Positions 1 to 64,000 of a stretch of DNA of 64,000 nucleotides are shown here, piece by piece. The stretch's first letter is position 1. Each line of letters begins with the position of its first letter. The notes under the pieces are model-generated. The model was not told the origin of the DNA and made no database searches. It worked only from the letters and a program-made list of their open reading frames with translations. This DNA is from Acrocarpospora phusangensis (lineage in GTDB: Bacteria > Actinomycetota > Actinomycetes > Streptosporangiales > Streptosporangiaceae). The position numbers and the translations under genes were made by a program. Where the stretch lies: the NCBI RefSeq assembly GCF_016862995.1, contig NZ_BOOA01000037.1, forward strand, positions 1-64,000. Reading direction: 5' to 3'.

Positions 1-2
1 CC

Positions 3-746
3 CGCCACGGCACCACCCTGGTCTGCGTCGGCGCGGGCGGCGTCCGCTCGTACGCCGGGATATTGCCTGCCCAGCTCACCACCGACTGGCTCGAACACCA
101 AGCCCGTGCCTGGGCCGACGAGATAGAGCGGTTCCAGGTGGCCAAACGAATGTACGAGTACCGCTTCGGCTCTTCCTCGGTCCCCGCCGCAACCTCACTG
201 GCCCAGCTGCGCGGTCTGGAGGGCCAGCGCATGAAAGCGTTGTACCGTCTGCTGGCCACCAAACACGGTATCGCCCGATTCCGGCGCAACTACGACCCTG
301 CCGCCTGGGACGACCAGGACCCCGTCAACCTGGCCCTCTCCGCGGCCAATGCCGCTCTGTACGGCGTCGTACACGCCGCCATATGCGCGCTGGGCTGCTC
401 ACCCGCCCTGGGCTTCATCCATGCCGGAACCCAGACCTCATTCGTGTACGACATTGCCGATCTTTACAAGGCGAAGGTCACTATCCCCCTCGCGTTCAAC
501 CTGGCCGGCTCCACCAACCCCGAACGTGAGGCTCGCATCCGGCTCCGCGAGGAATTCCGGCTGATCAAACTGATGCCCGGAATCGTCTCGGACATCCAGA
601 AGGTCCTCGCACCTGAAGCGGCGACACGAACACCTGCGCCACATACCGCCGACATCGTCCATCTCTGGGACCCCGACCTGGGCTCTCTACCCGCCGGAGT
701 CAACTACGGCGACAGCGCCCTCGGGGAGGCCGAGATCCCATGGTGA
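3..746 (+). CDS. cas1e: Cas1e, CRISPR integrase (5' end outside window)
   Basis: Subunit of the Cas1-Cas2 integrase that inserts new spacers at the leader-proximal repeat. The frame is open from the first bases of the window and reads through position 63 without a break (…VCVGAGGVRSYAG…), so the gene begins upstream; the TTG at 63 is only an internal codon. Type I-E hallmarks are visible: ARAWADEIERFQVAKRMY, the acidic residue in LRGLEGQRMKALY, and the FIHAGTQTSFVYDIADLYK segment carrying the metal-binding His and Asp residues. The C-terminus (HLWDPDLGSLPAG…) is the long tail seen in Cas1e. cas2e follows after 52 bp and the array is downstream, so the interference genes are expected to the left. 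Identity is near certain; only the N-terminus is unseen. Confidence 0.95.
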   Translation, partial: RHGTTLVCVGAGGVRSYAGILPAQLTTDWLEHQARAWADEIERFQVAKRMYEYRFGSSSVPAATSLAQLRGLEGQRMKALYRLLATKHGIARFRRNYDPAAWDDQDPVNLALSAANAALYGVVHAAICALGCSPALGFIHAGTQTSFVYDIADLYKAKVTIPLAFNLAGSTNPEREARIRLREEFRLIKLMPGIVSDIQKVLAPEAATRTPAPHTADIVHLWDPDLGSLPAGVNYGDSALGEAEIPW

Positions 747-798
747 CACTCTCTGGCTTCTCTACCTTGGGAAGCGAAGCCGACGCAGGAGCATCACC

Positions 799-1101
799 AT
801 GGCTTCAATGATCGTCATCTCCACGACCGCCGTCCCCGACCACGTCCGAGGCGCCCTGACTCGGTGGCTCATCGAGCCATCCCCTGGCCTGTACGTAGGC
901 ACTGTCTCCGCCCGCGTCCGAGATCAACTCTGGGCCGCCGTCACCGGCTGCGTCGCCGACGGCGCAGCCACCTGCCTCCATCCGGCTGACAACGAACAAG
1001 GCTTCATCATCCGCACCGCCGGCCAACGCCGCCGCCAGGTCACCGACTTCGACGGTTTACAACTTGTGCGCTTCCTCCCCGAACAGCCCTCCGAGACATG
1101 A
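799..1101 (+). CDS. cas2e: Cas2e, CRISPR adaptation protein
   Basis: Second subunit of the spacer integrase. The protein is 100 aa with the Cas2e opening MIVISTTAVPDHVRGALTRW and the GLYVGTVSARVRDQLW segment typical of type I-E rather than of classic Cas2. An AGGAG Shine-Dalgarno lies at 787-791 before the ATG at 799; an alternative ATG at 808 would give the canonical MIVIST start. It lies 52 bp after cas1e in the same direction and is the last cas gene before the leader and array, the standard I-E order. Function in adaptation is family knowledge; activity is inferred from an intact frame and intact neighbours. Confidence 0.93.
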   Translation: MASMIVISTTAVPDHVRGALTRWLIEPSPGLYVGTVSARVRDQLWAAVTGCVADGAATCLHPADNEQGFIIRTAGQRRRQVTDFDGLQLVRFLPEQPSET

Positions 1102-1336
1102 CCCTGCCCGGCGTCCTACAACACTTCCAAGCCAACCACCGACCCTATCCGCCCAGCTCAACCGATTTTCCAGCTCAGAAATCACGCTCCCCCACGTCCG
1201 TGGGGGTTGGGCGCTCTCGCTGGGCAATGTGCCGGAAGCCGACGCTCGCCGCGCCCATGACCGCTAGGGCGCATCACCGACAAAACCGGACATCCACATT
1301 TGCGCTGCTCAACTGAGTTTCCGCAGCTCAAGAAGT
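1102..1336 (+). promoter_or_regulatory. CRISPR leader region
   Basis: This 235-bp stretch between cas2e and the first full repeat carries no convincing gene. By position it is the leader that drives array transcription and directs integration. Its last ~20 bases (CAGCTCAAGAAGT before the first repeat) are echoed about 150 bp upstream at 1171-1183, directly before a repeat-like hairpin, so the leader seems to contain an older copy of its own end. Confidence 0.7.
1184..1213 (+). repeat. Degenerate CRISPR repeat inside the leader
   Basis: The sequence keeps the CGCTC start, an 8-bp perfect stem (CCCCCACG / CGTGGGGG, 1189-1196 and 1199-1206) and GGGGGT of the array repeat, with one inserted C and a changed 3' end (TTGGGCG instead of TGAACCG). 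The preceding CAGCTCAGAAATC resembles the CAGCTCAAGAAGTC before repeat 1. It stands alone: no further repeat follows at +61. Confidence 0.7.
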
Positions 1337-2768
1337 CCGCTCCCCACGCCCGTGGGGGTGAACCGCCCTCGTCGGGCGACGCGTCCTGTGTCGCCACCCG
1401 CTCCCCACGCCCGTGGGGGTGAACCGCAGACCGGCAACCCGCTGCTACCTGTCGTTCGCCGCTCCCCACGCCCGTGGGGGTGAACCGATGATCCCAATCT
1501 GCGGGGGTAAGGCCCCGCCCCGCTCCCCACGCCCGTGGGGGTGAACCGTCTTCCGGCATCATGCTGCCGAATTTGTAGTCCCGCTCCCCACGCCCGTGGG
1601 GGTGAACCGGTCAGCGTCCCGGCTGGTTGCGGCGTGGACCGCCGCTCCCCACGCCCGTGGGGGTGAACCGGCCGAGACGATCAACGGCGAGGTGGCGAGG
1701 GTCCGCTCCCCACGCCCGTGGGGGTGAACCGACCTCACAGAGGCAGAGAAGAGGAAAACATGACCGCTCCCCACGCCCGTGGGGGTGAACCGGAACTCCT
1801 CCAGGCCGAGATCACCGAAAACGGCCGCTCCCCACGCCCGTGGGGGTGAACCGGTCGTCGACGGCCTCCTCTTCGCTGGGCTGATCCGCTCCCCACGCCC
1901 GTGGGGGTGAACCGTTCGAAACCGAGAATGGTCCGGCCCCACTCCTCCGCTCCCCACGCCCGTGGGGGTGAACCGCGTTCGCTCACGAGGACGACCGGGT
2001 CGAACAACCGCTCCCCACGCCCGTGGGGGTGAACCGTTGAGGAACTGTTCCGCCAACTCCTCTAGTAGCCGCTCCCCACGCCCGTGGGGGTGAACCGTGT
2101 CCAGGGGTGAGGTAGTGCCTAGTGGATTGCCGCTCCCCACGCCCGTGGGGGTGAACCGGCAAGGGTGCGAACGTCATGCGCCGTGTTGGTCCGCTCCCCA
2201 CGCCCGTGGGGGTGAACCGGTTCTAGCGGCTAGGGTGAGGCCCGTCCAATGCCGCTCCCCACGCCCGTGGGGGTGAACCGCGAGACATTCAGCAGCCTCC
2301 CGCGATCACCAGCCGCTCCCCACGCCCGTGGGGGTGAACCGCCCGCCCCCGCGCCTTCCCCTCCCACCGACCTCCGCTCCCCACGCCCGTGGGGGTGAAC
2401 CGTCTTCTGGGATGCGCAGGGAGCGGTTGAAGCACCGCTCCCCACGCCCGTGGGGGTGAACCGAGGAGGCGGCGGCATGACGTCTACACGCCGCGCCGCT
2501 CCCCACGCCCGTGGGGGTGAACCGCAGTCCGGCGAGTACAAGCAGGCCAAGGCCGACCGCTCCCCACGCCCGTGGGGGTGAACCGGAGATCAGGATGCGC
2601 ACATGCGGCGCGGTCAACCGCTCCCCACGCCCGTGGGGGTGAACCGCGATGGCGCGAGGCCGTCAAGGGCGACCCGGACCGTTCCCCACGCCTGTGGGGG
2701 TGAACCGGGCCCAGCAGGAGGGCCGCCGCCACCTCACCGACCGCTCCCCATGCCCGTGGGGTGGACCG
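1337..2768 (+). CRISPR. Type I-E CRISPR array, 24 repeats
   Basis: Twenty-two identical 29-bp repeats beginning CCGCTCCCCACG and ending GGGGGTGAACCG start every 61 bp from 1337 to 2618, giving spacers of exactly 32 bp, the type I-E value. Repeat 23 (2679) has two substitutions (CCGTTC…, …GCCTGTGG). Repeat 24 (2741) has a substitution, a one-base deletion and a changed end, and follows a 33-bp spacer. The repeat has a strong internal hairpin (CCCCACG / CGTGGGG). Decay at the cas-distal end marks it as the old end, and the uniform repeats near cas2e indicate recent acquisition there. The frames that cross the array give repetitive GSPPRAWGA/RFTPTGVGSG peptides that are not proteins. Confidence 0.98.
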
Positions 2769-2801
2769 CGGACGTGTAGGTACTACATATCTTCGATCTC
2801 A

Positions 2802-2880
2802 CGCTTCCACTCCTTCGGGGAGCGAACCATCCTGCCTGCCGTTGGTGCTGCGGTGGTGGACCGCTCTCCGCACTCGTGGG
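2802..2880 (+). repeat. Two decayed CRISPR repeats beyond the array
   Basis: At 2802-2828 a sequence matches the array repeat at about two thirds of positions (CGCTTCCACTCC…GGGGAGCGAACC), and at 2861-2880 CCGCTCTCCGCACTCGTGGG matches its first two thirds. Both sit in the 61-bp register continued from repeat 24 at 2741 (expected 2802 and 2863). They look like fossil repeats of a formerly longer array. The next expected position falls in the exporter gene and shows nothing. Confidence 0.6.
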
Positions 2881-2904
2881 TAACGTACGCGGATGGCGTC
2901 GATG

Positions 2905-3537
2905 TTAGGTGTGGGTTTCTCCTGTTAGGGCTGCGGTGGTACCGAGGCCCAGATAGACGAGGCCGCTGCCAATGTCCAGACGGCGTCTGGCTGTGGGTGA
3001 GCGGCGAATGCGGCCGGCGATTGAGGCGGCCAGGAGAGCGTAGGTTCCGTCGCTGGCCATGCCGAGGATGATCCAGATTGCGCCCAGGAGGACAATCTGG
3101 GGGGCTATCGGGCCGGCGGCGGGGTCGGCGAAGTGGGGGAGGAAGGCCAGGAAGAAGATCGCTGTTTTGGGGTTGAGGACGTTGACGACGAAGCCTTCGC
3201 CGAATAGGCGGGAGTGGGAGGCGGCGGTCGGGTTGGTGGTTTCTGGATTTGCGTGGTTCATCAGTTTGCGGATGCCCAGCCAGAGCAGGTAGGCAGCGCC
3301 GAGGTATTTGACGATGAGGAACGCTGTCGAGGAGGTGGCCAGGATGGCGCTGAGGCCCAGGGCGGCGGCGACCACGTGCACGATCGAGCCGGCGTGCACC
3401 CCCAGCACCGACACAAGCCCCGCGGTACGGCCCTGCGCGACGCTCCTCGTCACGATGTAGACGACGGCGGGCCCTGGCACTACGAGCAGCGCCAGCGTGG
3501 CCACGGTGAAAACGGCGAGAGCGGTGATGTCCGGCAT
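2905..3537 (-). CDS. LysE/RhtB-family amino-acid exporter
   Basis: Integral membrane efflux protein of 210 aa, the usual length for RhtB/LysE translocators, predicted to export amino acids or related small metabolites. Six hydrophobic segments can be seen. The N-terminal VVPGPAVVYIVTRS is the family's GPxxxxV signature in the first membrane segment, and NPKTAIFFLAFLPHF is the conserved NPK/FFLxFLPQF motif in the middle. The substrate cannot be read from sequence. The gene points towards the CRISPR array and is divergent from the PLP dehydratase across about 200 bp. Family assignment is strong. Confidence 0.9.
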   Translation of the reverse strand: MPDITALAVFTVATLALLVVPGPAVVYIVTRSVAQGRTAGLVSVLGVHAGSIVHVVAAALGLSAILATSSTAFLIVKYLGAAYLLWLGIRKLMNHANPETTNPTAASHSRLFGEGFVVNVLNPKTAIFFLAFLPHFADPAAGPIAPQIVLLGAIWIILGMASDGTYALLAASIAGRIRRSPTARRRLDIGSGLVYLGLGTTAALTGETHT

Positions 3538-3734
3538 GGCTCCAGACGATACGAATACAACGCCTGGCGGGCATCTGGTTTATCGGCGGCGCTGACGTGG
3601 GCCTGTTCACGGGGGCGCACTACGCGTGTCCGCTGCGGCCAGTCGAGTCGATGGCGCCGGGAAGCGGTGAGGAGGGCTTCCGTCAGGTCTGAGAGCTGTT
3701 GCCGGGGGAGGGGTGGGAGAGTCAGGGTGGGTCC

Positions 3735-4673
3735 ATGACGGAAATGCGAGACGTGCTCAGGGCGCGGCAGGTGCTGGCGGGGTATCTGCCGGAGACGCCG
3801 ATGTGGTCCTATCCCGTGCTGAACGCGGTCGTCGGGGCCGAGGTACACGTCAAGCACGAGAACGTGCAGCCCACGGGGGCGTTCAAGGTCCGGGGCGGGA
3901 TCACGCTGCTGGCCGGGATGGCCGGTCGGGATCGCGGGGTGGTGGCGTACTCGACGGGGAACCACGCGCAGTCGGTGGCCTACGCGGCGCGGGTGTTCGG
4001 GGCGCCGTGTTCGATCGTGATGCCGGAGAACCCGAATCCGGCCAAGGTCGCGGCCGTGGAGGCGCTCGGGGCGAGCGTGGTCGTGGCCGGGGCCACGATG
4101 GTCGAGGCCGGGGAGCACGCGCGGGCCCTCGCCGGGCGGGAAGGGCGGCGGCTGGTGACCCCGGCGGACGACCCGGAGATCATCGCGGGCGTCGGCACGC
4201 TCTACTACGAGATGGTGACCCGGCAGCCCGATCTGGACGCCGTCATCGTGCCGGTGGGCAGCGGGACGGGCGCCGCGGCGGCCTGCGTGGTCACCCAGGC
4301 GCTGGCCCCGCAGTGCCGGGTGATCGCGGTGCAGTCCGCGCAGGCCCCGGCCGCCCACGACTCCTGGCGGCTGGGAGAGCTCGTCCGGCGGCCCATGAAG
4401 ACGACGGTGGACGGGCTGGCCACCGGATCGGCGTTCGCGCTGCCGCAGGGCATCATGCGCGATGGTCTGAGCGATTTCGTCCTGGTCTCCGATGACGACT
4501 GCCGCGCCGCGCAGCGTGTGCTCGCCCGCGACGCGCACACCCTCGCCGAGGGCGCGGGCGCCGCGGCCCTGGCCGTGCTGCTGGCCCGACCGGCCGAGTT
4601 CGCGGGCAAGAAGGTGGCCATCGTCTGCAGCGGCGGCAACGCGGGACCGGCGGAACTCGCCCAGCTGGCCTGA
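3735..4673 (+). CDS. PLP-dependent serine/threonine dehydratase family enzyme
   Basis: Fold-type II PLP enzyme of 312 aa, predicted to deaminate a hydroxy amino acid such as threonine or serine to a 2-oxo acid plus ammonia in the cytosol. The Schiff-base lysine lies in PTGAFKVRGG, the substrate loop is STGNHAQSVAYAAR, and the phosphate-binding glycine loop is GSGTGAAAA; the C-terminal SGGNAGP is the ring-nitrogen serine region. There is no ACT domain, so it is a catabolic or stand-alone type rather than an allosteric biosynthetic IlvA. The chosen ATG gives the usual start; the frame also opens 36 bp earlier. Hydroxyectoine-type dehydratases (EutB) share these motifs, so the exact substrate is open. 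Confidence 0.85.
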   Translation: MTEMRDVLRARQVLAGYLPETPMWSYPVLNAVVGAEVHVKHENVQPTGAFKVRGGITLLAGMAGRDRGVVAYSTGNHAQSVAYAARVFGAPCSIVMPENPNPAKVAAVEALGASVVVAGATMVEAGEHARALAGREGRRLVTPADDPEIIAGVGTLYYEMVTRQPDLDAVIVPVGSGTGAAAACVVTQALAPQCRVIAVQSAQAPAAHDSWRLGELVRRPMKTTVDGLATGSAFALPQGIMRDGLSDFVLVSDDDCRAAQRVLARDAHTLAEGAGAAALAVLLARPAEFAGKKVAIVCSGGNAGPAELAQLA

Positions 4674-4714
4674 GCGGGTCTTGAGCCCGGGGTCCGAAGT
4701 GTCCTAAGCTCGAG

Positions 4715-4730
4715 TAGCCAAATTTGGCTA
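4715..4730. promoter_or_regulatory. Perfect 16-bp palindrome, likely PadR operator
   Basis: TAGCCAAATTTGGCTA is identical to its reverse complement and lies 21 bp before the VOC gene start, where a promoter would be expected. The downstream partner gene encodes a PadR repressor, and PadR proteins commonly regulate their own operon, so this is the best candidate operator. The A/T core stands out in GC-rich surroundings. Confidence 0.65.
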
Positions 4731-4751
4731 GTGGAGTGGATTGGGGGAAGG

Positions 4752-5471
4752 ATGGCCGGCGAGAGAACAGTGCCGCTGCTGCCGTGCGGCTCGATCGACG
4801 AGATCGCCGAGTTCTACGAGATGCTGGGGTTCAGCCGGATCTACTACCAGGTCCGGCCGAATCCGTACGTGTCGTTGCGGCGGGAGGATCTTCAGCTGGA
4901 CTTCTTCGGCATGCCGGGCTTCAAGGCGGAGGACTCCTACGGGACTTGCCTGGTCCTGGTGCCCGACACGGGGAAGTTGTTCGACGCGTTCGCGGAGGGG
5001 ATGCGCGCGGTTCACGGCAAGCTGCTGGTGTCCGGGATTCCGCGGATGACCCGGCCCCGGAAGCGGAAGAACGCCGACAACCTGTCCGGGTTCGCCGTGA
5101 TCGACCCGGGCGGGAACTGGATCAGGATCTTCGCCGACAAGGCCGGCACCGCGGAACCGGAACCGGCTCCGAGCAAGCTCGCCGCGTCTCTGAGCAGTGC
5201 CGTGGTCATGGGTGACTCCCACGGCAGCGACGATCAGGCCGCCCGGATCCTGGACAACGCGCTGCGGCGGGACGAGGCCGGCGCGGCACCGGCCGACCTG
5301 CTGGCGGCCCTGGCTTACCGGGCCGAACTCGCGGCGCGGTCCGACGACCCCGAAGGCGTCCGCGCCTTCCTCGCCCGGGCCGAGCGGGTTCCCCTCACCG
5401 ACGCCGAACGGGAGACCCTGGCCGACGTCCTCGCCAGCCTCCGCGACCTCGCGGCCACCCTGCGGGTCTGA
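4752..5471 (+). CDS. VOC (glyoxalase/bleomycin-resistance fold) protein with C-terminal helical extension
   Basis: The first ~140 residues form a vicinal-oxygen-chelate domain (GSIDEIAEFYEMLGF…LQLDFFGMPG…FAVIDPGGNWIRIF), the fold of glyoxalases, bleomycin-binding proteins and ring-cleaving dioxygenases. The last ~95 residues are an alanine- and arginine-rich helical tail (DDQAARILDNALRRDEAG…), longer than usual for single-domain VOC proteins. A GGGGGAAGG ribosome site before the ATG at 4752 favours this start over the in-frame one at 4731. Four bases separate it from the PadR gene, so the two form an operon behind the palindrome at 4715. Metal and substrate are unknown; a drug-binding or detoxifying role is inference from the pairing. 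Confidence 0.8.
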   Translation: MAGERTVPLLPCGSIDEIAEFYEMLGFSRIYYQVRPNPYVSLRREDLQLDFFGMPGFKAEDSYGTCLVLVPDTGKLFDAFAEGMRAVHGKLLVSGIPRMTRPRKRKNADNLSGFAVIDPGGNWIRIFADKAGTAEPEPAPSKLAASLSSAVVMGDSHGSDDQAARILDNALRRDEAGAAPADLLAALAYRAELAARSDDPEGVRAFLARAERVPLTDAERETLADVLASLRDLAATLRV

Positions 5472-5474
5472 GTC

Positions 5475-6038
5475 ATGTCTGTGGTTCGGCTGTTGGTGCT
5501 CGGCGCGGTACGGCGGCGTGGCCGTGCCCATGGCTATTTGGTACGAGCCGACCTGGAGGCCTGGGGGGCGCATGAGTGGTCCAACGCCACCTCTGGCTCG
5601 GTTTACCACGCGCTCAAATCCATGACCGAGCAGGGACTGCTTCTCGCGCACGAGAGCACCCCGAGCGAAGCGGGCGGTCCGCCGCGGTTGGAATACGAGA
5701 TCACCGCCGAAGGTGACGAGGCCTACTTCAGGTTGCTCAGGAAGGCGCTGTCGAGCCGCGACCCCAGCTTGGACCAGCTCGCGGCGGCCGTCGGCCTTAT
5801 CGATGACCTGCCTCGCGCCGAAGCCGTCGACCTGCTCCGCCGGCGCGCGAAGGCGATGGACCAATGGCGCGACAGCATCACCAGCCACCTCCCGCCGGAC
5901 GCCGACCTGGAGACGTGGGGTCCGGTCGGCGCTGTCATCGGTCTCTGGCTGCACACCGCCGACAGCCGTACCGCCTGGACGCACCAGCTCATCCGCCGCC
6001 TCGAACAGGGCGCATTCCGGATGGCCGGGGACACCTGA
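5475..6038 (+). CDS. PadR-family transcriptional regulator
   Basis: Winged-helix repressor of 187 aa. The N-terminal half carries the PadR pattern: LLVLGAVRRRGRAHGYLV, then WSNATSGSVYHALKSMTEQGLL (recognition helix) and RLEYEITAEGDEAYFRLL (wing and last helix). The C-terminal half (AEAVDLLRRRAKAMDQWRDS…) fits the helical effector/dimerisation domain of PadR subfamily s1. It follows the VOC gene by 3 bp and probably controls that gene through the palindrome at 4715-4730. Its stop lies one base from the convergent stop of the VWA gene. Confidence 0.9.
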   Translation: MSVVRLLVLGAVRRRGRAHGYLVRADLEAWGAHEWSNATSGSVYHALKSMTEQGLLLAHESTPSEAGGPPRLEYEITAEGDEAYFRLLRKALSSRDPSLDQLAAAVGLIDDLPRAEAVDLLRRRAKAMDQWRDSITSHLPPDADLETWGPVGAVIGLWLHTADSRTAWTHQLIRRLEQGAFRMAGDT

Positions 6039-6039
6039 C

Positions 6040-7779
6040 TCAGAAGTTGGAGATGACCGCCGTGAAGACCTGGTCGATGCTGCCGGACTCGCGGGAGTCG
6101 TAGGCCGCGGCGTTGGTGGATTCGGAGATCTGGCGGAGGACGTTCAGGTCGGCGTCCTCGCCGTACGCGATGGTGAACATGCGGACGGTTTCCTGGCCCT
6201 GCTCCTTGCGCAGGCCGGGGAGGAGGTCTTCGAGGGCGATGGACGCCTGGTCCTCGTTCCTGCCGTCGGTGAGGAAGACCACGGCGTTGATCGCGCCGGT
6301 GTTCTTGCGGGTGAGGACGTGATGGTAGGAGGCGAGGGCGGTGTCGTACAGGCCGGTGCCGCCGTTGGGGATGAGGCCCTTGATGCGGGTTCTGAGGGCG
6401 GCGCCGGTGTCGCGCTTCATGGGGACGAGTTCGCGGTAGTCGCGGGAGCCCTGTTGCTCGGTGGAGAAGATCCAGAGGCCGACGCGGTCGTTGGGGCCGA
6501 ACTGGGGGAGCGCGTTCACGGCGGCCTGTTTGGCCAGGTCGAGTTTGGTCTTCCCGGTGCCGGCGACCTCGGCGGACATGGATCCGGACACGTCCATGAC
6601 CATGAGCACGTTGGCGGGTTTGCGTAAGGTGGCCCAGCTCTTCAGAATCTGGTCGAGTACGGCGGGTAAAGGCACATTCAGCCGAGTCCTGGGTTGCTTC
6701 GGATCCAGCCCATTGGCCGCTGTGATCAGCTTCCCCGGCTTCCCCTGATAGGACCGGAACGCATAAGAAGCGAACTGCGCCTGCTGCCCCTCCTCATGCA
6801 GATATTTCAGGAATTCGGCCGCCGCCGCGCGTTTGGCCTCATCGGCCCACGACAACACTGCGTACGGATTGTCGGAGAAGAGCGTGCCCTCCTTCGGATA
6901 GATCGCCACCAGCGGAACCCGCGGCTTCCGATGGTCCCCCAAGGTCTTCGGATCCCCCGTCGGATTCCCCTGGTTGTAGTCCCAGACCGACTTCTCCTCC
7001 ACCGTCACCGCGGATATGTACGACATAGCCGCCCCCGCGTCGTCCGCCCGCTGCAGATTCGACAGGAACGTCAGCGTCGTATCCCCGTAATGCACGATCG
7101 ACCGCTCGACCCCCCGGACGAACTCCCGCGTCTTCGCGTCGCTCACATTCGCCTTCACCAGGTCCCCCGACAACCCGGTGGCCGCGAAATACGCCCCGAC
7201 CGTGGCGTTCAACCCCGACGTGGAGAAGTTCGGATTCGTCTTGCCGAGCCGGAACGCCCCCCATTCCGGATGGCCGTACCTGGCCCAGCCCTCCGGATCG
7301 GACCCGAGTTCCAGGATGTCCGACCAGCCCAGTTTCTTCTTCGGCCATCCCATCGCCGCCGCCATCGGCTTCGGCATGGCGATCACCAGCGGCGTGCTCG
7401 CGATGGACGGGTTGTCGGCCCCCACCGGCCCGTCCCCCTTGACCCGCTGCCGCAGCAGCGTGATCCACCCGGAGGCGGCCGGTGTCCACACATCGGGCCG
7501 GGGCCCGTCCACCCGCTCGTCCCATCCCCGCGCGAGCGCCTGCATCACCGCGCCGGACGCCTGCGCCCGCACCTCGATCTGGGCGCAGCGCCCGCGATAC
7601 CCGGCGGCGATCTGCCGCAGCAGCTCCGCCTTCTCGCTCGACGCCGCCACCGTCAGCTTGACCGGCCCGCAGGCCCCGTACACGGTACGGAACACCACCA
7701 CGACCGCGCCCACGAGAATGACCGCCACGATGACCGGAGCGAATCCGCGCCGCCGCCGCTGGGACAACTGCTGGGACAA
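6040..7779 (-). CDS. Membrane-anchored solute-binding plus von Willebrand A domain protein
   Basis: A 579-aa surface protein. An Arg-rich N-terminus and one hydrophobic segment (residues ~12-32, GFAPVIVAVILVGAVVVVF) act as signal anchor. Residues ~40-370 resemble bacterial extracellular solute-binding proteins (KLTVAASSEKAELLRQIAAGY…, DVWTPAASGWITLL, PLVAIYPKEGTLFSDNPYAVL). Residues ~390-579 form a VWA domain with an intact MIDAS: DVSGSM near residue 396, the T of NGGTGLYD and the D of VVFLTDGRNED. The combination occurs in actinobacterial proteins of unknown role; metal-dependent protein binding at the envelope is inferred. A 12-bp inverted repeat lies 9 bp upstream of the start. No transporter gene is adjacent. 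Confidence 0.85.
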   Translation of the reverse strand: MSQQLSQRRRRGFAPVIVAVILVGAVVVVFRTVYGACGPVKLTVAASSEKAELLRQIAAGYRGRCAQIEVRAQASGAVMQALARGWDERVDGPRPDVWTPAASGWITLLRQRVKGDGPVGADNPSIASTPLVIAMPKPMAAAMGWPKKKLGWSDILELGSDPEGWARYGHPEWGAFRLGKTNPNFSTSGLNATVGAYFAATGLSGDLVKANVSDAKTREFVRGVERSIVHYGDTTLTFLSNLQRADDAGAAMSYISAVTVEEKSVWDYNQGNPTGDPKTLGDHRKPRVPLVAIYPKEGTLFSDNPYAVLSWADEAKRAAAAEFLKYLHEEGQQAQFASYAFRSYQGKPGKLITAANGLDPKQPRTRLNVPLPAVLDQILKSWATLRKPANVLMVMDVSGSMSAEVAGTGKTKLDLAKQAAVNALPQFGPNDRVGLWIFSTEQQGSRDYRELVPMKRDTGAALRTRIKGLIPNGGTGLYDTALASYHHVLTRKNTGAINAVVFLTDGRNEDQASIALEDLLPGLRKEQGQETVRMFTIAYGEDADLNVLRQISESTNAAAYDSRESGSIDQVFTAVISNF

Positions 7780-7788
7780 CAGGCCTCC

Positions 7789-7820
7789 CGGAAATCTCAG
7801 CCTTGCCTCTGAGATTTCCG
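7789..7820. promoter_or_regulatory. 12-bp perfect inverted repeat between dipeptidase and VWA genes
   Basis: CGGAAATCTCAG (7789-7800) and CTGAGATTTCCG (7809-7820) flank an 8-base loop. No T-run follows on either strand. On the minus strand it lies after the dipeptidase stop and just before the VWA start, so it could be a factor-independent terminator lacking a U-tract, a protein operator, or a 5'-UTR hairpin. Confidence 0.55.
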
Positions 7821-7848
7821 ACGAATGGCGACCCGTGTTAGTTGCAGA

Positions 7849-9189
7849 TCACTGCTCCCCGTACGAGGCGAGGAAGAGCGCCTCGGCGGTGACCGTACGG
7901 CGGAGCTCCTCCAGGTTCACCCGCTCGTTGGGCGCGTGGATGGAGGCGTCGTCGTCCTCCGCGCCGTACAGCAGGATCTCGGCGGCGGGGAACTGGCGCA
8001 TCAGGGTCGCGACCAGCGGGATGGACCCGCCCTGGCCGACGTCCCTGGGCGCCTGCCCGAAGGCGCGCTCCATCGCGGCGTTGAGCGCGGCCCGCGCCCG
8101 GCCGCCGGACTCGGCCATGTAGCCGGAACCCATGGTGTAGTCGGCGAACGTCACCTGCGCGCCCCACGGCGTGACCTGCCGCAGGTAGTCGACGACGTCG
8201 TTGAGCGCCGTCTTCGGGTCTCCCGCCGGAGGGATCCGGATCGTCACGCGGGCCTTGGCGACCGCCTGCACCGCGTTGATCGCGCCGGACACGGTCGGCA
8301 CGTCCAGCCCGGTCACCGTCACCGCGTACGACGCCCAGAGCCGGTCGGCGAGCGAGCCGGAGCCGACCAGGGAGACGCCGTCCAGCACGCCGGCGGTGGC
8401 CCGGAAGTCCTCCTCCGCGGCGGCCTGGCCGCGGAAGCTCCCGCGCGGCAGCCCCGGCACCCGCAGGTCGCCGTTGTCGTCGTGGAGCGCGGTGAGCATG
8501 CGCATGAGCGCGGCCAGCGCGTCCGGCGCGGCGCCGCCGAAGGAGCCGCTGTGCACGGATTCGGCCAGCGTGCGCACCTCGACGGTGAACGCGGCCATGC
8601 CGCGCAGCGAGGTCGTCACCGCCGGGTCGCCCACCCGCGGGTTGCCCGCGTCGGCGATCACGATCGCGTCCGCGCTGATCAGCTCGGGGTTGTGCTCCAC
8701 GAACGCCTCCAGGCGCTCGCCCGCGTACTCCTCCTGGCCCTCCAGGATCACCCGGATGCCCACCGGGAAGCTCCCGTTGAAGACCCGCAGCGCGGCGACG
8801 TGCGTGATGACGCCGGACTTGTCGTCCGCCGCGCCCCGCCCGTAGAGCGCGCCGTCGATCTCGGTCGGCTCGAACGGCGGGGTGCGCCACAGGTCAGGGT
8901 CGCCGGGCGGCTGCACGTCGTAGTGCGCGTACAGCAGCACGGTGGGCGCGCCGGGCGGCGCGGGCGACTCCGCGTAGACGACGGGATAGCTGCCCTCCAC
9001 CGGGATCTGCCGCACCTCGGGCAGCCCGGCCGAGCGCAGCAGCGCCTCGGCGAGATCAGCCGCTTCGTGTACGGGTTCGGCCGGATGTCCGGGAAACGCC
9101 ACTGACGGGATGGACACCAGCCGTTTGAGGTCTTCTACCGCCTCCGGCATGCCCGCGCGGACGGCGTTCTCGATTTCCTCGGGTGCCAC
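7849..9189 (-). CDS. M20 family dipeptidase
   Basis: Zinc-dependent cytosolic peptidase of 446 aa, the typical length for M20 dipeptidases related to carnosinase. The metal and catalytic motifs are present: LLYAHYDVQP (His ligand and Asp), YGRGAADDKSG (bridging Asp), LEGQEEYAGE (catalytic Glu plus ligand), DAGNP, SVHSGSFGG in the lid domain, and the final SIHAPNERV His ligand. It cleaves dipeptides or related amide bonds; the exact substrate is not visible. The gene is followed by the VWA gene on the same strand and is divergent from the aminotransferase across 218 bp. Confidence 0.9.
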   Translation of the reverse strand: MAPEEIENAVRAGMPEAVEDLKRLVSIPSVAFPGHPAEPVHEAADLAEALLRSAGLPEVRQIPVEGSYPVVYAESPAPPGAPTVLLYAHYDVQPPGDPDLWRTPPFEPTEIDGALYGRGAADDKSGVITHVAALRVFNGSFPVGIRVILEGQEEYAGERLEAFVEHNPELISADAIVIADAGNPRVGDPAVTTSLRGMAAFTVEVRTLAESVHSGSFGGAAPDALAALMRMLTALHDDNGDLRVPGLPRGSFRGQAAAEEDFRATAGVLDGVSLVGSGSLADRLWASYAVTVTGLDVPTVSGAINAVQAVAKARVTIRIPPAGDPKTALNDVVDYLRQVTPWGAQVTFADYTMGSGYMAESGGRARAALNAAMERAFGQAPRDVGQGGSIPLVATLMRQFPAAEILLYGAEDDDASIHAPNERVNLEELRRTVTAEALFLASYGEQ

Positions 9190-9407
9190 GTCGATCCCTC
9201 TCTATCTCAGCATTCGGTCAGCCCATTGCATCACAACCCGCGCCGAAGGCCGGGGAAGCCCAAGAAAGCCCTCACGGATTTCGTTGCCGTTACAACACGA
9301 TGTCGCGGAATCCGAAGTCTTGACAGATTGGGACCACGTAATCGCTTGGCAAATGCGGAAGGGGCGATGCACACTGTGGGGAGCCGAGAGACCGAGGGAA
9401 GTATGAG
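9190..9407. promoter_or_regulatory. Divergent intergenic region, dipeptidase/aminotransferase
   Basis: No gene is seen in this 218-bp gap. A TTGACA at 9320-9325 on the plus strand is a plausible -35 box for the aminotransferase gene, but no good -10 box lies at 16-18 bp. The region is noticeably AT-richer around 9280-9360 than its surroundings, as expected for a promoter. Confidence 0.35.
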
Positions 9408-10787
9408 ATGACGCACGCCGAAGACCTGCAGAAGGCCGCCCAGGACCACCTCTGGATGCACTTCACCCGGCACGGCTCCTACGCCGGCGGCGAAGTGCCG
9501 ATGATCGTCCGGGGCGAAGGCGCCTACATCTACGACGACCACGGCAAGCGCTACCTCGACGGGCTGGCCGGACTCTTCGTGGTGCAGGCCGGGCACGGCC
9601 GGTCCGAACTGGCCGAGGCCGCCGCCAAGCAGGCGCAGGAGCTGGCGTTCTTCCCCCTGTGGTCGTACGCGCATCCCAAGGCGGTGGAACTGGCCGCCCG
9701 GCTGGCCGAAGCGGCCCCCGGCGACCTGAACCGGGTCTTCTTCACCACCGGCGGCGGCGAGGCCGTCGAGACCGCGTGGAAGCTGGCCAAGCAGTACTTC
9801 AAGCTGACCGGCAAGCCGCTCAAGCACAAGGTCATCAGCCGCCAGATCGCCTACCACGGCACCCCGCACGGCGCGCTCTCGATCACCGGCATCCCGCCGT
9901 TCAAGCAGGCCTTCGAGCCGCTGGTGCCCGGCTCCATCCGGGTCCCCAACACCAACCACTACCGCGCCGACGAGATCAGCGGCATCCCCGGCATGAGCCC
10001 CGAGCAGTACGGCCGGTGGGCCGCCGACCGGGTCGCCGCCGCCATCGAGATGGAGGGCCCCGACACGGTGGCCGCCGTCTTCGTCGAGCCGGTGCAGAAC
10101 GCCGGCGGCTGCTTCCCGCCGCCGCCCGGATACTTCGAGCGCCTGCGCGAGATCTGCGACCGCTACGACGTGCTCCTCGTCTCCGACGAGGTGATCTGCG
10201 CGTACGGCCGGCTCGGCACCATGTTCGGCGGCCAGAAGTTCGGCTACGTACCCGACATCATCACCTCGGCCAAGGGCCTGACCAGTGGATATTCCCCGCT
10301 CGGCGCGATGATCTGCTCGGACCGGCTGTTCGAGCCGTTCTCCTCGGGAACCGAGATGTTCGCTCACGGCTTCACGTTCGGCGGCCACCCGGTCTCGGCC
10401 GCGGTGGCGCTCGCGAACCTCGATCTGTTCGAGCGGGAAGACCTGCTGGGCCACGTGACCCGGAACGAGTCGATCTTCCGGTCCACCCTCGAAAAGCTCT
10501 ATGACCTGCCAATAGTTGGAGATGTGCGCGGGTCCGGGTACTTTTGGGGTATCGAACTGGTCAAAGACAAGAAGACCAAGGAGACGTTCTCGGCGGACGA
10601 GTCCGAGCGGCTGCTCCGCGGCTTCCTCTCCAAGGCCCTGTTCGACGCGGGCCTGTACTGCCGCGCGGACGACCGCGGCGACCCCGTCATCCAACTCGCC
10701 CCCCCACTCATCGCCGGGCCCAAGGAGTTCGACGAGATCGAGTCGATCTTGCGGGGCGTCCTGACCGAAGCCTGGGCTCGGTTGTAA
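9408..10787 (+). CDS. Class III (omega) aminotransferase
   Basis: PLP enzyme of 459 aa in the aspartate-aminotransferase superfamily, ornithine/GABA/beta-alanine-pyruvate subgroup. Visible motifs: GLAGLFVVQAGHGR near the N-terminus, FTTGGGEAVETAWKLA (phosphate-binding loop), AVFVEPVQNAGG, LVSDEVICAYGRLG (the PLP-nitrogen Asp) and SAKGLTSGYSPLGAM with the Schiff-base lysine. The set matches omega-amine:pyruvate transaminases acting on diamines, GABA or beta-alanine. The alanine product would feed the alanine dehydrogenase encoded 111 bp downstream, which is a sensible catabolic pairing but inferred. The annotated ATG is preceded by an AGGGAAGT stretch. Confidence 0.88.
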   Translation: MTHAEDLQKAAQDHLWMHFTRHGSYAGGEVPMIVRGEGAYIYDDHGKRYLDGLAGLFVVQAGHGRSELAEAAAKQAQELAFFPLWSYAHPKAVELAARLAEAAPGDLNRVFFTTGGGEAVETAWKLAKQYFKLTGKPLKHKVISRQIAYHGTPHGALSITGIPPFKQAFEPLVPGSIRVPNTNHYRADEISGIPGMSPEQYGRWAADRVAAAIEMEGPDTVAAVFVEPVQNAGGCFPPPPGYFERLREICDRYDVLLVSDEVICAYGRLGTMFGGQKFGYVPDIITSAKGLTSGYSPLGAMICSDRLFEPFSSGTEMFAHGFTFGGHPVSAAVALANLDLFEREDLLGHVTRNESIFRSTLEKLYDLPIVGDVRGSGYFWGIELVKDKKTKETFSADESERLLRGFLSKALFDAGLYCRADDRGDPVIQLAPPLIAGPKEFDEIESILRGVLTEAWARL

Positions 10788-10898
10788 CCCAATTCAAGAT
10801 CGGCTGGGCATAGCGGACGGCGACGAGGGCAGACGCAGGCATAGGTGCCCGGCCCGCCGGGCCGGAGGCTCGGCCATGTCACAGTAAGGACACGTGTA

Positions 10899-12014
10899 AT
10901 GAAGATCGGCGTGCCTGCCGAGGTCAAGAACCACGAGTACCGCGTGGCCGCAACCCCCGCCGGGGTGCACGAGCTGGTGAAGCACGGTCACGACGTGCAC
11001 GTGCAGCGGGGGGCCGGCCTCGGATCGCACATCGGCGACGAGGAGTACCTCGCGGCCGGTGCCAAGATCCTGGACACCGCCGACGCGGTCTGGGGCGAGT
11101 CCGAGATGGTGCTCAAGGTCAAGGAGCCCGTCGCCGAGGAGTACCACCGGCTGCGCCGGGGTCAGGTCCTGTTCACCTACCTCCACCTGGCCGCCTCCCG
11201 GCCGTGCACCGACGCCCTGCTGTCCAGCGGCGCCACCGCCATCGCCTACGAGACCGTGCAGGTCGGCAACACGCTGCCGCTGCTGGCCCCCATGTCCGAG
11301 GTGGCGGGTCGGCTCGCGCCCCAGGTCGGCGCGTACAACCTGATGCGGTTCAACGGCGGGCGCGGGGTGCTGCCGGGCGGCGTGCCCGGGGTGGCCCCCG
11401 CCAAGGTCGTCGTCATCGGCGGCGGCGTCTCCGGCCTGCACGCGGCGCAGATCGCGGTGGGCATGGGCGCGGACGTCACCATCCTGGACGTCAACATCGA
11501 CCGGCTGCGCTTCATCGACGCGATCTACCAGGGCCGGCTGAAGACGCTGGTCTCCACCGCGTACGCGATCGAGCAGGCCGTGCTGGAGGCGGACCTGGTC
11601 ATCGGCGCGGTGCTGATCCCCGGCGCGAAGGCCCCCACCCTGATCTCCAACGAGCTGGTCTCCCGCATGAAGCCGGGCTCGGTGCTGGTGGACATCGCCA
11701 TCGACCAGGGCGGCTGCTTCGAGGACTCGCGTCCCACCACGCACGCGGACCCGACCTTCACCGTGCACAACTCGATCTTCTACTGCGTGGCCAACATGCC
11801 CGGCTCGGTGGCCAACACCTCCACCTACGCGCTGACCAACGCCACCCTGCCGTACGCGCTGAAGCTGGCCGATTTCGGCTGGCAGGCGGCGCTGCGCCAG
11901 GACGCGGGGCTGGCGCTGGGGCTCAACACGCACGAGGGCGTCGTCACCAACGAGCCGGTGGCCGTGGCGCACGGGCTGCCGTACCAGCCGGTCTCCGGGC
12001 TGATCGCGGCCTGA
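10899..12014 (+). CDS. ald: Alanine dehydrogenase
   Basis: NAD-dependent enzyme interconverting L-alanine and pyruvate plus ammonia; 371 aa, the family length. The N-terminus MKIGVPAEVKNHEYRVAATP and the segments VLKVKEPVAEEY, FTYLHLAA, PLLAPMSEVAGR, the Rossmann fingerprint VVIGGGVSGLHAAQIAVGMGADVTILD and IDQGGCFEDSRPTTH are all standard. The ATG at 10899 is chosen because AAGGA lies at 10886-10890 and because homologues start here; an upstream in-frame extension of 18 residues is not convincing. It follows the aminotransferase in the same direction and may recycle the alanine that enzyme makes. Its stop abuts the convergent Sel1-protein stop with no gap. Confidence 0.95.
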   Translation: MKIGVPAEVKNHEYRVAATPAGVHELVKHGHDVHVQRGAGLGSHIGDEEYLAAGAKILDTADAVWGESEMVLKVKEPVAEEYHRLRRGQVLFTYLHLAASRPCTDALLSSGATAIAYETVQVGNTLPLLAPMSEVAGRLAPQVGAYNLMRFNGGRGVLPGGVPGVAPAKVVVIGGGVSGLHAAQIAVGMGADVTILDVNIDRLRFIDAIYQGRLKTLVSTAYAIEQAVLEADLVIGAVLIPGAKAPTLISNELVSRMKPGSVLVDIAIDQGGCFEDSRPTTHADPTFTVHNSIFYCVANMPGSVANTSTYALTNATLPYALKLADFGWQAALRQDAGLALGLNTHEGVVTNEPVAVAHGLPYQPVSGLIAA

Positions 12015-13412
12015 TCAGCTGAGGCCCAGCCGCCTGCGGAGTTCGCGGGCGGTGGCCAGGACACGTTCGATCTCGGTCGGGGTCGGCCACGGAGCCGTAC
12101 CCGGCCGGATCAGCGTGGCCCGGACCGAACCCAGATGCTCGACGGCGGAGGCGTGCAGGCCGCTCTTCTCGGTGAGCCAGGTGACCGGGTCGAGCGGCTC
12201 GCGCAGCCGCCGGGTGAGCAGATCCCAGGTGCCGAGGATCTCGGTCAGCTCGGGCACCGTGAGCGTGGTGCCGCACCGGCGGCCGGACGCGGCCACGGCC
12301 AGCTCGGCGCGGGCCGCCAGCTCCGGCTCCGTCGGCCGGTCCCAGCAGGACGAGGCCGGCGCCGACAGCCACTGCTCGGCCTCGGCGGCCTTGCCGGTGA
12401 CCGAGAGCAGGGTGCCCAGCTCCAGCGCCGCCCGGTAGTGGCCCGCCGTCGCGGCCTGCCGGAACCAGTGCTCGCCGCCGTTCAGATCGGCGTGCTCGGC
12501 GATCAGTAACAGCCCGAAGTTGTACGCCGACTCGGCGTCCCCGCTGGCGGCGGCCCGGCCGAACCAGTGGCTGGCCGCCGGAGCGTCCTCCAGTTCCACG
12601 CAGACGAAGCCGGTCATGCGCTGGTCCTCCACCCGCCCGGCCCGCGCCGCCCGCTCGAACCAGGCCCGCGCGCTGCGCAGGTCCCGGCGGGCCAGCGCGA
12701 TCGCCCCCAGCTGGGAGGCGGCGCCGGGGTGCTCGTGCCGGGAGGCGAGCCGGTAGAGCACCTCGGCGCTCTCCGGGTCGCGCAGCGCGTGCAGCAGCAG
12801 GCCCAGGTGGTAGGCGGCCTCGGCGTGGCCGCCGCGCGCCGCGTACTCCCACCAGTGCCGGGCGTCGCCTTCCTCGCCGGCGGCGTACCCGAGGAAGCCC
12901 AGGTCGTGGGCGGCGGACAGGTCGCCGTCGAGGGCGGCGCGGCGGTGCCAGTCGCGGGCCCTGCCCAGTTCGCCGGCGTCCTCGCAGAGCAGGGCGAGGC
13001 GGCGGGCGGCGCGGCGGGAGCCGGCGGTGGCGGCCGTCTCGTACCACTGCCGCGCGCCCGGGGCGTCGCCCTTCTGCTCCAGCAGCAGGGTGGCCAGGTT
13101 GGCGGCGGCCTCGGCGTCGCCGGTCCCGGCGGCCAGCTCGTACCAGCTGATGGCCTCGTCGAGGGTGCCGTGCTTCTCGTGCCACATGCCCAGGTTGAAC
13201 GCGCTGTCCACGTTGCCGGCCCCGGCCGCGCGCTCCCACCAGTGGCGGGCGGCGGCGCGGTCGCCGCGGCGAGCGTAGTGGCGGCCGAGCTGGTGGGCGG
13301 CCAGGGCGTCGCCGGCCCGCGCGGCGGCGATCAGGTCGGCCTCACCCTCTTCAGCCGAGGGCTGCCGGGGGATGGGCGGCGGGGATGTCGCCACCTCAGG
13401 CCAGGTTGTCAT
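12015..13412 (-). CDS. Sel1/TPR-like repeat protein
   Basis: A 465-aa cytosolic helical-repeat protein. At least nine repeats of ~36 residues run from about residue 25 to 350, each with the Sel1-like pattern A(A/G)xLGxLhxxxGdxxxArxWwerAAxxG (for example AARHWWERAAGAGNVDSAFNLG and ARHWWEYAARGGHAEAAYHLG). Such solenoids scaffold protein complexes. The last ~110 residues are non-repetitive. There is no signal peptide or membrane segment. The frame opens 54 bp earlier, but the ATG at 13412 gives a more usual hydrophilic start. The specific role is unknown. Confidence 0.8.
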   Translation of the reverse strand: MTTWPEVATSPPPIPRQPSAEEGEADLIAAARAGDALAAHQLGRHYARRGDRAAARHWWERAAGAGNVDSAFNLGMWHEKHGTLDEAISWYELAAGTGDAEAAANLATLLLEQKGDAPGARQWYETAATAGSRRAARRLALLCEDAGELGRARDWHRRAALDGDLSAAHDLGFLGYAAGEEGDARHWWEYAARGGHAEAAYHLGLLLHALRDPESAEVLYRLASRHEHPGAASQLGAIALARRDLRSARAWFERAARAGRVEDQRMTGFVCVELEDAPAASHWFGRAAASGDAESAYNFGLLLIAEHADLNGGEHWFRQAATAGHYRAALELGTLLSVTGKAAEAEQWLSAPASSCWDRPTEPELAARAELAVAASGRRCGTTLTVPELTEILGTWDLLTRRLREPLDPVTWLTEKSGLHASAVEHLGSVRATLIRPGTAPWPTPTEIERVLATARELRRRLGLS

Positions 13413-13561
13413 GCCGGACAGGGTGACATGTGACACCGTGGTGACGGATCGTAATTGCCACTTCATTACCTGGGAGCCGCCAGCAACGCTTTACCGTCGG
13501 CTGGACGTGTTTGACTGGCTGAGTCATGCTGGGTGATTCGCTGATGTGGTGGAGGTGGCAA

Positions 13562-15295
<1,734 letters not shown>

Positions 15296-15399
15296 CCTGG
15301 TCTTTCGCCCGATCGGCATGGCGAAACCGGTGGCGGACCACCGTGATCGTCATGCCGATCCCGGGCTCGTCACCGCGTCAGGCCGTCAGTGGCATGACA

Positions 15400-15431
15400 A
15401 AACCGCCGACGGGCGCGGTCGCCGGCGGTTT
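15400..15431. terminator. Hairpin between convergent genes
   Basis: AAACCGCCG (15400-15408) pairs with CGGCGGTTT (15423-15431) around a 14-base loop, between the gamma-glutamyltransferase and the convergent small membrane gene. The A/T ends could serve as short U-tracts in both directions. Confidence 0.6.
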
Positions 15432-15444
15432 GCTTATGAGGTTG

Positions 15445-15618
15445 TCAGCCGATCGCGAGGTACGCGACGACGGCGATCACGACGAGAAGCGCGACGCCGA
15501 CGCCGATGTAGATCGGCAACCGGGACGGCGGTTCCTGGGCGGACGCCGCTTCCTGCTGGCGGGCGAATGCCTTGAACTGCTGCGTGTTCCCGGCCGGGTC
15601 AACCTGAGGGTCGGACAT
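15445..15618 (-). CDS. Small single-pass membrane protein
   Basis: A 57-aa protein: a hydrophilic, Gln/Ala-rich N-terminal half (MSDPQVDPAGNTQQFKAFAR…) and one C-terminal membrane helix (IYIGVGVALLVVIAVVAYLAIG). The ATG at 15618 is chosen over upstream in-frame codons because it gives the clean cytosolic N-terminus seen in such proteins. Function unknown. It is convergent with the gamma-glutamyltransferase gene. Confidence 0.7.
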   Translation of the reverse strand: MSDPQVDPAGNTQQFKAFARQQEAASAQEPPSRLPIYIGVGVALLVVIAVVAYLAIG

Positions 15619-15833
15619 GAAACGAACTCTAGCGACACACCCTGCGCACATGACACCCGTTTGTCGGAATTGCACTAGCAGTGCGGATGCCCGGATGGGC
15701 ACGTTCCACCACAGGCCGACAGGTACCGGAACCAGGGGAGATCGCTGGCGCCGATACTTGGGTGTCGGTGCGGCGATCGCTCGGGGCGGTGCCCGTGGCC
15801 GGACTGACGGGGGCGCCGGATACCGTGTAAGGC

Positions 15834-16655
15834 ATGCTGCGCACCTTGTTCGCTCCCCGGCTGGTGGTCCTCCACCTGCTCGTGGTCGGGGTTCTGGTGG
15901 CGTTCGCGTTCCTGGGTCGCTGGCAGCTGGCCGTGTTCGAGGAGTCGGGCCGTCCGCTGGCCGCGGCCGATCCCGCGCCGGTGGCCGTGGAGTCGGTGAG
16001 CCGGGTGGGGCAGCGGCTGACCAGCGACCTCGCCGGACGGCAGGTGTTCGCCCAGGGCGCGTACGACGCGGCCGCGCAGCTGCTGGTGGCCGACCGGCTG
16101 GCCGACGTGGAGGCGCCCGGCGGCCGGGTCTCCAGCGGGGCCGGATTCTGGCTGCTGACGCCCTTGCGGCTCGCCGACGGGAGCACGGTGGCCGTCGTCC
16201 GGGGCTGGGTGGCCTCCCCGCAGGATCCGGCGGTGGCGGTGCCGTCCGGATCGGTACGGGTGACCGGGCGGCTGCGTCCGCCCGACCAGAGCGACGCGGT
16301 CCAGCGCGGCGGAGCCCTCCCCGAAGGGCAGGTGGCGACCGTCTCCACCGCGCAGCTGATCAACCTCTGGGACGGGCCCCTGCACGACGGCTTCCTGGTC
16401 GCCGTGACCCAGGACCCCGCCCTCACGGCGACCCCCGTGGCCGTCCCCCCACCCACCCAGGGCGCCGCCCTGACCTGGCGTAACCTCGCCTACGCCGCCC
16501 AGTGGTGGATCTTCGCGCTGTTCGCCGTCTTCATGTGGTGGCACTTCGTGCGCGACGCCGTACGGGCCGGTCGGAAGCCGCCGGTATCGTTGACCGACCC
16601 GGGGGCCGGAACCGGCTCGGAACCAGACTCCCATCCCGAACCCGTGAGCAGGTAG
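15834..16655 (+). CDS. SURF1-family cytochrome oxidase biogenesis protein
   Basis: Membrane protein of 273 aa that in other bacteria helps insert heme a into the aa3-type oxidase. An N-terminal membrane helix (LVVLHLLVVGVLVAFAFLGRWQL) carries the GRWQ signature; the external domain contains GAYDAAAQLLVADR and GFWLLTPLRLADGSTVAVVRGWV; a second helix near residue 225 (RNLAYAAQWWIFALFAVFMWW) has the AYAxQWW motif. The two-helix layout with extracytoplasmic domain is that of SURF1. It overlaps or abuts the DUF3817 gene downstream. The ~215 bp upstream contains no gene. Confidence 0.9.
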   Translation: MLRTLFAPRLVVLHLLVVGVLVAFAFLGRWQLAVFEESGRPLAAADPAPVAVESVSRVGQRLTSDLAGRQVFAQGAYDAAAQLLVADRLADVEAPGGRVSSGAGFWLLTPLRLADGSTVAVVRGWVASPQDPAVAVPSGSVRVTGRLRPPDQSDAVQRGGALPEGQVATVSTAQLINLWDGPLHDGFLVAVTQDPALTATPVAVPPPTQGAALTWRNLAYAAQWWIFALFAVFMWWHFVRDAVRAGRKPPVSLTDPGAGTGSEPDSHPEPVSR

Positions 16656-16660
16656 TGACC

Positions 16661-16975
16661 GTGGACTCCGCCCTCAAGCCGTTCCGATTCATGGCATACG
16701 TCGTCGGCGTCATGCTGCTGGTGCTGACCACCTGCATCGTGCTCCGCTACGGCTTCGACATCGAGGGGCCGTCCAAGGTCGTCTCCCCGATCCACGGCTT
16801 CCTCTACATGGTGTACCTGGTCGCGGCCGTCAACCTGGGCATGAAGGCGCGCTGGAGCTGGGGATACATCCTCGGGGTGATGCTCGCGGGCACCGTTCCG
16901 TTCCTGTCGTTCGTCTTCGAACGCCGGGTCACCGACCGTGTCCACCGCGAGCTCGCCGCCCAGGCCACCGCGTAA
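16661..16975 (+). CDS. DUF3817 membrane protein
   Basis: A ~104-aa protein with three membrane segments and the DUF3817 pattern (FRFMAYVVGVMLLVLT, GPSKVVSPIHGFLYMVYLVAA, SWGYILGVMLAGTVPFLSFVFERRV). These small proteins often neighbour cytochrome and SURF1-like genes in actinobacteria; their function is not established. The start is ambiguous: GTG at 16655 overlaps the SURF1 stop, while GTG at 16661 has the AGCAGG site at a better distance and is used here. Confidence 0.85.
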   Translation: MDSALKPFRFMAYVVGVMLLVLTTCIVLRYGFDIEGPSKVVSPIHGFLYMVYLVAAVNLGMKARWSWGYILGVMLAGTVPFLSFVFERRVTDRVHRELAAQATA

Positions 16976-16982
16976 CCGGGCG

Positions 16983-17004
16983 CCGCGCGGCTTGTGCCGC
17001 GCGG
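16983..17004. terminator. Bidirectional terminator hairpin
   Basis: CCGCGCGGC (16983-16991) and GCCGCGCGG (16996-17004) form a 9-bp all-GC stem with a TTGT loop, between the convergent DUF3817 and small membrane genes. There is no long T-run, which is common in actinomycetes. Confidence 0.65.
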
Positions 17005-17019
17005 GTTCCCGGTCTGTCG

Positions 17020-17211
17020 TCAGCTGCCGATGCCCCTGCGGCGGATTCGGCGCAGGCGCCTGCGCTGGGACTCGTCCAGCATGAAGTAGGCCACGGCGGG
17101 CGCGGCCAGGAGGCCGATCACGACGAGCCAGGAGATCAGGCCGGGCAGCAGCCAGAGGGCGAGCAGCGAGCCTACGCCCGCACCGATGTAGTACTTAGCG
17201 AGTGGCGACAT
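17020..17211 (-). CDS. Small two-helix membrane protein with basic tail
   Basis: A 63-aa protein: MSPLAKYYIGAGVGSLLALWLLPGLISWLVVIGLLAAPAVAYFML forms two close hydrophobic segments, followed by a strongly basic tail (DESQRRRLRRIRRRGIGS). A GAAGGGG ribosome site precedes the ATG at 17211. The frame stays open further upstream only through a copy of the dispersed intergenic element, which is not coding. Function unknown. Confidence 0.65.
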   Translation of the reverse strand: MSPLAKYYIGAGVGSLLALWLLPGLISWLVVIGLLAAPAVAYFMLDESQRRRLRRIRRRGIGS

Positions 17212-17304
17212 GTCGGGCCCCTTCGTTTCGCGATACATCTCAATACTGCCCGATGAAAGCCCGTGCCGCGCTGGGACCTCTTTCGCGTGGCCTCGCTGGG
17301 TCGT

Positions 17305-17369
17305 CGGTTTCTCGCCGTTGTCCGGCGCCGTTAGCGCAGGTGTCGCTACTCGCCGTACCGGCGCCAAAA
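17305..17369 (-). repeat. Dispersed intergenic element, copy A
   Basis: Read on the minus strand it begins TTTTGGCGCCGGTACGGCGA and continues to CGGCGAGAAACCG. It consists of two imperfect direct repeats (GGCGCCGGTACGGCGAG and GGCGCCGGACAACGGCGAG) about 20 bases apart. It matches copies B, C and D in this window at most positions. It lies between the LLM gene's 3' end and the start of the small membrane gene. Confidence 0.8.
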
Positions 17370-17391
17370 CGGGGTTCCGTGGGTTGATCTT

Positions 17392-18465
17392 TCAGTGTTT
17401 TGAGTTCTGGTATGCGGCGAGGGTGCGGAGGGTTTGGGTGCCGCCGGGGTCGTTGTCGGTGCTGACGGGGACCAGGGCGATTTCGTCTACGCCGGCGGCG
17501 GTGTATTCGGCCAGGCGGGTTTCGATGGAGTCGCCGAGGAGGGCTACGGATTCGAGGAGTTTGTCGGGGATGGCGGCGAGGAGTTCGCGGGGGTGGGGGC
17601 GGGTTCTGGCGTAGTCGACGATGTCGCCGAAGCCGGCCTCGGCGAACATCTCGCCGTAGCCGGGGGCGGCGAGGTAGCCGACGACGGCGCGGCGGAGCTG
17701 TTCGATGGCGGCCTGGTCGGGGTCGGCGCAGGCGGTGACCCAGGCCGCCACCCGGGGGCCGGGCTTGGCGTTGCCGCCTTCGGCTTCCGGGGCCGTGAGA
17801 GTGCGCGAGCCTTCGGCTTCCCGGGCGGTGAGAGCGCGCGAGCCGTCGGCTTCCGGGGCCGTGAGGACGCGCGAGCCGTCGGTTTCCGGGGTGGTGAGGG
17901 TGCGCAGGTCGGCGATGAGGCGGGCGGCCGAGGCGGGGGTGATGAGGTTGAGGACCATGCGGTCGGCGCGGGCGGCGATGCGTACGGCGGCGGGACCGAA
18001 GGCCGCCACGGTGAGTTCGGAGCGCGGCGGGGGGAGGCGGAGCCGGTAGCCCTGGCTGCGGGGGTGGTCGGATTTCACGCCGTCGAGCAGGGGCCGCAGG
18101 GCGTCCACGGCTTCGGAGAGGGCTTTGGTGGAGCCAGCGTGGGGGCGGCCGTGCCAGCGTTCGACGACCAGCGGGCTGGAGGTGCCGAGCGCGACCGACA
18201 CCGGCCGTCCGGTGAGGCCGGCGACCGAGGCCGCGCCCATCGCGATCATCATGGGGTCGCGGACGGCGACGGCCAGCGGGCCGACCGTCAGGGCGATCCG
18301 GGAGGTGGCCGAGCCGATCGCGGTGGCCAGCGCGAACGCGTCGTAGGTGGCCATCTCGCCGACCCAGAGCTCCGGGTAGCCGAGCTCGTCGGCCGCGCGG
18401 GCGGTGACCAGGGCCTCCTCCGCCGGGCGGTCCTGCCAGAGCCCGAGCGAGACGGTCAGTTTCAC
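17392..18465 (-). CDS. LLM-class (F420/flavin-dependent) oxidoreductase
   Basis: TIM-barrel oxidoreductase of 357 aa from the luciferase-like monooxygenase superfamily; such proteins in actinobacteria mostly use F420. Seen: LGYPELWVGEMATYDAFALATAIGSATSRIALTVGPLAVAVRDPMMIAMGAASV and the C-terminal GDSIETRLAEYTAAGVDEIALVPVS barrel end. The GTG start at 18465 overlaps the carotenoid-oxygenase TGA (GTGA), so the two are co-translated. About residues 186-229 are four tandem 11-residue repeats ((L/V)TAPEADGSRA-like) inserted in the barrel, which is unusual. A long frame joining this gene to a shadow of its neighbour is not a real fusion. Substrate unknown; an apocarotenoid is possible from context. 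Confidence 0.85.
   Translation of the reverse strand: MKLTVSLGLWQDRPAEEALVTARAADELGYPELWVGEMATYDAFALATAIGSATSRIALTVGPLAVAVRDPMMIAMGAASVAGLTGRPVSVALGTSSPLVVERWHGRPHAGSTKALSEAVDALRPLLDGVKSDHPRSQGYRLRLPPPRSELTVAAFGPAAVRIAARADRMVLNLITPASAARLIADLRTLTTPETDGSRVLTAPEADGSRALTAREAEGSRTLTAPEAEGGNAKPGPRVAAWVTACADPDQAAIEQLRRAVVGYLAAPGYGEMFAEAGFGDIVDYARTRPHPRELLAAIPDKLLESVALLGDSIETRLAEYTAAGVDEIALVPVSTDNDPGGTQTLRTLAAYQNSKH
17778..17909 (-). repeat. Four 33-bp tandem repeats inside the LLM gene
   Basis: Units start at 17778, 17811, 17844 and 17877, each beginning CTTCGGCTTC or CGTCGG(C/T)TTC on the plus strand and keeping the reading frame. They encode near-identical 11-residue units (LTAPEADGSRA type). The sequence between units is about 85-90% conserved by eye. 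Confidence 0.9.
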
Positions 18466-19928
18466 GAGGCCGTCCGGTACTGGTCGGCGCGTACCCACGT
18501 GGCGTGGAAGCCGAGCGGGACCCGCTGGGGGAGCAGGACGCGGGCGACCGGGCCCTGGGTGAGGTCGGCGGCGCCCAGGATCTGGACCTCGGAGGTGCCT
18601 TCGCGTTCGTCGGTGACGAAGGTGACCAGGTAGCCGTCGTCCTCGCCGGTGGAGCCGTCGCGCGGGGCGAAGGGGGCCTCGCTGCCGTACCGGTGGTCGC
18701 CGTAGTAGTGCTCCTGCTTGGCGCCGGTCACGTTGTCGTACTTGACGAGGCCGTCGAAGAGGTTGGTGTCGGCGTCCATAACGGAGACGTTGTAGGAGTA
18801 GCGGCTCGGCCGGCCGGTCAGGCGGGCGTCGATGGTGGGGAACTCGGTGTTGTGGTCGCCGTCCACGTAGCCTTCGCTGGTCTGGCCGGTGACCAGGTTG
18901 AAGCGGTAGCGGTAGAGGCGGGCGTCCAGCTTCAGGTAGGAGATCATGGCGGCCAGCGGGCCGCCGTCGCCCTTCGGGGCGGGACGGCTGACCCGGCACA
19001 CGTCCAGGATGATCTCGTCGCCGCTCTCCCACGAGTTGACGACGTGGTAGATGTAGCACGGCCGCGCCTCGAACCAGCGGATCTGCTCCGCCGTGCCGCG
19101 CCGGGGGATCACCCCGAACCGGGACGGCAGCTCCCGGTTGAAGGTCAGCTTGTACCGGCCCTGCCGCGCCGCCTCCAGGTCCTGGTAGAGCGGCAGGTCC
19201 ATCAGGATCGCGTGGTTCTCCGTGATCGACATGTCGTGCGGCAGCCGCGCGCCCGGCAGCTCCAGCTCCACGCAGTGCTCGACCGCGCCGCCCGCCCCGA
19301 CCACCCCGTACCGCAGGTACGGCGGACGCGGCCCGTAGTCGAACCAGAACAGCTCCCCGGTCCGCTCGTCCACCTTCGGGTGCGCCATGAAGTCCCCGGT
19401 CAGCGTGTCGAGGAAGGTCTCCACCCCGAGCGTCTCCAGCGACAGCGGATCCAGCTGGTACGGCGACCCGCACAGGTACCAGGTCGCCAGCACCTTCCCC
19501 CGGTGGTAGACCAGGTCGGTGTTGGCGGAGTCCTTGAGGTTCAGCCCCCGGGTGTTCCCGAACGGGTTGCCCTTGCGGTTCTCCATCACCCCGGTCCACA
19601 GCGACCGGTCGGTCTCGGCCTGGAACGCCTTGGTGCGCACGTACCGGTTGCGGTAGCGCGCCCGGCCGTTCTCGAAGTGCACCGCGTGCACCATGCCGTC
19701 GCCGTCGAACCAGTGGTACCGCCCGCGTACGGGGAACCGCGCGTTCGGGCCGTTGCGCAGGTAGACGCCGTTGAGGTCGGCCGGGATCTCCCCGATGACC
19801 TGGAGGTTCTCGGCGGTGACCTCGTCCCGGACCGGCGCGTACACCCCGAGCAGGTACGGATTCGGCTCGCCGGACTCGTCCGTGACCATCGAATCCATGA
19901 TCACCGAGGGAACCGTGGGTTGTGCCAT
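18462..19928 (-). CDS. Carotenoid cleavage oxygenase family protein
   Basis: Non-heme iron beta-propeller enzyme of 488 aa that cleaves double bonds of carotenoids, apocarotenoids or stilbene-like substrates. The four iron-ligand histidines are identifiable in FMAHPKVDERTGELFWFDYG, LPHDMSITENHAILMDLP, CYIYHVVNSWESGDEIILDV and the C-terminal GFHATWV. YLRNGPNARF and HWFDGDGMVHAVHF are typical N-terminal family motifs. There is no signal peptide. It is the first gene of a two-gene unit with the LLM oxidoreductase and is divergent from the double-HxlR regulator, which probably controls it. Substrate not determinable. Confidence 0.92.
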   Translation of the reverse strand: MAQPTVPSVIMDSMVTDESGEPNPYLLGVYAPVRDEVTAENLQVIGEIPADLNGVYLRNGPNARFPVRGRYHWFDGDGMVHAVHFENGRARYRNRYVRTKAFQAETDRSLWTGVMENRKGNPFGNTRGLNLKDSANTDLVYHRGKVLATWYLCGSPYQLDPLSLETLGVETFLDTLTGDFMAHPKVDERTGELFWFDYGPRPPYLRYGVVGAGGAVEHCVELELPGARLPHDMSITENHAILMDLPLYQDLEAARQGRYKLTFNRELPSRFGVIPRRGTAEQIRWFEARPCYIYHVVNSWESGDEIILDVCRVSRPAPKGDGGPLAAMISYLKLDARLYRYRFNLVTGQTSEGYVDGDHNTEFPTIDARLTGRPSRYSYNVSVMDADTNLFDGLVKYDNVTGAKQEHYYGDHRYGSEAPFAPRDGSTGEDDGYLVTFVTDEREGTSEVQILGAADLTQGPVARVLLPQRVPLGFHATWVRADQYRTAS

Positions 19929-20045
19929 AACCGGACACTACGATAACAAAAGTCAGCCCGTCAATGAGCCCTTAGAGTGGACCTTTTCAAGCCAGTGTCA
20001 TCCAGCAAACGTTCTCACACCAGTTCGGAAAGACCGGAGTTCCAC
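19929..20045. promoter_or_regulatory. Divergent promoter region, oxygenase/HxlR
   Basis: This 117-bp gap separates the minus-strand carotenoid oxygenase and the plus-strand regulator. It is AT-richer than the genes (CGATAACAAAAGTCAG around 19942) and contains no gene. No clear palindrome was seen. Confidence 0.4.
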
Positions 20046-20975
20046 ATGCCGGGCGTGCAAACCCCGACGGCCGTAGCCGCGCCTGAGACCCCCGAGAGCA
20101 CGGTAGAGCTCAGCGCGATCGGGCAGGGTCTGGCCATCCTGGGCGACCGCTGGGTGCTGCTCATCCTCCAGCGGGCCTTCCTGCTCCATGTCCGCACCTT
20201 CGCGGGCTGGCGCGACGAGCTGGGCATCTCCGAATCCGTGCTCGCCTCCCGGCTGAAGGAGCTGGTCGCGCACGGCATCTTCGAGACGGCCGCGTACCGG
20301 AACGGCCGCACCCGTTACGAGTACCGGCTGACCGATCGAGGGCTCGACCTGTGGTCGCTGCTGGTCGCCATCCACTCGTGGGAGCGCGACTGGACGGAGC
20401 GGCCGCTGCCGCCGCTCATCCATGACAACTGCGGCCGGGAGGCGCACGCGTACCTGGCCTGCGGGGAGTGCCGGGAGGGGATGACCGCGCGCGACACTCG
20501 GACCGTGCGGGGGCCGCTGGCGACCTTCGCCCGGGTGGGGCTGCCCCGGCAGCATCGCCGTACGCTCGCGTCCAGGACCGACTTCCTCGGGTACTGCCCG
20601 GACTCGATGGAGATTCTGGGCGACCGCTGGAGCACCAGCGTGCTGGCCGCGGCCTTCCTCGGCGCGCACCGGTTCGGCGACTTCCAGGCCGAACTGGGCA
20701 TCGCCCCCTCGGTGCTCACCGACCGGCTCCGCCGCTTCGTGGAACTGGGCGTCTTCCAGCTGTCCGGCGGCCTCTACCGGCTCACCGACCGCGGCCTGGC
20801 CTTCTTCAAGGTCTTCGCGTTCCTGGTCTCCTGGGCGCAGCGCGAACTCCCGGCCCCGGCCGGCTCCGAGCTCACCATCACCCACCGCCCCTGCGGCGCC
20901 GCTCTCGCCCCCATCCTGCTCTGTACGGCCTGCGGCGGCACCCTCGAACGCCGCGAAGTCCACTTCATAACCTGA
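20046..20975 (+). CDS. HxlR-family regulator with two winged-helix domains
   Basis: A 309-aa transcription factor in which the HxlR (DUF24) domain occurs twice: residues ~25-120 (AILGDRWVLLILQRAFLL…LGISESVLASRLKELVAHGIF…YRLTDRGLDLW) and ~180-270 (EILGDRWSTSVLAAAFLG…LGIAPSVLTDRLRRFVELGVF…YRLTDRGLAFF). Each half ends in a small Cys-pair segment (CGREAHAYLACGEC and CGAALAPILLCTACGG), suggesting a metal-binding or structural knuckle after each domain. HxlR proteins normally dimerise, so this is in effect a covalent dimer. The ATG at 20046 has GGAG upstream. It is divergent from the carotenoid oxygenase, its likely target. Confidence 0.85.
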   Translation: MPGVQTPTAVAAPETPESTVELSAIGQGLAILGDRWVLLILQRAFLLHVRTFAGWRDELGISESVLASRLKELVAHGIFETAAYRNGRTRYEYRLTDRGLDLWSLLVAIHSWERDWTERPLPPLIHDNCGREAHAYLACGECREGMTARDTRTVRGPLATFARVGLPRQHRRTLASRTDFLGYCPDSMEILGDRWSTSVLAAAFLGAHRFGDFQAELGIAPSVLTDRLRRFVELGVFQLSGGLYRLTDRGLAFFKVFAFLVSWAQRELPAPAGSELTITHRPCGAALAPILLCTACGGTLERREVHFIT

Positions 20976-21047
20976 AATTTCGGCATCTGTTGACCTTTAG
21001 CGATCAGCTTCCGTATGTTCTCGGGAACGTCGAGCGCGGGAGTCGCG

Positions 21048-22673
21048 ATGAGGCTGCACCCGAAAGACCAAGTGGAGCGTTACACCGGCGAAGGCTGGTG
21101 GACCGACGACACGATCGACCGGCTCTTACGCGCGCAGGCGGCCGAGCGGCCCGACGCGCCCGCGGTGGTCGATCCGCCCAACAAAGCCGCCTTGATGGGG
21201 GGCACGCCCAAGCGGCTGACCTGGGCGGAGCTGGACGCCGAGGTGGACAGGGTGGCCGGGGTGCTGCTCGGGCACGGCGTCGGCGTGGACGACGTGGTGG
21301 CGGTCCAGCTGCCCAACAGCGTCGAGCTCACCGTGACCCTGCTGGCCGGCATCAGGCTCGGCGCCATCATCACCCCGTTCCCCGTGCAGTACCGGCAGTA
21401 CGAGCTGACGCAACTGGGCGTGCTGGCCAACGTCGGCCTCTTCGTCACCGCCGCGGACCGGGCGGCGGGCATCCGGGAGCTGGCCGTGCCGTCGATGCGT
21501 ACGGTGCTGGCCTGGGGCGAGGAGCTGGAGACCGCGACCGCGGACCCGGCCGTGCTGGACGCGCATCTGAAGACCTTCGAGCGGGACCCGAACGACTGCG
21601 TCACGATCTGCTGGACCTCCGGCACCGAGGCCACCCCGAAGGGCGTGCCGCGCTGCCACTACGACTGGCTCGCGGTCGGCTGGACCTGCGCAGAGGCGGT
21701 CGGCCTCACCGCGGACGACGTGGTGCTCAACCCGTTCCCGATGGTCAACATGGCCGGCATCGGCGGCGTCTTCCTGCCGTGGCTGCGCACCGGCTGCACG
21801 TTGGTCCAGCACCACCCGTTCGAGCTGCCGGTCTACCTCACCCAGATCGCCGCCGAGCGCGTCACCTACACGCTGGCGCCGCCCGCGCTGCTCACCCTGC
21901 TGCTGCACAAGCCGGAGGTGCTCGGCCAGTTCGACATCTCCTCGCTGACCCGGATCGGCTCGGGTTCGGCGCCGCTGCCGCCGCCGATGGTGCGCGGCTG
22001 GCAGGAGAAGCACGGCATCGCGATCATCAACTTCTTCGGCTCCAACGAGGGCATCGCGCTGCTGTCCGACCCGGAGACCATGCCCGACCCGGACGACCGC
22101 GCCCGCTTCTTCCCCCGCCCGGACGCCCCGGACACCACCTGGCCGGGCACCCTCGGCGGCACCAGGGTCAAGCTGGTGGCCCCCGACGGCACCGAGGTCG
22201 CGGGCGAGGGAGTGCCCGGCGAACTTCGCCTGTCCGGCCCGACGGTCTTCGCCGGCTACCTGGCCGGTACGGCCGAGGCCGACCCCTTCGACGACGACGG
22301 CTACCTGATCACCGGCGACGTCTTCGAGCTGGCCGGCGACCGCTACCTGCGGTACGTGGACCGCACGAAGGACCTGGTCATCCGCGGCGGCATGAACATC
22401 GCCCCCGCCGAACTGGAGGCCCTGCTGGCCGGGCATCCCGCCGTGGCCGAGGTGGCCGTGGTGGGCTATCCCGACGAGGTGCTCGGCGAACGCGTCTGCG
22501 CGCTCGTGGTCGCCAAACCGGACACCGAGGTCACCCTGGAGTCCGTGGTGGAGTTCCTGCGGGCCACCGGCATCGCCTCCTACAAGCTCCCGGAGCGCCT
22601 GGAGCTCGTGGACGGCCTGCCGCGCAACGCCGTCGGCAAGATCCTCAAGCGGGAGCTCAGGGAGTCCCTCTGA
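21048..22673 (+). CDS. Class I adenylate-forming enzyme (acyl-CoA ligase type)
   Basis: ANL-superfamily enzyme of 541 aa that activates a carboxylic acid as acyl-AMP, most likely then as a CoA thioester. Core motifs: CWTSGTEATPKGVPR (P-loop), INFFGSNEGIAL (A5-like), DDGYLITGDVFEL (A7), YVDRTKDLVIRGGMNIAPAELE (A8 hinge) and the catalytic lysine of NAVGKILKREL near the C-terminus. The substrate pocket does not identify the acid; aromatic or medium-chain acids are usual for this subgroup. ATG 21048 has GGGAG upstream; a TTA codon lies at 21126. It follows the HxlR gene by 72 bp and its end overlaps the convergent S9 peptidase by 17 bp. Confidence 0.85.
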   Translation: MRLHPKDQVERYTGEGWWTDDTIDRLLRAQAAERPDAPAVVDPPNKAALMGGTPKRLTWAELDAEVDRVAGVLLGHGVGVDDVVAVQLPNSVELTVTLLAGIRLGAIITPFPVQYRQYELTQLGVLANVGLFVTAADRAAGIRELAVPSMRTVLAWGEELETATADPAVLDAHLKTFERDPNDCVTICWTSGTEATPKGVPRCHYDWLAVGWTCAEAVGLTADDVVLNPFPMVNMAGIGGVFLPWLRTGCTLVQHHPFELPVYLTQIAAERVTYTLAPPALLTLLLHKPEVLGQFDISSLTRIGSGSAPLPPPMVRGWQEKHGIAIINFFGSNEGIALLSDPETMPDPDDRARFFPRPDAPDTTWPGTLGGTRVKLVAPDGTEVAGEGVPGELRLSGPTVFAGYLAGTAEADPFDDDGYLITGDVFELAGDRYLRYVDRTKDLVIRGGMNIAPAELEALLAGHPAVAEVAVVGYPDEVLGERVCALVVAKPDTEVTLESVVEFLRATGIASYKLPERLELVDGLPRNAVGKILKRELRESL

Positions 22674-24630
22674 GCGCCGCCAGCACGTAGGCGTAGACCT
22701 CCGCTTCGTAGTCGAGGTGGGCATAGCGGCCGGTCGGCCCGCTGTGCCCACCGTCCTCGACCTCCACCCGGAACAGCACGTTCGCGCCGCGAGTGCGCAG
22801 CTTGGCCACCCACTTGGCGGGTTCGCGCACGAGCACGCGGGGATCGTTGACGGCTCCGGTGACCAGCAGCGGCGTCGTCGTCTCCGGAATGTTGTCGTAC
22901 GGCGAGTACGCGTACATCCAGGCGAACTCTTCGGGCTTGCGGGGGTCGCCCCATTCCTCCCACTCGTTGACGGTCAGGGGGATCGAGTCGTCGAGCATGG
23001 TCGTGACGACGTCCACGAACGGGACCTCGGCGATGACGGCGGCCCAGGGGCGTCTGCCGTACACGGCGGCCATGAGGAGGCCGCCGGCGGAGAGGCCGCG
23101 GGTGGCGATGGCGGAGACCTTGTCCTCCAGCCAGGAGGCCACGGCGACGTGGTCGGAGAACGTGGTCGGCTTGCGGGACAGGCGGCCGGCCTGCCACCAG
23201 GCGCGGCCCATCTCGCCGCCGCCGCGGATGTGGGCGTGGGCGAAGATCACGCCTTCGTCGAGGAGGACCGACAGGGAGGCGTCCCAGACGAAGTCGAAGA
23301 CGGCCTCGTACGCGCCGTAGCCGTACAGCAGGCAGGGAGCCGTGCCGTCGAGGGGGACGTCGCGGCGGCGGACCACGGTCACGGGGATGAGCACGCCGTC
23401 GGCGGCCGGGGCCCAGTGGCGTTCGCTGACGTAGTCGGCGGGGTCGTAGCCGGGGGTCTCGGCGGTCTTGAGCACCGTGCGCTCGCGGGTGGCGAGGTTC
23501 ACCGCCGACCAGCGGGTGGGCTCGCTGTAGGAGCCGGTCTCGATCATGATCTCGGCCGTGTCGTAGACGTGGTTGTGCACGAGTTCGATGCGGCCGGCGG
23601 TGGTCTCCGGGTGGATCTCCCACGGCTCGGAGCCGTCCAGCGGGAGCACCCGTAGCAGCGGGTCGCCGCCCCGGCGCAGCGACACGACGACATGTCCGGC
23701 GAAGCAGTCGGTCCGGTAGACGCGCTCGGCCGCGTCGGGGGCGAACAGCTCCTGGTCGCCGTCGAGCACGCGGAACTCGGGCCAGCCGTCGTCGGTGGTG
23801 ACGAGCAGGCGGTCGTTCGCGGCGTCGTGGTCCACCCGGTACTCGACCCGGGGAAGCCGTCCCCGCACCGAACGCGGCTCGGCCCCGGGGTCCGCCGCGG
23901 GGATCAGCCACACCTCGGTGGTGTCCCGGTCGGTGGCCGTGATCACGACGTACGCCCCCGAGCGGGTGGCCTCGACGGTCACCTCGAACCGCCGGTCCGC
24001 CTCGGTCAGGACGACGGCGTCCTCGGCCTGCCCCAGCACGTGGCGCCGTACCTCGTACGGCCGGTAGCAGTCGTCCACCACCGTGTAGAAGAAACTGGAC
24101 GAATCCGCTGACCAGGCCCCCGTGTAGTACGTCCCCGGCACCCGGTCGGGAAGGTCCTCCCCGGTCTCCAGATCGCGGAACCGGAGCTCGTAGACCTCCT
24201 CCCCGCTCGTGTCCACCGAGTACGCCAGGAAGCGCCCGCACGGGCTGATCTCCCGCACGCCCAGCTCCACGTAGCCCGCCGTGGCGAGCTCGTCGAGGTC
24301 CAGCAGCACAGATCCGCCGTCAGAACCATCACGCTTTCGACAGAAGTCACCAAACTCTCTTCCAGTTTCAATCTGGGTGTAGTAGACAAAAGCCCCATGA
24401 CGCCAACTGACTGAAGACTCAGTCTCAGGCGTCCGTCCAGCCATTTTGGCCGCGAGAACCTGCTGAAAGGGGGCCAGATGGGCGGTCTCCGCCGCATAGT
24501 GCCGCCGCTCGGCCACGAGGTTCTCGCGCGCCGCCTCCGGGTCGCGCATCCAGTCGTAATCGTCGATTCGCTCGACTCCGTGCAGCCGGTGCACCACCGG
24601 GATACGGGGAGCGACGGGGGGTTGTGTCAT
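22657..24630 (-). CDS. S9 family oligopeptidase (oligopeptidase B type)
   Basis: Cytosolic serine peptidase of 657 aa. The N-terminal beta-propeller opens with MTQPPVAPRIPVVHRLHGVERIDDYDWMRDPE, the family signature, and includes FSPC…-type blades (EISPCGRFLAYSVDTSGEEVYELRFRDLETGE). The C-terminal alpha/beta-hydrolase domain has GYGAYE, RGGGEMGRAWWQAG, the nucleophile in TRGLSAGGLLM, the Asp of AVNDPRV and the His of GGHSGPTGR. Oligopeptidase B cleaves short peptides after basic residues; that preference is inferred. It is divergent from an oligopeptide ABC operon, so imported peptides could be its substrates. Confidence 0.92.
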   Translation of the reverse strand: MTQPPVAPRIPVVHRLHGVERIDDYDWMRDPEAARENLVAERRHYAAETAHLAPFQQVLAAKMAGRTPETESSVSWRHGAFVYYTQIETGREFGDFCRKRDGSDGGSVLLDLDELATAGYVELGVREISPCGRFLAYSVDTSGEEVYELRFRDLETGEDLPDRVPGTYYTGAWSADSSSFFYTVVDDCYRPYEVRRHVLGQAEDAVVLTEADRRFEVTVEATRSGAYVVITATDRDTTEVWLIPAADPGAEPRSVRGRLPRVEYRVDHDAANDRLLVTTDDGWPEFRVLDGDQELFAPDAAERVYRTDCFAGHVVVSLRRGGDPLLRVLPLDGSEPWEIHPETTAGRIELVHNHVYDTAEIMIETGSYSEPTRWSAVNLATRERTVLKTAETPGYDPADYVSERHWAPAADGVLIPVTVVRRRDVPLDGTAPCLLYGYGAYEAVFDFVWDASLSVLLDEGVIFAHAHIRGGGEMGRAWWQAGRLSRKPTTFSDHVAVASWLEDKVSAIATRGLSAGGLLMAAVYGRRPWAAVIAEVPFVDVVTTMLDDSIPLTVNEWEEWGDPRKPEEFAWMYAYSPYDNIPETTTPLLVTGAVNDPRVLVREPAKWVAKLRTRGANVLFRVEVEDGGHSGPTGRYAHLDYEAEVYAYVLAALRGTP

Positions 24631-24649
24631 GGCAGGACAGTACCTAACC

Positions 24650-24667
24650 GACTGATTGACCAGTCAA
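24650..24667. promoter_or_regulatory. Palindromic operator between S9 peptidase and ABC operon
   Basis: TTGAC-CA-GTCAA (24656-24667) is a 12-bp inverted repeat; an overlapping alternative pairs GACTG (24650-24654) with CAGTC (24661-24665). It lies 20 bp before the minus-strand start and 35 bp before the plus-strand start, well placed for joint control. No regulator gene is adjacent. Confidence 0.55.
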
Positions 24668-24701
24668 CACATTTCATCGACTCCCGCCCCCGGAGGCCGA
24701 T

Positions 24702-26558
24702 ATGCACCACCTCGTCAGAAGAGCTCTGAGCGTCGCGCTCGCGGCCGGGCTGCTGGCGGCGCCCGCCGCGACCGCGCTGGCCGAGAGCCCCGCGCCGTCG
24801 GGGTCCGCGTCCGCGGGCAAGGTCACCTTCACTGTCGGAATCCTGTCGGACGTGGACTCGACCAACCCCTTCACCGGGATCGTGGTCGAGGCGTACGAGA
24901 CCTACGCCCTGATGTACGACTACCTGGTCACGTCCAGCCCCAAGGACGTGTCGCCGATGCCCAGCCTGGCGGAGTCGTACCAGGAGGCGCCGGATAAGAA
25001 GAGCTGGACGTACAAGATCCGGTCGGGGGTGAAGTGGTCGGACGGGCAGCCGCTGACCGCCAGGGACGCCGCCTACACCTTCAACCGCGTCATCGAGGGC
25101 GACTTCGAGCAGACCAACTACGGCAACTACGTCACCAACATCGAGCGGGCCGAGGCCACCGACGACACGACGCTGGTGCTGCACGTGAAGAAGCCGACGC
25201 CGATCATGGAACGCCTGGCGGTGCCGATCCTGCCGGAGCACATCTGGAAGGACATCGACGGCACCGAGGTCAAGTCGTACGCCAACGAGCCGGAGGCCGG
25301 CCAGGCGATCGTCGGCTCCGGGCCGTTCCGGCTGATCGAGCGGCGTAAGGGGCAGTTCCTCCGGTTCGAGGCGAACAAGGAGTACTGGCGCGGCGCGCCC
25401 AAGTTCGACGAGCTGGTCTTCCGGGTCTTCCTCAACGCCGACGCCGAAGCCCAGGCACTCACCCGCGGCGAGATCGACTTCGCGTACGACCTGCAGAGCA
25501 ACGTCTTCGAGTCGCTGAAGAACAAGCCCGGCATCACCACCCGCAGCTCCAACTACCCGGGCTTCAACGAGATCGCCTTCAACACCGGCGCCGCGCTCGC
25601 CGACGGCACCCCGATCGGCGACGGCCACCCCGCGCTCAAGGACAAGCAGGTCCGGCTCGCCATCTCGCAGGCCATCGACCGCGACGTGCTGGTCAACCGG
25701 GTGCTCAACGGCCACGGCTCGGCCGCCTCCACCTTCATCCCGCCCATGTACCCGGCGCTCCACCTCGACCCGGCGACCAAGCAGAACTTCGACCCGGCCA
25801 AGGCCAACCAGCTCCTGGACGCGGCCGGCTACCCGAAGGGCGCCGACGGCGTACGCGAGAAGGACGGCGAGAAGCTGACGCTGCGGCTGTTCGTCCGCGA
25901 GGGCGAGGAGTCCCAGGCCACCGGCGAGTTCGTGAAGACCTGGCTGAAGGACATCGGCATCGAGGTCACCGTCAAGGTCATGTCCGAGGACGCGCTCACC
26001 GAGATCATCGGCCAGGGCGAGTACGACATGTTCGAGTGGGGCTGGGTGGTCGAACCCGACCCCGACTACCAGATGTCGGTCTTCACCTGCGGCAAGCGCA
26101 GCTACAAGGACGGCGACTCGATCTTCGCCGACCTGTCCGACTCCTTCTACTGCAACCCCGAGTACGACAAGCTCTACGAAGAGCAGTCCGGCGAGACCGA
26201 CCCCGCCAAGCGCGCCGAACTGGCCAAGCGCATGCAGCAGATGGTCTACGACGACGCCGCGTACGCGATGACGTACTACTACAACGACATGGTCGCCTAC
26301 CGGAGCGACAAGTGGACCGGCTTCGTCCCGCAGCCCGACCCGGACGGCTCGCTGCTCTTCCAGTACGGCATCCACTCCTACCTCTCCATCGAGCCGGTCA
26401 AGCCCTCCGCCTCCGCCGCGGCGGCGTCCTCGGGCGAGAGCTCCGGCATGAGCTCCGCCGTGATCGGCGCGGTCGTCGGCGGCATCGCCGTCCTCGCGGT
26501 GGCCGGGGTGCTGGTCGCCCGCCGGCGCCGTACGGCTGACGCGGACGAGCGGGAATAG
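24702..26558 (+). CDS. Oligopeptide-type ABC transporter substrate-binding protein with C-terminal anchor
   Basis: Extracellular family-5 solute-binding protein (DppA/OppA type), 618 aa. A signal peptide (HLVRRALSVALAAGLLAAPAATALA) precedes the mature domain: VEAYETYALMYDYLVTSSP, SWTYKIRSGVKWSDGQPLTARDAAYTFNRV, GSGPFRLIE and LRLAISQAIDRDVLVNRV are typical. Instead of a lipobox it ends in a Ser/Ala-rich linker, a membrane helix (VIGAVVGGIAVLAVAGVLVA) and a basic tail, so it is anchored by its C-terminus, the less usual arrangement. GGAGG precedes the ATG. First gene of the import operon. Confidence 0.93.
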   Translation: MHHLVRRALSVALAAGLLAAPAATALAESPAPSGSASAGKVTFTVGILSDVDSTNPFTGIVVEAYETYALMYDYLVTSSPKDVSPMPSLAESYQEAPDKKSWTYKIRSGVKWSDGQPLTARDAAYTFNRVIEGDFEQTNYGNYVTNIERAEATDDTTLVLHVKKPTPIMERLAVPILPEHIWKDIDGTEVKSYANEPEAGQAIVGSGPFRLIERRKGQFLRFEANKEYWRGAPKFDELVFRVFLNADAEAQALTRGEIDFAYDLQSNVFESLKNKPGITTRSSNYPGFNEIAFNTGAALADGTPIGDGHPALKDKQVRLAISQAIDRDVLVNRVLNGHGSAASTFIPPMYPALHLDPATKQNFDPAKANQLLDAAGYPKGADGVREKDGEKLTLRLFVREGEESQATGEFVKTWLKDIGIEVTVKVMSEDALTEIIGQGEYDMFEWGWVVEPDPDYQMSVFTCGKRSYKDGDSIFADLSDSFYCNPEYDKLYEEQSGETDPAKRAELAKRMQQMVYDDAAYAMTYYYNDMVAYRSDKWTGFVPQPDPDGSLLFQYGIHSYLSIEPVKPSASAAAASSGESSGMSSAVIGAVVGGIAVLAVAGVLVARRRRTADADERE

Positions 26559-26562
26559 CCCG

Positions 26563-27579
26563 ATGGCGACCGCCACCACTGCTCCTGGGGTGCCGCCGAC
26601 CCCGGCGGTTCCGGCGCGGACTCCCTTCCTCGCCGGAACCCGGGGCTACGTGATCAGGAAGATCAGCTGGTCGTGCGGCACGCTGCTGTTCGTCCTGGTG
26701 TTCAACTTCTTCCTGTTCCGGATGCTGCCGGGCGACCCGATCGGCCTCTACTCGCGGGGCCGCAACATGGCCCCCGAGCAGCTGATCAAGCTGCGCGCCC
26801 AGCTCAACCGGCCGATCGGCACCCAGTTCCTGGAGTACCTGTCCAACCCGTTCGCCAGCACCATCAACTCGGTCCGGTTCAACCGGCCGGTCTGGGAGCT
26901 GGTCGGCGAGCGGGTCTGGCCGACGGTGCTGCTGGTCGGCACGGCGATCCTGATCGCCTCGGTGGCGGGGGTCTGGCTGGGCATCCGCAGCGGCTGGCGG
27001 CGCGGCGGCACCTTCGACCGCGTCACCACCGGCACCACCAACACCCTCTACGCGATGCCGGAGTTCTGGGTCGGCATGGTGCTGCTGATCGCGCTCCCGT
27101 TCTTCCCGAGCGGCGGCATCTCCACGCCGGGCGTGACCGGGTTCCTGGACACCGTCCTGGACACCGCCTGGCACATGGTGCTGCCGGTGACCGCGCTGGC
27201 CATCGTCTACCTGGCCGAGTACACCTCGATCATGCGGGCCTCCCTGGTGGACGAGCTGCGGCAGGACTACCTGCAACTGGCGCGGGCCAAGGGCCTGCGG
27301 GAGGACCTGGTCAGGCGGCGGCACGCGGTGCCCAACGCGCTGCTGCCCACCATGACGCTGATCTTCCTCAACCTCGGGTTCGTGATCGGCGGGGCGATCA
27401 CCGTGGAGACCGTGTACTCCTGGCCCGGGCTCGGGCTGCTGTCGTACGAGGCGCTGCGCGGGCCCGACATCCCGCTGCTCCAGGCCGTGTTCCTGCTGTT
27501 CTCCCTCGGGGTGGTCGTGTTCACGCTGCTCGCCGACCTGCTCTACGCCGTGCTCGACCCGAGGGTGAGCACCCAGTGA
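26563..27579 (+). CDS. Oligopeptide-type ABC permease (DppB-like)
   Basis: First inner-membrane subunit of the importer, 338 aa with six hydrophobic segments. LFVLVFNFFLFRMLPGDP near the N-terminus is the DppB/OppB hallmark, and EYTSIMRASLVDELRQDYLQLARAKGLRE contains the EAA loop that contacts the ATPase. It starts 4 bp after the binding-protein stop and overlaps the next permease by GTGA, so the genes are translationally coupled. Confidence 0.92.
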   Translation: MATATTAPGVPPTPAVPARTPFLAGTRGYVIRKISWSCGTLLFVLVFNFFLFRMLPGDPIGLYSRGRNMAPEQLIKLRAQLNRPIGTQFLEYLSNPFASTINSVRFNRPVWELVGERVWPTVLLVGTAILIASVAGVWLGIRSGWRRGGTFDRVTTGTTNTLYAMPEFWVGMVLLIALPFFPSGGISTPGVTGFLDTVLDTAWHMVLPVTALAIVYLAEYTSIMRASLVDELRQDYLQLARAKGLREDLVRRRHAVPNALLPTMTLIFLNLGFVIGGAITVETVYSWPGLGLLSYEALRGPDIPLLQAVFLLFSLGVVVFTLLADLLYAVLDPRVSTQ

Positions 27580-28478
27580 CGGCCGCGACCTCGGCCAGGT
27601 CGATCACCTGGGCCCGCCGCCGCGCCACCGCCGCCCGCTTCTGGCACGACTTCCGCTCGCACAACAGCGCCCTGGCCGGCCTCGCGATCCTGGTCGTCTT
27701 CGCCCTGGTGGCGATCTTCGCGCCGCTGCTGGCCGACCCGGAGGGGCTCAACGTGGCCAGGGCCACCGCCAGGAGCCACCAGCCGCCGTCGGCCGAGTAC
27801 TGGCTCGGCACCGACCAGAACGGCGTGTCCATCCTGACCCTGCTCATCCACGGCACCCGGGTGTCGCTCATCGTCGGGCTGTCGGCCACCGCCATCGCCA
27901 TCGTCATCGGCACGCTGGTCGGCATCATGGCCGGCTTCTACGGCGGGTGGGCGCGTTCGCTGCTCATGGGCTTCACCGACTGGTTCCTGGTGATCCCGTT
28001 CCTGCCGCTGGCCATCGTGCTGGCGACCGTGCTGGGCGCCTCCCTGGTCAACATCATCATCGTGATCGGCGTCACCTCCTGGCCGGGTACGGCCCGGCTG
28101 GTGTGCGCGCAGACGCTGAGTGTGCGGTCCCGGCCGTACATGGAGAGGGCGAAGGCGCTGGGGGCGGGGGACTGGCACCAGATGACGCGGCACGTGCTGC
28201 CGAACGTCATGCCGGTCGTGCTCGCGCACGTCGTGCTCACCGTGTCGATCGCGATCCTGTCCGAGACCACGCTGTCCTTCCTCGGGCTCGGCGACCCGAC
28301 CGAGCAGTCGTGGGGGAACATCCTGGACAGCGCGTTCGGCACCGGGGCGATGTCCAACGGCGAGTGGTGGTTCGTGCTGCCGCCCGGCATCTGCGTCGTG
28401 CTGGTCGTGCTGGCGTTCACCCTGGTCGGGCGGGCCATGGAGGTCGTGCTCAACCCGCGTCTGAAGGAGGGCCATTGA
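27576..28478 (+). CDS. Oligopeptide-type ABC permease (DppC-like)
   Basis: Second permease, 300 aa. It starts at the GTG overlapping the preceding TGA (GTGA at 27576). Features: a cytoplasmic N-terminus, FWHDFRSHNSALAGLAILVVFALVAIFAPLL as first membrane segment, HWLGTDQ-like EYWLGTDQNGVSILTLLIHGTRVSLIVGL typical of DppC, and the EAA loop RPYMERAKALGAGDWHQMTRHVLPN. A longer frame that begins inside the previous gene is only the open shadow of this frame. Confidence 0.92.
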   Translation: MTAATSARSITWARRRATAARFWHDFRSHNSALAGLAILVVFALVAIFAPLLADPEGLNVARATARSHQPPSAEYWLGTDQNGVSILTLLIHGTRVSLIVGLSATAIAIVIGTLVGIMAGFYGGWARSLLMGFTDWFLVIPFLPLAIVLATVLGASLVNIIIVIGVTSWPGTARLVCAQTLSVRSRPYMERAKALGAGDWHQMTRHVLPNVMPVVLAHVVLTVSIAILSETTLSFLGLGDPTEQSWGNILDSAFGTGAMSNGEWWFVLPPGICVVLVVLAFTLVGRAMEVVLNPRLKEGH

Positions 28479-29455
28479 GTCTCCTCGAGCTGAAGGACCT
28501 GCGGGTCACCTACGCCGGGGACGTGCCCGCCGTCCGCGGGGTGGACCTGGCGGTGTCCCCCGGCGAGGTGCTCGGCATCGCGGGCGAGTCCGGGTGCGGC
28601 AAGTCCACCATCACCAACGCCGTGCTCCGGCTGCTGCCCCGCTCGGCCAAGGTAGAAGGCCAGGTCCTGCTCGACGGCGAGGACGTGTACGGCATGAAGT
28701 TCGGGCGCCTGCGCGCGATCCGGTGGGCCGAGGCGTCCATCGTCTTCCAGGGCGCCCTGCACTCGCTGAACGCGGTGCAGACCATCGGCAGGCAGATCGC
28801 CGAGCCGATCCTGCTGCACGAGCCGAAGACCTCCCGGCGGGAGGCGGACCGGCGGGTGGGGGAACTGCTCGAACAGGTCGGCCTGCCGGCGCGCCGGGCC
28901 AGGGACTACCCGCACCAGCTGTCCGGCGGGCAGCGGCAGCGCGTGATGATCGCGCTGGCGCTGGCCTGCAAGCCGCGCCTGGTGATCGCGGACGAGCCCA
29001 CCACCGCGCTGGACGTGATGGTGCAGGCACAGGTGCTGGAACTCCTGGGCGGCCTGGTCCGCGATTTGGGCCTGTCGCTGGTGCTGATCTCGCACGACCT
29101 GTCGGTGCTGGGCGCCAACTGCGACCGCGTCGCCGTCATGTACGCGGGGCGGGTCGTGGAGCAGGGCCCCGCGTCGTCGGTGTTCGACGAGTCGCGCCAT
29201 CCGTACAGCGCGGCGCTGGCCGGGGCCTTCCCCCGGGTGGGCGACGAACGCTTCCGGTACGCACCGCGCGGCCTGCCCGGAGATCCGCCGTTCCCCGGCG
29301 ACCTGCCGGGCGGGTGCGAGTTCCATACGCGATGTCCGGTCGCGCTGGAGGAGTGCGCGACGACGCCGGTCGCCCTGACGAGTGTGGCGCCGGGACGGGC
29401 CGCCGCCTGCCTGCGTGCCGGGGAGACCGGCCTGGACCTGCGAGGGGTGCGATGA
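28475..29455 (+). CDS. Oligopeptide-type ABC ATPase (DppD-like)
   Basis: First ATP-binding subunit, 326 aa. The start is TTG at 28475, overlapping the DppC TGA (TTGA) with AAGGAGG seven bases upstream. Walker A GESGCGKST, signature LSGGQRQRV, Walker B LVIADEPTTALD and the switch His in LISHDL are intact. The C-terminal oligopeptide-transporter extension contains three of the four cysteines typical of an Fe-S or metal site (CEFHTRCPVALEEC). Confidence 0.93.
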   Translation: MSLLELKDLRVTYAGDVPAVRGVDLAVSPGEVLGIAGESGCGKSTITNAVLRLLPRSAKVEGQVLLDGEDVYGMKFGRLRAIRWAEASIVFQGALHSLNAVQTIGRQIAEPILLHEPKTSRREADRRVGELLEQVGLPARRARDYPHQLSGGQRQRVMIALALACKPRLVIADEPTTALDVMVQAQVLELLGGLVRDLGLSLVLISHDLSVLGANCDRVAVMYAGRVVEQGPASSVFDESRHPYSAALAGAFPRVGDERFRYAPRGLPGDPPFPGDLPGGCEFHTRCPVALEECATTPVALTSVAPGRAAACLRAGETGLDLRGVR

Positions 29456-30405
29456 GCTCGGCGGATGTGGTGGCGCTCGCGGCGCGCGGGGTGTGCGTGC
29501 GGTTCGGTTCCGCGCGGGCGGTGGACGGCGTGGACCTGGAGATCGGCGCCGGGGAGATCGTGGCGCTGGTCGGGGAGTCCGGGTGCGGCAAGACGTCGCT
29601 GGCGCGCAGCCTGCTCGGCCTGGTCAAGCCCGCCGCGGGCAAGGTCGAGTACGGCACCAAGCCGCTTCGCTACTCGCGCGCGGATCTGAAGGAGTTCCGG
29701 CGGCACGTGCAGCTCGTGCTCCAGGACCCCAGCGGGTCCCTGAACCCCCGGCACACCGTGTACGAGGCCGTGGCGGAGGGCTTGCGCATCCACGGCGTCT
29801 CGGACCGGGAGGAGGTGCGGGTGGCCGACGCGCTCTCGAAGGCCGGCCTCCGTCCCCCCGAGCGATTTTTCCTGAAATATCCGCATGAACTGTCCGGGGG
29901 GCAGCGGCAGCGCGTCGTCATCGCCGGGGCGCTCGTGCTCGAACCCGACGTGCTCGTCGCCGACGAGCCCGTCTCCTCCCTGGACGCGTCCGTACGCGGG
30001 GAGATCCTGGCGTTGCTGCTGCGCCTGCGCGAGGAGCTCGGCCTGTCGGTGCTGGTCGTCACCCACGACCTCGGGCTGGCCTGGAACATCGCCGACCGGG
30101 TGGCCGTCATGTACCTGGGGCGGATCGTGGAGACGGGGGACACCGCCGAGGTGCTGATGAATCCCCGCCATCCGTACACGAAGGCGCTGCTGTCCGTGGT
30201 GCCCGAGGTGGCGCGGCAGGAGCCGATCGTGCTGGCCGGGGAGACGCCCGACCCCTCCCGCATCCCGGGCGGCTGCCGGTTCCGGCCGCGCTGTCCCGCG
30301 TACGCGGCCGGGCTGCCGGACGAGGTCGCCGCCCGCTGCGAGCGGGAGTCCCTCCCTGTGCTGCCCGCTGACCGGGGCCACCACGCCGCGTGCGTACTGG
30401 CCTGA
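29452..30405 (+). CDS. Oligopeptide-type ABC ATPase (DppF-like)
   Basis: Second ATP-binding subunit, 317 aa, starting at ATG 29452 in an ATGA overlap with the first ATPase. Walker A GESGCGKTS, Q-loop LVLQDPSGSLNPRH, signature LSGGQRQRV, Walker B VLVADEPVSSLD and switch VVTHDL are present, with the C-terminal CRFRPRCP motif. Together with the preceding genes it completes a five-subunit importer, so the operon encodes a self-contained transporter. Confidence 0.93.
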   Translation: MSSADVVALAARGVCVRFGSARAVDGVDLEIGAGEIVALVGESGCGKTSLARSLLGLVKPAAGKVEYGTKPLRYSRADLKEFRRHVQLVLQDPSGSLNPRHTVYEAVAEGLRIHGVSDREEVRVADALSKAGLRPPERFFLKYPHELSGGQRQRVVIAGALVLEPDVLVADEPVSSLDASVRGEILALLLRLREELGLSVLVVTHDLGLAWNIADRVAVMYLGRIVETGDTAEVLMNPRHPYTKALLSVVPEVARQEPIVLAGETPDPSRIPGGCRFRPRCPAYAAGLPDEVAARCERESLPVLPADRGHHAACVLA

Positions 30406-30420
30406 TTTTTGGAGATTCAG

Positions 30421-31710
30421 ATGAACGCCGGCGTGATCTGCTCAGATCTGATCAGGATCGACACCACCAACGAGGGCGACAACCGGGGCCGGGGCGAACG
30501 CGCCGCCGCCGAGTACGTCGCGACCCTGCTGGGCGACTGCGGGGTCGAGGCCCGCATCCTGGAGACCTCGAAGGGCCGGTCCAACGTGGTCGCCCGGGTC
30601 GCCGGGTCGGGCTCAGGGGACCCGTTCCTGATCCACGGGCACCTGGACGTGGTGCCGGCCGCCGCCGAGGACTGGACGCTGCACCCGTTCTCCGGCGAGA
30701 TCGTGGACGGCGTGGTCTGGGGGCGCGGGGCCGTCGACATGAAGGGCACCTGCGCGATGACCCTCGCCATGGTGAGCGAATGGGCCCGCGCGGGCGTGCG
30801 CCCCGACCGCGACGTCGTGCTCGCCTTCACCGCCGACGAGGAGGCCACCGGCGAGTACGGCTCCTACTACCTCGCCCGTCATCACCCCGGCCTGTTCGAG
30901 GGCGTCCGCGAAGCCATCAGCGAGGACGGCGGATACTCCGTGGTCCACGAGGGCAAGCGGGTCTATCCGGTCGCGGTCGGGGAGCAGGGCATGGCCTGGA
31001 TGCGGCTGCGGGCCCGCGGCGTGGCCCAGCACGGCTCGCTCCGCGCCACCGACAACGCGGTCGCCGAGATCTGCCACGCCATGTCCCGCCTGGCCGCCTA
31101 CGAGTGGCCGCTGCAGCTCACCCCGGGCGTACGCGGCATGCTCGACGGCATCTCCGCCGCCCTCGGCCGGCCGCTCGACCTCGACGACCTCGACGCCGAA
31201 GCCGAGCGCCTCGGCAAGGTCGGCGAACTGTTCAAGCACGTGCTCCGCAACTCGGCCAACGTCACCATGCTCAACGCCGGCTACAAGGTCAACGTCATCC
31301 CGGGCTCCGCGGAGGCCCAGGTCGACGGCCGCTTCCTCCCCGGCTCCCGGGACGAGTTCCTGGCCACCGTGGACTCCCTGCTCGGCCCCAAGGTCACCCG
31401 CGAGTTCGTCTGCTTCGAGGACGCCCCCGAGGCCGACCCCGGCGGCCCCACCTTCGACGCCCTCTGCGCCTCCCTCGTCGCCGAGGACCCGGCCGCGCTG
31501 CCCGTCCCGTACGTGATGAGCGGCGGCACCGACGCCAAAGCCTTCAACGAACTGGGCATCGTCACGTACGGCTTCGCCCCTCTGGCCCTGCCGGCCGATT
31601 TCGACTACAACGCCATGTTCCACGGGGTGGACGAACGGGTGCCCGTGGACGCCCTCGACTTCGGCGTACGCGTCCTGGACCGCTTCTTCCGCGCCTCGGG
31701 CCGCGCATGA
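30421..31710 (+). CDS. M20 family amidohydrolase (ArgE/DapE/aminoacylase type)
   Basis: Metal-dependent hydrolase of 429 aa that removes acyl groups from N-acyl amino acids or cleaves small peptides. Motifs: LIHGHLDVVPAAAEDW (His ligand), GRGAVDMKGTCAM (bridging Asp), FTADEEATGEYGSYY (catalytic Glu and ligand), VHEGKRV, HGSLRATDNAV in the lid, and FHGVDERVP (final His ligand). The ATG at 30421 is chosen because GGAG at 30411-30414 fits it; a TTG at 30409 would destroy that site. It lies 15 bp after the ATPase gene and overlaps the next gene by ATGA, so the enzyme likely processes what the importer brings in. Confidence 0.88.
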   Translation: MNAGVICSDLIRIDTTNEGDNRGRGERAAAEYVATLLGDCGVEARILETSKGRSNVVARVAGSGSGDPFLIHGHLDVVPAAAEDWTLHPFSGEIVDGVVWGRGAVDMKGTCAMTLAMVSEWARAGVRPDRDVVLAFTADEEATGEYGSYYLARHHPGLFEGVREAISEDGGYSVVHEGKRVYPVAVGEQGMAWMRLRARGVAQHGSLRATDNAVAEICHAMSRLAAYEWPLQLTPGVRGMLDGISAALGRPLDLDDLDAEAERLGKVGELFKHVLRNSANVTMLNAGYKVNVIPGSAEAQVDGRFLPGSRDEFLATVDSLLGPKVTREFVCFEDAPEADPGGPTFDALCASLVAEDPAALPVPYVMSGGTDAKAFNELGIVTYGFAPLALPADFDYNAMFHGVDERVPVDALDFGVRVLDRFFRASGRA

Positions 31711-32768
31711 CCCGTGTGACCGTCGTCTGGTCGGCGGAGACGCTGGCGCACGATCCCGGAGCCGAGATCTGGCTCGGGACGCGTACCCCGGGAACGGAGG
31801 TCGCGGAGCGGGTCACCGTCATCCGCGACGAGTTGGCGGCGGGCGGATTCCCGATCGTCGAGGCTGCGCCGCACGGGGACGAGGTCCTGCGGTCGGTCCA
31901 CGACCCCGCCTTCGTGGACCATCTGCACGGCATCTGGCAGAAGTGGGAGGACGGCGGCTACCCGCGTGACTACGGCCAGGATCGCGTGGTCCCCTACGTC
32001 TTCCCGACCGAGGCCATGCTCGCCGGCATGCCCGCGCACGACCCGGCGGCCACACACGCCCGCGCCGGTCTGTACTGCTACGACACGATGACCCTGGTCG
32101 GCCCCGGCACCTGGCGCGCGGCACGGGCCGCCGTGGACGCCGCCCAGACCGCCGCCGACCTGGTCGCCTCGGGGGAGCGGGTGGCGTACGCGCTCTGCCG
32201 CCCGCCCGGCCACCACGCCACCCCGGCTGGTTACGGCGGTTCCTGCTACCTGAACAACGCCGCCGTCGCCGCCCAGGCTCTCCGCGACCACGGCTTCGCC
32301 AGAGTGGCGATCATCGACGTGGACGCCCACCACGGCAACGGCACCCAGGCGATCTTCTGGGACCGCCCGGACGTCTTCTACGGCTCCGCCCACGTCGACC
32401 CCGGCGCCGGCTGGTTCCCCCACTACTTCGGCTTCGCCCATGAAACCGGCGCAGGCCCCGGCCACGGAACCACCCTCAACATCCCCATCGCCCCCGAATC
32501 CGGCGACGCCGCCTGGCTCTCCGCCCTCACCCGCCTCCGCGACGCCGCCGAGGCCTTCGGCGCCGAAGCCGTCGTCGTCTCCCTCGGCGTCGACGCCGCC
32601 GCCGACGACCCCGAAAGCCCCCTCCGCGTCACCACCACCGGCTACCACGAAACCGGCTCCGCCATCGCCTCCCTCGGCCTCCCCACGGTCGCCGTCCAGG
32701 AGGGCGGCTACCACCTGCCCTCCCTCGGCACCCTGGTCACCGCGACCCTCCGCGGCCTGAGCGGATAG
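31707..32768 (+). CDS. Histone-deacetylase-family amidohydrolase (acetylpolyamine amidohydrolase-like)
   Basis: Zinc amidohydrolase of 353 aa with the class II HDAC/acetylpolyamine fold. Seen: CRPPGHHATPAGYGGSCYLNN (tandem catalytic histidines and the active-site loop), AIIDVDAHHGNGTQAIF (zinc ligands D-x-H), SLGVDAAADDP (third ligand Asp) and EGGYHLPSLG with the transition-state Tyr region. Bacterial members remove acetyl groups from polyamines or other small amides. It is the last gene of the import operon, in ATGA overlap with the M20 gene, which suggests that the imported compounds carry N-acyl groups. Confidence 0.9.
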   Translation: MTRVTVVWSAETLAHDPGAEIWLGTRTPGTEVAERVTVIRDELAAGGFPIVEAAPHGDEVLRSVHDPAFVDHLHGIWQKWEDGGYPRDYGQDRVVPYVFPTEAMLAGMPAHDPAATHARAGLYCYDTMTLVGPGTWRAARAAVDAAQTAADLVASGERVAYALCRPPGHHATPAGYGGSCYLNNAAVAAQALRDHGFARVAIIDVDAHHGNGTQAIFWDRPDVFYGSAHVDPGAGWFPHYFGFAHETGAGPGHGTTLNIPIAPESGDAAWLSALTRLRDAAEAFGAEAVVVSLGVDAAADDPESPLRVTTTGYHETGSAIASLGLPTVAVQEGGYHLPSLGTLVTATLRGLSG

Positions 32769-32813
32769 CGATACGTAACAGATCCGTCACCCATCCGAAT
32801 ATGGTCACTGACC

Positions 32814-33377
32814 GTGACCTCCGGGAAGCATGAAGTCCCCTGGAGAGCGGAGGCGGATGTGGCCAGTGAGTTCCAGCGCAGGAAAGTCGTCGCGGTCTTC
32901 GACGCGATGGACGTGGACGGCGACGGGAGGCTGACCGAGGCCGACTTCCAGGCGCTCGCCCGGCGCTGGACGGCGGTCGCCGGGCCCGCCGACCCGGAGC
33001 GGCTGGCCGCCGTCATGACCGGTTGGTGGCCGGTGCTCAAGTCCGCCTCCGGCAGGGACGCCGTCAGCCTCGACGACGTGCTGCTCGTCGTGGAGCGGCT
33101 CGGCGAGATGGCGGACGCGGTCTCCGGCACCGCCGACGCGATGTTCGAGGCCATCGACCTGGACGGGGACGGCCTCATCTCCCGCGCGGAGTACGCCGCG
33201 CTCATCCAGACCTGGAACGGCACGCCCGCCGCCACCGACGAGATCTTCCCCCGTCTCGACCTGGACGGCGACGGCCGGATCACCCGCGACGAGTTCCGCG
33301 TCCACTGGACCGAATTCTGGGCAGGCGACAACCCGGACGCCCCCGGGACCTACGTCTTCGGCGCGCTGGTGGAGTGA
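32814..33377 (+). CDS. EF-hand calcium-binding protein
   Basis: Calerythrin-like cytosolic protein of 187 aa. Three canonical 12-residue calcium loops are visible: DVDGDGRLTEAD (~33), DLDGDGLISRAE (~117) and DLDGDGRITRDE (~151); a fourth, second-position hand (~64-80) lacks the acidic ligands. Four-hand architecture with one degenerate hand is usual for this actinobacterial group, thought to act as calcium sensors or buffers. GTG at 32814 is used as start. Its last 16 codons are duplicated immediately downstream. Confidence 0.88.
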   Translation: MTSGKHEVPWRAEADVASEFQRRKVVAVFDAMDVDGDGRLTEADFQALARRWTAVAGPADPERLAAVMTGWWPVLKSASGRDAVSLDDVLLVVERLGEMADAVSGTADAMFEAIDLDGDGLISRAEYAALIQTWNGTPAATDEIFPRLDLDGDGRITRDEFRVHWTEFWAGDNPDAPGTYVFGALVE

Positions 33378-33424
33378 CAACCCGGACGCTCGCGGGATGT
33401 ACGTCTTTGGCGCGCTCGCCGCAG
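33327..33424 (+). repeat. 49-bp direct duplication of the EF-hand gene 3' end
   Basis: GACAACCCGGACGC…TACGTCTT(C/T)GGCGCGCT at 33327 recurs at 33376 with about 85% identity by eye. The second copy starts on the stop codon and is not translated in that frame. It may be the tail left from a collapsed tandem EF-hand paralogue. Confidence 0.8.
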
Positions 33425-33546
33425 TCGCCGCCCGCCAGGAGAGTGATGCGTTTGATCGTGACCGTCACGTTCACGATCGGGTCCGCGGCGGCGGGGGTCT
33501 GGAGCAGCGTGAGCAGCCCCGCCCCCAGTACCTCCACCAGGAACAC
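33425..33546 (-). pseudogene. Possible truncated secreted-protein fragment
   Basis: On the minus strand the frame from GTG 33546 reads a signal-peptide-like segment (VFLVEVLGAGLLTLLQTPAAAD) followed by PIVNVTVTIKRITLLAGGDCGE, similar in style to small secreted actinobacterial proteins. It then runs into the duplicated EF-hand tail, where the protein-like character is lost. It looks like the 5' part of a gene cut off by the rearrangement. This is tentative; it may be chance coding on an antisense frame. Confidence 0.3.
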
Positions 33547-33672
33547 TCGTAAAGGGTGTGCATGTGACGAACGGTAGGTATGCGCGTACGCAGGGCGCCT
33601 GAGCATGCCCCTGCTCAAATCCTTCGCGCGGCGGAGGCCGGCCCGTCGGCGTGGCCGCTATTCTCCGGCCTC

Positions 33673-34404
33673 ATGATTATTCGATTACTGGGCGTCGCCG
33701 CGGCCGTCCTCGTGACGGTCTCCGGTACGGCGCACGCGCATCCCGTCAAGGGCGAGCCCACACTCACCCACAACAAGATCTACAAGAAGCCCGCACTGCC
33801 CAAGACCACCTGCAAGCCGGCCAAGGGCACCTCCAAGTCCTCGACCGAGAAGTACGTCAAGAAGCTCGTCTCCTGCCTGAACACGGCCTGGAAGGGCACA
33901 ATCGACGGCTTCCAGCCGGTGAAGGTCATGTTCACCACGGAGAAGGAGTCCTGCTCCAGCGGGATGGACATCGCCGGCTCGTACGCCACGATCTGCGGCA
34001 CGGTCATCAGAGTGCGGCTGGCCGACGACTGGATCAAGGCCAAGAGCGACCTGAAGGCGTTCGCTGTGATCACCCGGACCTGGAGCGGCGTCGTCCAGGG
34101 GCAGACGGGCATCGGCCAGGCGTGGTGGCGGATGGACAACGACCCGTCAGGGGACGAGGTGGACGAGCAGACCCACCGCTTCTACCTGCAAGCCGACTGC
34201 TTCGCCGGGGTGTCCGCCAAGAGCCTCGGACGCAAGATCAAGGACTTCAAGGCGCTGATCGCCGGCATGGAGCCGCCCGAGTACGGCTACCTCAAGTACA
34301 ACGGCAAGCCCGCCAACCGGGTGTACTGGCTAAAGAAGGGCTACCAGGCCGGCCGAGCCGGAGCCTGCAACACATGGACGGCAGGTTCGCCGAAGGTCGC
34401 CTGA
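33673..34404 (+). CDS. Secreted neutral zinc metallopeptidase homologue lacking the zinc motif
   Basis: A 243-aa secreted protein with a signal peptide (MIIRLLGVAAAVLVTVSGTAHA). The layout follows the YpfJ-like neutral zinc metallopeptidases: LVSCLNTAW (~67), SYATICGTVIRVRLADDW (~103-120), then the place of HEYGHHVQ-TGI and the LELQADCFAG motif. Here these read RTWSGVVQGQTGI (135-147) and FYLQADCFAG (170-179): both zinc histidines and the third ligand Glu are replaced. The surrounding fold residues, including the Cys pairs, are kept. It is therefore predicted to be catalytically dead, a binding or structural paralogue. A TTA codon is the fifth codon. The ~300 bp upstream holds only the fragments listed. 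Homology is inferred from motifs. Confidence 0.7.
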   Translation: MIIRLLGVAAAVLVTVSGTAHAHPVKGEPTLTHNKIYKKPALPKTTCKPAKGTSKSSTEKYVKKLVSCLNTAWKGTIDGFQPVKVMFTTEKESCSSGMDIAGSYATICGTVIRVRLADDWIKAKSDLKAFAVITRTWSGVVQGQTGIGQAWWRMDNDPSGDEVDEQTHRFYLQADCFAGVSAKSLGRKIKDFKALIAGMEPPEYGYLKYNGKPANRVYWLKKGYQAGRAGACNTWTAGSPKVA

Positions 34405-34488
34405 CACGCCAAGGGTGGTGGCAGTCCAACGAACCCGCGCCAAGAACAGAACGGGGCTCAGAACCTCTGACAGCATCAAGTCGGCCAC

Positions 34489-34553
34489 TTTTGGCGCCGG
34501 TGCGGCGAGCAGCGTCACCTGCGTTAACGGCGCCGGATAACGGCGAGAAGCGG
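34489..34553 (+). repeat. Dispersed intergenic element, copy B
   Basis: Begins TTTTGGCGCCGGTGCGGCGA and ends CGGCGAGAAGCGG, in the 228-bp gap between two convergent genes (33673-34404 and 34633-35478). It has the same two-part direct-repeat structure as copy A and about 85-90% identity to it by eye. Nothing else was seen in the gap. Confidence 0.85.
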
Positions 34554-34632
34554 CTAGCTGGGCCATTTGCCGGGCGCCCTTATCCGGGTCGACGGACTTG
34601 TCAGGTTCTTGGCGCGGGCACCACGGAATCGA

Positions 34633-35478
34633 TCAGGACGTTTTCGTGGTGAGCCACTTTTCGTGGGCCGTCCATAAGCGTGGCCAGAGCTGGGCGCGTT
34701 CCTCCCACGTCAGCGTGAGGCCGAACACGTCCGCCAAGGCTTCGGCGAAATCTTCTTCGCGGTCGAGGACGGTGGTGGTGTCGCCGTGGCCGAAGCGGCG
34801 CAGGACCAGGCCGGTGAGGGCGTCCACGCCGTGCGCGTCGCGGCGCTGGATGGCGGAGGTCCGCACGAACGAGGAGTCCGGGGAGGTGCTGAGGTGTTTG
34901 TGCATGCTGTCGAAGGCGTCCATGCCGACCGGCCCCGGGCGCAGGTCCATGCCGTAGAAGCTGCCGCGCGGGTCGTGGTCGAAGCGCCAGCCGCCGGGTT
35001 CGGCTTCCGAGGGGCGCAGCCCGTACTCGAAAGGGCCCTGCCGGTAGGTGCCGGCGATCAAGGGGATGGGCTCGTGGATCGCGTCGCCGAGACCCGCGTC
35101 GACCAGCCATTCGCCGGTCGGGTTGTCGCCGGTGGGGAGGCCGGCGACGGTGAGGACCAGGTGGTTGCCGACCGACCCGGCCGGGGACTCCGGAGTGCCC
35201 TGGACGCTGCCGAAGTGACGCGTGACCTGGTAGCCGAGAGCGGTCAGCAGCGCCCATAACGCGCCGTTCAGGTGGAAGCAGTAGCCACCGCGACCGCCGA
35301 CGATGCGGGCGGCCGACTCCATCGGATCCACGGTCGTGGGCTGGTCGAGCCAGATCGCCAGGTTCTCGTACGCGACGCGTTCGACGTGGGTCTGCTGGAG
35401 CAGGAACAGCCCTTCCACGCTCGGCGGGCCGTCGTGCAGCAGTCCAAGCCTTCGCAGGTAGCCCTCGACATCGATCAC
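34633..35478 (-). CDS. nat: Arylamine N-acetyltransferase
   Basis: Cytosolic enzyme of 281 aa that transfers an acetyl or other acyl group from CoA to arylamines or hydrazines; members also act in ansamycin ring closure. The Cys-His-Asp triad is visible: GGRGGYCFHLNG (Cys), GNHLVLTV (His) and LVDAGLGD (Asp). N-terminal VEGYLRRLGL and VERVAYENLAIWL are family motifs. GTG at 35478 is used, since homologues begin shortly before this VEGYL segment; the frame is open for 57 more codons. No ansamycin genes are nearby. Confidence 0.92.
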   Translation of the reverse strand: MIDVEGYLRRLGLLHDGPPSVEGLFLLQQTHVERVAYENLAIWLDQPTTVDPMESAARIVGGRGGYCFHLNGALWALLTALGYQVTRHFGSVQGTPESPAGSVGNHLVLTVAGLPTGDNPTGEWLVDAGLGDAIHEPIPLIAGTYRQGPFEYGLRPSEAEPGGWRFDHDPRGSFYGMDLRPGPVGMDAFDSMHKHLSTSPDSSFVRTSAIQRRDAHGVDALTGLVLRRFGHGDTTTVLDREEDFAEALADVFGLTLTWEERAQLWPRLWTAHEKWLTTKTS

Positions 35479-35537
35479 ACGCACACGGTATCCGCCGCCA
35501 CCGACATTCTCCGGCGCCCGTGCCGTCCAGGCATGAG

Positions 35538-35596
35538 TGCACGATTTCTGCACATTGATGGGTAACTCGTCTGCACGTCGGCGCTCTACGCTGCAC
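35538..35596 (+). promoter_or_regulatory. Four TGCAC boxes before the response regulator
   Basis: TGCAC occurs at 35538, 35549, 35572 and 35592, i.e. 11, 23 and 20 bp apart, close to whole helical turns; the last two extend to CTGCACGTC. Direct repeats on one face of the helix are the usual binding pattern of OmpR-type regulators, so autoregulation is likely. Confidence 0.5.
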
Positions 35597-35599
35597 GTC

Positions 35600-36289
35600 A
35601 TGGCATCTCCCCAGCAGCGGCGGATCCTCCTGGTCGAGGATGACGACACGATCGCCCGGGCCGTGCAGACCCGGTTGGCGGCCGAGGGGTTCGACGTGCG
35701 GGTCGCGAGCGATGGCGAGGGTGCGCTCGCGGCCTACGCCCGATCGGAGCCCGACCTGGTCGTGCTCGACCGGCTGCTGCCGGGGCTGGACGGCCTGGAG
35801 GTCTGCCGGAGGATGCAGGCCGCCAGGCCGGTGCCGGTGCTCATGCTCACCGCACTCGGGGAGGAGACCGACGTGCTGGTGGGCCTGGGGGTGGGTGCCG
35901 ACGACTACATCACCAAGCCGTTCAGCATGCGCGAGCTGGTCGCCAGGATCCACGCGCTGCTGCGCCGGGTCGAGCGGGCCAGCCAGCTCGCGGCCGAGGA
36001 CGCGGTGATCAGGGTGGGCAGCGTCGAGATCAACACCGCGGAGCGCCGGGTCTTCGTCAGCGGTGTCGAGGCCCAGCTCACGCGGACGGAGTTCGACCTG
36101 CTGAGGAGGCTGGCCGAACGGCCGGGGCAGGTGTTCGAGCGGGAACGCCTGCTGTCGGACATCTGGGGATTCTCCGAGGCCGCGGCCACGCGCACGGTGG
36201 ACAGCCATGTCCGGGCGTTGCGCCGCAAACTCGGCTCCGGGGTCGTCAGGACGGTGCACGGCATCGGCTACGCGCTGGTCCGCCCGTGA
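35600..36289 (+). CDS. OmpR/PhoB-type response regulator
   Basis: DNA-binding output protein of a two-component system, 229 aa. The receiver domain has the acidic pocket EDD at residues 12-14, the phosphorylated Asp in LVVLDRLLPGLDG, Thr of MLTALGE and Lys of DDYITKPFS. The C-terminal winged helix is standard (VEAQLTRTEFDLLRRLAERPGQVFERERLL…RTVDSHVRALRRKLG…VRTVHGIGYAL). The ATG at 35600 gives the usual short N-terminus. It is followed after 64 bp by its histidine kinase. Confidence 0.94.
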   Translation: MASPQQRRILLVEDDDTIARAVQTRLAAEGFDVRVASDGEGALAAYARSEPDLVVLDRLLPGLDGLEVCRRMQAARPVPVLMLTALGEETDVLVGLGVGADDYITKPFSMRELVARIHALLRRVERASQLAAEDAVIRVGSVEINTAERRVFVSGVEAQLTRTEFDLLRRLAERPGQVFERERLLSDIWGFSEAAATRTVDSHVRALRRKLGSGVVRTVHGIGYALVRP

Positions 36290-36330
36290 TCCGGCCGAAC
36301 TTTCTCCGCCCAGGGGAGGTCCAACCGACC

Positions 36331-36354
36331 ATGAGACGCAGTCGGGGCCGCTGA
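36331..36354 (+). CDS. Seven-codon upstream ORF coupled to the kinase
   Basis: GGGGAGGT lies 10 bp before an ATG that encodes MRRSRGR and a TGA whose last A is the first base of the kinase ATG (TGATG). The kinase ATG itself has no Shine-Dalgarno of its own. Translation of this mini-ORF is therefore likely to deliver ribosomes to the kinase start. It is inferred; the peptide itself may have no role. Confidence 0.5.
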   Translation: MRRSRGR

Positions 36355-39300
36355 TGAGACCGCTGGACTTCCTCGGGAGGATCAAGGTCAAGCTGGGGCT
36401 GGTGATCGTACTGGCCGTGGTGACGGCCTTCGTGGTCAACGAGCTCGGTCTGGGCGCGGACCTGCCGGGCAACCTGCGCATCGGGATCGCCGTCGTCCTT
36501 GCGGTGATCATGGTGCAGTTCATGGCCAGGGGCATGACCAAGCCGCTCCGCGAGATGGCCGCCGCCGCCCAGACCATCGCCAAGGGCCGGTACGGCCTGC
36601 GCGTCTCCGCCACCTCCCGCGACGAGGTGGGCGAGCTCGCCCGTGCCTTCAACGCCATGGCCGCCGACCTCGCCGAAGTCGACCGGCAACGCCGCGAACT
36701 GGTCGCCAACGTGAGCCACGAACTCCGTACGCCGATCACCGGTCTTCAGGCCGTCCTGGAGAACGTCGTGGACGGCGTCTCCCCGCCCGACCGGGAGACG
36801 CTCGGCACCGCTCTCGCCCAGACGCAGCGCCTCGGCCGCCTGGTCGCCCAGCTCCTCGACCTGTCCCGGCTCGACTCCGGCGCCCGCCCGATCGAGGCCG
36901 AGCCGTTCGACCTCGGCTCCCTCTGCGGCCAGGCCGCCCGCGAAGCCGGCCTGGCCAGCGACGACGTCACCGTCCACAGCGACGTCACCCCCGGCCTGCA
37001 CCTCGAAGCCGACCCCGCCCTGCTCGCCCAGGTCCTCGCCAACCTCCTCGACAACGCCGTACGGCACAGCCCCGCCGGCGGCACCGTCCGCCTGCGAGGC
37101 CGGGCTTCCGGATCCAGCGTCCAGATCACCGTCCACGACGAAGGCCCCGGCATCCCCGTCGGCGAACGCGCCCGCGTCTTCGAGCGTTTCTCCCGCCTCG
37201 ACGCCGGCCGCGCCGCCGACGCCGGAGGCGCCGGTCTCGGCCTGGCCATCGCCAAGGAGATCGTCGAACTCCACCAGGGCACCATCCGCGTGATCGACCA
37301 TCCGCGCGGCTGCCACATGCTCGTCCAACTGCCAGGGAGAACCCAGATGCCAGGCACCTCGGCCGACCCTCTCCAGAACGATGCCGACTCCGCCGCTTCA
37401 TCGGCCCAAGGCTCACGAACGCAGGGCTCCGGGAAGCAGGGCTCCAAAGTGCAACGCGGTTCGGGGGTACGAGCTTCTGGGGTGCGAGGGTCTGGGCCGC
37501 AGAGATCTGGTGCGCAAGACACTGAGGCACGAAGGTCCGGGACACAGTCGGGGGCACAGAGCTCTGGAGTGCAAGGGTCTGGAGTGCAGTGGTCTGGAGC
37601 GCGAGAGTCTGGGGCGCAAGAGTCGTGGGCGCAAGGCTCTGGAGTGCAAGGCTCTGGAGTGCAAGGGTCTGGAGTGCAAGGGTCTGGAGTGCAGGAGTCC
37701 GGAGTGCAGTGGTCTGGAGCGCGAGAGTCTGGGGCGCGAGGTGTCTCGGAGGCTCGCATCGTTCTGGGCGCTGCTTCGAGTTCGGCGGCGACCGGGTCTG
37801 TCGTGGCCCGAGTAGAGCCGGCGGATTCCGTGACCCCGAACGGTTCGGTCTCCCAGAGCTTGGCGCGCGAGTCCGCTGAAGTGCAGGGAGCCGATCCGGC
37901 TGGCGATCACCTCTCTGGCGCGGATGCGGAAGGGACACGTGTGACATCGTCTGAAGCCGTTTCCGGCGGGATGTCGGGGGCGTCCCATGGTTCGGCTGGG
38001 GCTGTTTCCGGTGCCGTTTCCGGAATATCCGGTGGTTCGTCGAATGCGCTCGGGAGTGTGCCGGAGATGTCCGGTGGTTCGTTGCCGGAACCTGCTGCGA
38101 TCAACTCAGCGGGGCCTGCTTCCGCGAGATCGTCCGAGCCTCCTCCTGCGAAATCGTTCGATGGTTCTGCGGGATCGTTCGATTCTGGTTCTGCGGGATC
38201 GTCCGAGCATCGTTCTGCCAAATCGTCCGAGTCAGGTTCTGCGGGATCATCCGGATCTGGCTCGGCGGGCTCGTCCGGGTCCGAGAAGCCAGTCAGCGGA
38301 TCCTCCGCGGCTGCCGCGAGGCAGGCGGCTCCGATCACGGCGCCGGTGCTTCGTCCGGCGGGTGTTCCGCCTGTGCGCCCGCCCGGATGGCCGCCTCCGG
38401 GAGGTTCGTACTATTCGATGCCGCCGCGAGGGTCCGGGGCGAAGAGCGGGCAGGCCGGGCTCGGTGCGGGCATGGGCATGATGCTGGGGTTCTTCGTCGG
38501 TGCCGTGCTGGTGATACTCGCCGGCAACACGCTGGACGGGCTGGGCGGAGTGATCGTGGTGCTCCTGGTCAGCGGCGGCGGTGCCGTGGCCGGTGCCATG
38601 GTCGGTTCCTCACGCGGCAGTCAGTCCTATCCGGCACCCGCCGATTTCGGCCCCTACCCATGGAACCCACCCCCCGGCTCGGCCTCTCCGGCCGCCAAGG
38701 AGACGACCGAGGTGACCGTTCCGGCCGCCGCCGGTCAGACGACGGCGGTGACCGCTCAGGCCACCTCGGAGGAGGTAACGGCGGTGACCGTTCCGGCTAC
38801 CTCGGGGGAGGCAACAGGGGTGACCGTTCCGGCCACCTCGGGGGAGGCAACAGGCGTGACCGTTTCGGCCGCCTTCGAGGAGGCGGTGCCGGTTGCGGCT
38901 GGTTCCGCGGAGGATCCGCCGGTTTCGGCCGCCGCTGCTGCGGCCGAAGTCGTGGCGGCTGATGGCGGAAGCGCTTCGCGGGGCGCGGTGGTGGCAGACG
39001 CGCAGCGTACCGAGCCTGGGCATGCGGCTCCGGAGGGTGAGCGCCCGGGTGTGCAGCAGCCGAGGGCCGGGTCGTCGCGGGAGTACAGGCCGTATCCCGG
39101 CGCGTATGGCCAGTCTGCCGCTTATGGGCCACCGGGTGGATACGGACCTCCCGGAGGGCCGCCGCCCGCTTATGTTCCGCCGCCGCTCTTCCCACGGCCG
39201 GACCTGCCTGACACGCCGTCGTGGGTGCTGCCGGCGGCGGCCGTGGTCGGGGTCGTGGCGGCGGTCGTGCTTCCGTACGCGCCGAAGGGTTTGGGGTTGG

Positions 39301-40652
39301 TGCTGACGGCGGTCGCGATGGGTCTGGCCGTGCTGCCCGCCGTGCGGCGGAAGGTGACGCTCTGGTCGGCGGCGTTCTCGATTCTCGGGTACGCGCTGGT
39401 GGCCGTGGCGCTGATCCGGGACGCGGAGTGGGTGTTGCGGCCGGCTCTGGTGGCGTCGGTGTTCGTCGCGTCGCTGGCCCTGTCGGGGGCCGGGCGCGGA
39501 TGGTTCAGCACGATCAGGGGAGGCGCGTCGGTCGGACTGGCCGTGTTCCCGATGCCGTGGTTCCTGTCCGCGCCGATCAAGCAGTTCGCGAAACGGCGGC
39601 GGCTGCTGCCGGTGCTGGTGAGCCTGGGCGTCACCGCGGTCTTACTGGTCGTCTTCGGGCTGCTGTTCATGGCCGCCGACGCCGTGTTCTCGCAGTTCGC
39701 ACGCGATCTGCTGGAAGCGCCCGGCTGGGCGGACGAGCTGCCGTACCGGATCTGCGTGTTCGTGGTCTTCGGGGTGCTGGTGGCGGCGGCGGTGCTGGTG
39801 GCGCTGCGCCCGGTGGCCGAGACCGAGATTCCGCTGCCGCGCGTCTCGATCGGGAGCACGCTCTGGGTGATCCCGCTGGCCGGTCTCAACCTGCTCTTCG
39901 CGGCGTTCGTCGCGGTGCAGATCACGGTCCTGTTCGGCGGCAACGACCGCGTCCTCGAAACCGCCGGCCTGACCTATGCCGAATACGCCAGATCCGGCTT
40001 CTTCGAGCTGGTCACGGTGAGCTTCATCGTGCTGGCCATCGTCGCCCTCTGCTGGGCCCTGCTGAACCCCGACACCCGGCGCTGGCTGCTCGCCAGCCTC
40101 CTTGGCCTGCTCTGCGCCTTCACCCTGGTGATCCTCGCCTCCGCCCTGCACCGCCTCGACCTCTACATCGACGCGTACGGCCTGACCCGCCTGCGCGCCA
40201 CGGTCGGCGTCACCATCTGGTGGCTGGCGGCCGTCTTCGTCCTGGTCCTGCTCGCGGGAGCGGTACGCCTGAAGAGACTGCCCACCACCTGGCTGCCGCG
40301 CACCTTCGTCCTCCTCACCGGCGTCACCCTCCTGACCTTCGCCCTCTGGAACCCCGACGCCCGCATCGCCGAGACCCAGCACGCCGTCCGCGGCGTCGAC
40401 CGGCTCGACCACCGCTACCTCAGCAGCCTCGGCGTGGAAGCCGTCCCGGCCCTCGACCGCCTGCCGGAACCCATCCGCAGCTGCGTTCTGGACCGGATCG
40501 TCCGCGACCACAAACTCGACCGCCCCGACCCCTGGAACGGCTGGAACTGGGCCCGCATCCAGGCCCGCACCACCCTCGCCGCCCACCCCGTCCTCCCGAA
40601 CCCCCAATGCCCCGACATCCCAACCAGGAGCTACTACCCAACAGTCGACTAG
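36354..40652 (+). CDS. Sensor histidine kinase fused to a DUF4173-type membrane domain
   Basis: A single unbroken 1432-aa frame. Residues ~10-60 hold two membrane helices; ~60-112 a HAMP domain; HisKA with NVSHELRTP (His ~122); ~215-330 a HATPase domain with NLLDNAVRH, DEGPGIP and GAGLGLAIAKEI. There follows a ~600-residue low-complexity region: SGVQG-type repeats (~348-465), Ser/Gly/Ala-rich sequence, one hydrophobic hairpin (~705-755, GMMLGFFVGAVLVILAG), VTVPATSGEATG repeats and a Pro/Tyr-rich stretch. Residues ~985-1340 form about ten membrane helices of DUF4173/DUF4153 character (RPALVASVFVASLALSGAGRGWFSTIRGG…), then a soluble C-terminus. The partner regulator is immediately upstream. A TTA codon is at 39642. 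Whether it stays one polypeptide is unknown. Confidence 0.85.
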   Translation: MRPLDFLGRIKVKLGLVIVLAVVTAFVVNELGLGADLPGNLRIGIAVVLAVIMVQFMARGMTKPLREMAAAAQTIAKGRYGLRVSATSRDEVGELARAFNAMAADLAEVDRQRRELVANVSHELRTPITGLQAVLENVVDGVSPPDRETLGTALAQTQRLGRLVAQLLDLSRLDSGARPIEAEPFDLGSLCGQAAREAGLASDDVTVHSDVTPGLHLEADPALLAQVLANLLDNAVRHSPAGGTVRLRGRASGSSVQITVHDEGPGIPVGERARVFERFSRLDAGRAADAGGAGLGLAIAKEIVELHQGTIRVIDHPRGCHMLVQLPGRTQMPGTSADPLQNDADSAASSAQGSRTQGSGKQGSKVQRGSGVRASGVRGSGPQRSGAQDTEARRSGTQSGAQSSGVQGSGVQWSGARESGAQESWAQGSGVQGSGVQGSGVQGSGVQESGVQWSGARESGARGVSEARIVLGAASSSAATGSVVARVEPADSVTPNGSVSQSLARESAEVQGADPAGDHLSGADAEGTRVTSSEAVSGGMSGASHGSAGAVSGAVSGISGGSSNALGSVPEMSGGSLPEPAAINSAGPASARSSEPPPAKSFDGSAGSFDSGSAGSSEHRSAKSSESGSAGSSGSGSAGSSGSEKPVSGSSAAAARQAAPITAPVLRPAGVPPVRPPGWPPPGGSYYSMPPRGSGAKSGQAGLGAGMGMMLGFFVGAVLVILAGNTLDGLGGVIVVLLVSGGGAVAGAMVGSSRGSQSYPAPADFGPYPWNPPPGSASPAAKETTEVTVPAAAGQTTAVTAQATSEEVTAVTVPATSGEATGVTVPATSGEATGVTVSAAFEEAVPVAAGSAEDPPVSAAAAAAEVVAADGGSASRGAVVADAQRTEPGHAAPEGERPGVQQPRAGSSREYRPYPGAYGQSAAYGPPGGYGPPGGPPPAYVPPPLFPRPDLPDTPSWVLPAAAVVGVVAAVVLPYAPKGLGLVLTAVAMGLAVLPAVRRKVTLWSAAFSILGYALVAVALIRDAEWVLRPALVASVFVASLALSGAGRGWFSTIRGGASVGLAVFPMPWFLSAPIKQFAKRRRLLPVLVSLGVTAVLLVVFGLLFMAADAVFSQFARDLLEAPGWADELPYRICVFVVFGVLVAAAVLVALRPVAETEIPLPRVSIGSTLWVIPLAGLNLLFAAFVAVQITVLFGGNDRVLETAGLTYAEYARSGFFELVTVSFIVLAIVALCWALLNPDTRRWLLASLLGLLCAFTLVILASALHRLDLYIDAYGLTRLRATVGVTIWWLAAVFVLVLLAGAVRLKRLPTTWLPRTFVLLTGVTLLTFALWNPDARIAETQHAVRGVDRLDHRYLSSLGVEAVPALDRLPEPIRSCVLDRIVRDHKLDRPDPWNGWNWARIQARTTLAAHPVLPNPQCPDIPTRSYYPTVD
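37395..37745 (+). repeat. 15-bp-period tandem repeats in the kinase linker
   Basis: Units of the type GCAAGGGTCTGGAGT repeat with a 15-bp period and encode SGVQG. A larger block (GGAGTGCAGTGGTCTGGAGC…) occurs at 37581 and again near 37705, showing segmental duplication on top of the short repeats. The frame is maintained throughout. Confidence 0.85.
38700..38880 (+). repeat. 36-bp tandem repeats in the kinase linker
   Basis: Four to five imperfect units encode (A/G)VTVPATSGEATG-like sequence; the units around 38801-38836 and 38837-38872 are nearly identical. All keep the reading frame. Confidence 0.75.
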
Positions 40653-40656
40653 CTTC

Positions 40657-40698
40657 CTACCGATGGTAGCAAATCAAGTAGGATGATGGGTAGCATCA
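40657..40698. promoter_or_regulatory. Operator region of the toxin-antitoxin operon
   Basis: CTACC-GAT-GGTAG (40657-40669) and TGATG-GGTAG-CATCA (40684-40698) are two inverted repeats sharing GGTAGCA, 24 bp apart, just before the antitoxin start. TAGGAT at 40679-40684 could be the -10 box. The pattern suits autorepression by a ribbon-helix-helix antitoxin. Confidence 0.55.
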
Positions 40699-40702
40699 GG
40701 TC

Positions 40703-40933
40703 ATGAAGCTGAGTGTCAGCCTGCCGGACGAGGATGTCGCGTTCATCGACGAGTACGTGGCCCGGCATCGGAGCCCGTCTCGATCCGCCGCCATTCACGA
40801 TGCGTTGAATCTGCTCAGAGAGGTTCATCTGGAAGACGCGTACACGGCCGCTTTCGAAGAGTGGGATTCCGGCGAAGACGCTTCCCTCTGGGACGGCACC
40901 GCGGGGGACGGGCTGGGCGATGCGGAGAGGTGA
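40703..40933 (+). CDS. Ribbon-helix-helix antitoxin
   Basis: A 76-aa protein. The N-terminal MKLSVSLPDEDVAFIDEYVARHRSPSRSAAIHDALNLLRE is a typical RHH DNA-binding domain; the acidic C-terminal tail (AAFEEWDSGEDASLWDGTAGDG) is the toxin-binding segment seen in MazE-like antitoxins of this type. It overlaps the toxin gene by 14 bp and is expected to repress its own operon via the inverted repeats upstream. Confidence 0.88.
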   Translation: MKLSVSLPDEDVAFIDEYVARHRSPSRSAAIHDALNLLREVHLEDAYTAAFEEWDSGEDASLWDGTAGDGLGDAER

Positions 40934-41267
40934 CCTCTTCTGGGTGGACTTCGAGCCCGTACGAGGGTCGGAAGTCATGAAGACCCGACCGGCGGTCATC
41001 GTCAGCAGGGACGCGGCCAACCGCTCGGTCGAGCGCAACGGCAGAGGCGTGGTCACAGTCGTCCCGCTCACCTCGAACACCGCCCAGGTTCTATCCTTCC
41101 AGGTCCTGGTTCCCGCCGAGGAGTCCGGGCTGGGTAGGGATTCGAAGGCTCAGGTGGAGCAGCTACGGGCGGTGGCGTTTCAGCGCGTGGGCGGCCGAAT
41201 CGGGCAGTTGCCCCCGGCTCTCATGAAGCAGATCGACCGGGCGCTGGCCGAGCATCTGGCCATTTGA
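40920..41267 (+). CDS. MazF/PemK-family toxin
   Basis: Predicted sequence-specific endoribonuclease of 115 aa. It begins MRRGDLFWVDFEPVRGSEVMKTRPAVIVSRDAAN, the MazF N-terminal signature (RGD/EW…G-E-xxxxRPavVvs), followed by VVTVVPLTSNTAQVLSFQVLVP and DSKAQVEQLRAVAFQRVGG, which contain the conserved Arg and Ser/Thr of the active site. The ATG lies inside the antitoxin gene (14-bp overlap), the usual coupling that keeps antitoxin in excess. Confidence 0.92.
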   Translation: MRRGDLFWVDFEPVRGSEVMKTRPAVIVSRDAANRSVERNGRGVVTVVPLTSNTAQVLSFQVLVPAEESGLGRDSKAQVEQLRAVAFQRVGGRIGQLPPALMKQIDRALAEHLAI

Positions 41268-41320
41268 TTGGAGCCCTGGTCCCGGCCGATCATTCCGGGG
41301 CGAGGTGCTTGAATCGGGGG

Positions 41321-42859
41321 ATGGGACTTGACCTTGTGGTGCGGGGTGGCTGGGTCGTCGACGGGGCTGGGGGGCCTCGGTTTCGCGGCGATGTCGGCGT
41401 GCGGGATGGGCGAATTGTCCAGGTCGGGTCCCTTGGAGGAGTGGAGGCGGCCGCCGTCGTCGAGGCAGGGGGACGGTATGTGCTGCCGGGGTTCGTGGAT
41501 TGCCACTCCCATGGCGACGGGGTGATTTTCGAGAAGAACGTGCAGCTTGCTTGTTTGCGGCAAGGGGTGACGAGCGTCCTGTTCGGGCAGGACGGCTTGT
41601 CGTTCGCTCCGGTGAGGCAAAAAGCGACATTTCGCTATGTACGCCGATATTTCGCGGCGATCAATGGCGGACATCCGGCGGTCGAGGGACCGGTGTCGGT
41701 GGGGGAACTGCTGGGGGGATATGACAAGGCTGTCGCGGTCAACGCGGGTTATCTGATTCCGCATGGAACCGTCCGATTCGACGTCATGGGGGCGGCCGAG
41801 CGAGCGGCGGATCCGGAAGAACTGGCCGCCATGCGGGGAATCGTGGAGCGAGGGCTGAGCGAGGGCGCGGTGGGAATCTCCAGCGGGCTGGAGTACGCGC
41901 CGGGCCGGTATGCGGACGCGCGAGAACTGGCGGATATCTGTGCGGCCCTCAACGGACGGCCCTACGTGACGCACATGCGGGGATACGGAGCCCAGGCTGG
42001 CGTCGGCATGGCGGAGGTCGTCGAGATCGCCCGACTCTCCGGCGCCGCCATGCACGTCTCCCACTTCCACGGCCCCTCGGCCGACCTGCTGCCCCTCGTG
42101 GCCGACGCCCGCGCCCAGGACGTGGACCTGACCTTCGACACCTACCCCTACCTGCGCGGAAGCACCATCCTCGGGATGGTCGTGCTCCCCCCGTGGGTGC
42201 CCGCCGCGGACATCGAGCAGGCGATCGCCGTACTCGCCGCCGAGGGGGAGCGGGTGAAGCGCGAGTGGGCGGGCGTCGTCTGGGAGCGGCTGACCCTCGC
42301 CCACGCGCCCGGCTTCGAATGGGCGGAGGGCCTGACCCTGCCGGAGGCCGCCGAGCGGCACGGCACCAGGGTCGAGGAGTTCTGCCGGCTCCTGCTGATC
42401 GAGACCCGCCTGGAGGCGGGCTGCGTGATGACCCGCCCCGACGAAGGCCCGAGCGGCGACGAGTCCATGCGCGCGATCATGCGCGATCCCGGGCACACGG
42501 GCGGATCCGACGGCATCCACGTCGGCGGCCACCCGCATCCCCGCGCGTACGGCACGTTCGCCCGCTACCTCGGCCGGCATGTCCGCGAACTGGGCGACCT
42601 GACCTGGGAGCAAGCCGCCGTGCACCTCGCCTCGCACCCGGCGCGCCGGTTCCGCCTGCCGGACCGCGGTCTGATCCGCCCCGGCCAGATCGCCGACCTG
42701 ATCGTGGTGGACCCGGCCACCGTGACCGACACCGCGACGTACCAGGACCCGCGCTCGCCGGCCACCGGCATCGACGACGTGCTCGTCGCCGGCGTCCCGG
42801 TGCTCAGGGACGGCAGGCTGACCGGGGCCACGCCCGGCCGTGCCCTCCGTGCCGCCTGA
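41321..42859 (+). CDS. N-acyl-D-amino-acid deacylase family amidohydrolase
   Basis: Metal-dependent amidohydrolase of 512 aa. Signature segments: LDLVVRGGWVVDGAG, VLPGFVDCHSHGDG (metal-binding H-x-H), GVTSVLFGQDG, GISSGLEYAPGRYAD, PYVTHMRGYG, HVSHFHGPS and TGGSDGIHVGGHPHPRAYGTF, all in the order of D-aminoacylases (N-acyl-D-Glu/Asp/aa deacylases). It releases the free D-amino acid from N-acyl forms. The ATG at 41321 is chosen from family alignment; a frame 57 bp longer runs into the toxin gene. It heads a four-gene D-amino-acid cluster. Confidence 0.9.
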   Translation: MGLDLVVRGGWVVDGAGGPRFRGDVGVRDGRIVQVGSLGGVEAAAVVEAGGRYVLPGFVDCHSHGDGVIFEKNVQLACLRQGVTSVLFGQDGLSFAPVRQKATFRYVRRYFAAINGGHPAVEGPVSVGELLGGYDKAVAVNAGYLIPHGTVRFDVMGAAERAADPEELAAMRGIVERGLSEGAVGISSGLEYAPGRYADARELADICAALNGRPYVTHMRGYGAQAGVGMAEVVEIARLSGAAMHVSHFHGPSADLLPLVADARAQDVDLTFDTYPYLRGSTILGMVVLPPWVPAADIEQAIAVLAAEGERVKREWAGVVWERLTLAHAPGFEWAEGLTLPEAAERHGTRVEEFCRLLLIETRLEAGCVMTRPDEGPSGDESMRAIMRDPGHTGGSDGIHVGGHPHPRAYGTFARYLGRHVRELGDLTWEQAAVHLASHPARRFRLPDRGLIRPGQIADLIVVDPATVTDTATYQDPRSPATGIDDVLVAGVPVLRDGRLTGATPGRALRAA

Positions 42860-42880
42860 GGTCCAGTACGATCCACGAGG

Positions 42881-42892
42881 TGGTCTATACCG
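42881..42892. promoter_or_regulatory. GntR-type operator candidate (dre-like)
   Basis: TGGTCTATACCG matches 10 of 12 positions of the core TGGTCTAGACCA recognised by DasR-type GntR regulators. It lies 21 bp before the deaminase start. The match is by eye and a chance hit is possible. Confidence 0.35.
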
Positions 42893-42912
42893 GGCAGATC
42901 GGAGGCGGACGG

Positions 42913-44085
42913 ATGTTCTCTGACATCGATCCGTCCCACCCGGCGGCGGATCTGGTCGCGGATCTGGTCATCGACTGGCGCACCCGCGGTTTCCTGCACC
43001 CCGAACCGGTCACCCGCGCCGACTTCCTGGCCGCCCGCCACTCCCTCTTCGACGGGCCTTTCACCTGGCCACTCCTGGTGCTGCGGCAGTCCGCGCTGGA
43101 GAACAACATCGCCACGCTGGCCCGCTTCACCCGCGACCACGGCCTCACCTTCGCCCCCCACGGCAAGACCACCATGTCCCCCGAGCTCTGCCACGCCCAG
43201 CTCCGCGCCGGCGCCTGGGGCATGACCGCCGCCAACGCCGCCCAGACCCTCGCGTTCCGCCACTTCGGCGTACGGCGCGTGCTCCTGGCCAGCGAGGTCT
43301 ACGACACGGGAGCGCTCCGCTGGCTGGCCGGCGAACTCGACGCGGGCTTCGAATGCCTGGTCTACGCCGACTGCCTGGACGGCGTCGCCACCCTGGCCGC
43401 CCGCGCGGGCGCCCGGCCCTTCCAGGTCCTGATCGAACTCGGCCACCCGGGCGGCCGTACCGGCTGCCGCGGCCTGGACGAACTCCGCGCCATCGCCGGC
43501 GCGATCACCGCCACCCCGGGCGTCGAACTCGCCGGTGTCGCCGGTTACGAGGGCACCCAGCCGGGCCCGGACGAGGTCCGCGCCTACCTGCGCGAACTCC
43601 GGCAGGCCGCCGAACTGGTCCGGCCGCTGACCCCGGACCTGATCGTCTCGGCGGGCGGCAGCGCCTGGCTGGACCTGGTCGCCGCCGAGCTGAAGGACCT
43701 CGACGCGACCGTGATCCTGCGCAGCGGCGCGTACGTCGCCCACGACGAAGGCCTGTACGCGCGCACCAGCCCGCTCCGCGACGTGCTCCAGCCCGCCATC
43801 GAGGTCTGGGCCCAGGTGATCTCCACCCCGGAGCCCGGCCTCGTCCTGGTCGGCATGGGCAAACGCGACATCCCGTACGACATCGACCTGCCCATCCCGC
43901 GCAACGGGCTCACCGTGGAGCGCATCCAGGACCAGCACACCTACCTGAGCGGCGACGGCGTACGCCCCGGGGACCTGGTGGCGTTCGGGATCTCCCACCC
44001 GTGCACGGCGTTCGACAAGTGGCGCGTCATCCCCGTCGTGGACGACGACCACGTGGTAGTCGACTTGATCACCACCTATTTCTAG
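42913..44085 (+). CDS. D-serine deaminase-like / alanine-racemase-fold amino acid deaminase
   Basis: Fold-type III PLP enzyme of 390 aa. The N-terminal part LLVLRQSALENNIATLARFTRDHGLTFAPHGKTTMSPELCHAQL holds the PLP lysine (PHGKT), as in D-serine dehydratase and D-threonine aldolase. The C-terminal segment contains HDEGLY, GKRDIPYDIDLPIP and the H-x-C metal pair in SHPCTAFDKW, which bind zinc in this family. Predicted to deaminate or cleave a D-amino acid. GGAGG at 42901-42905 supports the ATG. RidA, which removes enamine/imine by-products of such enzymes, is encoded next. Confidence 0.88.
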   Translation: MFSDIDPSHPAADLVADLVIDWRTRGFLHPEPVTRADFLAARHSLFDGPFTWPLLVLRQSALENNIATLARFTRDHGLTFAPHGKTTMSPELCHAQLRAGAWGMTAANAAQTLAFRHFGVRRVLLASEVYDTGALRWLAGELDAGFECLVYADCLDGVATLAARAGARPFQVLIELGHPGGRTGCRGLDELRAIAGAITATPGVELAGVAGYEGTQPGPDEVRAYLRELRQAAELVRPLTPDLIVSAGGSAWLDLVAAELKDLDATVILRSGAYVAHDEGLYARTSPLRDVLQPAIEVWAQVISTPEPGLVLVGMGKRDIPYDIDLPIPRNGLTVERIQDQHTYLSGDGVRPGDLVAFGISHPCTAFDKWRVIPVVDDDHVVVDLITTYF

Positions 44086-44095
44086 GAGCGAAAAG

Positions 44096-44482
44096 ATGAC
44101 CGGCAAGCAGGAGATCCGTACCACCGACAGCTACGCGCCGGTCGGCCCCTACTCGCAGGGCCTGGCGGTGGGGGACTTCGTGTACACGGCGGGCGTCGGA
44201 CCGCTGGACGCGGTGACCGGCGAGGTGGTGGGCGCCGACGTGGCCGAGCAGACGCACAAGACCCTGCAGAACCTGGGCGCCATCCTGGCCGCGCACGGCC
44301 TCACCTTCGACCACGTGGTCAAGTCCACCGTGCACCTGCAGAACCTGCACGAGGACTTCGCCGCCTACAACGAGGTGTACAAGACGTACTTCACCGAGCC
44401 GTACCCGGTGCGGACCACCGTCGGCTCGCAGCTGCTGAACATCCTCGTCGAGATCGACTTCGTGGCCTACAAGGGGCATTAG
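44096..44482 (+). CDS. RidA-family enamine/imine deaminase
   Basis: Trimeric small enzyme of 128 aa that hydrolyses reactive 2-aminoacrylate and related imines made by PLP dehydratases. YAPVGPYSQGLAVGDFVYTAG and EQTHKTLQNLGAILAAHGLTFDHVVKSTVHLQNLHEDFAAYNEVY are family blocks; the carboxylate-binding Arg lies in YPVRTTVG, and the C-terminal VEIDFVAYKG is standard. GGAGCG lies upstream. It sits 10 bp behind the D-amino-acid deaminase, a direct functional partner. Confidence 0.93.
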   Translation: MTGKQEIRTTDSYAPVGPYSQGLAVGDFVYTAGVGPLDAVTGEVVGADVAEQTHKTLQNLGAILAAHGLTFDHVVKSTVHLQNLHEDFAAYNEVYKTYFTEPYPVRTTVGSQLLNILVEIDFVAYKGH

Positions 44483-45667
44483 GTGGACACCTCCGTGTAC
44501 GTCTTCGCCGAGGACCTGGCCGAGGGCGTCGATCAGGTCCTCGACCGGATCACCGGGTACGGCGCCGCCGGCGTGACCATCGCCGCGGCCTACCACCAGA
44601 CCAGGGACGTCACCCCGCACGGCGCCACCCGCCTGACCGTGCGCCACGACGGCGTGCGTTTCCCCCTGCCGGACGGCCTCTTCGGCCGCCTGCTCCCCCC
44701 GCTCCAGCCCCCGCTTCCCCTCGCCGAGCTGACCAGGCCGGGCCTGGCCCGGCACGGCTGGACGGTCTTCCTCCGCAACGCCGCCATCGGCGCCCTCCAC
44801 CCGGAGGTCACCGTCCGCAACTGCTTCGGCGACCGCGGCTCCCCGGCCGACCTCTGCCCGGCCCACCCCGACGTGCGCGAATACGCGGTGGCCCTGGCCC
44901 GCGCCGTCGCCCGGCAGGGCTTTGACAGCGTCGTCGCCGAAGACCTGCACTTCCGGCCCTTCAGCCAGGAACGCTGCGCGGTCCCGCTCGGCCCGATGGA
45001 CGCCTTCCTGTTCGGGCTCTGCTTCTGCCACCACTGCCTGCGCCGCGCCGCCGACCTGGGTGTCAACGCCGAGGTGGCGCGCGAGGAGTGCGGCAGGATC
45101 GTCGGCGGCGTGCTCGACGGCGACCCGCCCGCCCAGGGCGAGGTCACCAGGGCCGCGCTCACCGCCTACGCAGGCCCGGAGGTCGTCGCGTACGCGCGGG
45201 CCAGGTCGGAGACCGTCACCACGCTGGTGGCCGAGGTGTCCGCCGCCGTCACCGAGGAGGGCTCCACGCTCACCTTCACCGACGGCACCGGCGGGGCCAA
45301 AGGCTACGCCGACGGCCTGCCCCCGGCCGGTCTCGCCGCCCACGACGCCTGGCAGCTCGGCGTGGACCTGGTCGCGCTCGGCGACATCGTGCCGTCCTTC
45401 GCCGTGCTCGCCTTCGCCCGCGACGCGGCCAGGGTCGCCGACGACATCGCCGCCTACCAGCGTTCGGTCGGCAAGGACCGGGAGCTGCGCGCCGTCCTCC
45501 GCCCGGGCGCCCCGGACATCGCCGCGCTCGGCGAGACCGACGCCACCGACCGCCTGGCCGCCAAGGTCCGCGCCGCCAAGGCCGCCGGAGCGACCGCCGT
45601 CGACTTCTACGCGTACGGCCTGGCCCCGCTCAACACGCTGGCCAGGATAAAGAACTCTCTAGGCTGA
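44483..45667 (+). CDS. Uncharacterised protein of the D-amino-acid cluster
   Basis: A 394-aa protein that I do not recognise. It starts at the GTG directly after the RidA stop and is thus co-translated. Repeated alpha/beta alternation (DQVLDRITGYGAAGVTIAAAY, DSVVAEDLHFRPF, DLVALGDIVPSFAVLA, AAGATAVDFYAYGL) suggests a TIM-barrel, perhaps glycosidase- or hydrolase-like, with EDLHF at a strand end and a CFCHHCL segment that could bind metal. There is no signal peptide or membrane segment. Its end overlaps the convergent LacI gene by 9 bp. Role in D-amino-acid degradation is inferred from position only. Confidence 0.75.
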   Translation: MDTSVYVFAEDLAEGVDQVLDRITGYGAAGVTIAAAYHQTRDVTPHGATRLTVRHDGVRFPLPDGLFGRLLPPLQPPLPLAELTRPGLARHGWTVFLRNAAIGALHPEVTVRNCFGDRGSPADLCPAHPDVREYAVALARAVARQGFDSVVAEDLHFRPFSQERCAVPLGPMDAFLFGLCFCHHCLRRAADLGVNAEVAREECGRIVGGVLDGDPPAQGEVTRAALTAYAGPEVVAYARARSETVTTLVAEVSAAVTEEGSTLTFTDGTGGAKGYADGLPPAGLAAHDAWQLGVDLVALGDIVPSFAVLAFARDAARVADDIAAYQRSVGKDRELRAVLRPGAPDIAALGETDATDRLAAKVRAAKAAGATAVDFYAYGLAPLNTLARIKNSLG

Positions 45668-46660
45668 CTCGCGGATGACCAGCTCGGTGGGGAGGATCAC
45701 CGGGCTGGCCGCCTTCTCGTCGCCTTCCAGCAGGCTGAGCAGCAGCTGGACCATGGCCGCCGCCTGCTCGATGATCGGATGCCGGACCGTGGTGAGCGGC
45801 GGGTCGGTGTACCTGGCCGCCTCGATGTCGTCGAAGCCGACGATGGCCACGTCGTCGGGCACGCTCCGCCCGGCGTGGCGCAGCGCCTGGATGGCGCCGA
45901 TGGCCATCAGGTCGTTGGCGATGAACACCGCGTCCAGCTGCGGATCGTCCTCCAGCAGCTGCCGCATCGCGGTCGCCCCCGACTCCCGGGTGAAGTCGCC
46001 CACGGCCACGATCGAACGCCGGTCGGAGTCGCGCAGCGCCTTCCGGTACCCGGTCAGCCGGTCCTGGCCGCCGATCATGTCCTGCGGGCCCGCGATGGTG
46101 GCGATCCGCCGCCGCCCCCGGTCCAGCAGGTGCCGCACCGCCTTCTCCGCGCCGCCGACGTTGTCGTTGTCCACGTACGGCAGCGCCACCGGAACGGCGG
46201 GCCGGCCGTACGAGACGGCGGGCACGCCCATCCGGGTGATGGCGGCGGGCAGCGGGTCGGCGCCGTGCATGGAGATGAGCATGACGCCGTCCACGTGCCC
46301 GGAGGCGATGTAGCGTTCGACCCGGGCGTGGCTCTGCGCGGTGCCGCTGAGCATGAGCACGACCTGCTTGTCGGCCGCCTCCAGCTCCACGCTGGCCGAA
46401 CGGATCACCGTGGAGAACATGGGGTCGTCGGAGAACACCCGGGTGGGCGGTTCGGAGACGACCAGGGCGATGGAGTCGGTCCGCTGCGTGACCAGGCTGC
46501 GCGCCGCCGAGTTGGGCACGTAGCCCAGCTCGCGCACGGCGCGCATGACCACGTCGCGGATCTCCGGGCCGACCGTGGACTGGCCGTTGACGACCCTGGA
46601 AACGGTCGCCCGGGACACTCCCGCGCGCGCGGCGACAGCCTCCAAGGTGGGGCGCTTCAT
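45659..46660 (-). CDS. LacI-family repressor 1
   Basis: Sugar-responsive repressor of 333 aa. N-terminal HTH PTLEAVAARAGVSRATVSRVVNG with hinge helix YVPNSAARSLVTQR, then a periplasmic-binding-type effector domain (RTDSIALVVSEP…GHVDGVMLISMHG…GPQDMIGGQDRLTGYRKAL…AVFIANDLMAIGAIQAL…VAIVGFDDIEAARYTDPPLTTV). It is a close paralogue of the second LacI protein (52173-53162), with an identical recognition helix, so both may bind the GAGAGCGCTCTC sites. It lies 120 bp behind the sugar permease genes on the same strand. Confidence 0.93.
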   Translation of the reverse strand: MKRPTLEAVAARAGVSRATVSRVVNGQSTVGPEIRDVVMRAVRELGYVPNSAARSLVTQRTDSIALVVSEPPTRVFSDDPMFSTVIRSASVELEAADKQVVLMLSGTAQSHARVERYIASGHVDGVMLISMHGADPLPAAITRMGVPAVSYGRPAVPVALPYVDNDNVGGAEKAVRHLLDRGRRRIATIAGPQDMIGGQDRLTGYRKALRDSDRRSIVAVGDFTRESGATAMRQLLEDDPQLDAVFIANDLMAIGAIQALRHAGRSVPDDVAIVGFDDIEAARYTDPPLTTVRHPIIEQAAAMVQLLLSLLEGDEKAASPVILPTELVIRESA

Positions 46661-46780
46661 TAGGACCCTCCGCTAATGAGAAAATGCGCGACCTAGCTTA
46701 CCGATCTCACGTAGTCGCAGGTCGGGCGATTGAACGCAGATATTTTAGTCCAGGCGGCGCATTTCTCATTTTTGCGTCGG

Positions 46781-47734
46781 TTATCCCTTGATGCCACCGG
46801 CCAGCAGGCCGCGGACGAAGTAGCGCTGCATGGACAGGAAGACCACCAGCGGAATCACGATGGACACGAACGCGCCCGCCGTCAGGCGTTGCCATTCGTT
46901 GCCCCGGGTGCCGGCCATCTGCGCGAGCCGTACCGTCATGGGAGCCGAGTCCGGAGTGCCGCCCGCGAAGATCAGCGCCACCAGCAGGTCGTTCCAGACC
47001 CAGAGGAACTGGAAGATGCCGAAGGAGGCCAGCGCGGGGGCCACCAGCGGCAGCACGATCTTGCGCAGGATCATGCCGTGCGTGGCGCCGTCCACCCGGG
47101 CCGCCTCGATGAGCGAGCCCGGCAGCTCGGACATGAAGTTGTGCAGCAGGAAGACGCCGAGCGGCAGGGCGAAGCAGGCGTGCGCGAACCAGACCTGGAC
47201 GAACCTGGCCGGGCCCTCCAGCTCCCAGGCCGGCAGCACGGTCAGGCCGAAGATCTCCACGCCCTGGGAGAAGAACGACAGCAGCGGCACCAGGGCCATC
47301 TGCAGCGGCACCACCTGGAGCGCGAAGATGCCGATGTAGATCCAGTCCCGGCCGCGGAAGTCCAGCCAGCTCAGCGCGTACGCGGCGAAGGTGGCCAGGG
47401 CCACCGGGAACAGCACCGACGGGATCGTGATGACCAGCGAGTTGATCAGGAAGCTGGCCATCTGGCCGGACGAGGACGACGTGCCGAACAGCACCGACTG
47501 GTAGTTCTCCAGCGTCAGCTGCGGATCGGCGAAGAACGTCCACCAGCCGGTCTGCTTGATCTGGTCCTCGGGCCGGAACGAGGACAGGAACAGGCCGAAC
47601 GTCGGCGTGGTCCACAGCAGCGCGATCACGATCGCGATCAGGCTGGCCCAGCGGCTGGTCAGCCGCTTGCGGACCCGCGCGGCCGGCGTGTGCGCGTCGA
47701 CGGCGGCGAGCGGTTTGGCGACGGTGGCGGTCAT
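46781..47734 (-). CDS. Carbohydrate ABC permease (MalG-like)
   Basis: Sugar-importer membrane subunit of 317 aa, six membrane segments. WASLIAIVIALLWTTPTFGLFLSSFRPEDQI is the typical MalG-type N-terminus, and LPGSLIEAARVDGATHGMILRKIVLPLVAPALAS is the EAA loop. Its ATG follows the upstream permease TAG without a gap, so the two are co-translated. No ATPase gene is present; such actinobacterial systems usually share an MsiK-type ATPase encoded elsewhere. Confidence 0.93.
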   Translation of the reverse strand: MTATVAKPLAAVDAHTPAARVRKRLTSRWASLIAIVIALLWTTPTFGLFLSSFRPEDQIKQTGWWTFFADPQLTLENYQSVLFGTSSSSGQMASFLINSLVITIPSVLFPVALATFAAYALSWLDFRGRDWIYIGIFALQVVPLQMALVPLLSFFSQGVEIFGLTVLPAWELEGPARFVQVWFAHACFALPLGVFLLHNFMSELPGSLIEAARVDGATHGMILRKIVLPLVAPALASFGIFQFLWVWNDLLVALIFAGGTPDSAPMTVRLAQMAGTRGNEWQRLTAGAFVSIVIPLVVFLSMQRYFVRGLLAGGIKG

Positions 47735-48718
47735 CTAGGCTCCCCGGTGCTGCCGCAGCGTGCGGACCTGGTAGACGACGATCGGGATGACGAGCACGAA
47801 GAGGAACACCGCGAGGGCCGCGCCCTTGCCCGTCTCGCCGTAGCGGAAGGCCTGGTTGTACATCTCGTTCGCGATGACGCTGGTGTCGAACTGCCCGCCC
47901 GTCATCGTACGGACGATGTCGAACAGCTTCAGCGTGCCGATGGACTGGGTGACCAGCACCACGATCACGGCCGGCCGGATCGCCGGGATCGTCACCCGGA
48001 AGAACATCTGGATGGGGTTGGCCCCGTCCAGGCGGGCGGCCTCCACGATCTCGGACGGGATGCCCTTGATCGCGGCGGACAGCACCACGGTGGCGAATCC
48101 GGCCTGGATCCACACCATGACGATGATCAGGAAGAGGGTGTTGACCGGCGGTTCCAGCAGCCACTGCTGCGGGGTGCCGCCGAAGAAGACGACGATCTGG
48201 TTGAGCAGGCCGATCTGGTCGGCCTCCTCGGGGCGGTAGGCGTACACGAATCGCCAGATGATGCCCGCGCCGACGAACGAGATCGCCATCGGCAGGAACA
48301 CCAGCGACTTCGCCAGCGCCTCGAACCGGGTGTTGTCCACCACCACCGCGTAGACCAGGCCGATGGCCGTGACCAGCAGCGGAACCAGCAGCACCCAGAT
48401 GAGCGTGTTACGCAGGACGGTGAGCGCCTCGGGTTGGGTGAACATCCACGAGTAGTTCTCGAAGCCGACGAAGTTCGCGCTGTCGCCGCTCATGAACGAC
48501 AGGATCGTGGTACGGATGCCCGGGATGACCAGGCCGATACCCAGCAGGAGCAGCGCGGGGCCGAGCAGGATGAAGGCGTGCAGCCTGGCCCGCTGGCGCA
48601 TCGGGGCGCGGTCCAGGAGCAGCAGCATGAGGCCGACGAAGGCGAGGAAGACGACGACGCCGATCAGCAGCTGGACGAGCTTGGGTGACTCGGCCGCGAA
48701 GTCGAAGTTCAGATCCAT
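47735..48718 (-). CDS. Carbohydrate ABC permease (MalF-like)
   Basis: Partner permease, 327 aa. One additional N-terminal helix (LVQLLIGVVVFLAFVGLMLLLL) precedes the usual core (LHAFILLGPALLLLGIGLVIPGIRTTILSF). The EAA loop reads IPSEIVEAARLDGANPIQMFFRVTIPAIRP. It lies 77 bp downstream of the solute-binding gene in the same operon. Confidence 0.93.
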   Translation of the reverse strand: MDLNFDFAAESPKLVQLLIGVVVFLAFVGLMLLLLDRAPMRQRARLHAFILLGPALLLLGIGLVIPGIRTTILSFMSGDSANFVGFENYSWMFTQPEALTVLRNTLIWVLLVPLLVTAIGLVYAVVVDNTRFEALAKSLVFLPMAISFVGAGIIWRFVYAYRPEEADQIGLLNQIVVFFGGTPQQWLLEPPVNTLFLIIVMVWIQAGFATVVLSAAIKGIPSEIVEAARLDGANPIQMFFRVTIPAIRPAVIVVLVTQSIGTLKLFDIVRTMTGGQFDTSVIANEMYNQAFRYGETGKGAALAVFLFVLVIPIVVYQVRTLRQHRGA

Positions 48719-48795
48719 GGGGTATGGGTCTCCCTTGAGGCAGGCAACGTCCGGCTCCGTGGCCGGAGCCGGACGCTGACTTCACGGGTGAAGTT

Positions 48796-50148
48796 CTACG
48801 ACTTCGGCCAGGAGGCGTCAATGAAGTCCAGGGTGGACTTCGTGTCCTTGCCGTTGATCCAGTCGGTCATGCCCTTCCAGAAGGTGCCCGCGCCGACCGC
48901 GGCCGGCATCAGGTCGGAACCGTCGAAGCGGAAGATCGTCGCCGGGTCCTGGAGGATCTCCATGGACAGGCGGTCGATCGGGTTGGCCGCGTTGGCCAGG
49001 TCCACGCCCTTGTTGGCGGAGACGTAGGTGGCCAGCTTCATGCGGCGGTTCGGGAAGTCGGTGCCGGCCAGGTACGCCTGCACGGCCTGGACCTCGGGAC
49101 GGTCGGCGAAGGCCGCGACGAACTCGCCGCCGCCGAGCACCGGCTTCTTGGTGGCGTCGTTGCCGGGCAGGTAGAAGGCGTAGACGTCGTCCTGCTCGCC
49201 GACCTTGGTGCCCTCGGGCCAGAAGTTGGCGTAGAAGGAGGCCTGGCGGTGCAGGGCGCACTTGCCCTCGGTGATCGGCACGCCGCCCTCCTGGAAGGCG
49301 GTGCTGGAGATCGACTTGACCGGGCCGTAGCCGCCGTTGACGTACTTGTCGTTCTTGAGGATCGCCCCGACCTTGTCGACCGCGGCGACGACCTTCGGGT
49401 CGTTGAAGGCGAGCTTGTGGGCGACCCAGTTGTCGTACTCCTCGGCGCCGAGCTCGCGCAGGATGACGTCCTCGATCCAGTCGGTGGCGGGCCAGCCGGT
49501 GGCGTCGCCGGACTCGATGCCCGCGCACCACGGCTTGATCCCGGTGGCCGCGATGGTGTCGCTGAGCGTCATCATCTCGTCCCAGGTGGTCGGGACCTTC
49601 CAGCCGTTCTCGGCGAACATCTTCGGGGAGTACCAGACGAACGACTTCACGCTGGCGCCGAGGGGAGCGCCGTAGAAGACGTTGTCGACGGTGGAGTACT
49701 TGGCCCAGTCCGGCGACCAGTTGGCGGCGGTCAGTTCCTTGACCTTGTCCGAGGCGGGCTTGAGCTTGCCGGCCTTGGCGAACCGCTCCAGCAGGCCGGG
49801 CTGCGGGAAGAAGGCGATGTCGGGCGGGTTTCCGGCGTCGGAGCGGACCTGGATCTGGGCTTCGAACTCGCCGGTGCCCTCATAAGTGATCTTCATGCCG
49901 GTGCACTTGGCGAACGGGCCCCAGGCTTCCTGGAACAGGTCCGCTTCGGTGTCTCGGATGGGGGAGTAGATGCTCACGGTCTTGCCGGCGAACGAGCCGT
50001 ACTCGGCGAACGGCGCGCACTCCGCGGAGACGCTCGCGTTGCCGCCTGCGGCGGGCGCCGAGGTCTCCGTAGACCCGCATCCGGCGGCGATCAGCGCCAG
50101 GCCGGCTACGACGGCCGTGATACGGGCGGGTCGAGAGGGGAGCGACAT
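48796..50148 (-). CDS. Carbohydrate ABC transporter solute-binding lipoprotein
   Basis: Family-1 solute-binding protein of 450 aa. The signal peptide ends in a lipobox (AGLALIAAGC), so it is a lipoprotein. Seen further: TYEGTGEFEAQIQVRSDAGNPPDIAFFPQPGLL, WCAGIESGDATGWPATDWIEDVILR and FVAAFADRPEVQAVQAYLAG, closest in style to alpha/beta-glucoside binding proteins. The start ATG is at 50148, with GGAAGG upstream. With the GH1 and GH16 genes next door, the ligand is probably a beta-gluco-oligosaccharide such as laminaribiose; this is inferred from context. Confidence 0.93.
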   Translation of the reverse strand: MSLPSRPARITAVVAGLALIAAGCGSTETSAPAAGGNASVSAECAPFAEYGSFAGKTVSIYSPIRDTEADLFQEAWGPFAKCTGMKITYEGTGEFEAQIQVRSDAGNPPDIAFFPQPGLLERFAKAGKLKPASDKVKELTAANWSPDWAKYSTVDNVFYGAPLGASVKSFVWYSPKMFAENGWKVPTTWDEMMTLSDTIAATGIKPWCAGIESGDATGWPATDWIEDVILRELGAEEYDNWVAHKLAFNDPKVVAAVDKVGAILKNDKYVNGGYGPVKSISSTAFQEGGVPITEGKCALHRQASFYANFWPEGTKVGEQDDVYAFYLPGNDATKKPVLGGGEFVAAFADRPEVQAVQAYLAGTDFPNRRMKLATYVSANKGVDLANAANPIDRLSMEILQDPATIFRFDGSDLMPAAVGAGTFWKGMTDWINGKDTKSTLDFIDASWPKS

Positions 50149-50180
50149 GGACCCTTCCTCCAAAGCTATTACCGGGACGT

Positions 50181-50234
50181 CGCTCGTGAGAGAGCGATTC
50201 CGGAAGCCTTATCTCTTGTCGAGTGGATGTCAAT
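50181..50234 (-). promoter_or_regulatory. Promoter and partial operator of the sugar importer operon
   Basis: On the minus strand TTGACA (50234-50229) is followed after 16-18 bp by weak -10 candidates (GATAAG/TAAGGC). Just downstream, CGCTC…GAGCG (50181-50196) contains GAGAGAGCG, a half-match to the GAGAGCGCTCTC operator. Confidence 0.5.
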
Positions 50235-50285
50235 CGATGTGAGCTGACGGTTACCGCATTGTGAATTGCAGTGTTATGTCTCTGG

Positions 50286-50297
50286 GAGAGCGCTCTC
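50286..50297. promoter_or_regulatory. GAGAGCGCTCTC operator 1
   Basis: Perfect 12-bp palindrome, 138 bp upstream of the solute-binding gene start. It is one of five identical cores in the beta-glucan locus and resembles CebR-type LacI operators (TGGGAGCGCTCCCA). Confidence 0.8.
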
Positions 50298-50572
50298 ACG
50301 AGTCTTCGGGGAAGCGCCGGGTGGCTTGCCGCCGCCGCCCGGCGCCCCGGTTTGTCCCCTCGGTCGGCCTTGGTCGGCTCGGGGTCGGCTCGCCGCGTAG
50401 GTGGACACGTCGTACGTGATCTAGGTCTTCGCGCCGTCCTTGTCGAGCACCGCCTGGGGTCGGCACGCCGCCCGGGCCCGAATGATCCGGCGCGCGCGGC
50501 GTTTTCGGCCCGGCGGCCGTTCTGAAACGCACGGTCACCTCCTTGGGCACCGGCATCGCCCCGAGGGATTCA
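50298..50572. other. Non-coding stretch with a weak gene-remnant signal
   Basis: Between operators 1 and 2 I see no convincing gene. On the minus strand one frame reads QAVLDKDGAKT, an amber stop, then ITYDVSTYAA, which looks protein-like on both sides of the stop. It could be a decayed gene but is too short to identify. Confidence 0.3.
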
Positions 50573-50584
50573 GAGAGCGCTCTC
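50573..50584. promoter_or_regulatory. GAGAGCGCTCTC operator 2
   Basis: Second perfect copy, 163 bp before the GH1 gene and 130 bp before operator 3. The spacing would allow looping between bound tetramers or separate control of the two divergent transcripts. Confidence 0.8.
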
Positions 50585-50669
50585 AGCGCCAGGACGGTAA
50601 CCCCGCAGTTAACGTCACGTCAATGCGTCATCACGGGCATCCAGGAAAACGTGTGCGTTTCAGCGTGCC

Positions 50670-50716
50670 TTGACAGCTGGTCCGTCCAGCCGGGATGCTG
50701 CCTGAGAGCGCTCTCA
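50670..50716 (+). promoter_or_regulatory. GH1 promoter with overlapping operator 3
   Basis: TTGACA (50670-50675) and GATGCT (50694-50699) are 18 bp apart, a plausible housekeeping promoter. TGAGAGCGCTCTCA (50703-50716) is a perfect 14-bp palindrome at the expected transcription start, an ideal place for a LacI-type repressor to block initiation. Confidence 0.75.
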
Positions 50717-50746
50717 CGGGGAGGCGCGGGGAAGGGGCGAGGCGAC

Positions 50747-52129
<1,383 letters not shown>

Positions 52130-52172
52130 CCTGTCCGTACGCGACCTCGTACGCGGCGGACGGGGGAGACGC

Positions 52173-53162
52173 GTGACCGTACGCCCGACGCTGGAGAAGG
52201 TGGCCGCCCGGGCCGGGGTGTCCCGGGCGACCGTTTCCCGGGTGGTGAACGGGTCGGCGAGCGTGGGGGAGGAGATCCGGGTCGCCGTCCTGCGGGCAGT
52301 GGACGAACTCGGATATGTCCCCAATTTCGCGGCGCGGAGTCTGGTCACGCAGCGGGCCGACTCCATCGCGCTCGTCTTCTCCGAGCCGCCCGTACGGGTG
52401 TTCTCGGAGGACCCCACGTTCGCCGGGATCATCCGCGGGGTCAGCCAGGAGGTCGAGGCCGCCGACAAACAGCTCGTGCTGATGATGGCCGGGTCGGCGC
52501 GCGGCCACGAACGCGTCGAGCGGTACACGACCGCCGGGCACGTGGACGGCGTGATCATCGCGTCCATGCACGGCGCGGACCCGCTGCCCATGTCATTGGC
52601 CCGGCGCGGCATCCCGGTCGTGTGCAGCGGCCGGCCGATCACGGGCAACGGCCTGCCGTACGTGGACATGGACAACGTCTCCGGGGCGGTGCAGGCGGTC
52701 GGCCACCTGCTCGAACGGGGACGCCGCCGCATCGCCACCATCGCCGGGCCGCCCGACATGATCGCGGGCATCGACCGGCTGAACGGTTACCGGCAGGTCC
52801 TGCGCGACTCCGGCCGCCGGTCGATCATCGCCCTCGGCGACTTCACCCGCGACTCGGGCGCCCTCGCGATGCGCCAGCTCCTGGAGGACGATCCGGCGCT
52901 GGACGCGGTCTTCGTGGCCTCGGACATGATGGCCTTCGGCGCGTTGCAGACGCTCCGCCTCGCCGGCCGGCGGGTGCCCGACGACGTCGCGGTGGTGGGG
53001 TTCGACGACATCCTGTCGGCCGAGTACACGGAGCCGCCGCTGACCACGGTGCGCCAGCCGACGCTGCGGATGGGACGCGAGCTGGCCCGCCTGCTGCTGA
53101 CGCGGAACCCGGAGAGCCCGGTCGTCCTGCCCACGGAACTGGTGATCCGCGAGTCCACGTAG
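52173..53162 (+). CDS. LacI-family repressor 2
   Basis: Repressor of 329 aa, start GTG with GGGGGAG upstream. HTH PTLEKVAARAGVSRATVSRVVNG and hinge YVPNFAARSLVTQR; effector domain with ADSIALVFSEPPVRVFSEDPTFAG and VAVVGFDDILSAEYTEPPLTTVRQ. It aligns with LacI 1 nearly without gaps and the two share well over half their residues by eye. Lying behind the GH1 gene and its operators, it is the likely local repressor of the beta-glucan locus, released by an imported oligosaccharide. Confidence 0.94.
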   Translation: MTVRPTLEKVAARAGVSRATVSRVVNGSASVGEEIRVAVLRAVDELGYVPNFAARSLVTQRADSIALVFSEPPVRVFSEDPTFAGIIRGVSQEVEAADKQLVLMMAGSARGHERVERYTTAGHVDGVIIASMHGADPLPMSLARRGIPVVCSGRPITGNGLPYVDMDNVSGAVQAVGHLLERGRRRIATIAGPPDMIAGIDRLNGYRQVLRDSGRRSIIALGDFTRDSGALAMRQLLEDDPALDAVFVASDMMAFGALQTLRLAGRRVPDDVAVVGFDDILSAEYTEPPLTTVRQPTLRMGRELARLLLTRNPESPVVLPTELVIREST

Positions 53163-53299
53163 CCCACTTCTGGCAGTTTGCCGCCCCGGCGACTCGATGC
53201 GCTTCGATGCGGCTCGGGAAAAGATGGACGGAAGGTTAACGAAGGCCCTCTACTGAAGGGGTGGGGTTCGACCGGGGATTGAGCGGTTCGGGGGAGGGG

Positions 53300-53464
53300 T
53301 CACACGATGGTGCCGTGCACACCCCAGACTTCGGCGATGTGGTTGAGGTGTTCCTGATGGACGCCGTCGACGCCGGTGGCACGCCATCCCTCGGGAGGCT
53401 CGGAGTCCGCCGGCCACAGGGCGTACTGCCCCTCGCCGCTGATGATGACCTTGAAGGTGGGCAC
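53300..53464 (-). CDS. Orphan MbtH-like protein
   Basis: A 54-aa protein from GTG 53464, with GGAGAGAGGGGG upstream. The sequence FKVIISGEGQYALWP, then EPPEGWRATG and HLNHIAEVW, reproduces the MbtH pattern (…NxEGQYSLWP…P.GW…G…CL.HI.E.W), including its conserved Trp residues. The usual N-terminal NPFD stretch and C-terminal TDMRP tail are missing or replaced by GVHGTIV. MbtH proteins normally chaperone adenylation domains of peptide synthetases, yet no NRPS gene is in the window. Its start lies 19 bp from operator 4, so it may belong to the glucan regulon. Confidence 0.78.
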   Translation of the reverse strand: MPTFKVIISGEGQYALWPADSEPPEGWRATGVDGVHQEHLNHIAEVWGVHGTIV

Positions 53465-53482
53465 AGTCGCCCCCTCTCTCCT

Positions 53483-53494
53483 GAGAGCGCTCTC
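53483..53494. promoter_or_regulatory. GAGAGCGCTCTC operator 4 (MbtH/ROK divergent)
   Basis: Perfect copy between the divergent MbtH-like and ROK genes. A weaker half-match, GAGAGTGCTC, follows at 53499-53508. Confidence 0.8.
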
Positions 53495-53566
53495 TGTTGA
53501 GAGTGCTCGTATTTTCCGGACCCGTCAAGGGGTGTAGGTTCGGAACCTGAACATGGGAGATCGTTT

Positions 53567-54712
53567 ATGGCGAACTCGCTGTCCTCGCTGCGCGAGTCCA
53601 ACCGGCGCATGGTCACCGAAGCGGTACGGCGAGCGGGCACCCTCACCCAGGCCCAGCTCGCCCGGACCACGGGCCTGTCCCCCGCCACGGTCTCCACCAT
53701 CGTCAGGGAACTGCGCGACCTGGGCGTTCTCGCCATCACCTCCGGCGGGGGCCGCCGCAACGCGGTCACCCTGGCCCCCGAGAGCGGCCTGCTGGTCGGC
53801 ATCGACTTCGGCCACTCCCACCTGCGGGTGGCGATCGGCGAGGTGACCCGCCAGATCCTGGCCGAACGCGCCATCCCGATCGACGTCGACGCCAGCGCCG
53901 CCGAGGGCCTGCTCGCCGCGGAACTGCTGGTGGACGAGCTGCTGCGGAGCCTGGGCGCGCAGCGGACGGAGATCCTGGGGGTGGGTCTCGGTGTTCCGGG
54001 CCCGATCGATCCGCTGACCGGCATCCTCGGGTCCAGCACGATCCTGCCGGGGTGGGTGGGGATCAATCCGGCGCTGGCCATGGGGGAACGGCTGGGCCTG
54101 GCCGTACACGTGGACAATGACGCGAACCTGGGGGCGCTGGCCGAGGCGACGTGGGGGGCCGCGCGGGGGCGGCGCGACGTCGCGTACCTGAAGATCGCCT
54201 CGGGGGTGGGGGCGAGCATCATCATCGACGGGCGGGTGTACCGGGGCGCGAGCGGCGCGGCGGGAGAACTCGGGCACATCACGATCGACGAGAACGGGCG
54301 GCTCTGCCGGTGCGGGAACCGCGGGTGCCTGGAGACGCTCGCGGGCGGGCTCTATCTGACTGAGCTGGTCAGAGCCACGCACGGGCCCGGTGTCACGGTC
54401 ACCCGGCTGGTCGAGCTGGCCCTCGCGGGCGATGTCGGCTGCCGGCGGGTGATCGGTGACGCGGGACGCCATCTCGGCGTCGCGATAGCCAGTCTGTGCA
54501 ACATCCTCAACCCCGGCCTGGTCGTGGTCGGCGGCGCCCTGGCGGAGGCGGGCCCGCTGCTGATCGATCCGATCCTGGAGGTCGTGCGCCGGCTCGCGAT
54601 CCCCAGCGCCGCGGCCGTGCTCTCGGTCGTGCCCGGCGCTCTGGGCGAACGCGCCGGCGTGCTCGGCGCGCTCGCGAGTGTTCAGATCTCGAACATGGAG
54701 AGCGCTCTCTAA
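53567..54712 (+). CDS. ROK-family transcriptional regulator
   Basis: A 381-aa regulator: N-terminal winged helix (NRRMVTEAVRRAGTLTQAQLARTTGLSPATVSTIVRELRDLGVL) joined to a sugar-kinase-like ROK domain. The ROK signature is clear: LVGIDFGHSHLRVAIG (phosphate 1), VGLGVPGPID, VDNDANLGALAEATWGAARG and the zinc-binding GHITIDENGRLCRCGNRGCLETLAGG (His and three Cys). Such proteins sense glucose or its phosphates. The last codons (MESAL-stop) themselves form operator 5. GGGAG precedes the ATG. Confidence 0.93.
   Translation: MANSLSSLRESNRRMVTEAVRRAGTLTQAQLARTTGLSPATVSTIVRELRDLGVLAITSGGGRRNAVTLAPESGLLVGIDFGHSHLRVAIGEVTRQILAERAIPIDVDASAAEGLLAAELLVDELLRSLGAQRTEILGVGLGVPGPIDPLTGILGSSTILPGWVGINPALAMGERLGLAVHVDNDANLGALAEATWGAARGRRDVAYLKIASGVGASIIIDGRVYRGASGAAGELGHITIDENGRLCRCGNRGCLETLAGGLYLTELVRATHGPGVTVTRLVELALAGDVGCRRVIGDAGRHLGVAIASLCNILNPGLVVVGGALAEAGPLLIDPILEVVRRLAIPSAAAVLSVVPGALGERAGVLGALASVQISNMESAL
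54698..54709. promoter_or_regulatory. GAGAGCGCTCTC operator 5, embedded in the ROK 3' end
   Basis: Perfect copy spanning the final codons of the ROK gene (ATGGAGAGCGCTCTCTAA), 111 bp before the GH16 start. A half-site-like ACGCTCTCTC lies just inside the GH16 gene. Confidence 0.8.
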
Positions 54713-54819
54713 TCTCTCACTTCTGGGCCTTGACCCCTGTTGGACTAAGGCGCAAAGTAACCCCAACCGCCCTTCAGCGCTGCGGTGGCTGCGGTATCCC
54801 CTCACGCGAGAGGTTCCTC

Positions 54820-56223
54820 ATGCAATCCGTACGAGTTAGAAAACGCTCTCTCCTCGGGTGGCTGACCGCTCTTCTCATCCCCGTCAGCCTGCTCCACGCC
54901 ATGACCGCCAACGCCGCCGTGCCGTCGACCCCCTCGGGCTGGAGCCTGGTCTGGGCCGACGACTTCAACGGCAGCGCCGGTTCCCTGCCGTCCTCGGCCA
55001 ACTGGCAGATCGACACCGGCCACGGTTATCCGGGCGGACCCGGCAACTGGGGCACCGGAGAGATCCAGAACTACACGGCCAACCCGGCCAACCTGAGCCT
55101 GGACGGCTCCGGCAACCTCCGGATCACGCCCATCGGCAGCGGCCAGAACTGGACGTCCGCCCGCATCGAGACCCGCAGATCCGACTTCAAGCCCGCATCC
55201 GGGCGGATCCTGCGGATCGAGGGACGCATTCAGATGCCGAACGTCACCGGCAACGCGGCGCTCGGCTACTGGCCGGCGTTCTGGGCGCTCGGCGCGCCGT
55301 ACCGGGGGAACTACTGGAACTGGCCGGCCATCGGCGAGTTCGACATCATGGAGAACGTCAACGGGATCAACTCGGTCTGGGCCGTGCTGCACTGCGGCGT
55401 CAGCCCAGGCGGGCCGTGCAACGAGACCAACGGCCTCGGTAACAGCCGCGCCTGTCCCGGCTCTTCCTGCCAGTCGGCGTTCCACACGTACCGCTTCGAG
55501 TGGGACCGTTCGGTCAACCCCAACCAGTTGCGCTGGTACGTGGACGGCCAGCAGTACCACAGCGTCAGCCAGTCCCAGTTCGACGCCACGACCTGGAATA
55601 ACATGACCAGCCACGCCGGATATTTCATCCTTTTGAACGTGGCGATGGGCGGGGGGTTCCCGAACGGCGTCGCCGGCTTCGGCACGCCGACCTCCGCCAC
55701 CGTCTCCGGACGGCCGATGGTCGTGGACTACGTGGCCGTCTGGCAGAGCGGTACACCCACCAGCCCGCCGCCCAACTCGCCGTCCCCGTCGCCGCCGCCC
55801 AGTGGCGGAGTGGACGCGCGGTCCACCATTCAGGCGGAGGCGTACCAGGCCCAGCAGGGCACCATCCGCGAGACCACCACCGACTCCGGCGGCGGCCAGA
55901 ACGTCGGCGCGATCGCCAACGGCGACTGGCTCCGCTTCGACGGCGTCAACTTCGGCTCCACCGCCGCCACCCAGTTCCGCGCCCGCGTGGCCTCCGGCGC
56001 CGCCGGCGGCGTCAGCGGCCTCGTCCAGGTCCGCCTCGACAGCCTCACCGGCCCGGTCATCGGCGACTTCGCCCTCGCCAACACCGGCGGCTGGCAATCC
56101 TGGCGCACCATCCCCGCCAACGTCACCCCCGTGACCGGCACCCACACCGTCTACCTGACCTTCACCAGCGGCCAGCCGGCCGACTTCGTCAACGTCAACT
56201 GGTTCACGTTCTCCACGACGTGA
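54820..56223 (+). CDS. Secreted GH16 endo-beta-1,3-glucanase (laminarinase) with C-terminal CBM6-like module
   Basis: Extracellular glucan-degrading enzyme of 467 aa. Signal peptide: VRKRSLLGWLTALLIPVSLLHAMTANA. The catalytic domain (~35-315) has LVWADDFNGSAG, GYWPAFWAL and the GH16 active site GEFDIMENVNG (nucleophile E173, D175, acid/base E178), plus HTYRFEWD and FILLNVAMGGGFPNG. A Pro/Ser linker (PPPNSPSPSPPPSGG) leads to a ~135-residue module resembling CBM6 (IQAEAYQAQQG…NVGAIANGDWLRFDGVNFG…VNVNWFTF). It would release oligosaccharides for the importer and GH1 enzyme. Confidence 0.93.
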   Translation: MQSVRVRKRSLLGWLTALLIPVSLLHAMTANAAVPSTPSGWSLVWADDFNGSAGSLPSSANWQIDTGHGYPGGPGNWGTGEIQNYTANPANLSLDGSGNLRITPIGSGQNWTSARIETRRSDFKPASGRILRIEGRIQMPNVTGNAALGYWPAFWALGAPYRGNYWNWPAIGEFDIMENVNGINSVWAVLHCGVSPGGPCNETNGLGNSRACPGSSCQSAFHTYRFEWDRSVNPNQLRWYVDGQQYHSVSQSQFDATTWNNMTSHAGYFILLNVAMGGGFPNGVAGFGTPTSATVSGRPMVVDYVAVWQSGTPTSPPPNSPSPSPPPSGGVDARSTIQAEAYQAQQGTIRETTTDSGGGQNVGAIANGDWLRFDGVNFGSTAATQFRARVASGAAGGVSGLVQVRLDSLTGPVIGDFALANTGGWQSWRTIPANVTPVTGTHTVYLTFTSGQPADFVNVNWFTFSTT

Positions 56224-56229
56224 GCCTCC

Positions 56230-56281
56230 GGCCCGCAGGCACGGGCACGGCTTCACGAAGCCGACAACCGGCCTGCGGGCC
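56230..56281. terminator. Nested hairpin terminator after the laminarinase gene
   Basis: GGCCCGCAGGC (56230-56240) pairs with GCCTGCGGGCC (56271-56281); inside, CGGCTT-CACG-AAGCCG (56249-56264) forms a second hairpin. Position right after the stop supports a terminator. Confidence 0.75.
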
Positions 56282-56350
56282 ACCCGCTAGGGGGCCGTTC
56301 TGGGTGGGCTGAGCTTGCCAATCTTGGTAGCCGGCCTGTTCCAGTAGATC

Positions 56351-56413
56351 TTGGCGCCGGTACGGTGAGTGGCGTCACCTGCGTTAACGGCGCCGGATAG
56401 TGGCGCGAGGCGA
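56351..56413 (+). repeat. Dispersed intergenic element, copy C
   Basis: Begins TTGGCGCCGGTACGGTGAGT and contains GCGTCACCTGCGTTAACGG, identical there to copy B. Located between the convergent laminarinase and DinB genes. The rest of this 244-bp gap holds only the terminator. Confidence 0.85.
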
Positions 56414-56467
56414 GGATTCAATCCGGCGCCGGCCTGTGGGCCATCCATGCACCGAACGTTGTTTCGT

Positions 56468-57067
56468 TCATGTCGGCATCGTGGACGGTCGGAACGCGCC
56501 TGTGCGGCTCTCGGCTCGGGTCAGGTCGCGCAGGAGGGCGATCTCCGCCGTGTGGTGGATGAACTCGCGGTTCTGCCACCAGACGATGCTGATGAACGGG
56601 ACGCTCGGGTCGAGGCCCGCCGGGAACTGGCTCAGGCCGACGGTGTCGAGCTGGGCTTCGGTGAGTTTGGCGATGTCGGCGGACCAGCGGCCGACGATCT
56701 CCCACAGCTGGTCCTGCGCGTCGTCGGCCGTGTGCGGGATGTCGAGGTCGTCGAAGAGGCGTTCGCGGCCGCCGAACGTCCACTCCCAGCGCAGCGTGAA
56801 ACCCATGATCAGATGTGCCATTCGCCAGGCGATCGTGGTGACGGGCGGCGGCACCGGTTCCTGCAGCGCGAAGTCGGACACCCATTCGCCCTTGCCGAAG
56901 ACGTTGTCCGCGCTCGTGTCCGTACGCCGCCTGACCGACCAGGCGCCCTCGGCGGGCTCCCAGAAGTATTCGCCGTCGGTCAGGCCGGCCATGCGCTCAC
57001 GCGCGTACTCAACAGAGGATTCCAGCTGGTCAAGCAGCAGACCGATCCGATCGGTACGAAATTCCAT
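56468..57067 (-). CDS. DinB-superfamily protein
   Basis: Four-helix-bundle protein of 199 aa from the DinB/YfiT-like metalloenzyme superfamily, many of which are thiol-dependent (mycothiol or bacillithiol) transferases. The helix-start LLLDQLESSVEYARERMAGLTDGEYFWEPAEGAWSVRR, the internal His in WRMAHLIMGF and the C-terminal NREFIHHTAEIALLRDL contain the three histidines that usually bind metal. Substrate is unknown. It is convergent with the GH16 gene. Confidence 0.88.
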   Translation of the reverse strand: MEFRTDRIGLLLDQLESSVEYARERMAGLTDGEYFWEPAEGAWSVRRRTDTSADNVFGKGEWVSDFALQEPVPPPVTTIAWRMAHLIMGFTLRWEWTFGGRERLFDDLDIPHTADDAQDQLWEIVGRWSADIAKLTEAQLDTVGLSQFPAGLDPSVPFISIVWWQNREFIHHTAEIALLRDLTRAESRTGAFRPSTMPT

Positions 57068-57088
57068 GCCCGGCCACTACCCCGAAAA

Positions 57089-57646
57089 TCAGGGCGCCCA
57101 CGCGTACGACCCGAGGAACGAACGATCCCCCGTCGCGTACGACAGGAAGCAGACCCGGACATCCGTCAGGTCATCAAGCCGGGTGGCCTGGATGACCCCG
57201 CCTTCCTTGAACTCCAGCTCGTAACCCCCCGATGAATCCGGCGAGACCTGCATGAAGTGCCGCCCGTACACGACAAGCGCCACGAACGGGTTCTGCCCGG
57301 ACATCGTCCCCAGCACGTCATGCACCAGTCCGAGATCGGGGTCGGTCGCCACCATGCCATCCCCGGTGTGTAGCTGAATCCCCGCGTACGCGCCCAGCGG
57401 CTCCCGGTTGTGCACAAGATCCCGCTGCGGGTCATAACAGACGAGACCCTCATCCCGCGCGAACGCGAACACCGCGTTCGACACCTCATCCACGCGATCC
57501 GCCTCGATCCGGATCAGACCCCCGCTGACGTCCTCCTCCGGAAACCGCTCCTTAAACAGCGGCGCATCGGCGTGCGGGTACCGCTCCCGCGCCACCGCCC
57601 GCCCGATCGGCTCACTCTCCCGCCACACCGCCAGCACAAAAGTCAT
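57089..57646 (-). CDS. Uncharacterised 185-aa protein
   Basis: I do not recognise this protein. It is soluble, without signal peptide, opening MTFVLAVWRESEPIGRAVARERYPHADAPLF and ending in FKEGGVIQATRLDDLTDVRVCFLSYATGDRSF. The regular beta-rich second half (GGYELEFKEGGVIQATRL) and the YDPQRDLV segment are similar in flavour to small actinobacterial proteins found near toxin or immunity genes, but that is only an impression. It lies 21 bp upstream of the DinB gene and may be co-transcribed. The chosen ATG excludes an in-frame extension that runs into the dispersed element. Confidence 0.7.
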   Translation of the reverse strand: MTFVLAVWRESEPIGRAVARERYPHADAPLFKERFPEEDVSGGLIRIEADRVDEVSNAVFAFARDEGLVCYDPQRDLVHNREPLGAYAGIQLHTGDGMVATDPDLGLVHDVLGTMSGQNPFVALVVYGRHFMQVSPDSSGGYELEFKEGGVIQATRLDDLTDVRVCFLSYATGDRSFLGSYAWAP

Positions 57647-57750
57647 GCCTCCGACGATAGACACGCCAGCACCCAAGCGACCCACAGATCCCAACGGACG
57701 CGCCTCGCCACCCAGCCCTGGAGAGCCACAACAGAAGGGGCGAACTGCTC

Positions 57751-57813
57751 TTGGCGCGGGTGCAGCGAGCAACATCACGCACGCTGGCGACGCCGGACAA
57801 CGGCGAGAACCCG
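57751..57813 (+). repeat. Dispersed intergenic element, copy D
   Basis: The most diverged copy: TTGGCGCGGGTGCAGCGAGC … GACGCCGGACAACGGCGAGAA. It keeps both direct-repeat halves and sits directly before the 43-bp tandem repeats. Confidence 0.7.
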
Positions 57814-57819
57814 GTACCT

Positions 57820-57948
57820 GCCCCTACGGCAGACGTCCCTCAGCGCCCAGATCGCGGACGACGCCCCGACGGCAGATGTCCCCTGTGACCAGATCGCGGA
57901 CGACTGCCCCTACGGCAGACGGGATTCCGTGGCCAGATCGCGTACGAC
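57820..57948 (-). repeat. Three 43-bp tandem units made from the receiver gene's 3' end
   Basis: Units at 57820, 57863 and 57906, each starting GCCCC(T/G)ACGGCAGA on the plus strand and containing CAGATCGCG(G/T)ACGAC. The rightmost unit includes the stop and last codons (VRDLATESRLP) of the receiver gene; the other two lie downstream of its stop. Confidence 0.88.
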
Positions 57949-58299
57949 CTGGATCAGCTCGGCCGGATCGAACGGCTTCGTGAGGTACGCGTCCACCCCG
58001 ATGCCCAGCCCTCGCCGCTTGTCGTCCTCCTGCGCCCGAGCAGTGATCAGCACGACCTTGATATGCGTGGTCAGCACATCCGCCCGCAACTTGGTCGCCG
58101 TCTCCCACCCGTCCATCCGCGGCATCATCACATCCAGCGTGATGACGTCCGGATCCACCTCCCGTACCCGATCGAGACAGTCCTGCCCGTCGGACGCGGT
58201 GTACACATCGAAGCCCTCCAAGGTCAGATTGACCGCGATGAGCTGTCGAATGACCTCGTCGTCATCCACCACGAGTACTCGCCCCAGAACCTCACCCAC
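57910..58299 (-). CDS. Single-domain response regulator (receiver only)
   Basis: CheY/DivK-like protein of ~129 aa without output domain. GRVLVVDDDEVIRQLIAVNL carries the acidic pocket, DPDVITLDVMMPRMDG the phospho-Asp, VVLITARAQ the Thr and DAYLTKPFDP the Lys. The GTG at 58299 is preferred because homologues begin just before GRVLVVDDD; an earlier start at 58332 is possible. It probably relays a signal by protein contact. The tRNA-Arg gene is divergent nearby. Its 3' end has been triplicated. Confidence 0.9.
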   Translation of the reverse strand: MGEVLGRVLVVDDDEVIRQLIAVNLTLEGFDVYTASDGQDCLDRVREVDPDVITLDVMMPRMDGWETATKLRADVLTTHIKVVLITARAQEDDKRRGLGIGVDAYLTKPFDPAELIQVVRDLATESRLP

Positions 58300-58430
58300 G
58301 GCCGCGAGGCTAACCCCTCCCGGGGGTACCACGCGCGCTTTTCGCCGGATGTGTACGCCCCTACCGCAACACCCTCAACAATCATGGTGACGAGCGCCCC
58401 CCGAGTACTGGTAACCTAACTACTGGTTGA

Positions 58431-58505
58431 GCCCCCTTAGCTCAGGGGATAGAGCACCGGCCTCCGGAGCCGGGAGCGCAAGTTCGAATCTTGCAGGGGG
58501 CACCA
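58431..58505 (+). tRNA. tRNA-Arg (CCG)
   Basis: Full cloverleaf: acceptor GCCCCCT/AGGGGGC, D-arm around AGCTCAGGGGATAGAGC, anticodon stem CCGGC/GCCGG with loop CTCCGGA (anticodon CCG), TΨC arm with GTTCGAATC, discriminator A and encoded CCA at 58503-58505. It reads CGG arginine codons. Confidence 0.97.
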
Positions 58506-58650
58506 CCGATCCACCTGGGGAAATACGTCAACGACCTGCGGAAACGCGGGTCGTTTCGCGTTGCGGGGTGGGCCACTCGACGCCGACCTGGTCACGGGCG
58601 GCCCGGCGGATACCGCCGGGCCGCCCGAGATCCGCTCTCCTCGAATCTGC

Positions 58651-59532
58651 TTACCGTGAGGCGCAGCGCACGTACATGTCGAAGCGCCAGTTGGTGCTGA
58701 TCGGATCGAGTCCGCTCGCGGCGATGACCATCTGCGACGTGCTGGCGCTGGTGAAGATGTCGTCGACAGACGCGTCACCGGTGGAGCCGGTGAAGTTCCA
58801 CCAGGCAGAGATCGGAACCCGGTCACCGGTGCACGTGATCTCAGCGGACTTGTCCTCCGTGTTGTTCTCGCTAGCGCCCCGCTCAGTCGTCAGGCCGCTG
58901 ACCGGTGGTCCGCAGATCGCGTATGCCGTCAGGCTCCAGTCGCCGCTGAAGGCGTCCGTCTGGTAGGCGGCAACGAAGATTCCGGGCCCAGCTCCGATGC
59001 TGGGAAGGAGTTCATCCACCGCCGCTCCGCCACGCGCGCCTACCATCGTGTACCCGGCGCCGAGCACGACGTCGGCGATGGCGCATTGGGCGGTGGCACT
59101 GTGGAAGTCACCCGGACCGTTGTGCTCGCTGGGATTGGAGAGCACATAGACGTCGCGGGACAGCGGCTCCACGCACGTCGCCGTGCCGATCAGACTCCAG
59201 GGCGACGACGTCGGGTCCGACTCGTAGGCGGTGAGAACGGCCGAGGTCGGCTGGGTCGTCGCGCTTCCGTTCGGCGTCATATCGTCCACTACGACCGAAC
59301 GCGTCCAGCCCTCAATCAAGTACGAGATGCCGATCAGGACCTCCCCGTCATCACATCGCACGACGACCTCTTTAAAGTCCTCCGAACCCCTGAGCTCGCT
59401 CTGCGCGTCAACAAAGTGGAATCCTGGTAAAGCCGCCGATGCAGGTGTGGCAGCCAGAGCCACGAGGCCCGTGGCTGCCAGCACCAGCACAGCCAGCCGT
59501 GCAATGAACCGGCTGAACACTGTTCTTCTCAT
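58651..59532 (-). CDS. Secreted protein of three internal ~80-residue repeats
   Basis: A 293-aa exported protein of unknown function. Signal peptide: MRRTVFSRFIARLAVLVLAATGLVALAATPASA. The mature part is three homologous units with one Cys near the start and one at the end: VVVRCDDGEVLIGISYLI…VDDMTP…SPWSLIGTATC, ATAQCAIADVVLGAGYTM…VDELLP…GDWSLTAYAIC and AEITCTGDRVPISAWWNF…VDDIFT…TNWRFDMYVRC. The regular layout suggests a beta-rich threefold protein with a disulphide per unit, perhaps a ligand or carbohydrate binder. The ATG at 59532 gives the proper signal peptide. Confidence 0.8.
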   Translation of the reverse strand: MRRTVFSRFIARLAVLVLAATGLVALAATPASAALPGFHFVDAQSELRGSEDFKEVVVRCDDGEVLIGISYLIEGWTRSVVVDDMTPNGSATTQPTSAVLTAYESDPTSSPWSLIGTATCVEPLSRDVYVLSNPSEHNGPGDFHSATAQCAIADVVLGAGYTMVGARGGAAVDELLPSIGAGPGIFVAAYQTDAFSGDWSLTAYAICGPPVSGLTTERGASENNTEDKSAEITCTGDRVPISAWWNFTGSTGDASVDDIFTSASTSQMVIAASGLDPISTNWRFDMYVRCASR

Positions 59533-59633
59533 CCGATGCCCTTCGACGGTGCGATGATGGTCCGCCTCCGACGGCGTCCGGCAACAGCATCGCCACCCCG
59601 TGCACGGCAATCGCATTACTTCTGCACCACAGA

Positions 59634-59671
59634 AACGGGCGGGGCTCCAGTCTTACGGAGTCCCGCCCGTT
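59634..59671. terminator. 15-bp hairpin between two secreted-protein genes
   Basis: AACGGGCGGGGCTCC (59634-59648) pairs with GGAGTCCCGCCCGTT (59657-59671) with one G-U and an 8-base loop. On the minus strand it follows the 108-aa protein gene, fitting a terminator. The rest of the 221-bp gap shows nothing. Confidence 0.75.
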
Positions 59672-59753
59672 CTCGTTGGCGCTCGGTGGGTGTGAGCCTG
59701 CTTCGATCGGTTCCGCTCGCCCGGCCAAGCAACTTGCGTAGCGCTTGCGGATA

Positions 59754-60080
59754 TCAGTCGCGCCTTTCGTAGGAGGCGCGGTCGAGGGTGCTCTGTCCTC
59801 CGAGCGCGTTGTTCTTGGGGCAGATCGCCAGAGAAATCGCGCTGCTCGGCCGGTATACCCACGGGCCGTACGTCACGGTGTAGGTGCTGTCGGGATATTC
59901 GCAGTAAGCGACTGCTCGATAGGAGCCCGTTCCCGAGAGGCAGGCGGCGATGGAGGCGGTCGATGAGACGGCCGCCGCAGAGCAGTCGGTTGGATAGGCC
60001 TGGGCAGGCGTGGCCGCGAACGCGATTGCGGAGATCCCCGCTGCGCAGGCCAGTGAGAGACGCGCTATTCGTGGACGCAT
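59754..60080 (-). CDS. Small secreted protein
   Basis: A 108-aa exported protein, not recognised. Signal peptide MRPRIARLSLACAAGISAIAFAATPAQA is followed by a mature part with four cysteines (TDCSAAAV, AACLSGTG, AYCEYPDS, AICPKNN), enough for two disulphides, and a Tyr/Ser-rich middle. GGAAAG precedes the ATG. Unlike its neighbours it lacks repeats. Function unknown. Confidence 0.75.
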   Translation of the reverse strand: MRPRIARLSLACAAGISAIAFAATPAQAYPTDCSAAAVSSTASIAACLSGTGSYRAVAYCEYPDSTYTVTYGPWVYRPSSAISLAICPKNNALGGQSTLDRASYERRD

Positions 60081-60270
60081 TACTTTCCTTTCCCTTCGTG
60101 TGCTGCCTCACTTCGTCAATCTCAAGCGTCGTCGCCGGCCGTATATTGGTTGTACATTTCCACCGGACGTGGCTGCCGATAATTCGTCTCTGCAGGTCGC
60201 GGGCGCATCCTCCGGCCGGTGAGCCGTGGACAGGTCGGCTTCGCGTTGGTCTTCTGGCGCCTGGGCTGAA

Positions 60271-60290
60271 TTGAGTAGGGACGTACTCAA
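60271..60290. promoter_or_regulatory. Inverted repeat upstream of the EACC1 operon
   Basis: TTGAGTA-GGGACG-TACTCAA, seven perfect base pairs around six bases, 34 bp before the EACC1 start. A candidate operator or promoter element controlling the conflict module. The remaining 60081-60270 stretch holds no gene. Confidence 0.6.
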
Positions 60291-60323
60291 GTGCCGGGCC
60301 GTGGATCCTCCCATGCTCCTGAT

Positions 60324-60728
60324 GTGACTGTTCTGCTGATCATTACGGCCCAGGACTCGGCTGACGGAGTCCGCGATCTGTACGCGTGGCTCCGGGAGGA
60401 ACCGGAACTGCGCGGCCTCGTCCGCGTGGTCGACGCGGAGATCCAGCCCGGCGCGCTGGGCGCCGGGACCGACGGGCTTCAGGTGCTCCTCGGTGCGGGA
60501 GGCGCAGTGGCCACGCTGGCGACCGTGGTGGTCGCCTGGCTGCGGACTCGGCGCGGGGAAGTGAGCGTGAGCCTGACCAGGGGTACCGAGGAGACCCGGG
60601 TCGAGGTGACCGCCAAGGGTGTGAAATCGCTGGACGTCGCGGCCGCGCGGGCGCTGACCAGCCACATCGCCGAGGTCCTCCGCGAGACCGCCCCTCAAAG
60701 TGGCGGAGGCGATAGCGGTGAGGGCTGA
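60324..60728 (+). CDS. Effector-associated constant component EACC1
   Basis: A 134-aa protein with the EACC1 pattern: LRDLYAWLREEPELRGLVRVVDAEIQPGALGAGTDGLQVLLGAGGAVATLATVVVAWLRTRRGEVSVSLTR…VEVTAKGV. One hydrophobic helix (~62-80) followed by RTRR suggests membrane association. EACC1 is known from comparative genomics as the fixed partner of variable effector proteases and NTPases in predicted bacterial conflict systems. It overlaps the caspase-NTPase gene by 11 bp, so the two are translated together. Start GTG 60324 gives the usual TVLLIITA opening. Confidence 0.85.
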   Translation: MTVLLIITAQDSADGVRDLYAWLREEPELRGLVRVVDAEIQPGALGAGTDGLQVLLGAGGAVATLATVVVAWLRTRRGEVSVSLTRGTEETRVEVTAKGVKSLDVAAARALTSHIAEVLRETAPQSGGGDSGEG

Positions 60729-63700
60729 GCCTGGGCGGTCGATGCTCGCGGTGCCCGGGGCGCGGGTGCTGATCGTCGGATCGGGGACCTATGCCGCCGG
60801 GTCGACGCTGACCGCCGTTCCCGCCATTCCGGACACGGTCGCCGACCTCGGGCGCTGCCTGGTGGAGCGGTGCGGGCTGGATCCGTCGCACCTGACGACC
60901 CTGGTCGACCCCCAGGATCCCCGTGAGTTCGCCCACGCCCTGGCCCGTACGGCCGGCGAGGCGAGCGACGTCCTGGTCGTCTACTACGTCGGCCACGGCC
61001 TGGTCAGCCCCCGCAACGAACTGCATCTCGCCACCTACTCGACGATCGACCTGACCGAGGGCGTCCCCGCCTACGAGGCGTTGCCGTACGCGGTGATGCG
61101 GGAGGTGCTGACCGACTGCCGGGCGCCGCTGGTGCTGGTCGTGCTGGACTGCTGCTTCTCCGGCCGGGCTCAGGGGGTCAGCCGGGGCGACGTGGACGAG
61201 GTGTTCAAGACGACGCAGCGGTCAGGGGCGTACGTGCTGACCTCGACGAGCGGCGACGAGGTGGCCTGGGCTCCGCCGGGGGAGCGGCACACCGCGTTCA
61301 GCGGGGCGCTCATCAAACTGCTCACGGCGGGGGACGCCACCGCTCCCCGGTCGCTGACCATTGACGACGCCTACCGGTCGCTGGCGCGGACCCTGATGGC
61401 CGCCGGTCTGCCGGAGCCGCGACGTCAGGCCGCCGACTACGGCGATCTGAAGGTGCTCGCGCCCAACGCCGCCTATCTCGGCGGGTCCGGTTCGACGGGG
61501 GAGCGGGCGGGGGAGTTCAGTCCGTACCGTGGGCTGGCCGCGTTCGGGGCGGCCGACGCGGACTTCTTCTTCGGGCGGTCGGAGCTGACGCTCTCGCTCA
61601 TCGACCGGGTCGCCGGGCAGTTCTCGCAGGTCGGCCCGCTCGTGGTGACCGGCCCGTCCGGCGCGGGCAAGTCGTCGCTGCTGTACGCCGGGCTGGTGCC
61701 CGCGCTGGAGGGCTCCTCGCGGGTGGACGGCAGGGCCACCGACTTCATGGTCCTCACGCCTGGGAGCGATCCGATGAGAACGCTGGCCGAGCGGTTCGCC
61801 CCGGCCGACGGCTCCCATCCGATGGACCTGCGGGAGCGGCTGCTGGCCGACCCCGGCCACTTCAGGAACGTGCTCAGGATCGCGTCGGCCGACTCCACCG
61901 GACGCGCGATCCTCATCGTCGACCAGTTCGAGGAGGTCTTCACGCTCTGTCCCGACGAGCAGGGCCGCCGGGCTTTCGTCCAGGCGCTGCACGCGGTCTG
62001 CGCCGACCCGGTGGAGGACGCGCCCGCCGTCGTCGTGATCGGCGTGCGGTCGGACTTCTTCGGGCACTGCGCCGCCTATCCCGAGCTGGTCGCCGCCCTC
62101 GGCCGGCCCGTGGTCGTCAGCCCGATGACGGCCGCCCAGCTGCGGGAGGTCATCGAGGGACCGGCCAGGCTGAGCGACCTCACGCTCCAGGACGGGCTCG
62201 TCGACCTCCTGCTCGAAGACCTCAGCACGAGCGCCGAACTCAGCTCGGTCGGCACCGGACGGGTCCTGCCGCTGCTGTCCCACGCGCTGCTCGCCACCTG
62301 GCACCACCGCGAGGACAGGACGCTGACGCTGGCCGGCTACCGGGCCACCGGCGGGATCAAGCGCGCGCTGGCCCAGACCGCCGACGAGACCCTCAAGCGC
62401 CTCGACCTGGGCGACCACGAGACCGCGCGGCGCCTTCTGGTCCGGCTGGTGCGGTTCGGCGAAGGCACCGAGGACACCCGCCGGAAGGTGCCGGTGGCGG
62501 AGCTGCTCCCCTCGGCCGCCTCGGCCCAGCACGACGACGCCCAGCATGTTCTGGACCGGTTCGTACACGCTCGCCTGCTGACCGTCGACGACGACGGCGT
62601 GGAGATCACCCACGAGGCGCTGATCCGCGCCTGGCCCCGGTTCAGGGCCTGGATCGAGGCGGACCGCACGGCTCTCGTGGTCCGTCAGCAGCTGGGCGAG
62701 GACGCCGTCAAGTGGCAGCGCAACAAGCGCGACCCGGCCTACCTGTACAGCGACAGCCGGGTGGCCGACGCCCGTGCCGCCGTGGCGGACCCGGCCGCGG
62801 AGCTGTCCGGCCTGGAGGCGGAGTTCCTGGCCGAGAGCACGCGGCGGGTGCGGCGCCGTACCAGGGTCACGTATCAGGTCATCGCGGCTCTCGCGGCCCT
62901 GCTCGTGCTGGCGTCGTCGGCACTCGTGTACGGGACGATGAAGAACGTCGAAGCCGTCGAACAGCGGGACGACGGCATCTCCCGCCGGGTCGCGGAGACG
63001 GCCCGCCGGATCAAGGACCCGCTGCTGGCCGCCCAGCTCGCCGTGGCCGCCCACAAGATCGCCCCGACCCCGGAGGCGCGCAGCGCGCTGCTGCGAACCC
63101 TCACCCACCCCATCGGCACCGCCGTCTCCGGCCACACCCACGCGGTGGACACCATCGCTTTCGGCCCCGACCGGGGGACGATGGCCACACTCTCCACCGG
63201 CGACGGCACGGTCCGGCTGTGGGACACCGGCGGGGCGGCCGGACCGGTGACGGTGAAGGTCCTGGGCAGCACGGCGGAGCCGATCGCCGGGATGGCGCTG
63301 AGCATCGACCGGCCGGTGATGGCCACCTGGACCGAGAACGCCGTCGAACTGTGGGACGTGAGCGACCCGGCCAGGCCGGCCCTGGCCCGGGAGGTACGCG
63401 TGGCGCAGAAGATCCACCTCGCCGCGCTGAGCGCCGACGGCCGCCGGCTGGCGATCGCGATGCCGCCGGGAGACTTCGACCAGGCGATCCAGGTCTTCGA
63501 CATCGAGACTCCCGCGAAACCGGTCGCCGGGGCGACCATGACCCTCACCTACCGGGTGTCCACCGGCAACGGCACCACCAAGGAGAGCGCCAAGGACCAC
63601 ATCCTGTTCAGCCCGGACGGCAGGACGCTGATCAGCCAGGCCGCCACGGAGCTTCAACTCTGGAACATCGCCGACATCGACGCGCCGGTGCCGCTTCCCC

Positions 63701-64000
63701 CGGTACGCGGCGGGGCGGTGGCCCTCACCGTCTCCCCCGACAGTTCGGCCCTCGCGATCAGCCGGAGTTCGGGCGCGGTGGAGTTCTGGGATGTCGACGG
63801 CGGGCACCCGATCCCCCGGGCCAAGGTCCAGGTCGGTACGGTGGCGGTGAACCATCTGGCGTTCGACGACACGGGCACCCGGCTCGCCACCGCGTTCGAG
63901 GACGGCGAGGTCCGGCTGTGGACCCGGATCGGCACCAGGTTCCCGGTCAGCGACTACCGCTTCAGGACCGGCGGGGACGCGCTCACCGCGCTCAACTTCG
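60718..64000 (+). CDS. Caspase-STAND NTPase-WD40 protein (3' end outside window)
   Basis: The frame runs open from GTG 60718 (GGAGG at 60705-60709) to the window edge, at least 1094 residues. Residues ~10-240: caspase-like protease with His93 in YYVGHG and catalytic Cys in VLDCCFSGRA (145/146). Residues ~265-700: STAND-type P-loop NTPase with GPSGAGKSS (~312) and Walker B ILIVDQFEE (~400), then winged-helix-like ITHEALIRAWPRF. A membrane helix lies at ~720-742 (VIAALAALLVLASSALVYG). From ~800 on are WD40-type propeller blades (GHTHAVDTIAFGPDRGTMATLSTGDGTVRLWD…VRLWT). The propeller would sense a trigger, the NTPase oligomerise and the protease be activated, as in known STAND/caspase defence proteins; this is inferred. 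Partner: EACC1. Confidence 0.9.
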   Translation, partial: MRAEPGRSMLAVPGARVLIVGSGTYAAGSTLTAVPAIPDTVADLGRCLVERCGLDPSHLTTLVDPQDPREFAHALARTAGEASDVLVVYYVGHGLVSPRNELHLATYSTIDLTEGVPAYEALPYAVMREVLTDCRAPLVLVVLDCCFSGRAQGVSRGDVDEVFKTTQRSGAYVLTSTSGDEVAWAPPGERHTAFSGALIKLLTAGDATAPRSLTIDDAYRSLARTLMAAGLPEPRRQAADYGDLKVLAPNAAYLGGSGSTGERAGEFSPYRGLAAFGAADADFFFGRSELTLSLIDRVAGQFSQVGPLVVTGPSGAGKSSLLYAGLVPALEGSSRVDGRATDFMVLTPGSDPMRTLAERFAPADGSHPMDLRERLLADPGHFRNVLRIASADSTGRAILIVDQFEEVFTLCPDEQGRRAFVQALHAVCADPVEDAPAVVVIGVRSDFFGHCAAYPELVAALGRPVVVSPMTAAQLREVIEGPARLSDLTLQDGLVDLLLEDLSTSAELSSVGTGRVLPLLSHALLATWHHREDRTLTLAGYRATGGIKRALAQTADETLKRLDLGDHETARRLLVRLVRFGEGTEDTRRKVPVAELLPSAASAQHDDAQHVLDRFVHARLLTVDDDGVEITHEALIRAWPRFRAWIEADRTALVVRQQLGEDAVKWQRNKRDPAYLYSDSRVADARAAVADPAAELSGLEAEFLAESTRRVRRRTRVTYQVIAALAALLVLASSALVYGTMKNVEAVEQRDDGISRRVAETARRIKDPLLAAQLAVAAHKIAPTPEARSALLRTLTHPIGTAVSGHTHAVDTIAFGPDRGTMATLSTGDGTVRLWDTGGAAGPVTVKVLGSTAEPIAGMALSIDRPVMATWTENAVELWDVSDPARPALAREVRVAQKIHLAALSADGRRLAIAMPPGDFDQAIQVFDIETPAKPVAGATMTLTYRVSTGNGTTKESAKDHILFSPDGRTLISQAATELQLWNIADIDAPVPLPPVRGGAVALTVSPDSSALAISRSSGAVEFWDVDGGHPIPRAKVQVGTVAVNHLAFDDTGTRLATAFEDGEVRLWTRIGTRFPVSDYRFRTGGDALTALNF

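What the first reader, a model, noticed from the sequence alone, without database searches (positions are those of the whole stretch)
60271..64000. EACC1 plus caspase-STAND-TM-WD40 gene pair: candidate abortive-infection module
An EACC1 gene overlaps by 11 bp a very long gene combining an intact caspase dyad (GHG, DCCFSG), an intact STAND P-loop NTPase, a membrane helix and a WD40 sensor. EACC1 systems are predicted conflict systems, but few are tested. Here protease, switch and sensor are on one polypeptide and the helix puts the propeller across or at the membrane. A TTGAGTA/TACTCAA inverted repeat sits before it.
Basis: partly seen in the sequence, partly recalled or inferred. Interest (0 to 1): 0.75.

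Follow-up and report, generated by a model that had tools for sequence, protein, structure and literature searches.

The report
EACC1 pair with membrane-anchored caspase sensor
An actinobacterium carries a two-gene, probably immune-like device in which a caspase-type protease, a molecular switch and a large propeller-shaped sensor are strung on one protein through the cell membrane; the kind was predicted in 2020, but here the sensor appears to sit outside the cell and to change quickly.

Summary
The window holds an EACC1 gene (60324-60728) overlapping a caspase-nSTAND1-TM-WD40 gene that runs intact to contig position 65163 (1487 aa). Caspase His and Cys are kept in 23 of 23 proteins with the caspase in frame, this one included; Walker A/B in 24 of 24. 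It is a new member of a known kind: the two-gene EACC1 system ('System 4') of Kaur 2020; my searches listed no test of it. It is patchy (at least 53 of 200 family genomes hold an EACC1-caspase pair) and lies in a variable region after tRNA-Arg(CCG). Nine downstream genes scanned gave no convincing defence match. What I add: charge bias at the helix (23 of 24), paired cysteines only beyond it, and propellers that evolve faster than caspase and STAND in this pair of genomes (dN/dS 0.73 versus 0.25; weak in the one other caspase-type pair) point to a double propeller OUTSIDE the membrane: a receptor-caspase. An EACC1 model questions its published transmembrane helix. Abortive infection stays plausible but unshown.

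The parts
60271..60290 (.). Inverted repeat TTGAGTA-N6-TACTCAA, 33 bp before the likely EACC1 start; candidate operator
   Evidence: 3 exact copies in own genome, 0 in reversed control; with up to 1 mismatch 24 sites in 5 genomes of the genus versus 2 control sites; one mismatch in the G002 copy of the locus
60324..60728 (+). EACC1 gene (134 aa)
   Evidence: PF19953 E 4.1e-28; dN/dS 0.16 against G002; AF2 model pLDDT 84.4, pTM 0.77
60718..64000 (+). Caspase-nSTAND1-TM-double-WD40 gene; continues to contig position 65163 (longest frame from GTG 60700, 1487 aa)
   Evidence: complete frame in L004:3701-8164
60925..61338 (+). Caspase (Peptidase_C14) domain, residues 76-213; His99 codon 60994-60996, Cys152 codon 61153-61155
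   Evidence: Pfam E 9.8e-08; His and Cys kept in 23 of 23 proteins with the caspase in frame, this one included
61522..62736 (+). nSTAND1 NTPase, residues 275-679; Walker A Lys324, Walker B VDQFEE
   Evidence: Pfam E 2.3e-122; Walker A Lys and Walker B Asp in 24 of 24 proteins, this one included
62878..62934 (+). Transmembrane helix, residues 727-745, preceded by RRVRRRTR
   Evidence: Kyte-Doolittle mean 2.29 (best 19-residue stretch); more Lys/Arg on the N-terminal flank in 23 of 24 proteins
63100..64000 (+). First part of the 14-blade WD40 region (residues 801-1448; the rest lies beyond the window), ended by a tail with a Cys-X24-Cys pair (beyond the window)
   Evidence: 14 blade motifs; AF2 of the homologous L075 region pLDDT 94.5, read as 14 blades; dN/dS 0.73; tail pair
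58431..58505 (+). tRNA-Arg(CCG), edge of the conserved chromosome; the variable region with the pair begins after it
   Evidence: ARAGORN; homology to G003 and G004 ends at its last bases

Best explanation
A membrane receptor-protease of the EACC1 class. SHOWN by sequence: an EACC1 gene and, overlapping it, one protein with an intact caspase domain, an intact nSTAND1 switch, one hydrophobic helix and 14 WD40 blades ending in a conserved cysteine pair; patchy occurrence in a tRNA-adjacent variable region; in the one close pair of alleles, fast-evolving propellers on slowly evolving caspase, STAND and EACC1. INFERRED: the 14 blades form two seven-bladed propellers; the caspase and STAND face the cytoplasm and the propellers face outside (about 80% likely). 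An external or envelope signal (phage adsorption or injection, envelope damage, or a neighbour's protein) binds the propellers; the signal crosses the helix and the three-helix linker; nSTAND1 exchanges nucleotide and clusters; clustered caspase domains activate and cut cytoplasmic targets; EACC1 is the constant partner that gates or recruits the protease at the membrane. The likely outcome is death or arrest of the cell or hyphal compartment that protects the mycelium. Identity as an EACC1 system is near certain; the outward topology is likely; the death outcome is the weakest step. The confidence given is for this whole chain.
For: Domains and active sites. EACC1 directly 5' of the caspase gene in 15 of 24 caspase-nSTAND1 loci, and within 700 bases 5' of 71 of the 95 caspase stretches counted in 200 family genomes. 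Topology: N-flank richer in Lys/Arg in 23 of 24; number of cysteines after the helix even in 18 of 22 complete caspase-type proteins and 49 of 54 complete nSTAND1 relatives without caspase, versus 10 of 21 and 26 of 54 before the helix; tail Cys pair in 21 of 22 and 45 of 54. In 40 aligned C-terminal regions only three columns are invariant and two are that Cys pair (22 of the 40 rows were chosen because they had the pair, and L065, L083 and L096 were left out). In the 2020 description a periplasmic-binding domain can follow a TM helix in this position. Sensor-like rates between G000 and G002: dN/dS caspase 0.25, STAND 0.25, linker 0.19, WD40 0.73, 33-residue tail 0, EACC1 0.16; this WD40 omega is the highest of 42 close pairs compared, and WD40 dN exceeds STAND dN in 42 of 42. 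Apaf-1 is one of many double-propeller fold matches (3sfz, rank 6, TMq 0.51).
Against: No experiment. Positive-inside and cysteine parity are indirect, and the relatives are not independent. No control set of cytosolic WD40 domains was measured. 9 of 24 caspase-nSTAND1 proteins lack a detectable EACC1 directly 5' (one of these has it 3'), so EACC1 is dispensable for some or acts from elsewhere. Only 2 of the 42 pairs are caspase-type, and in the other one (L075/L077) the contrast is weak (dN ratio 1.20, omega 0.35 versus 0.44); in 1 of 42 pairs (L109/L122) WD40 omega is below STAND omega; the unchanged tail is not seen in other pairs. Fast WD40 change may be relaxed constraint: in the fastest blades omega is 0.92 (95% 0.64-1.40, blades picked after seeing the data). 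No convincing defence gene among the neighbours scanned.
Confidence: 0.42

Rival explanations
1. The 2020 model: EACC1 is a membrane-embedded sensor; it switches on the caspase, which by autoproteolysis frees the C-terminal module as the effector.
For: Proposed for the family (passages read): TM of EACC1 strongly conserved with a patch of small residues; up to 50 alternative C-terminal domains. EACC1 is the slowly evolving part here too (omega 0.16).
Against: The C-terminal module here is nSTAND1, a membrane helix and propellers predicted outside; freeing it would leave no obvious cytoplasmic toxin. The AF2 model of EACC1 puts the hydrophobic stretch into a strand plus a 14-residue helix within an alpha/beta fold, too short to span a bilayer; but only 15 sequences were used and hydropathy does allow a TM.
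Confidence: 0.2
2. Cytosolic apoptosome-like sensor: the whole protein is in the cytoplasm, the hydrophobic helix only docks it to the membrane, and the propellers recognise a phage protein as characterised STAND defence proteins do.
For: Caspase-STAND-WD40 order and the Apaf-1 fold match (not specific to Apaf-1); metacaspase-NACHT-WD40 is described as widely distributed (passages).
Against: Best 19-residue hydropathy of 2.03-3.02 in 24 of 24, flank charge bias in 23 of 24, and paired cysteines on the far side.
Confidence: 0.18
3. Not immunity: a receptor-caspase for development or stress signalling (mycelial cell death, sporulation, envelope stress), moving with accessory DNA by chance.
For: The inverted repeat before the pair is shared with peptidase and lectin genes, which suggests a common regulator; no convincing defence gene among the neighbours scanned.
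Against: Patchy presence (at least 53 of 200 family genomes have a pair; 3 of 5 in the genus have the long caspase-STAND type) and fast propeller change in this pair of alleles fit conflict better than a fixed developmental role.
Confidence: 0.2

Closest known systems
EACC1 two-gene conflict system, 'System 4' of Kaur et al. 2020 (PMC7159879; passages read)
   Same: 5' EACC1 gene, 3' gene with N-terminal caspase and a variable C-terminal part; STAND NTPases and TM segments listed among the variable parts; actinobacteria
   Different: Here the variable part is nSTAND1-TM-propellers, read as switch plus outward sensor rather than effector; the EACC1 model does not show a membrane-spanning helix
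nSTAND1 NTPases (PMC8195603; passages read)
   Same: PF20703 over its full length, Walker A and B intact; the paper notes nSTAND1 in EACC1 systems
   Different: The passage read links nSTAND1 to FGS-domain sensors; here it is joined to a membrane helix and WD40 blades
Prokaryotic metacaspase-NACHT-WD40 proteins (PMC3501461; passages read)
   Same: Caspase, STAND-type NTPase and WD40 on one chain
   Different: NTPase is nSTAND1, a TM helix separates switch and propellers, and an EACC1 gene precedes it
Apaf-1 apoptosome
   Same: STAND switch with two WD40 propellers; fold match 3sfz
   Different: Apaf-1 is cytosolic and recruits a separate caspase (general knowledge; partly); here the caspase is fused and the propellers are predicted outside
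Mycobacterial PknD-type receptors (recalled, no call)
   Same: Cytoplasmic enzyme, one TM helix, outward beta-propeller
   Different: Kinase, not caspase; no STAND switch

Membership tests
EACC1 two-gene system (Kaur 2020 System 4) | 5' gene encodes an EACC1 domain | tested here: met
   PF19953 97.9 bits against cut-off 23.6
EACC1 two-gene system (Kaur 2020 System 4) | 3' gene encodes an N-terminal caspase with catalytic His and Cys | tested here: met
   Peptidase_C14 E 9.8e-08; His99 and Cys152 kept in 23 of 23
EACC1 two-gene system (Kaur 2020 System 4) | C-terminal part varies between close relatives while EACC1-caspase stays | tested here: met
   Pairs of G001 and G004 in the same genus have frames of 460 and 439 codons, the own second pair on C6 639, this one 1501
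EACC1 two-gene system (Kaur 2020 System 4) | EACC1 is a single transmembrane helix with short extensions | tested here: inconclusive
   19-residue hydropathy maximum 1.99 allows a TM; AF2 gives strand 50-55 plus helix 61-74 in an alpha/beta fold, pLDDT 84; Foldseek only weak ferredoxin-like matches
EACC1 two-gene system (Kaur 2020 System 4) | Counter-invader activity | not testable with these tools
   No assay; none listed in the paper searches
nSTAND1 NTPase | Full-length PF20703 with Walker A and B | tested here: met
   E 2.3e-122, profile 1-378 of 379; Walker Lys/Asp in 24 of 24
Abortive-infection defence system | Lies among defence genes | tested here: inconclusive
   9 downstream proteins of the own contig and one G002 neighbour gave only weak partial PADLOC matches; upstream genes were seen by Pfam only
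Abortive-infection defence system | Patchy, mobile or hot-spot location | tested here: met
   At least 53 of 200 family genomes have a pair; conserved chromosome ends at the tRNA-Arg 3' end in G003 and G004
Abortive-infection defence system | Infected cells die and phage titre falls | not testable with these tools
   needs phage challenge
Apaf-1-like apoptosome | NB-ARC-type switch in a cytosolic protein with the caspase recruited in trans | tested here: not met
   nSTAND1 is the matching family, caspase in cis, TM helix before the propellers

The most novel reading that the evidence does not exclude
A bacterial receptor-caspase: one protein senses at the cell surface with a fast-changing double propeller closed by a disulfide and, across one membrane helix, switches a STAND-caspase executioner inside. 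The nSTAND1-TM-WD40 part of this design is shared by many actinobacterial proteins without caspase (54 complete relatives examined), so the same outward-sensing rule would hold for a whole unstudied receptor class. EACC1 would then be a soluble or peripheral ferredoxin-like partner, not a membrane helix.
Probability: 0.45. Interest if true: 0.72.

Novelty: new member of a known kind. Interest (0 to 1): 0.45.

Why it matters
EACC1 systems were predicted in 2020, and my searches of the held library listed no experimental test. This locus gives a compact, intact example with a close natural variant (G002, 89% protein identity; propeller dN about two and a half times that of the enzyme parts) that allows a specificity swap. 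If the propellers are outside, bacterial caspase-STAND proteins include surface receptors, which changes what signals one should look for: envelope and adsorption events, not only intracellular phage products.

Tried and rejected
Frameshift or pseudogene: rejected, frame complete over 1487 aa. Core housekeeping locus: rejected, patchy. Inverted repeat as part of the module or an insertion end: considered because G000-G002 homology starts at 60270; rejected as specific, since the same palindrome lies before peptidase (5) and lectin (3) genes in 8 of the 16 sites looked at (Pfam run on five of these genes). Integrase beside the tRNA: short frames next to the same tRNA in G003 looked to me like tyrosine-recombinase remnants (motif recalled), but Pfam gave no match, so I do not claim it. 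Near-identical WD40 repeats that would feed sensor recombination: none. Variable residues confined to one propeller face: not supported (top versus bottom loops p 0.12); loops do vary more than strands a-c (53 of 282 versus 26 of 236 residues, p 0.014), and blades differ (chi-square p 0.00025, printed before it stopped on a file error; rates per blade). Foldseek for EACC1: only weak ferredoxin-like/GlnK matches (best E 0.027, TMq 0.40), so no homology is claimed. PDB sequence search: caspase part only to metacaspase-4, E 0.004; EACC1 none.

In one search four loci (L106, L115, L127, L131) gave no frame, and open-ended frames were skipped. For relatives without caspase the 'before the helix' count used only the 450 residues before it. 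In one search I used 88 of the 121 EACC1 rows (43 bits or more) and 95 of the 97 caspase rows (two second pieces of split matches dropped). Searches scored a capped number of candidates per genome (G003 shows 2 EACC1 matches there, 3), so all family counts are lower bounds.
Full report
What is there. The window is the first 64,000 bases of contig C37 (87,155 bases) of a 9.1 Mb genome. EACC1 is found by Pfam at E 4.1e-28, and the next gene carries nSTAND1 (E 2.3e-122), Peptidase_C14 (E 9.8e-08) and WD40. Downstream sequence completes the gene: L004:3701-8164, contig 60700-65163, 1487 aa, no stop or frameshift.

Relatives. A scan of named genomes kept the best 80 of 511 confirmed loci: 77 actinobacterial and 3 Chloroflexi MAGs by title; nearest by identity are Planotetraspora silvatica, Nonomuraea sp. 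PA05, a Streptosporangiaceae isolate and Planomonospora venezuelensis. 21 of the 80 encode the caspase as well as nSTAND1; with the copies of G000, G002 and G003 there are 24. A hydrophobic helix is found after the STAND part in 24 of 24, followed by 637-1119 residues in 23 of them (L065 is cut by its contig end soon after the helix). 18 of these C-terminal parts, aligned with 22 from relatives without caspase, give a WD40 consensus. Caspase His and Cys are kept in 23 of 23 with the caspase in frame; Walker A Lys and Walker B Asp in 24 of 24. EACC1 lies directly 5' in 15 of 24 and 3' in one more. So the architecture is a recurring one, not a singleton.

Distribution. In the genus, 5 of 5 genomes have an EACC1 gene, but the long caspase-STAND type occurs in 3 of 5: G000, G002 at 92% and G003 at 49%. 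G001 and G004 carry EACC1-caspase pairs with much shorter frames. Of 200 family genomes (these five included), 72 have EACC1, 64 a caspase of this type at E 1e-12 or better and 53 a pair within 700 bases; 28 caspase frames are 1300-1700 codons long, in 23 genomes, 17 of them with EACC1 directly 5'. These are lower bounds. This is the constant-plus-variable, patchy pattern described for the family in 2020.

Location. The block before the pair is conserved in the genus. In G003 and G004 homology stops at the last bases of tRNA-Arg(CCG) (58431-58505); in G002 it runs about 70 bases further, some 500 bases before the contig ends; in G001 the contig ends before the tRNA. After the tRNA the content differs between genomes. 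Between G000 and G002 the pair is 92% identical over 60270-65166; its immediate flanks differ except for a 64-base element, and a 2.1 kb segment at 81530-83606 is shared in the same order and orientation, so the two pairs may sit in the same accessory region. 3' fragments of the tRNA lie elsewhere in G002 and G001, which fits an integration hot spot, but I found no confirmed integrase. Genes near the pair are metabolic, regulatory or unknown, and PADLOC gave no convincing match for the 9 downstream genes scanned. In G002 an NB-ARC protein is encoded divergently next to the pair.

Topology. The helix at residues 727-745 is preceded by RRVRRRTR and followed by a less positive stretch; Lys and Arg are more frequent on the N-terminal flank in 23 of 24 proteins. 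The number of cysteines after the helix is even in 67 of 76 complete proteins (18 of 22 with caspase, 49 of 54 without), while before the helix it is even in 36 of 75 (10 of 21; 26 of 54). 49 of 76 have exactly two; a tail pair 18-28 residues apart, often 24, is found in 21 of 22 and 45 of 54. In 40 aligned C-terminal regions these two cysteines and one alanine are the only invariant columns, with the caution that 22 of the rows were picked for having the pair. Shared ancestry weakens all such counts, and no cytosolic WD40 control was measured. The simplest reading is a disulfide in an oxidising place, so the propellers lie outside. The 2020 paper already reports a periplasmic-binding domain behind a TM helix in this position, and the 2012 survey reports a metacaspase with a predicted outward CHASE2 domain.

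Propellers. The homologous region of L075 was modelled at pLDDT 94.5 and pTM 0.89: three linker helices, strands that I read as 14 blades with a weak spot between blades 7 and 8, and a short helical tail with both cysteines; two seven-bladed propellers are my inference. Foldseek ranks a repetitive propeller (2ymu) first and full-length Apaf-1 (3sfz) sixth; many other double-propeller proteins score about as well, so the match is to the fold, not to Apaf-1 in particular.

Rates. Between G000 and G002, dN/dS is 0.25 in caspase, 0.25 in STAND, 0.19 in the TM-linker part, 0.73 in WD40 and 0 in the 33-residue tail; dS is 0.13-0.16 in the four large parts and 0.25 in the tail. EACC1 has 0.16 at dS 0.36. 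The omega ratio of WD40 to residues 1-700 has a bootstrap median of 2.9 (95% 1.9-4.7). Over 42 close pairs, many of them overlapping and all but two without caspase, WD40 dN exceeds STAND dN in 42 and WD40 omega exceeds STAND omega in 41; this pair has the highest WD40 omega, but the other caspase-type pair (L075/L077) shows little contrast (0.35 versus 0.44), and the tail is not specially conserved in other pairs. Changes gather in blades 2-5 and 8-11 and spare 7 and 12-14. dS is not raised there, so import of a diverged segment is unlikely; relaxed constraint is not excluded, since omega does not exceed 1 significantly.

EACC1. The published description is a single TM helix with short extensions. 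The AF2 model from 15 sequences is an alpha/beta domain in which the hydrophobic stretch is a strand (50-55), a glycine turn and a 14-residue helix (61-74). Weak ferredoxin-like matches follow. Hydropathy alone would allow a TM. I regard the membrane status of EACC1 as open.

Regulation. The palindrome TTGAGTA-N6-TACTCAA is a true dispersed motif: 3 exact sites against 0 in the control in this genome, and 24 against 2 with up to one mismatch in five genomes. It also precedes leishmanolysin-like and ricin-lectin genes. It suggests that the pair is under a shared regulator in this species and in G002.

Literature. 'EACC1' occurs in 13 papers of the library; by title only PMC7159879 and PMC8195603 concern this system. 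Further searches listed no experimental test of it. One listed paper (PMC12799240; [quoted passage not shown] I read passages only of PMC7159879, PMC8195603, PMC3501461 and PMC10907252. Preprints and most subscription papers are not in the library.

Verdict. Correct observation of a known kind of predicted system, complete and intact. The outward-sensor reading is the new element and is testable. Abortive infection is plausible but rests on family prediction.

Noticed in passing
L005:4623-6478 (own contig C50, 32122-33977): A second EACC1 gene with no caspase match next to it; followed by an HTH_66/DUF433 protein and a PIN_10 protein, a toxin-antitoxin-like pair.
   Followed up: partly
own contig C6:27944-29006: A third EACC1, with a caspase gene of a different, shorter type directly 3'.
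   Followed up: no
60271-60290; L161, L162, L164-L169: Dispersed palindrome TTGAGTA-N6-TACTCAA before leishmanolysin-like peptidase and ricin-lectin genes as well as this pair; I do not know a regulator for it and did not search papers for it.
   Followed up: partly
L148:1090-1139 and L149:8817-8861: 3' fragments of tRNA-Arg(CCG) away from the full gene in G002 and G001; possible attachment-site remnants.
   Followed up: partly
59631-59694: A 60-base GC-rich hairpin-like element that also lies just before the pair in G002 and beside a tRNA fragment in G001.
   Followed up: no
L079-L144, C-terminal tails: The tail Cys pair is shared by 45 of 54 complete nSTAND1-TM proteins without caspase; possibly a large class of outward-facing actinobacterial STAND receptors.
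   Followed up: partly
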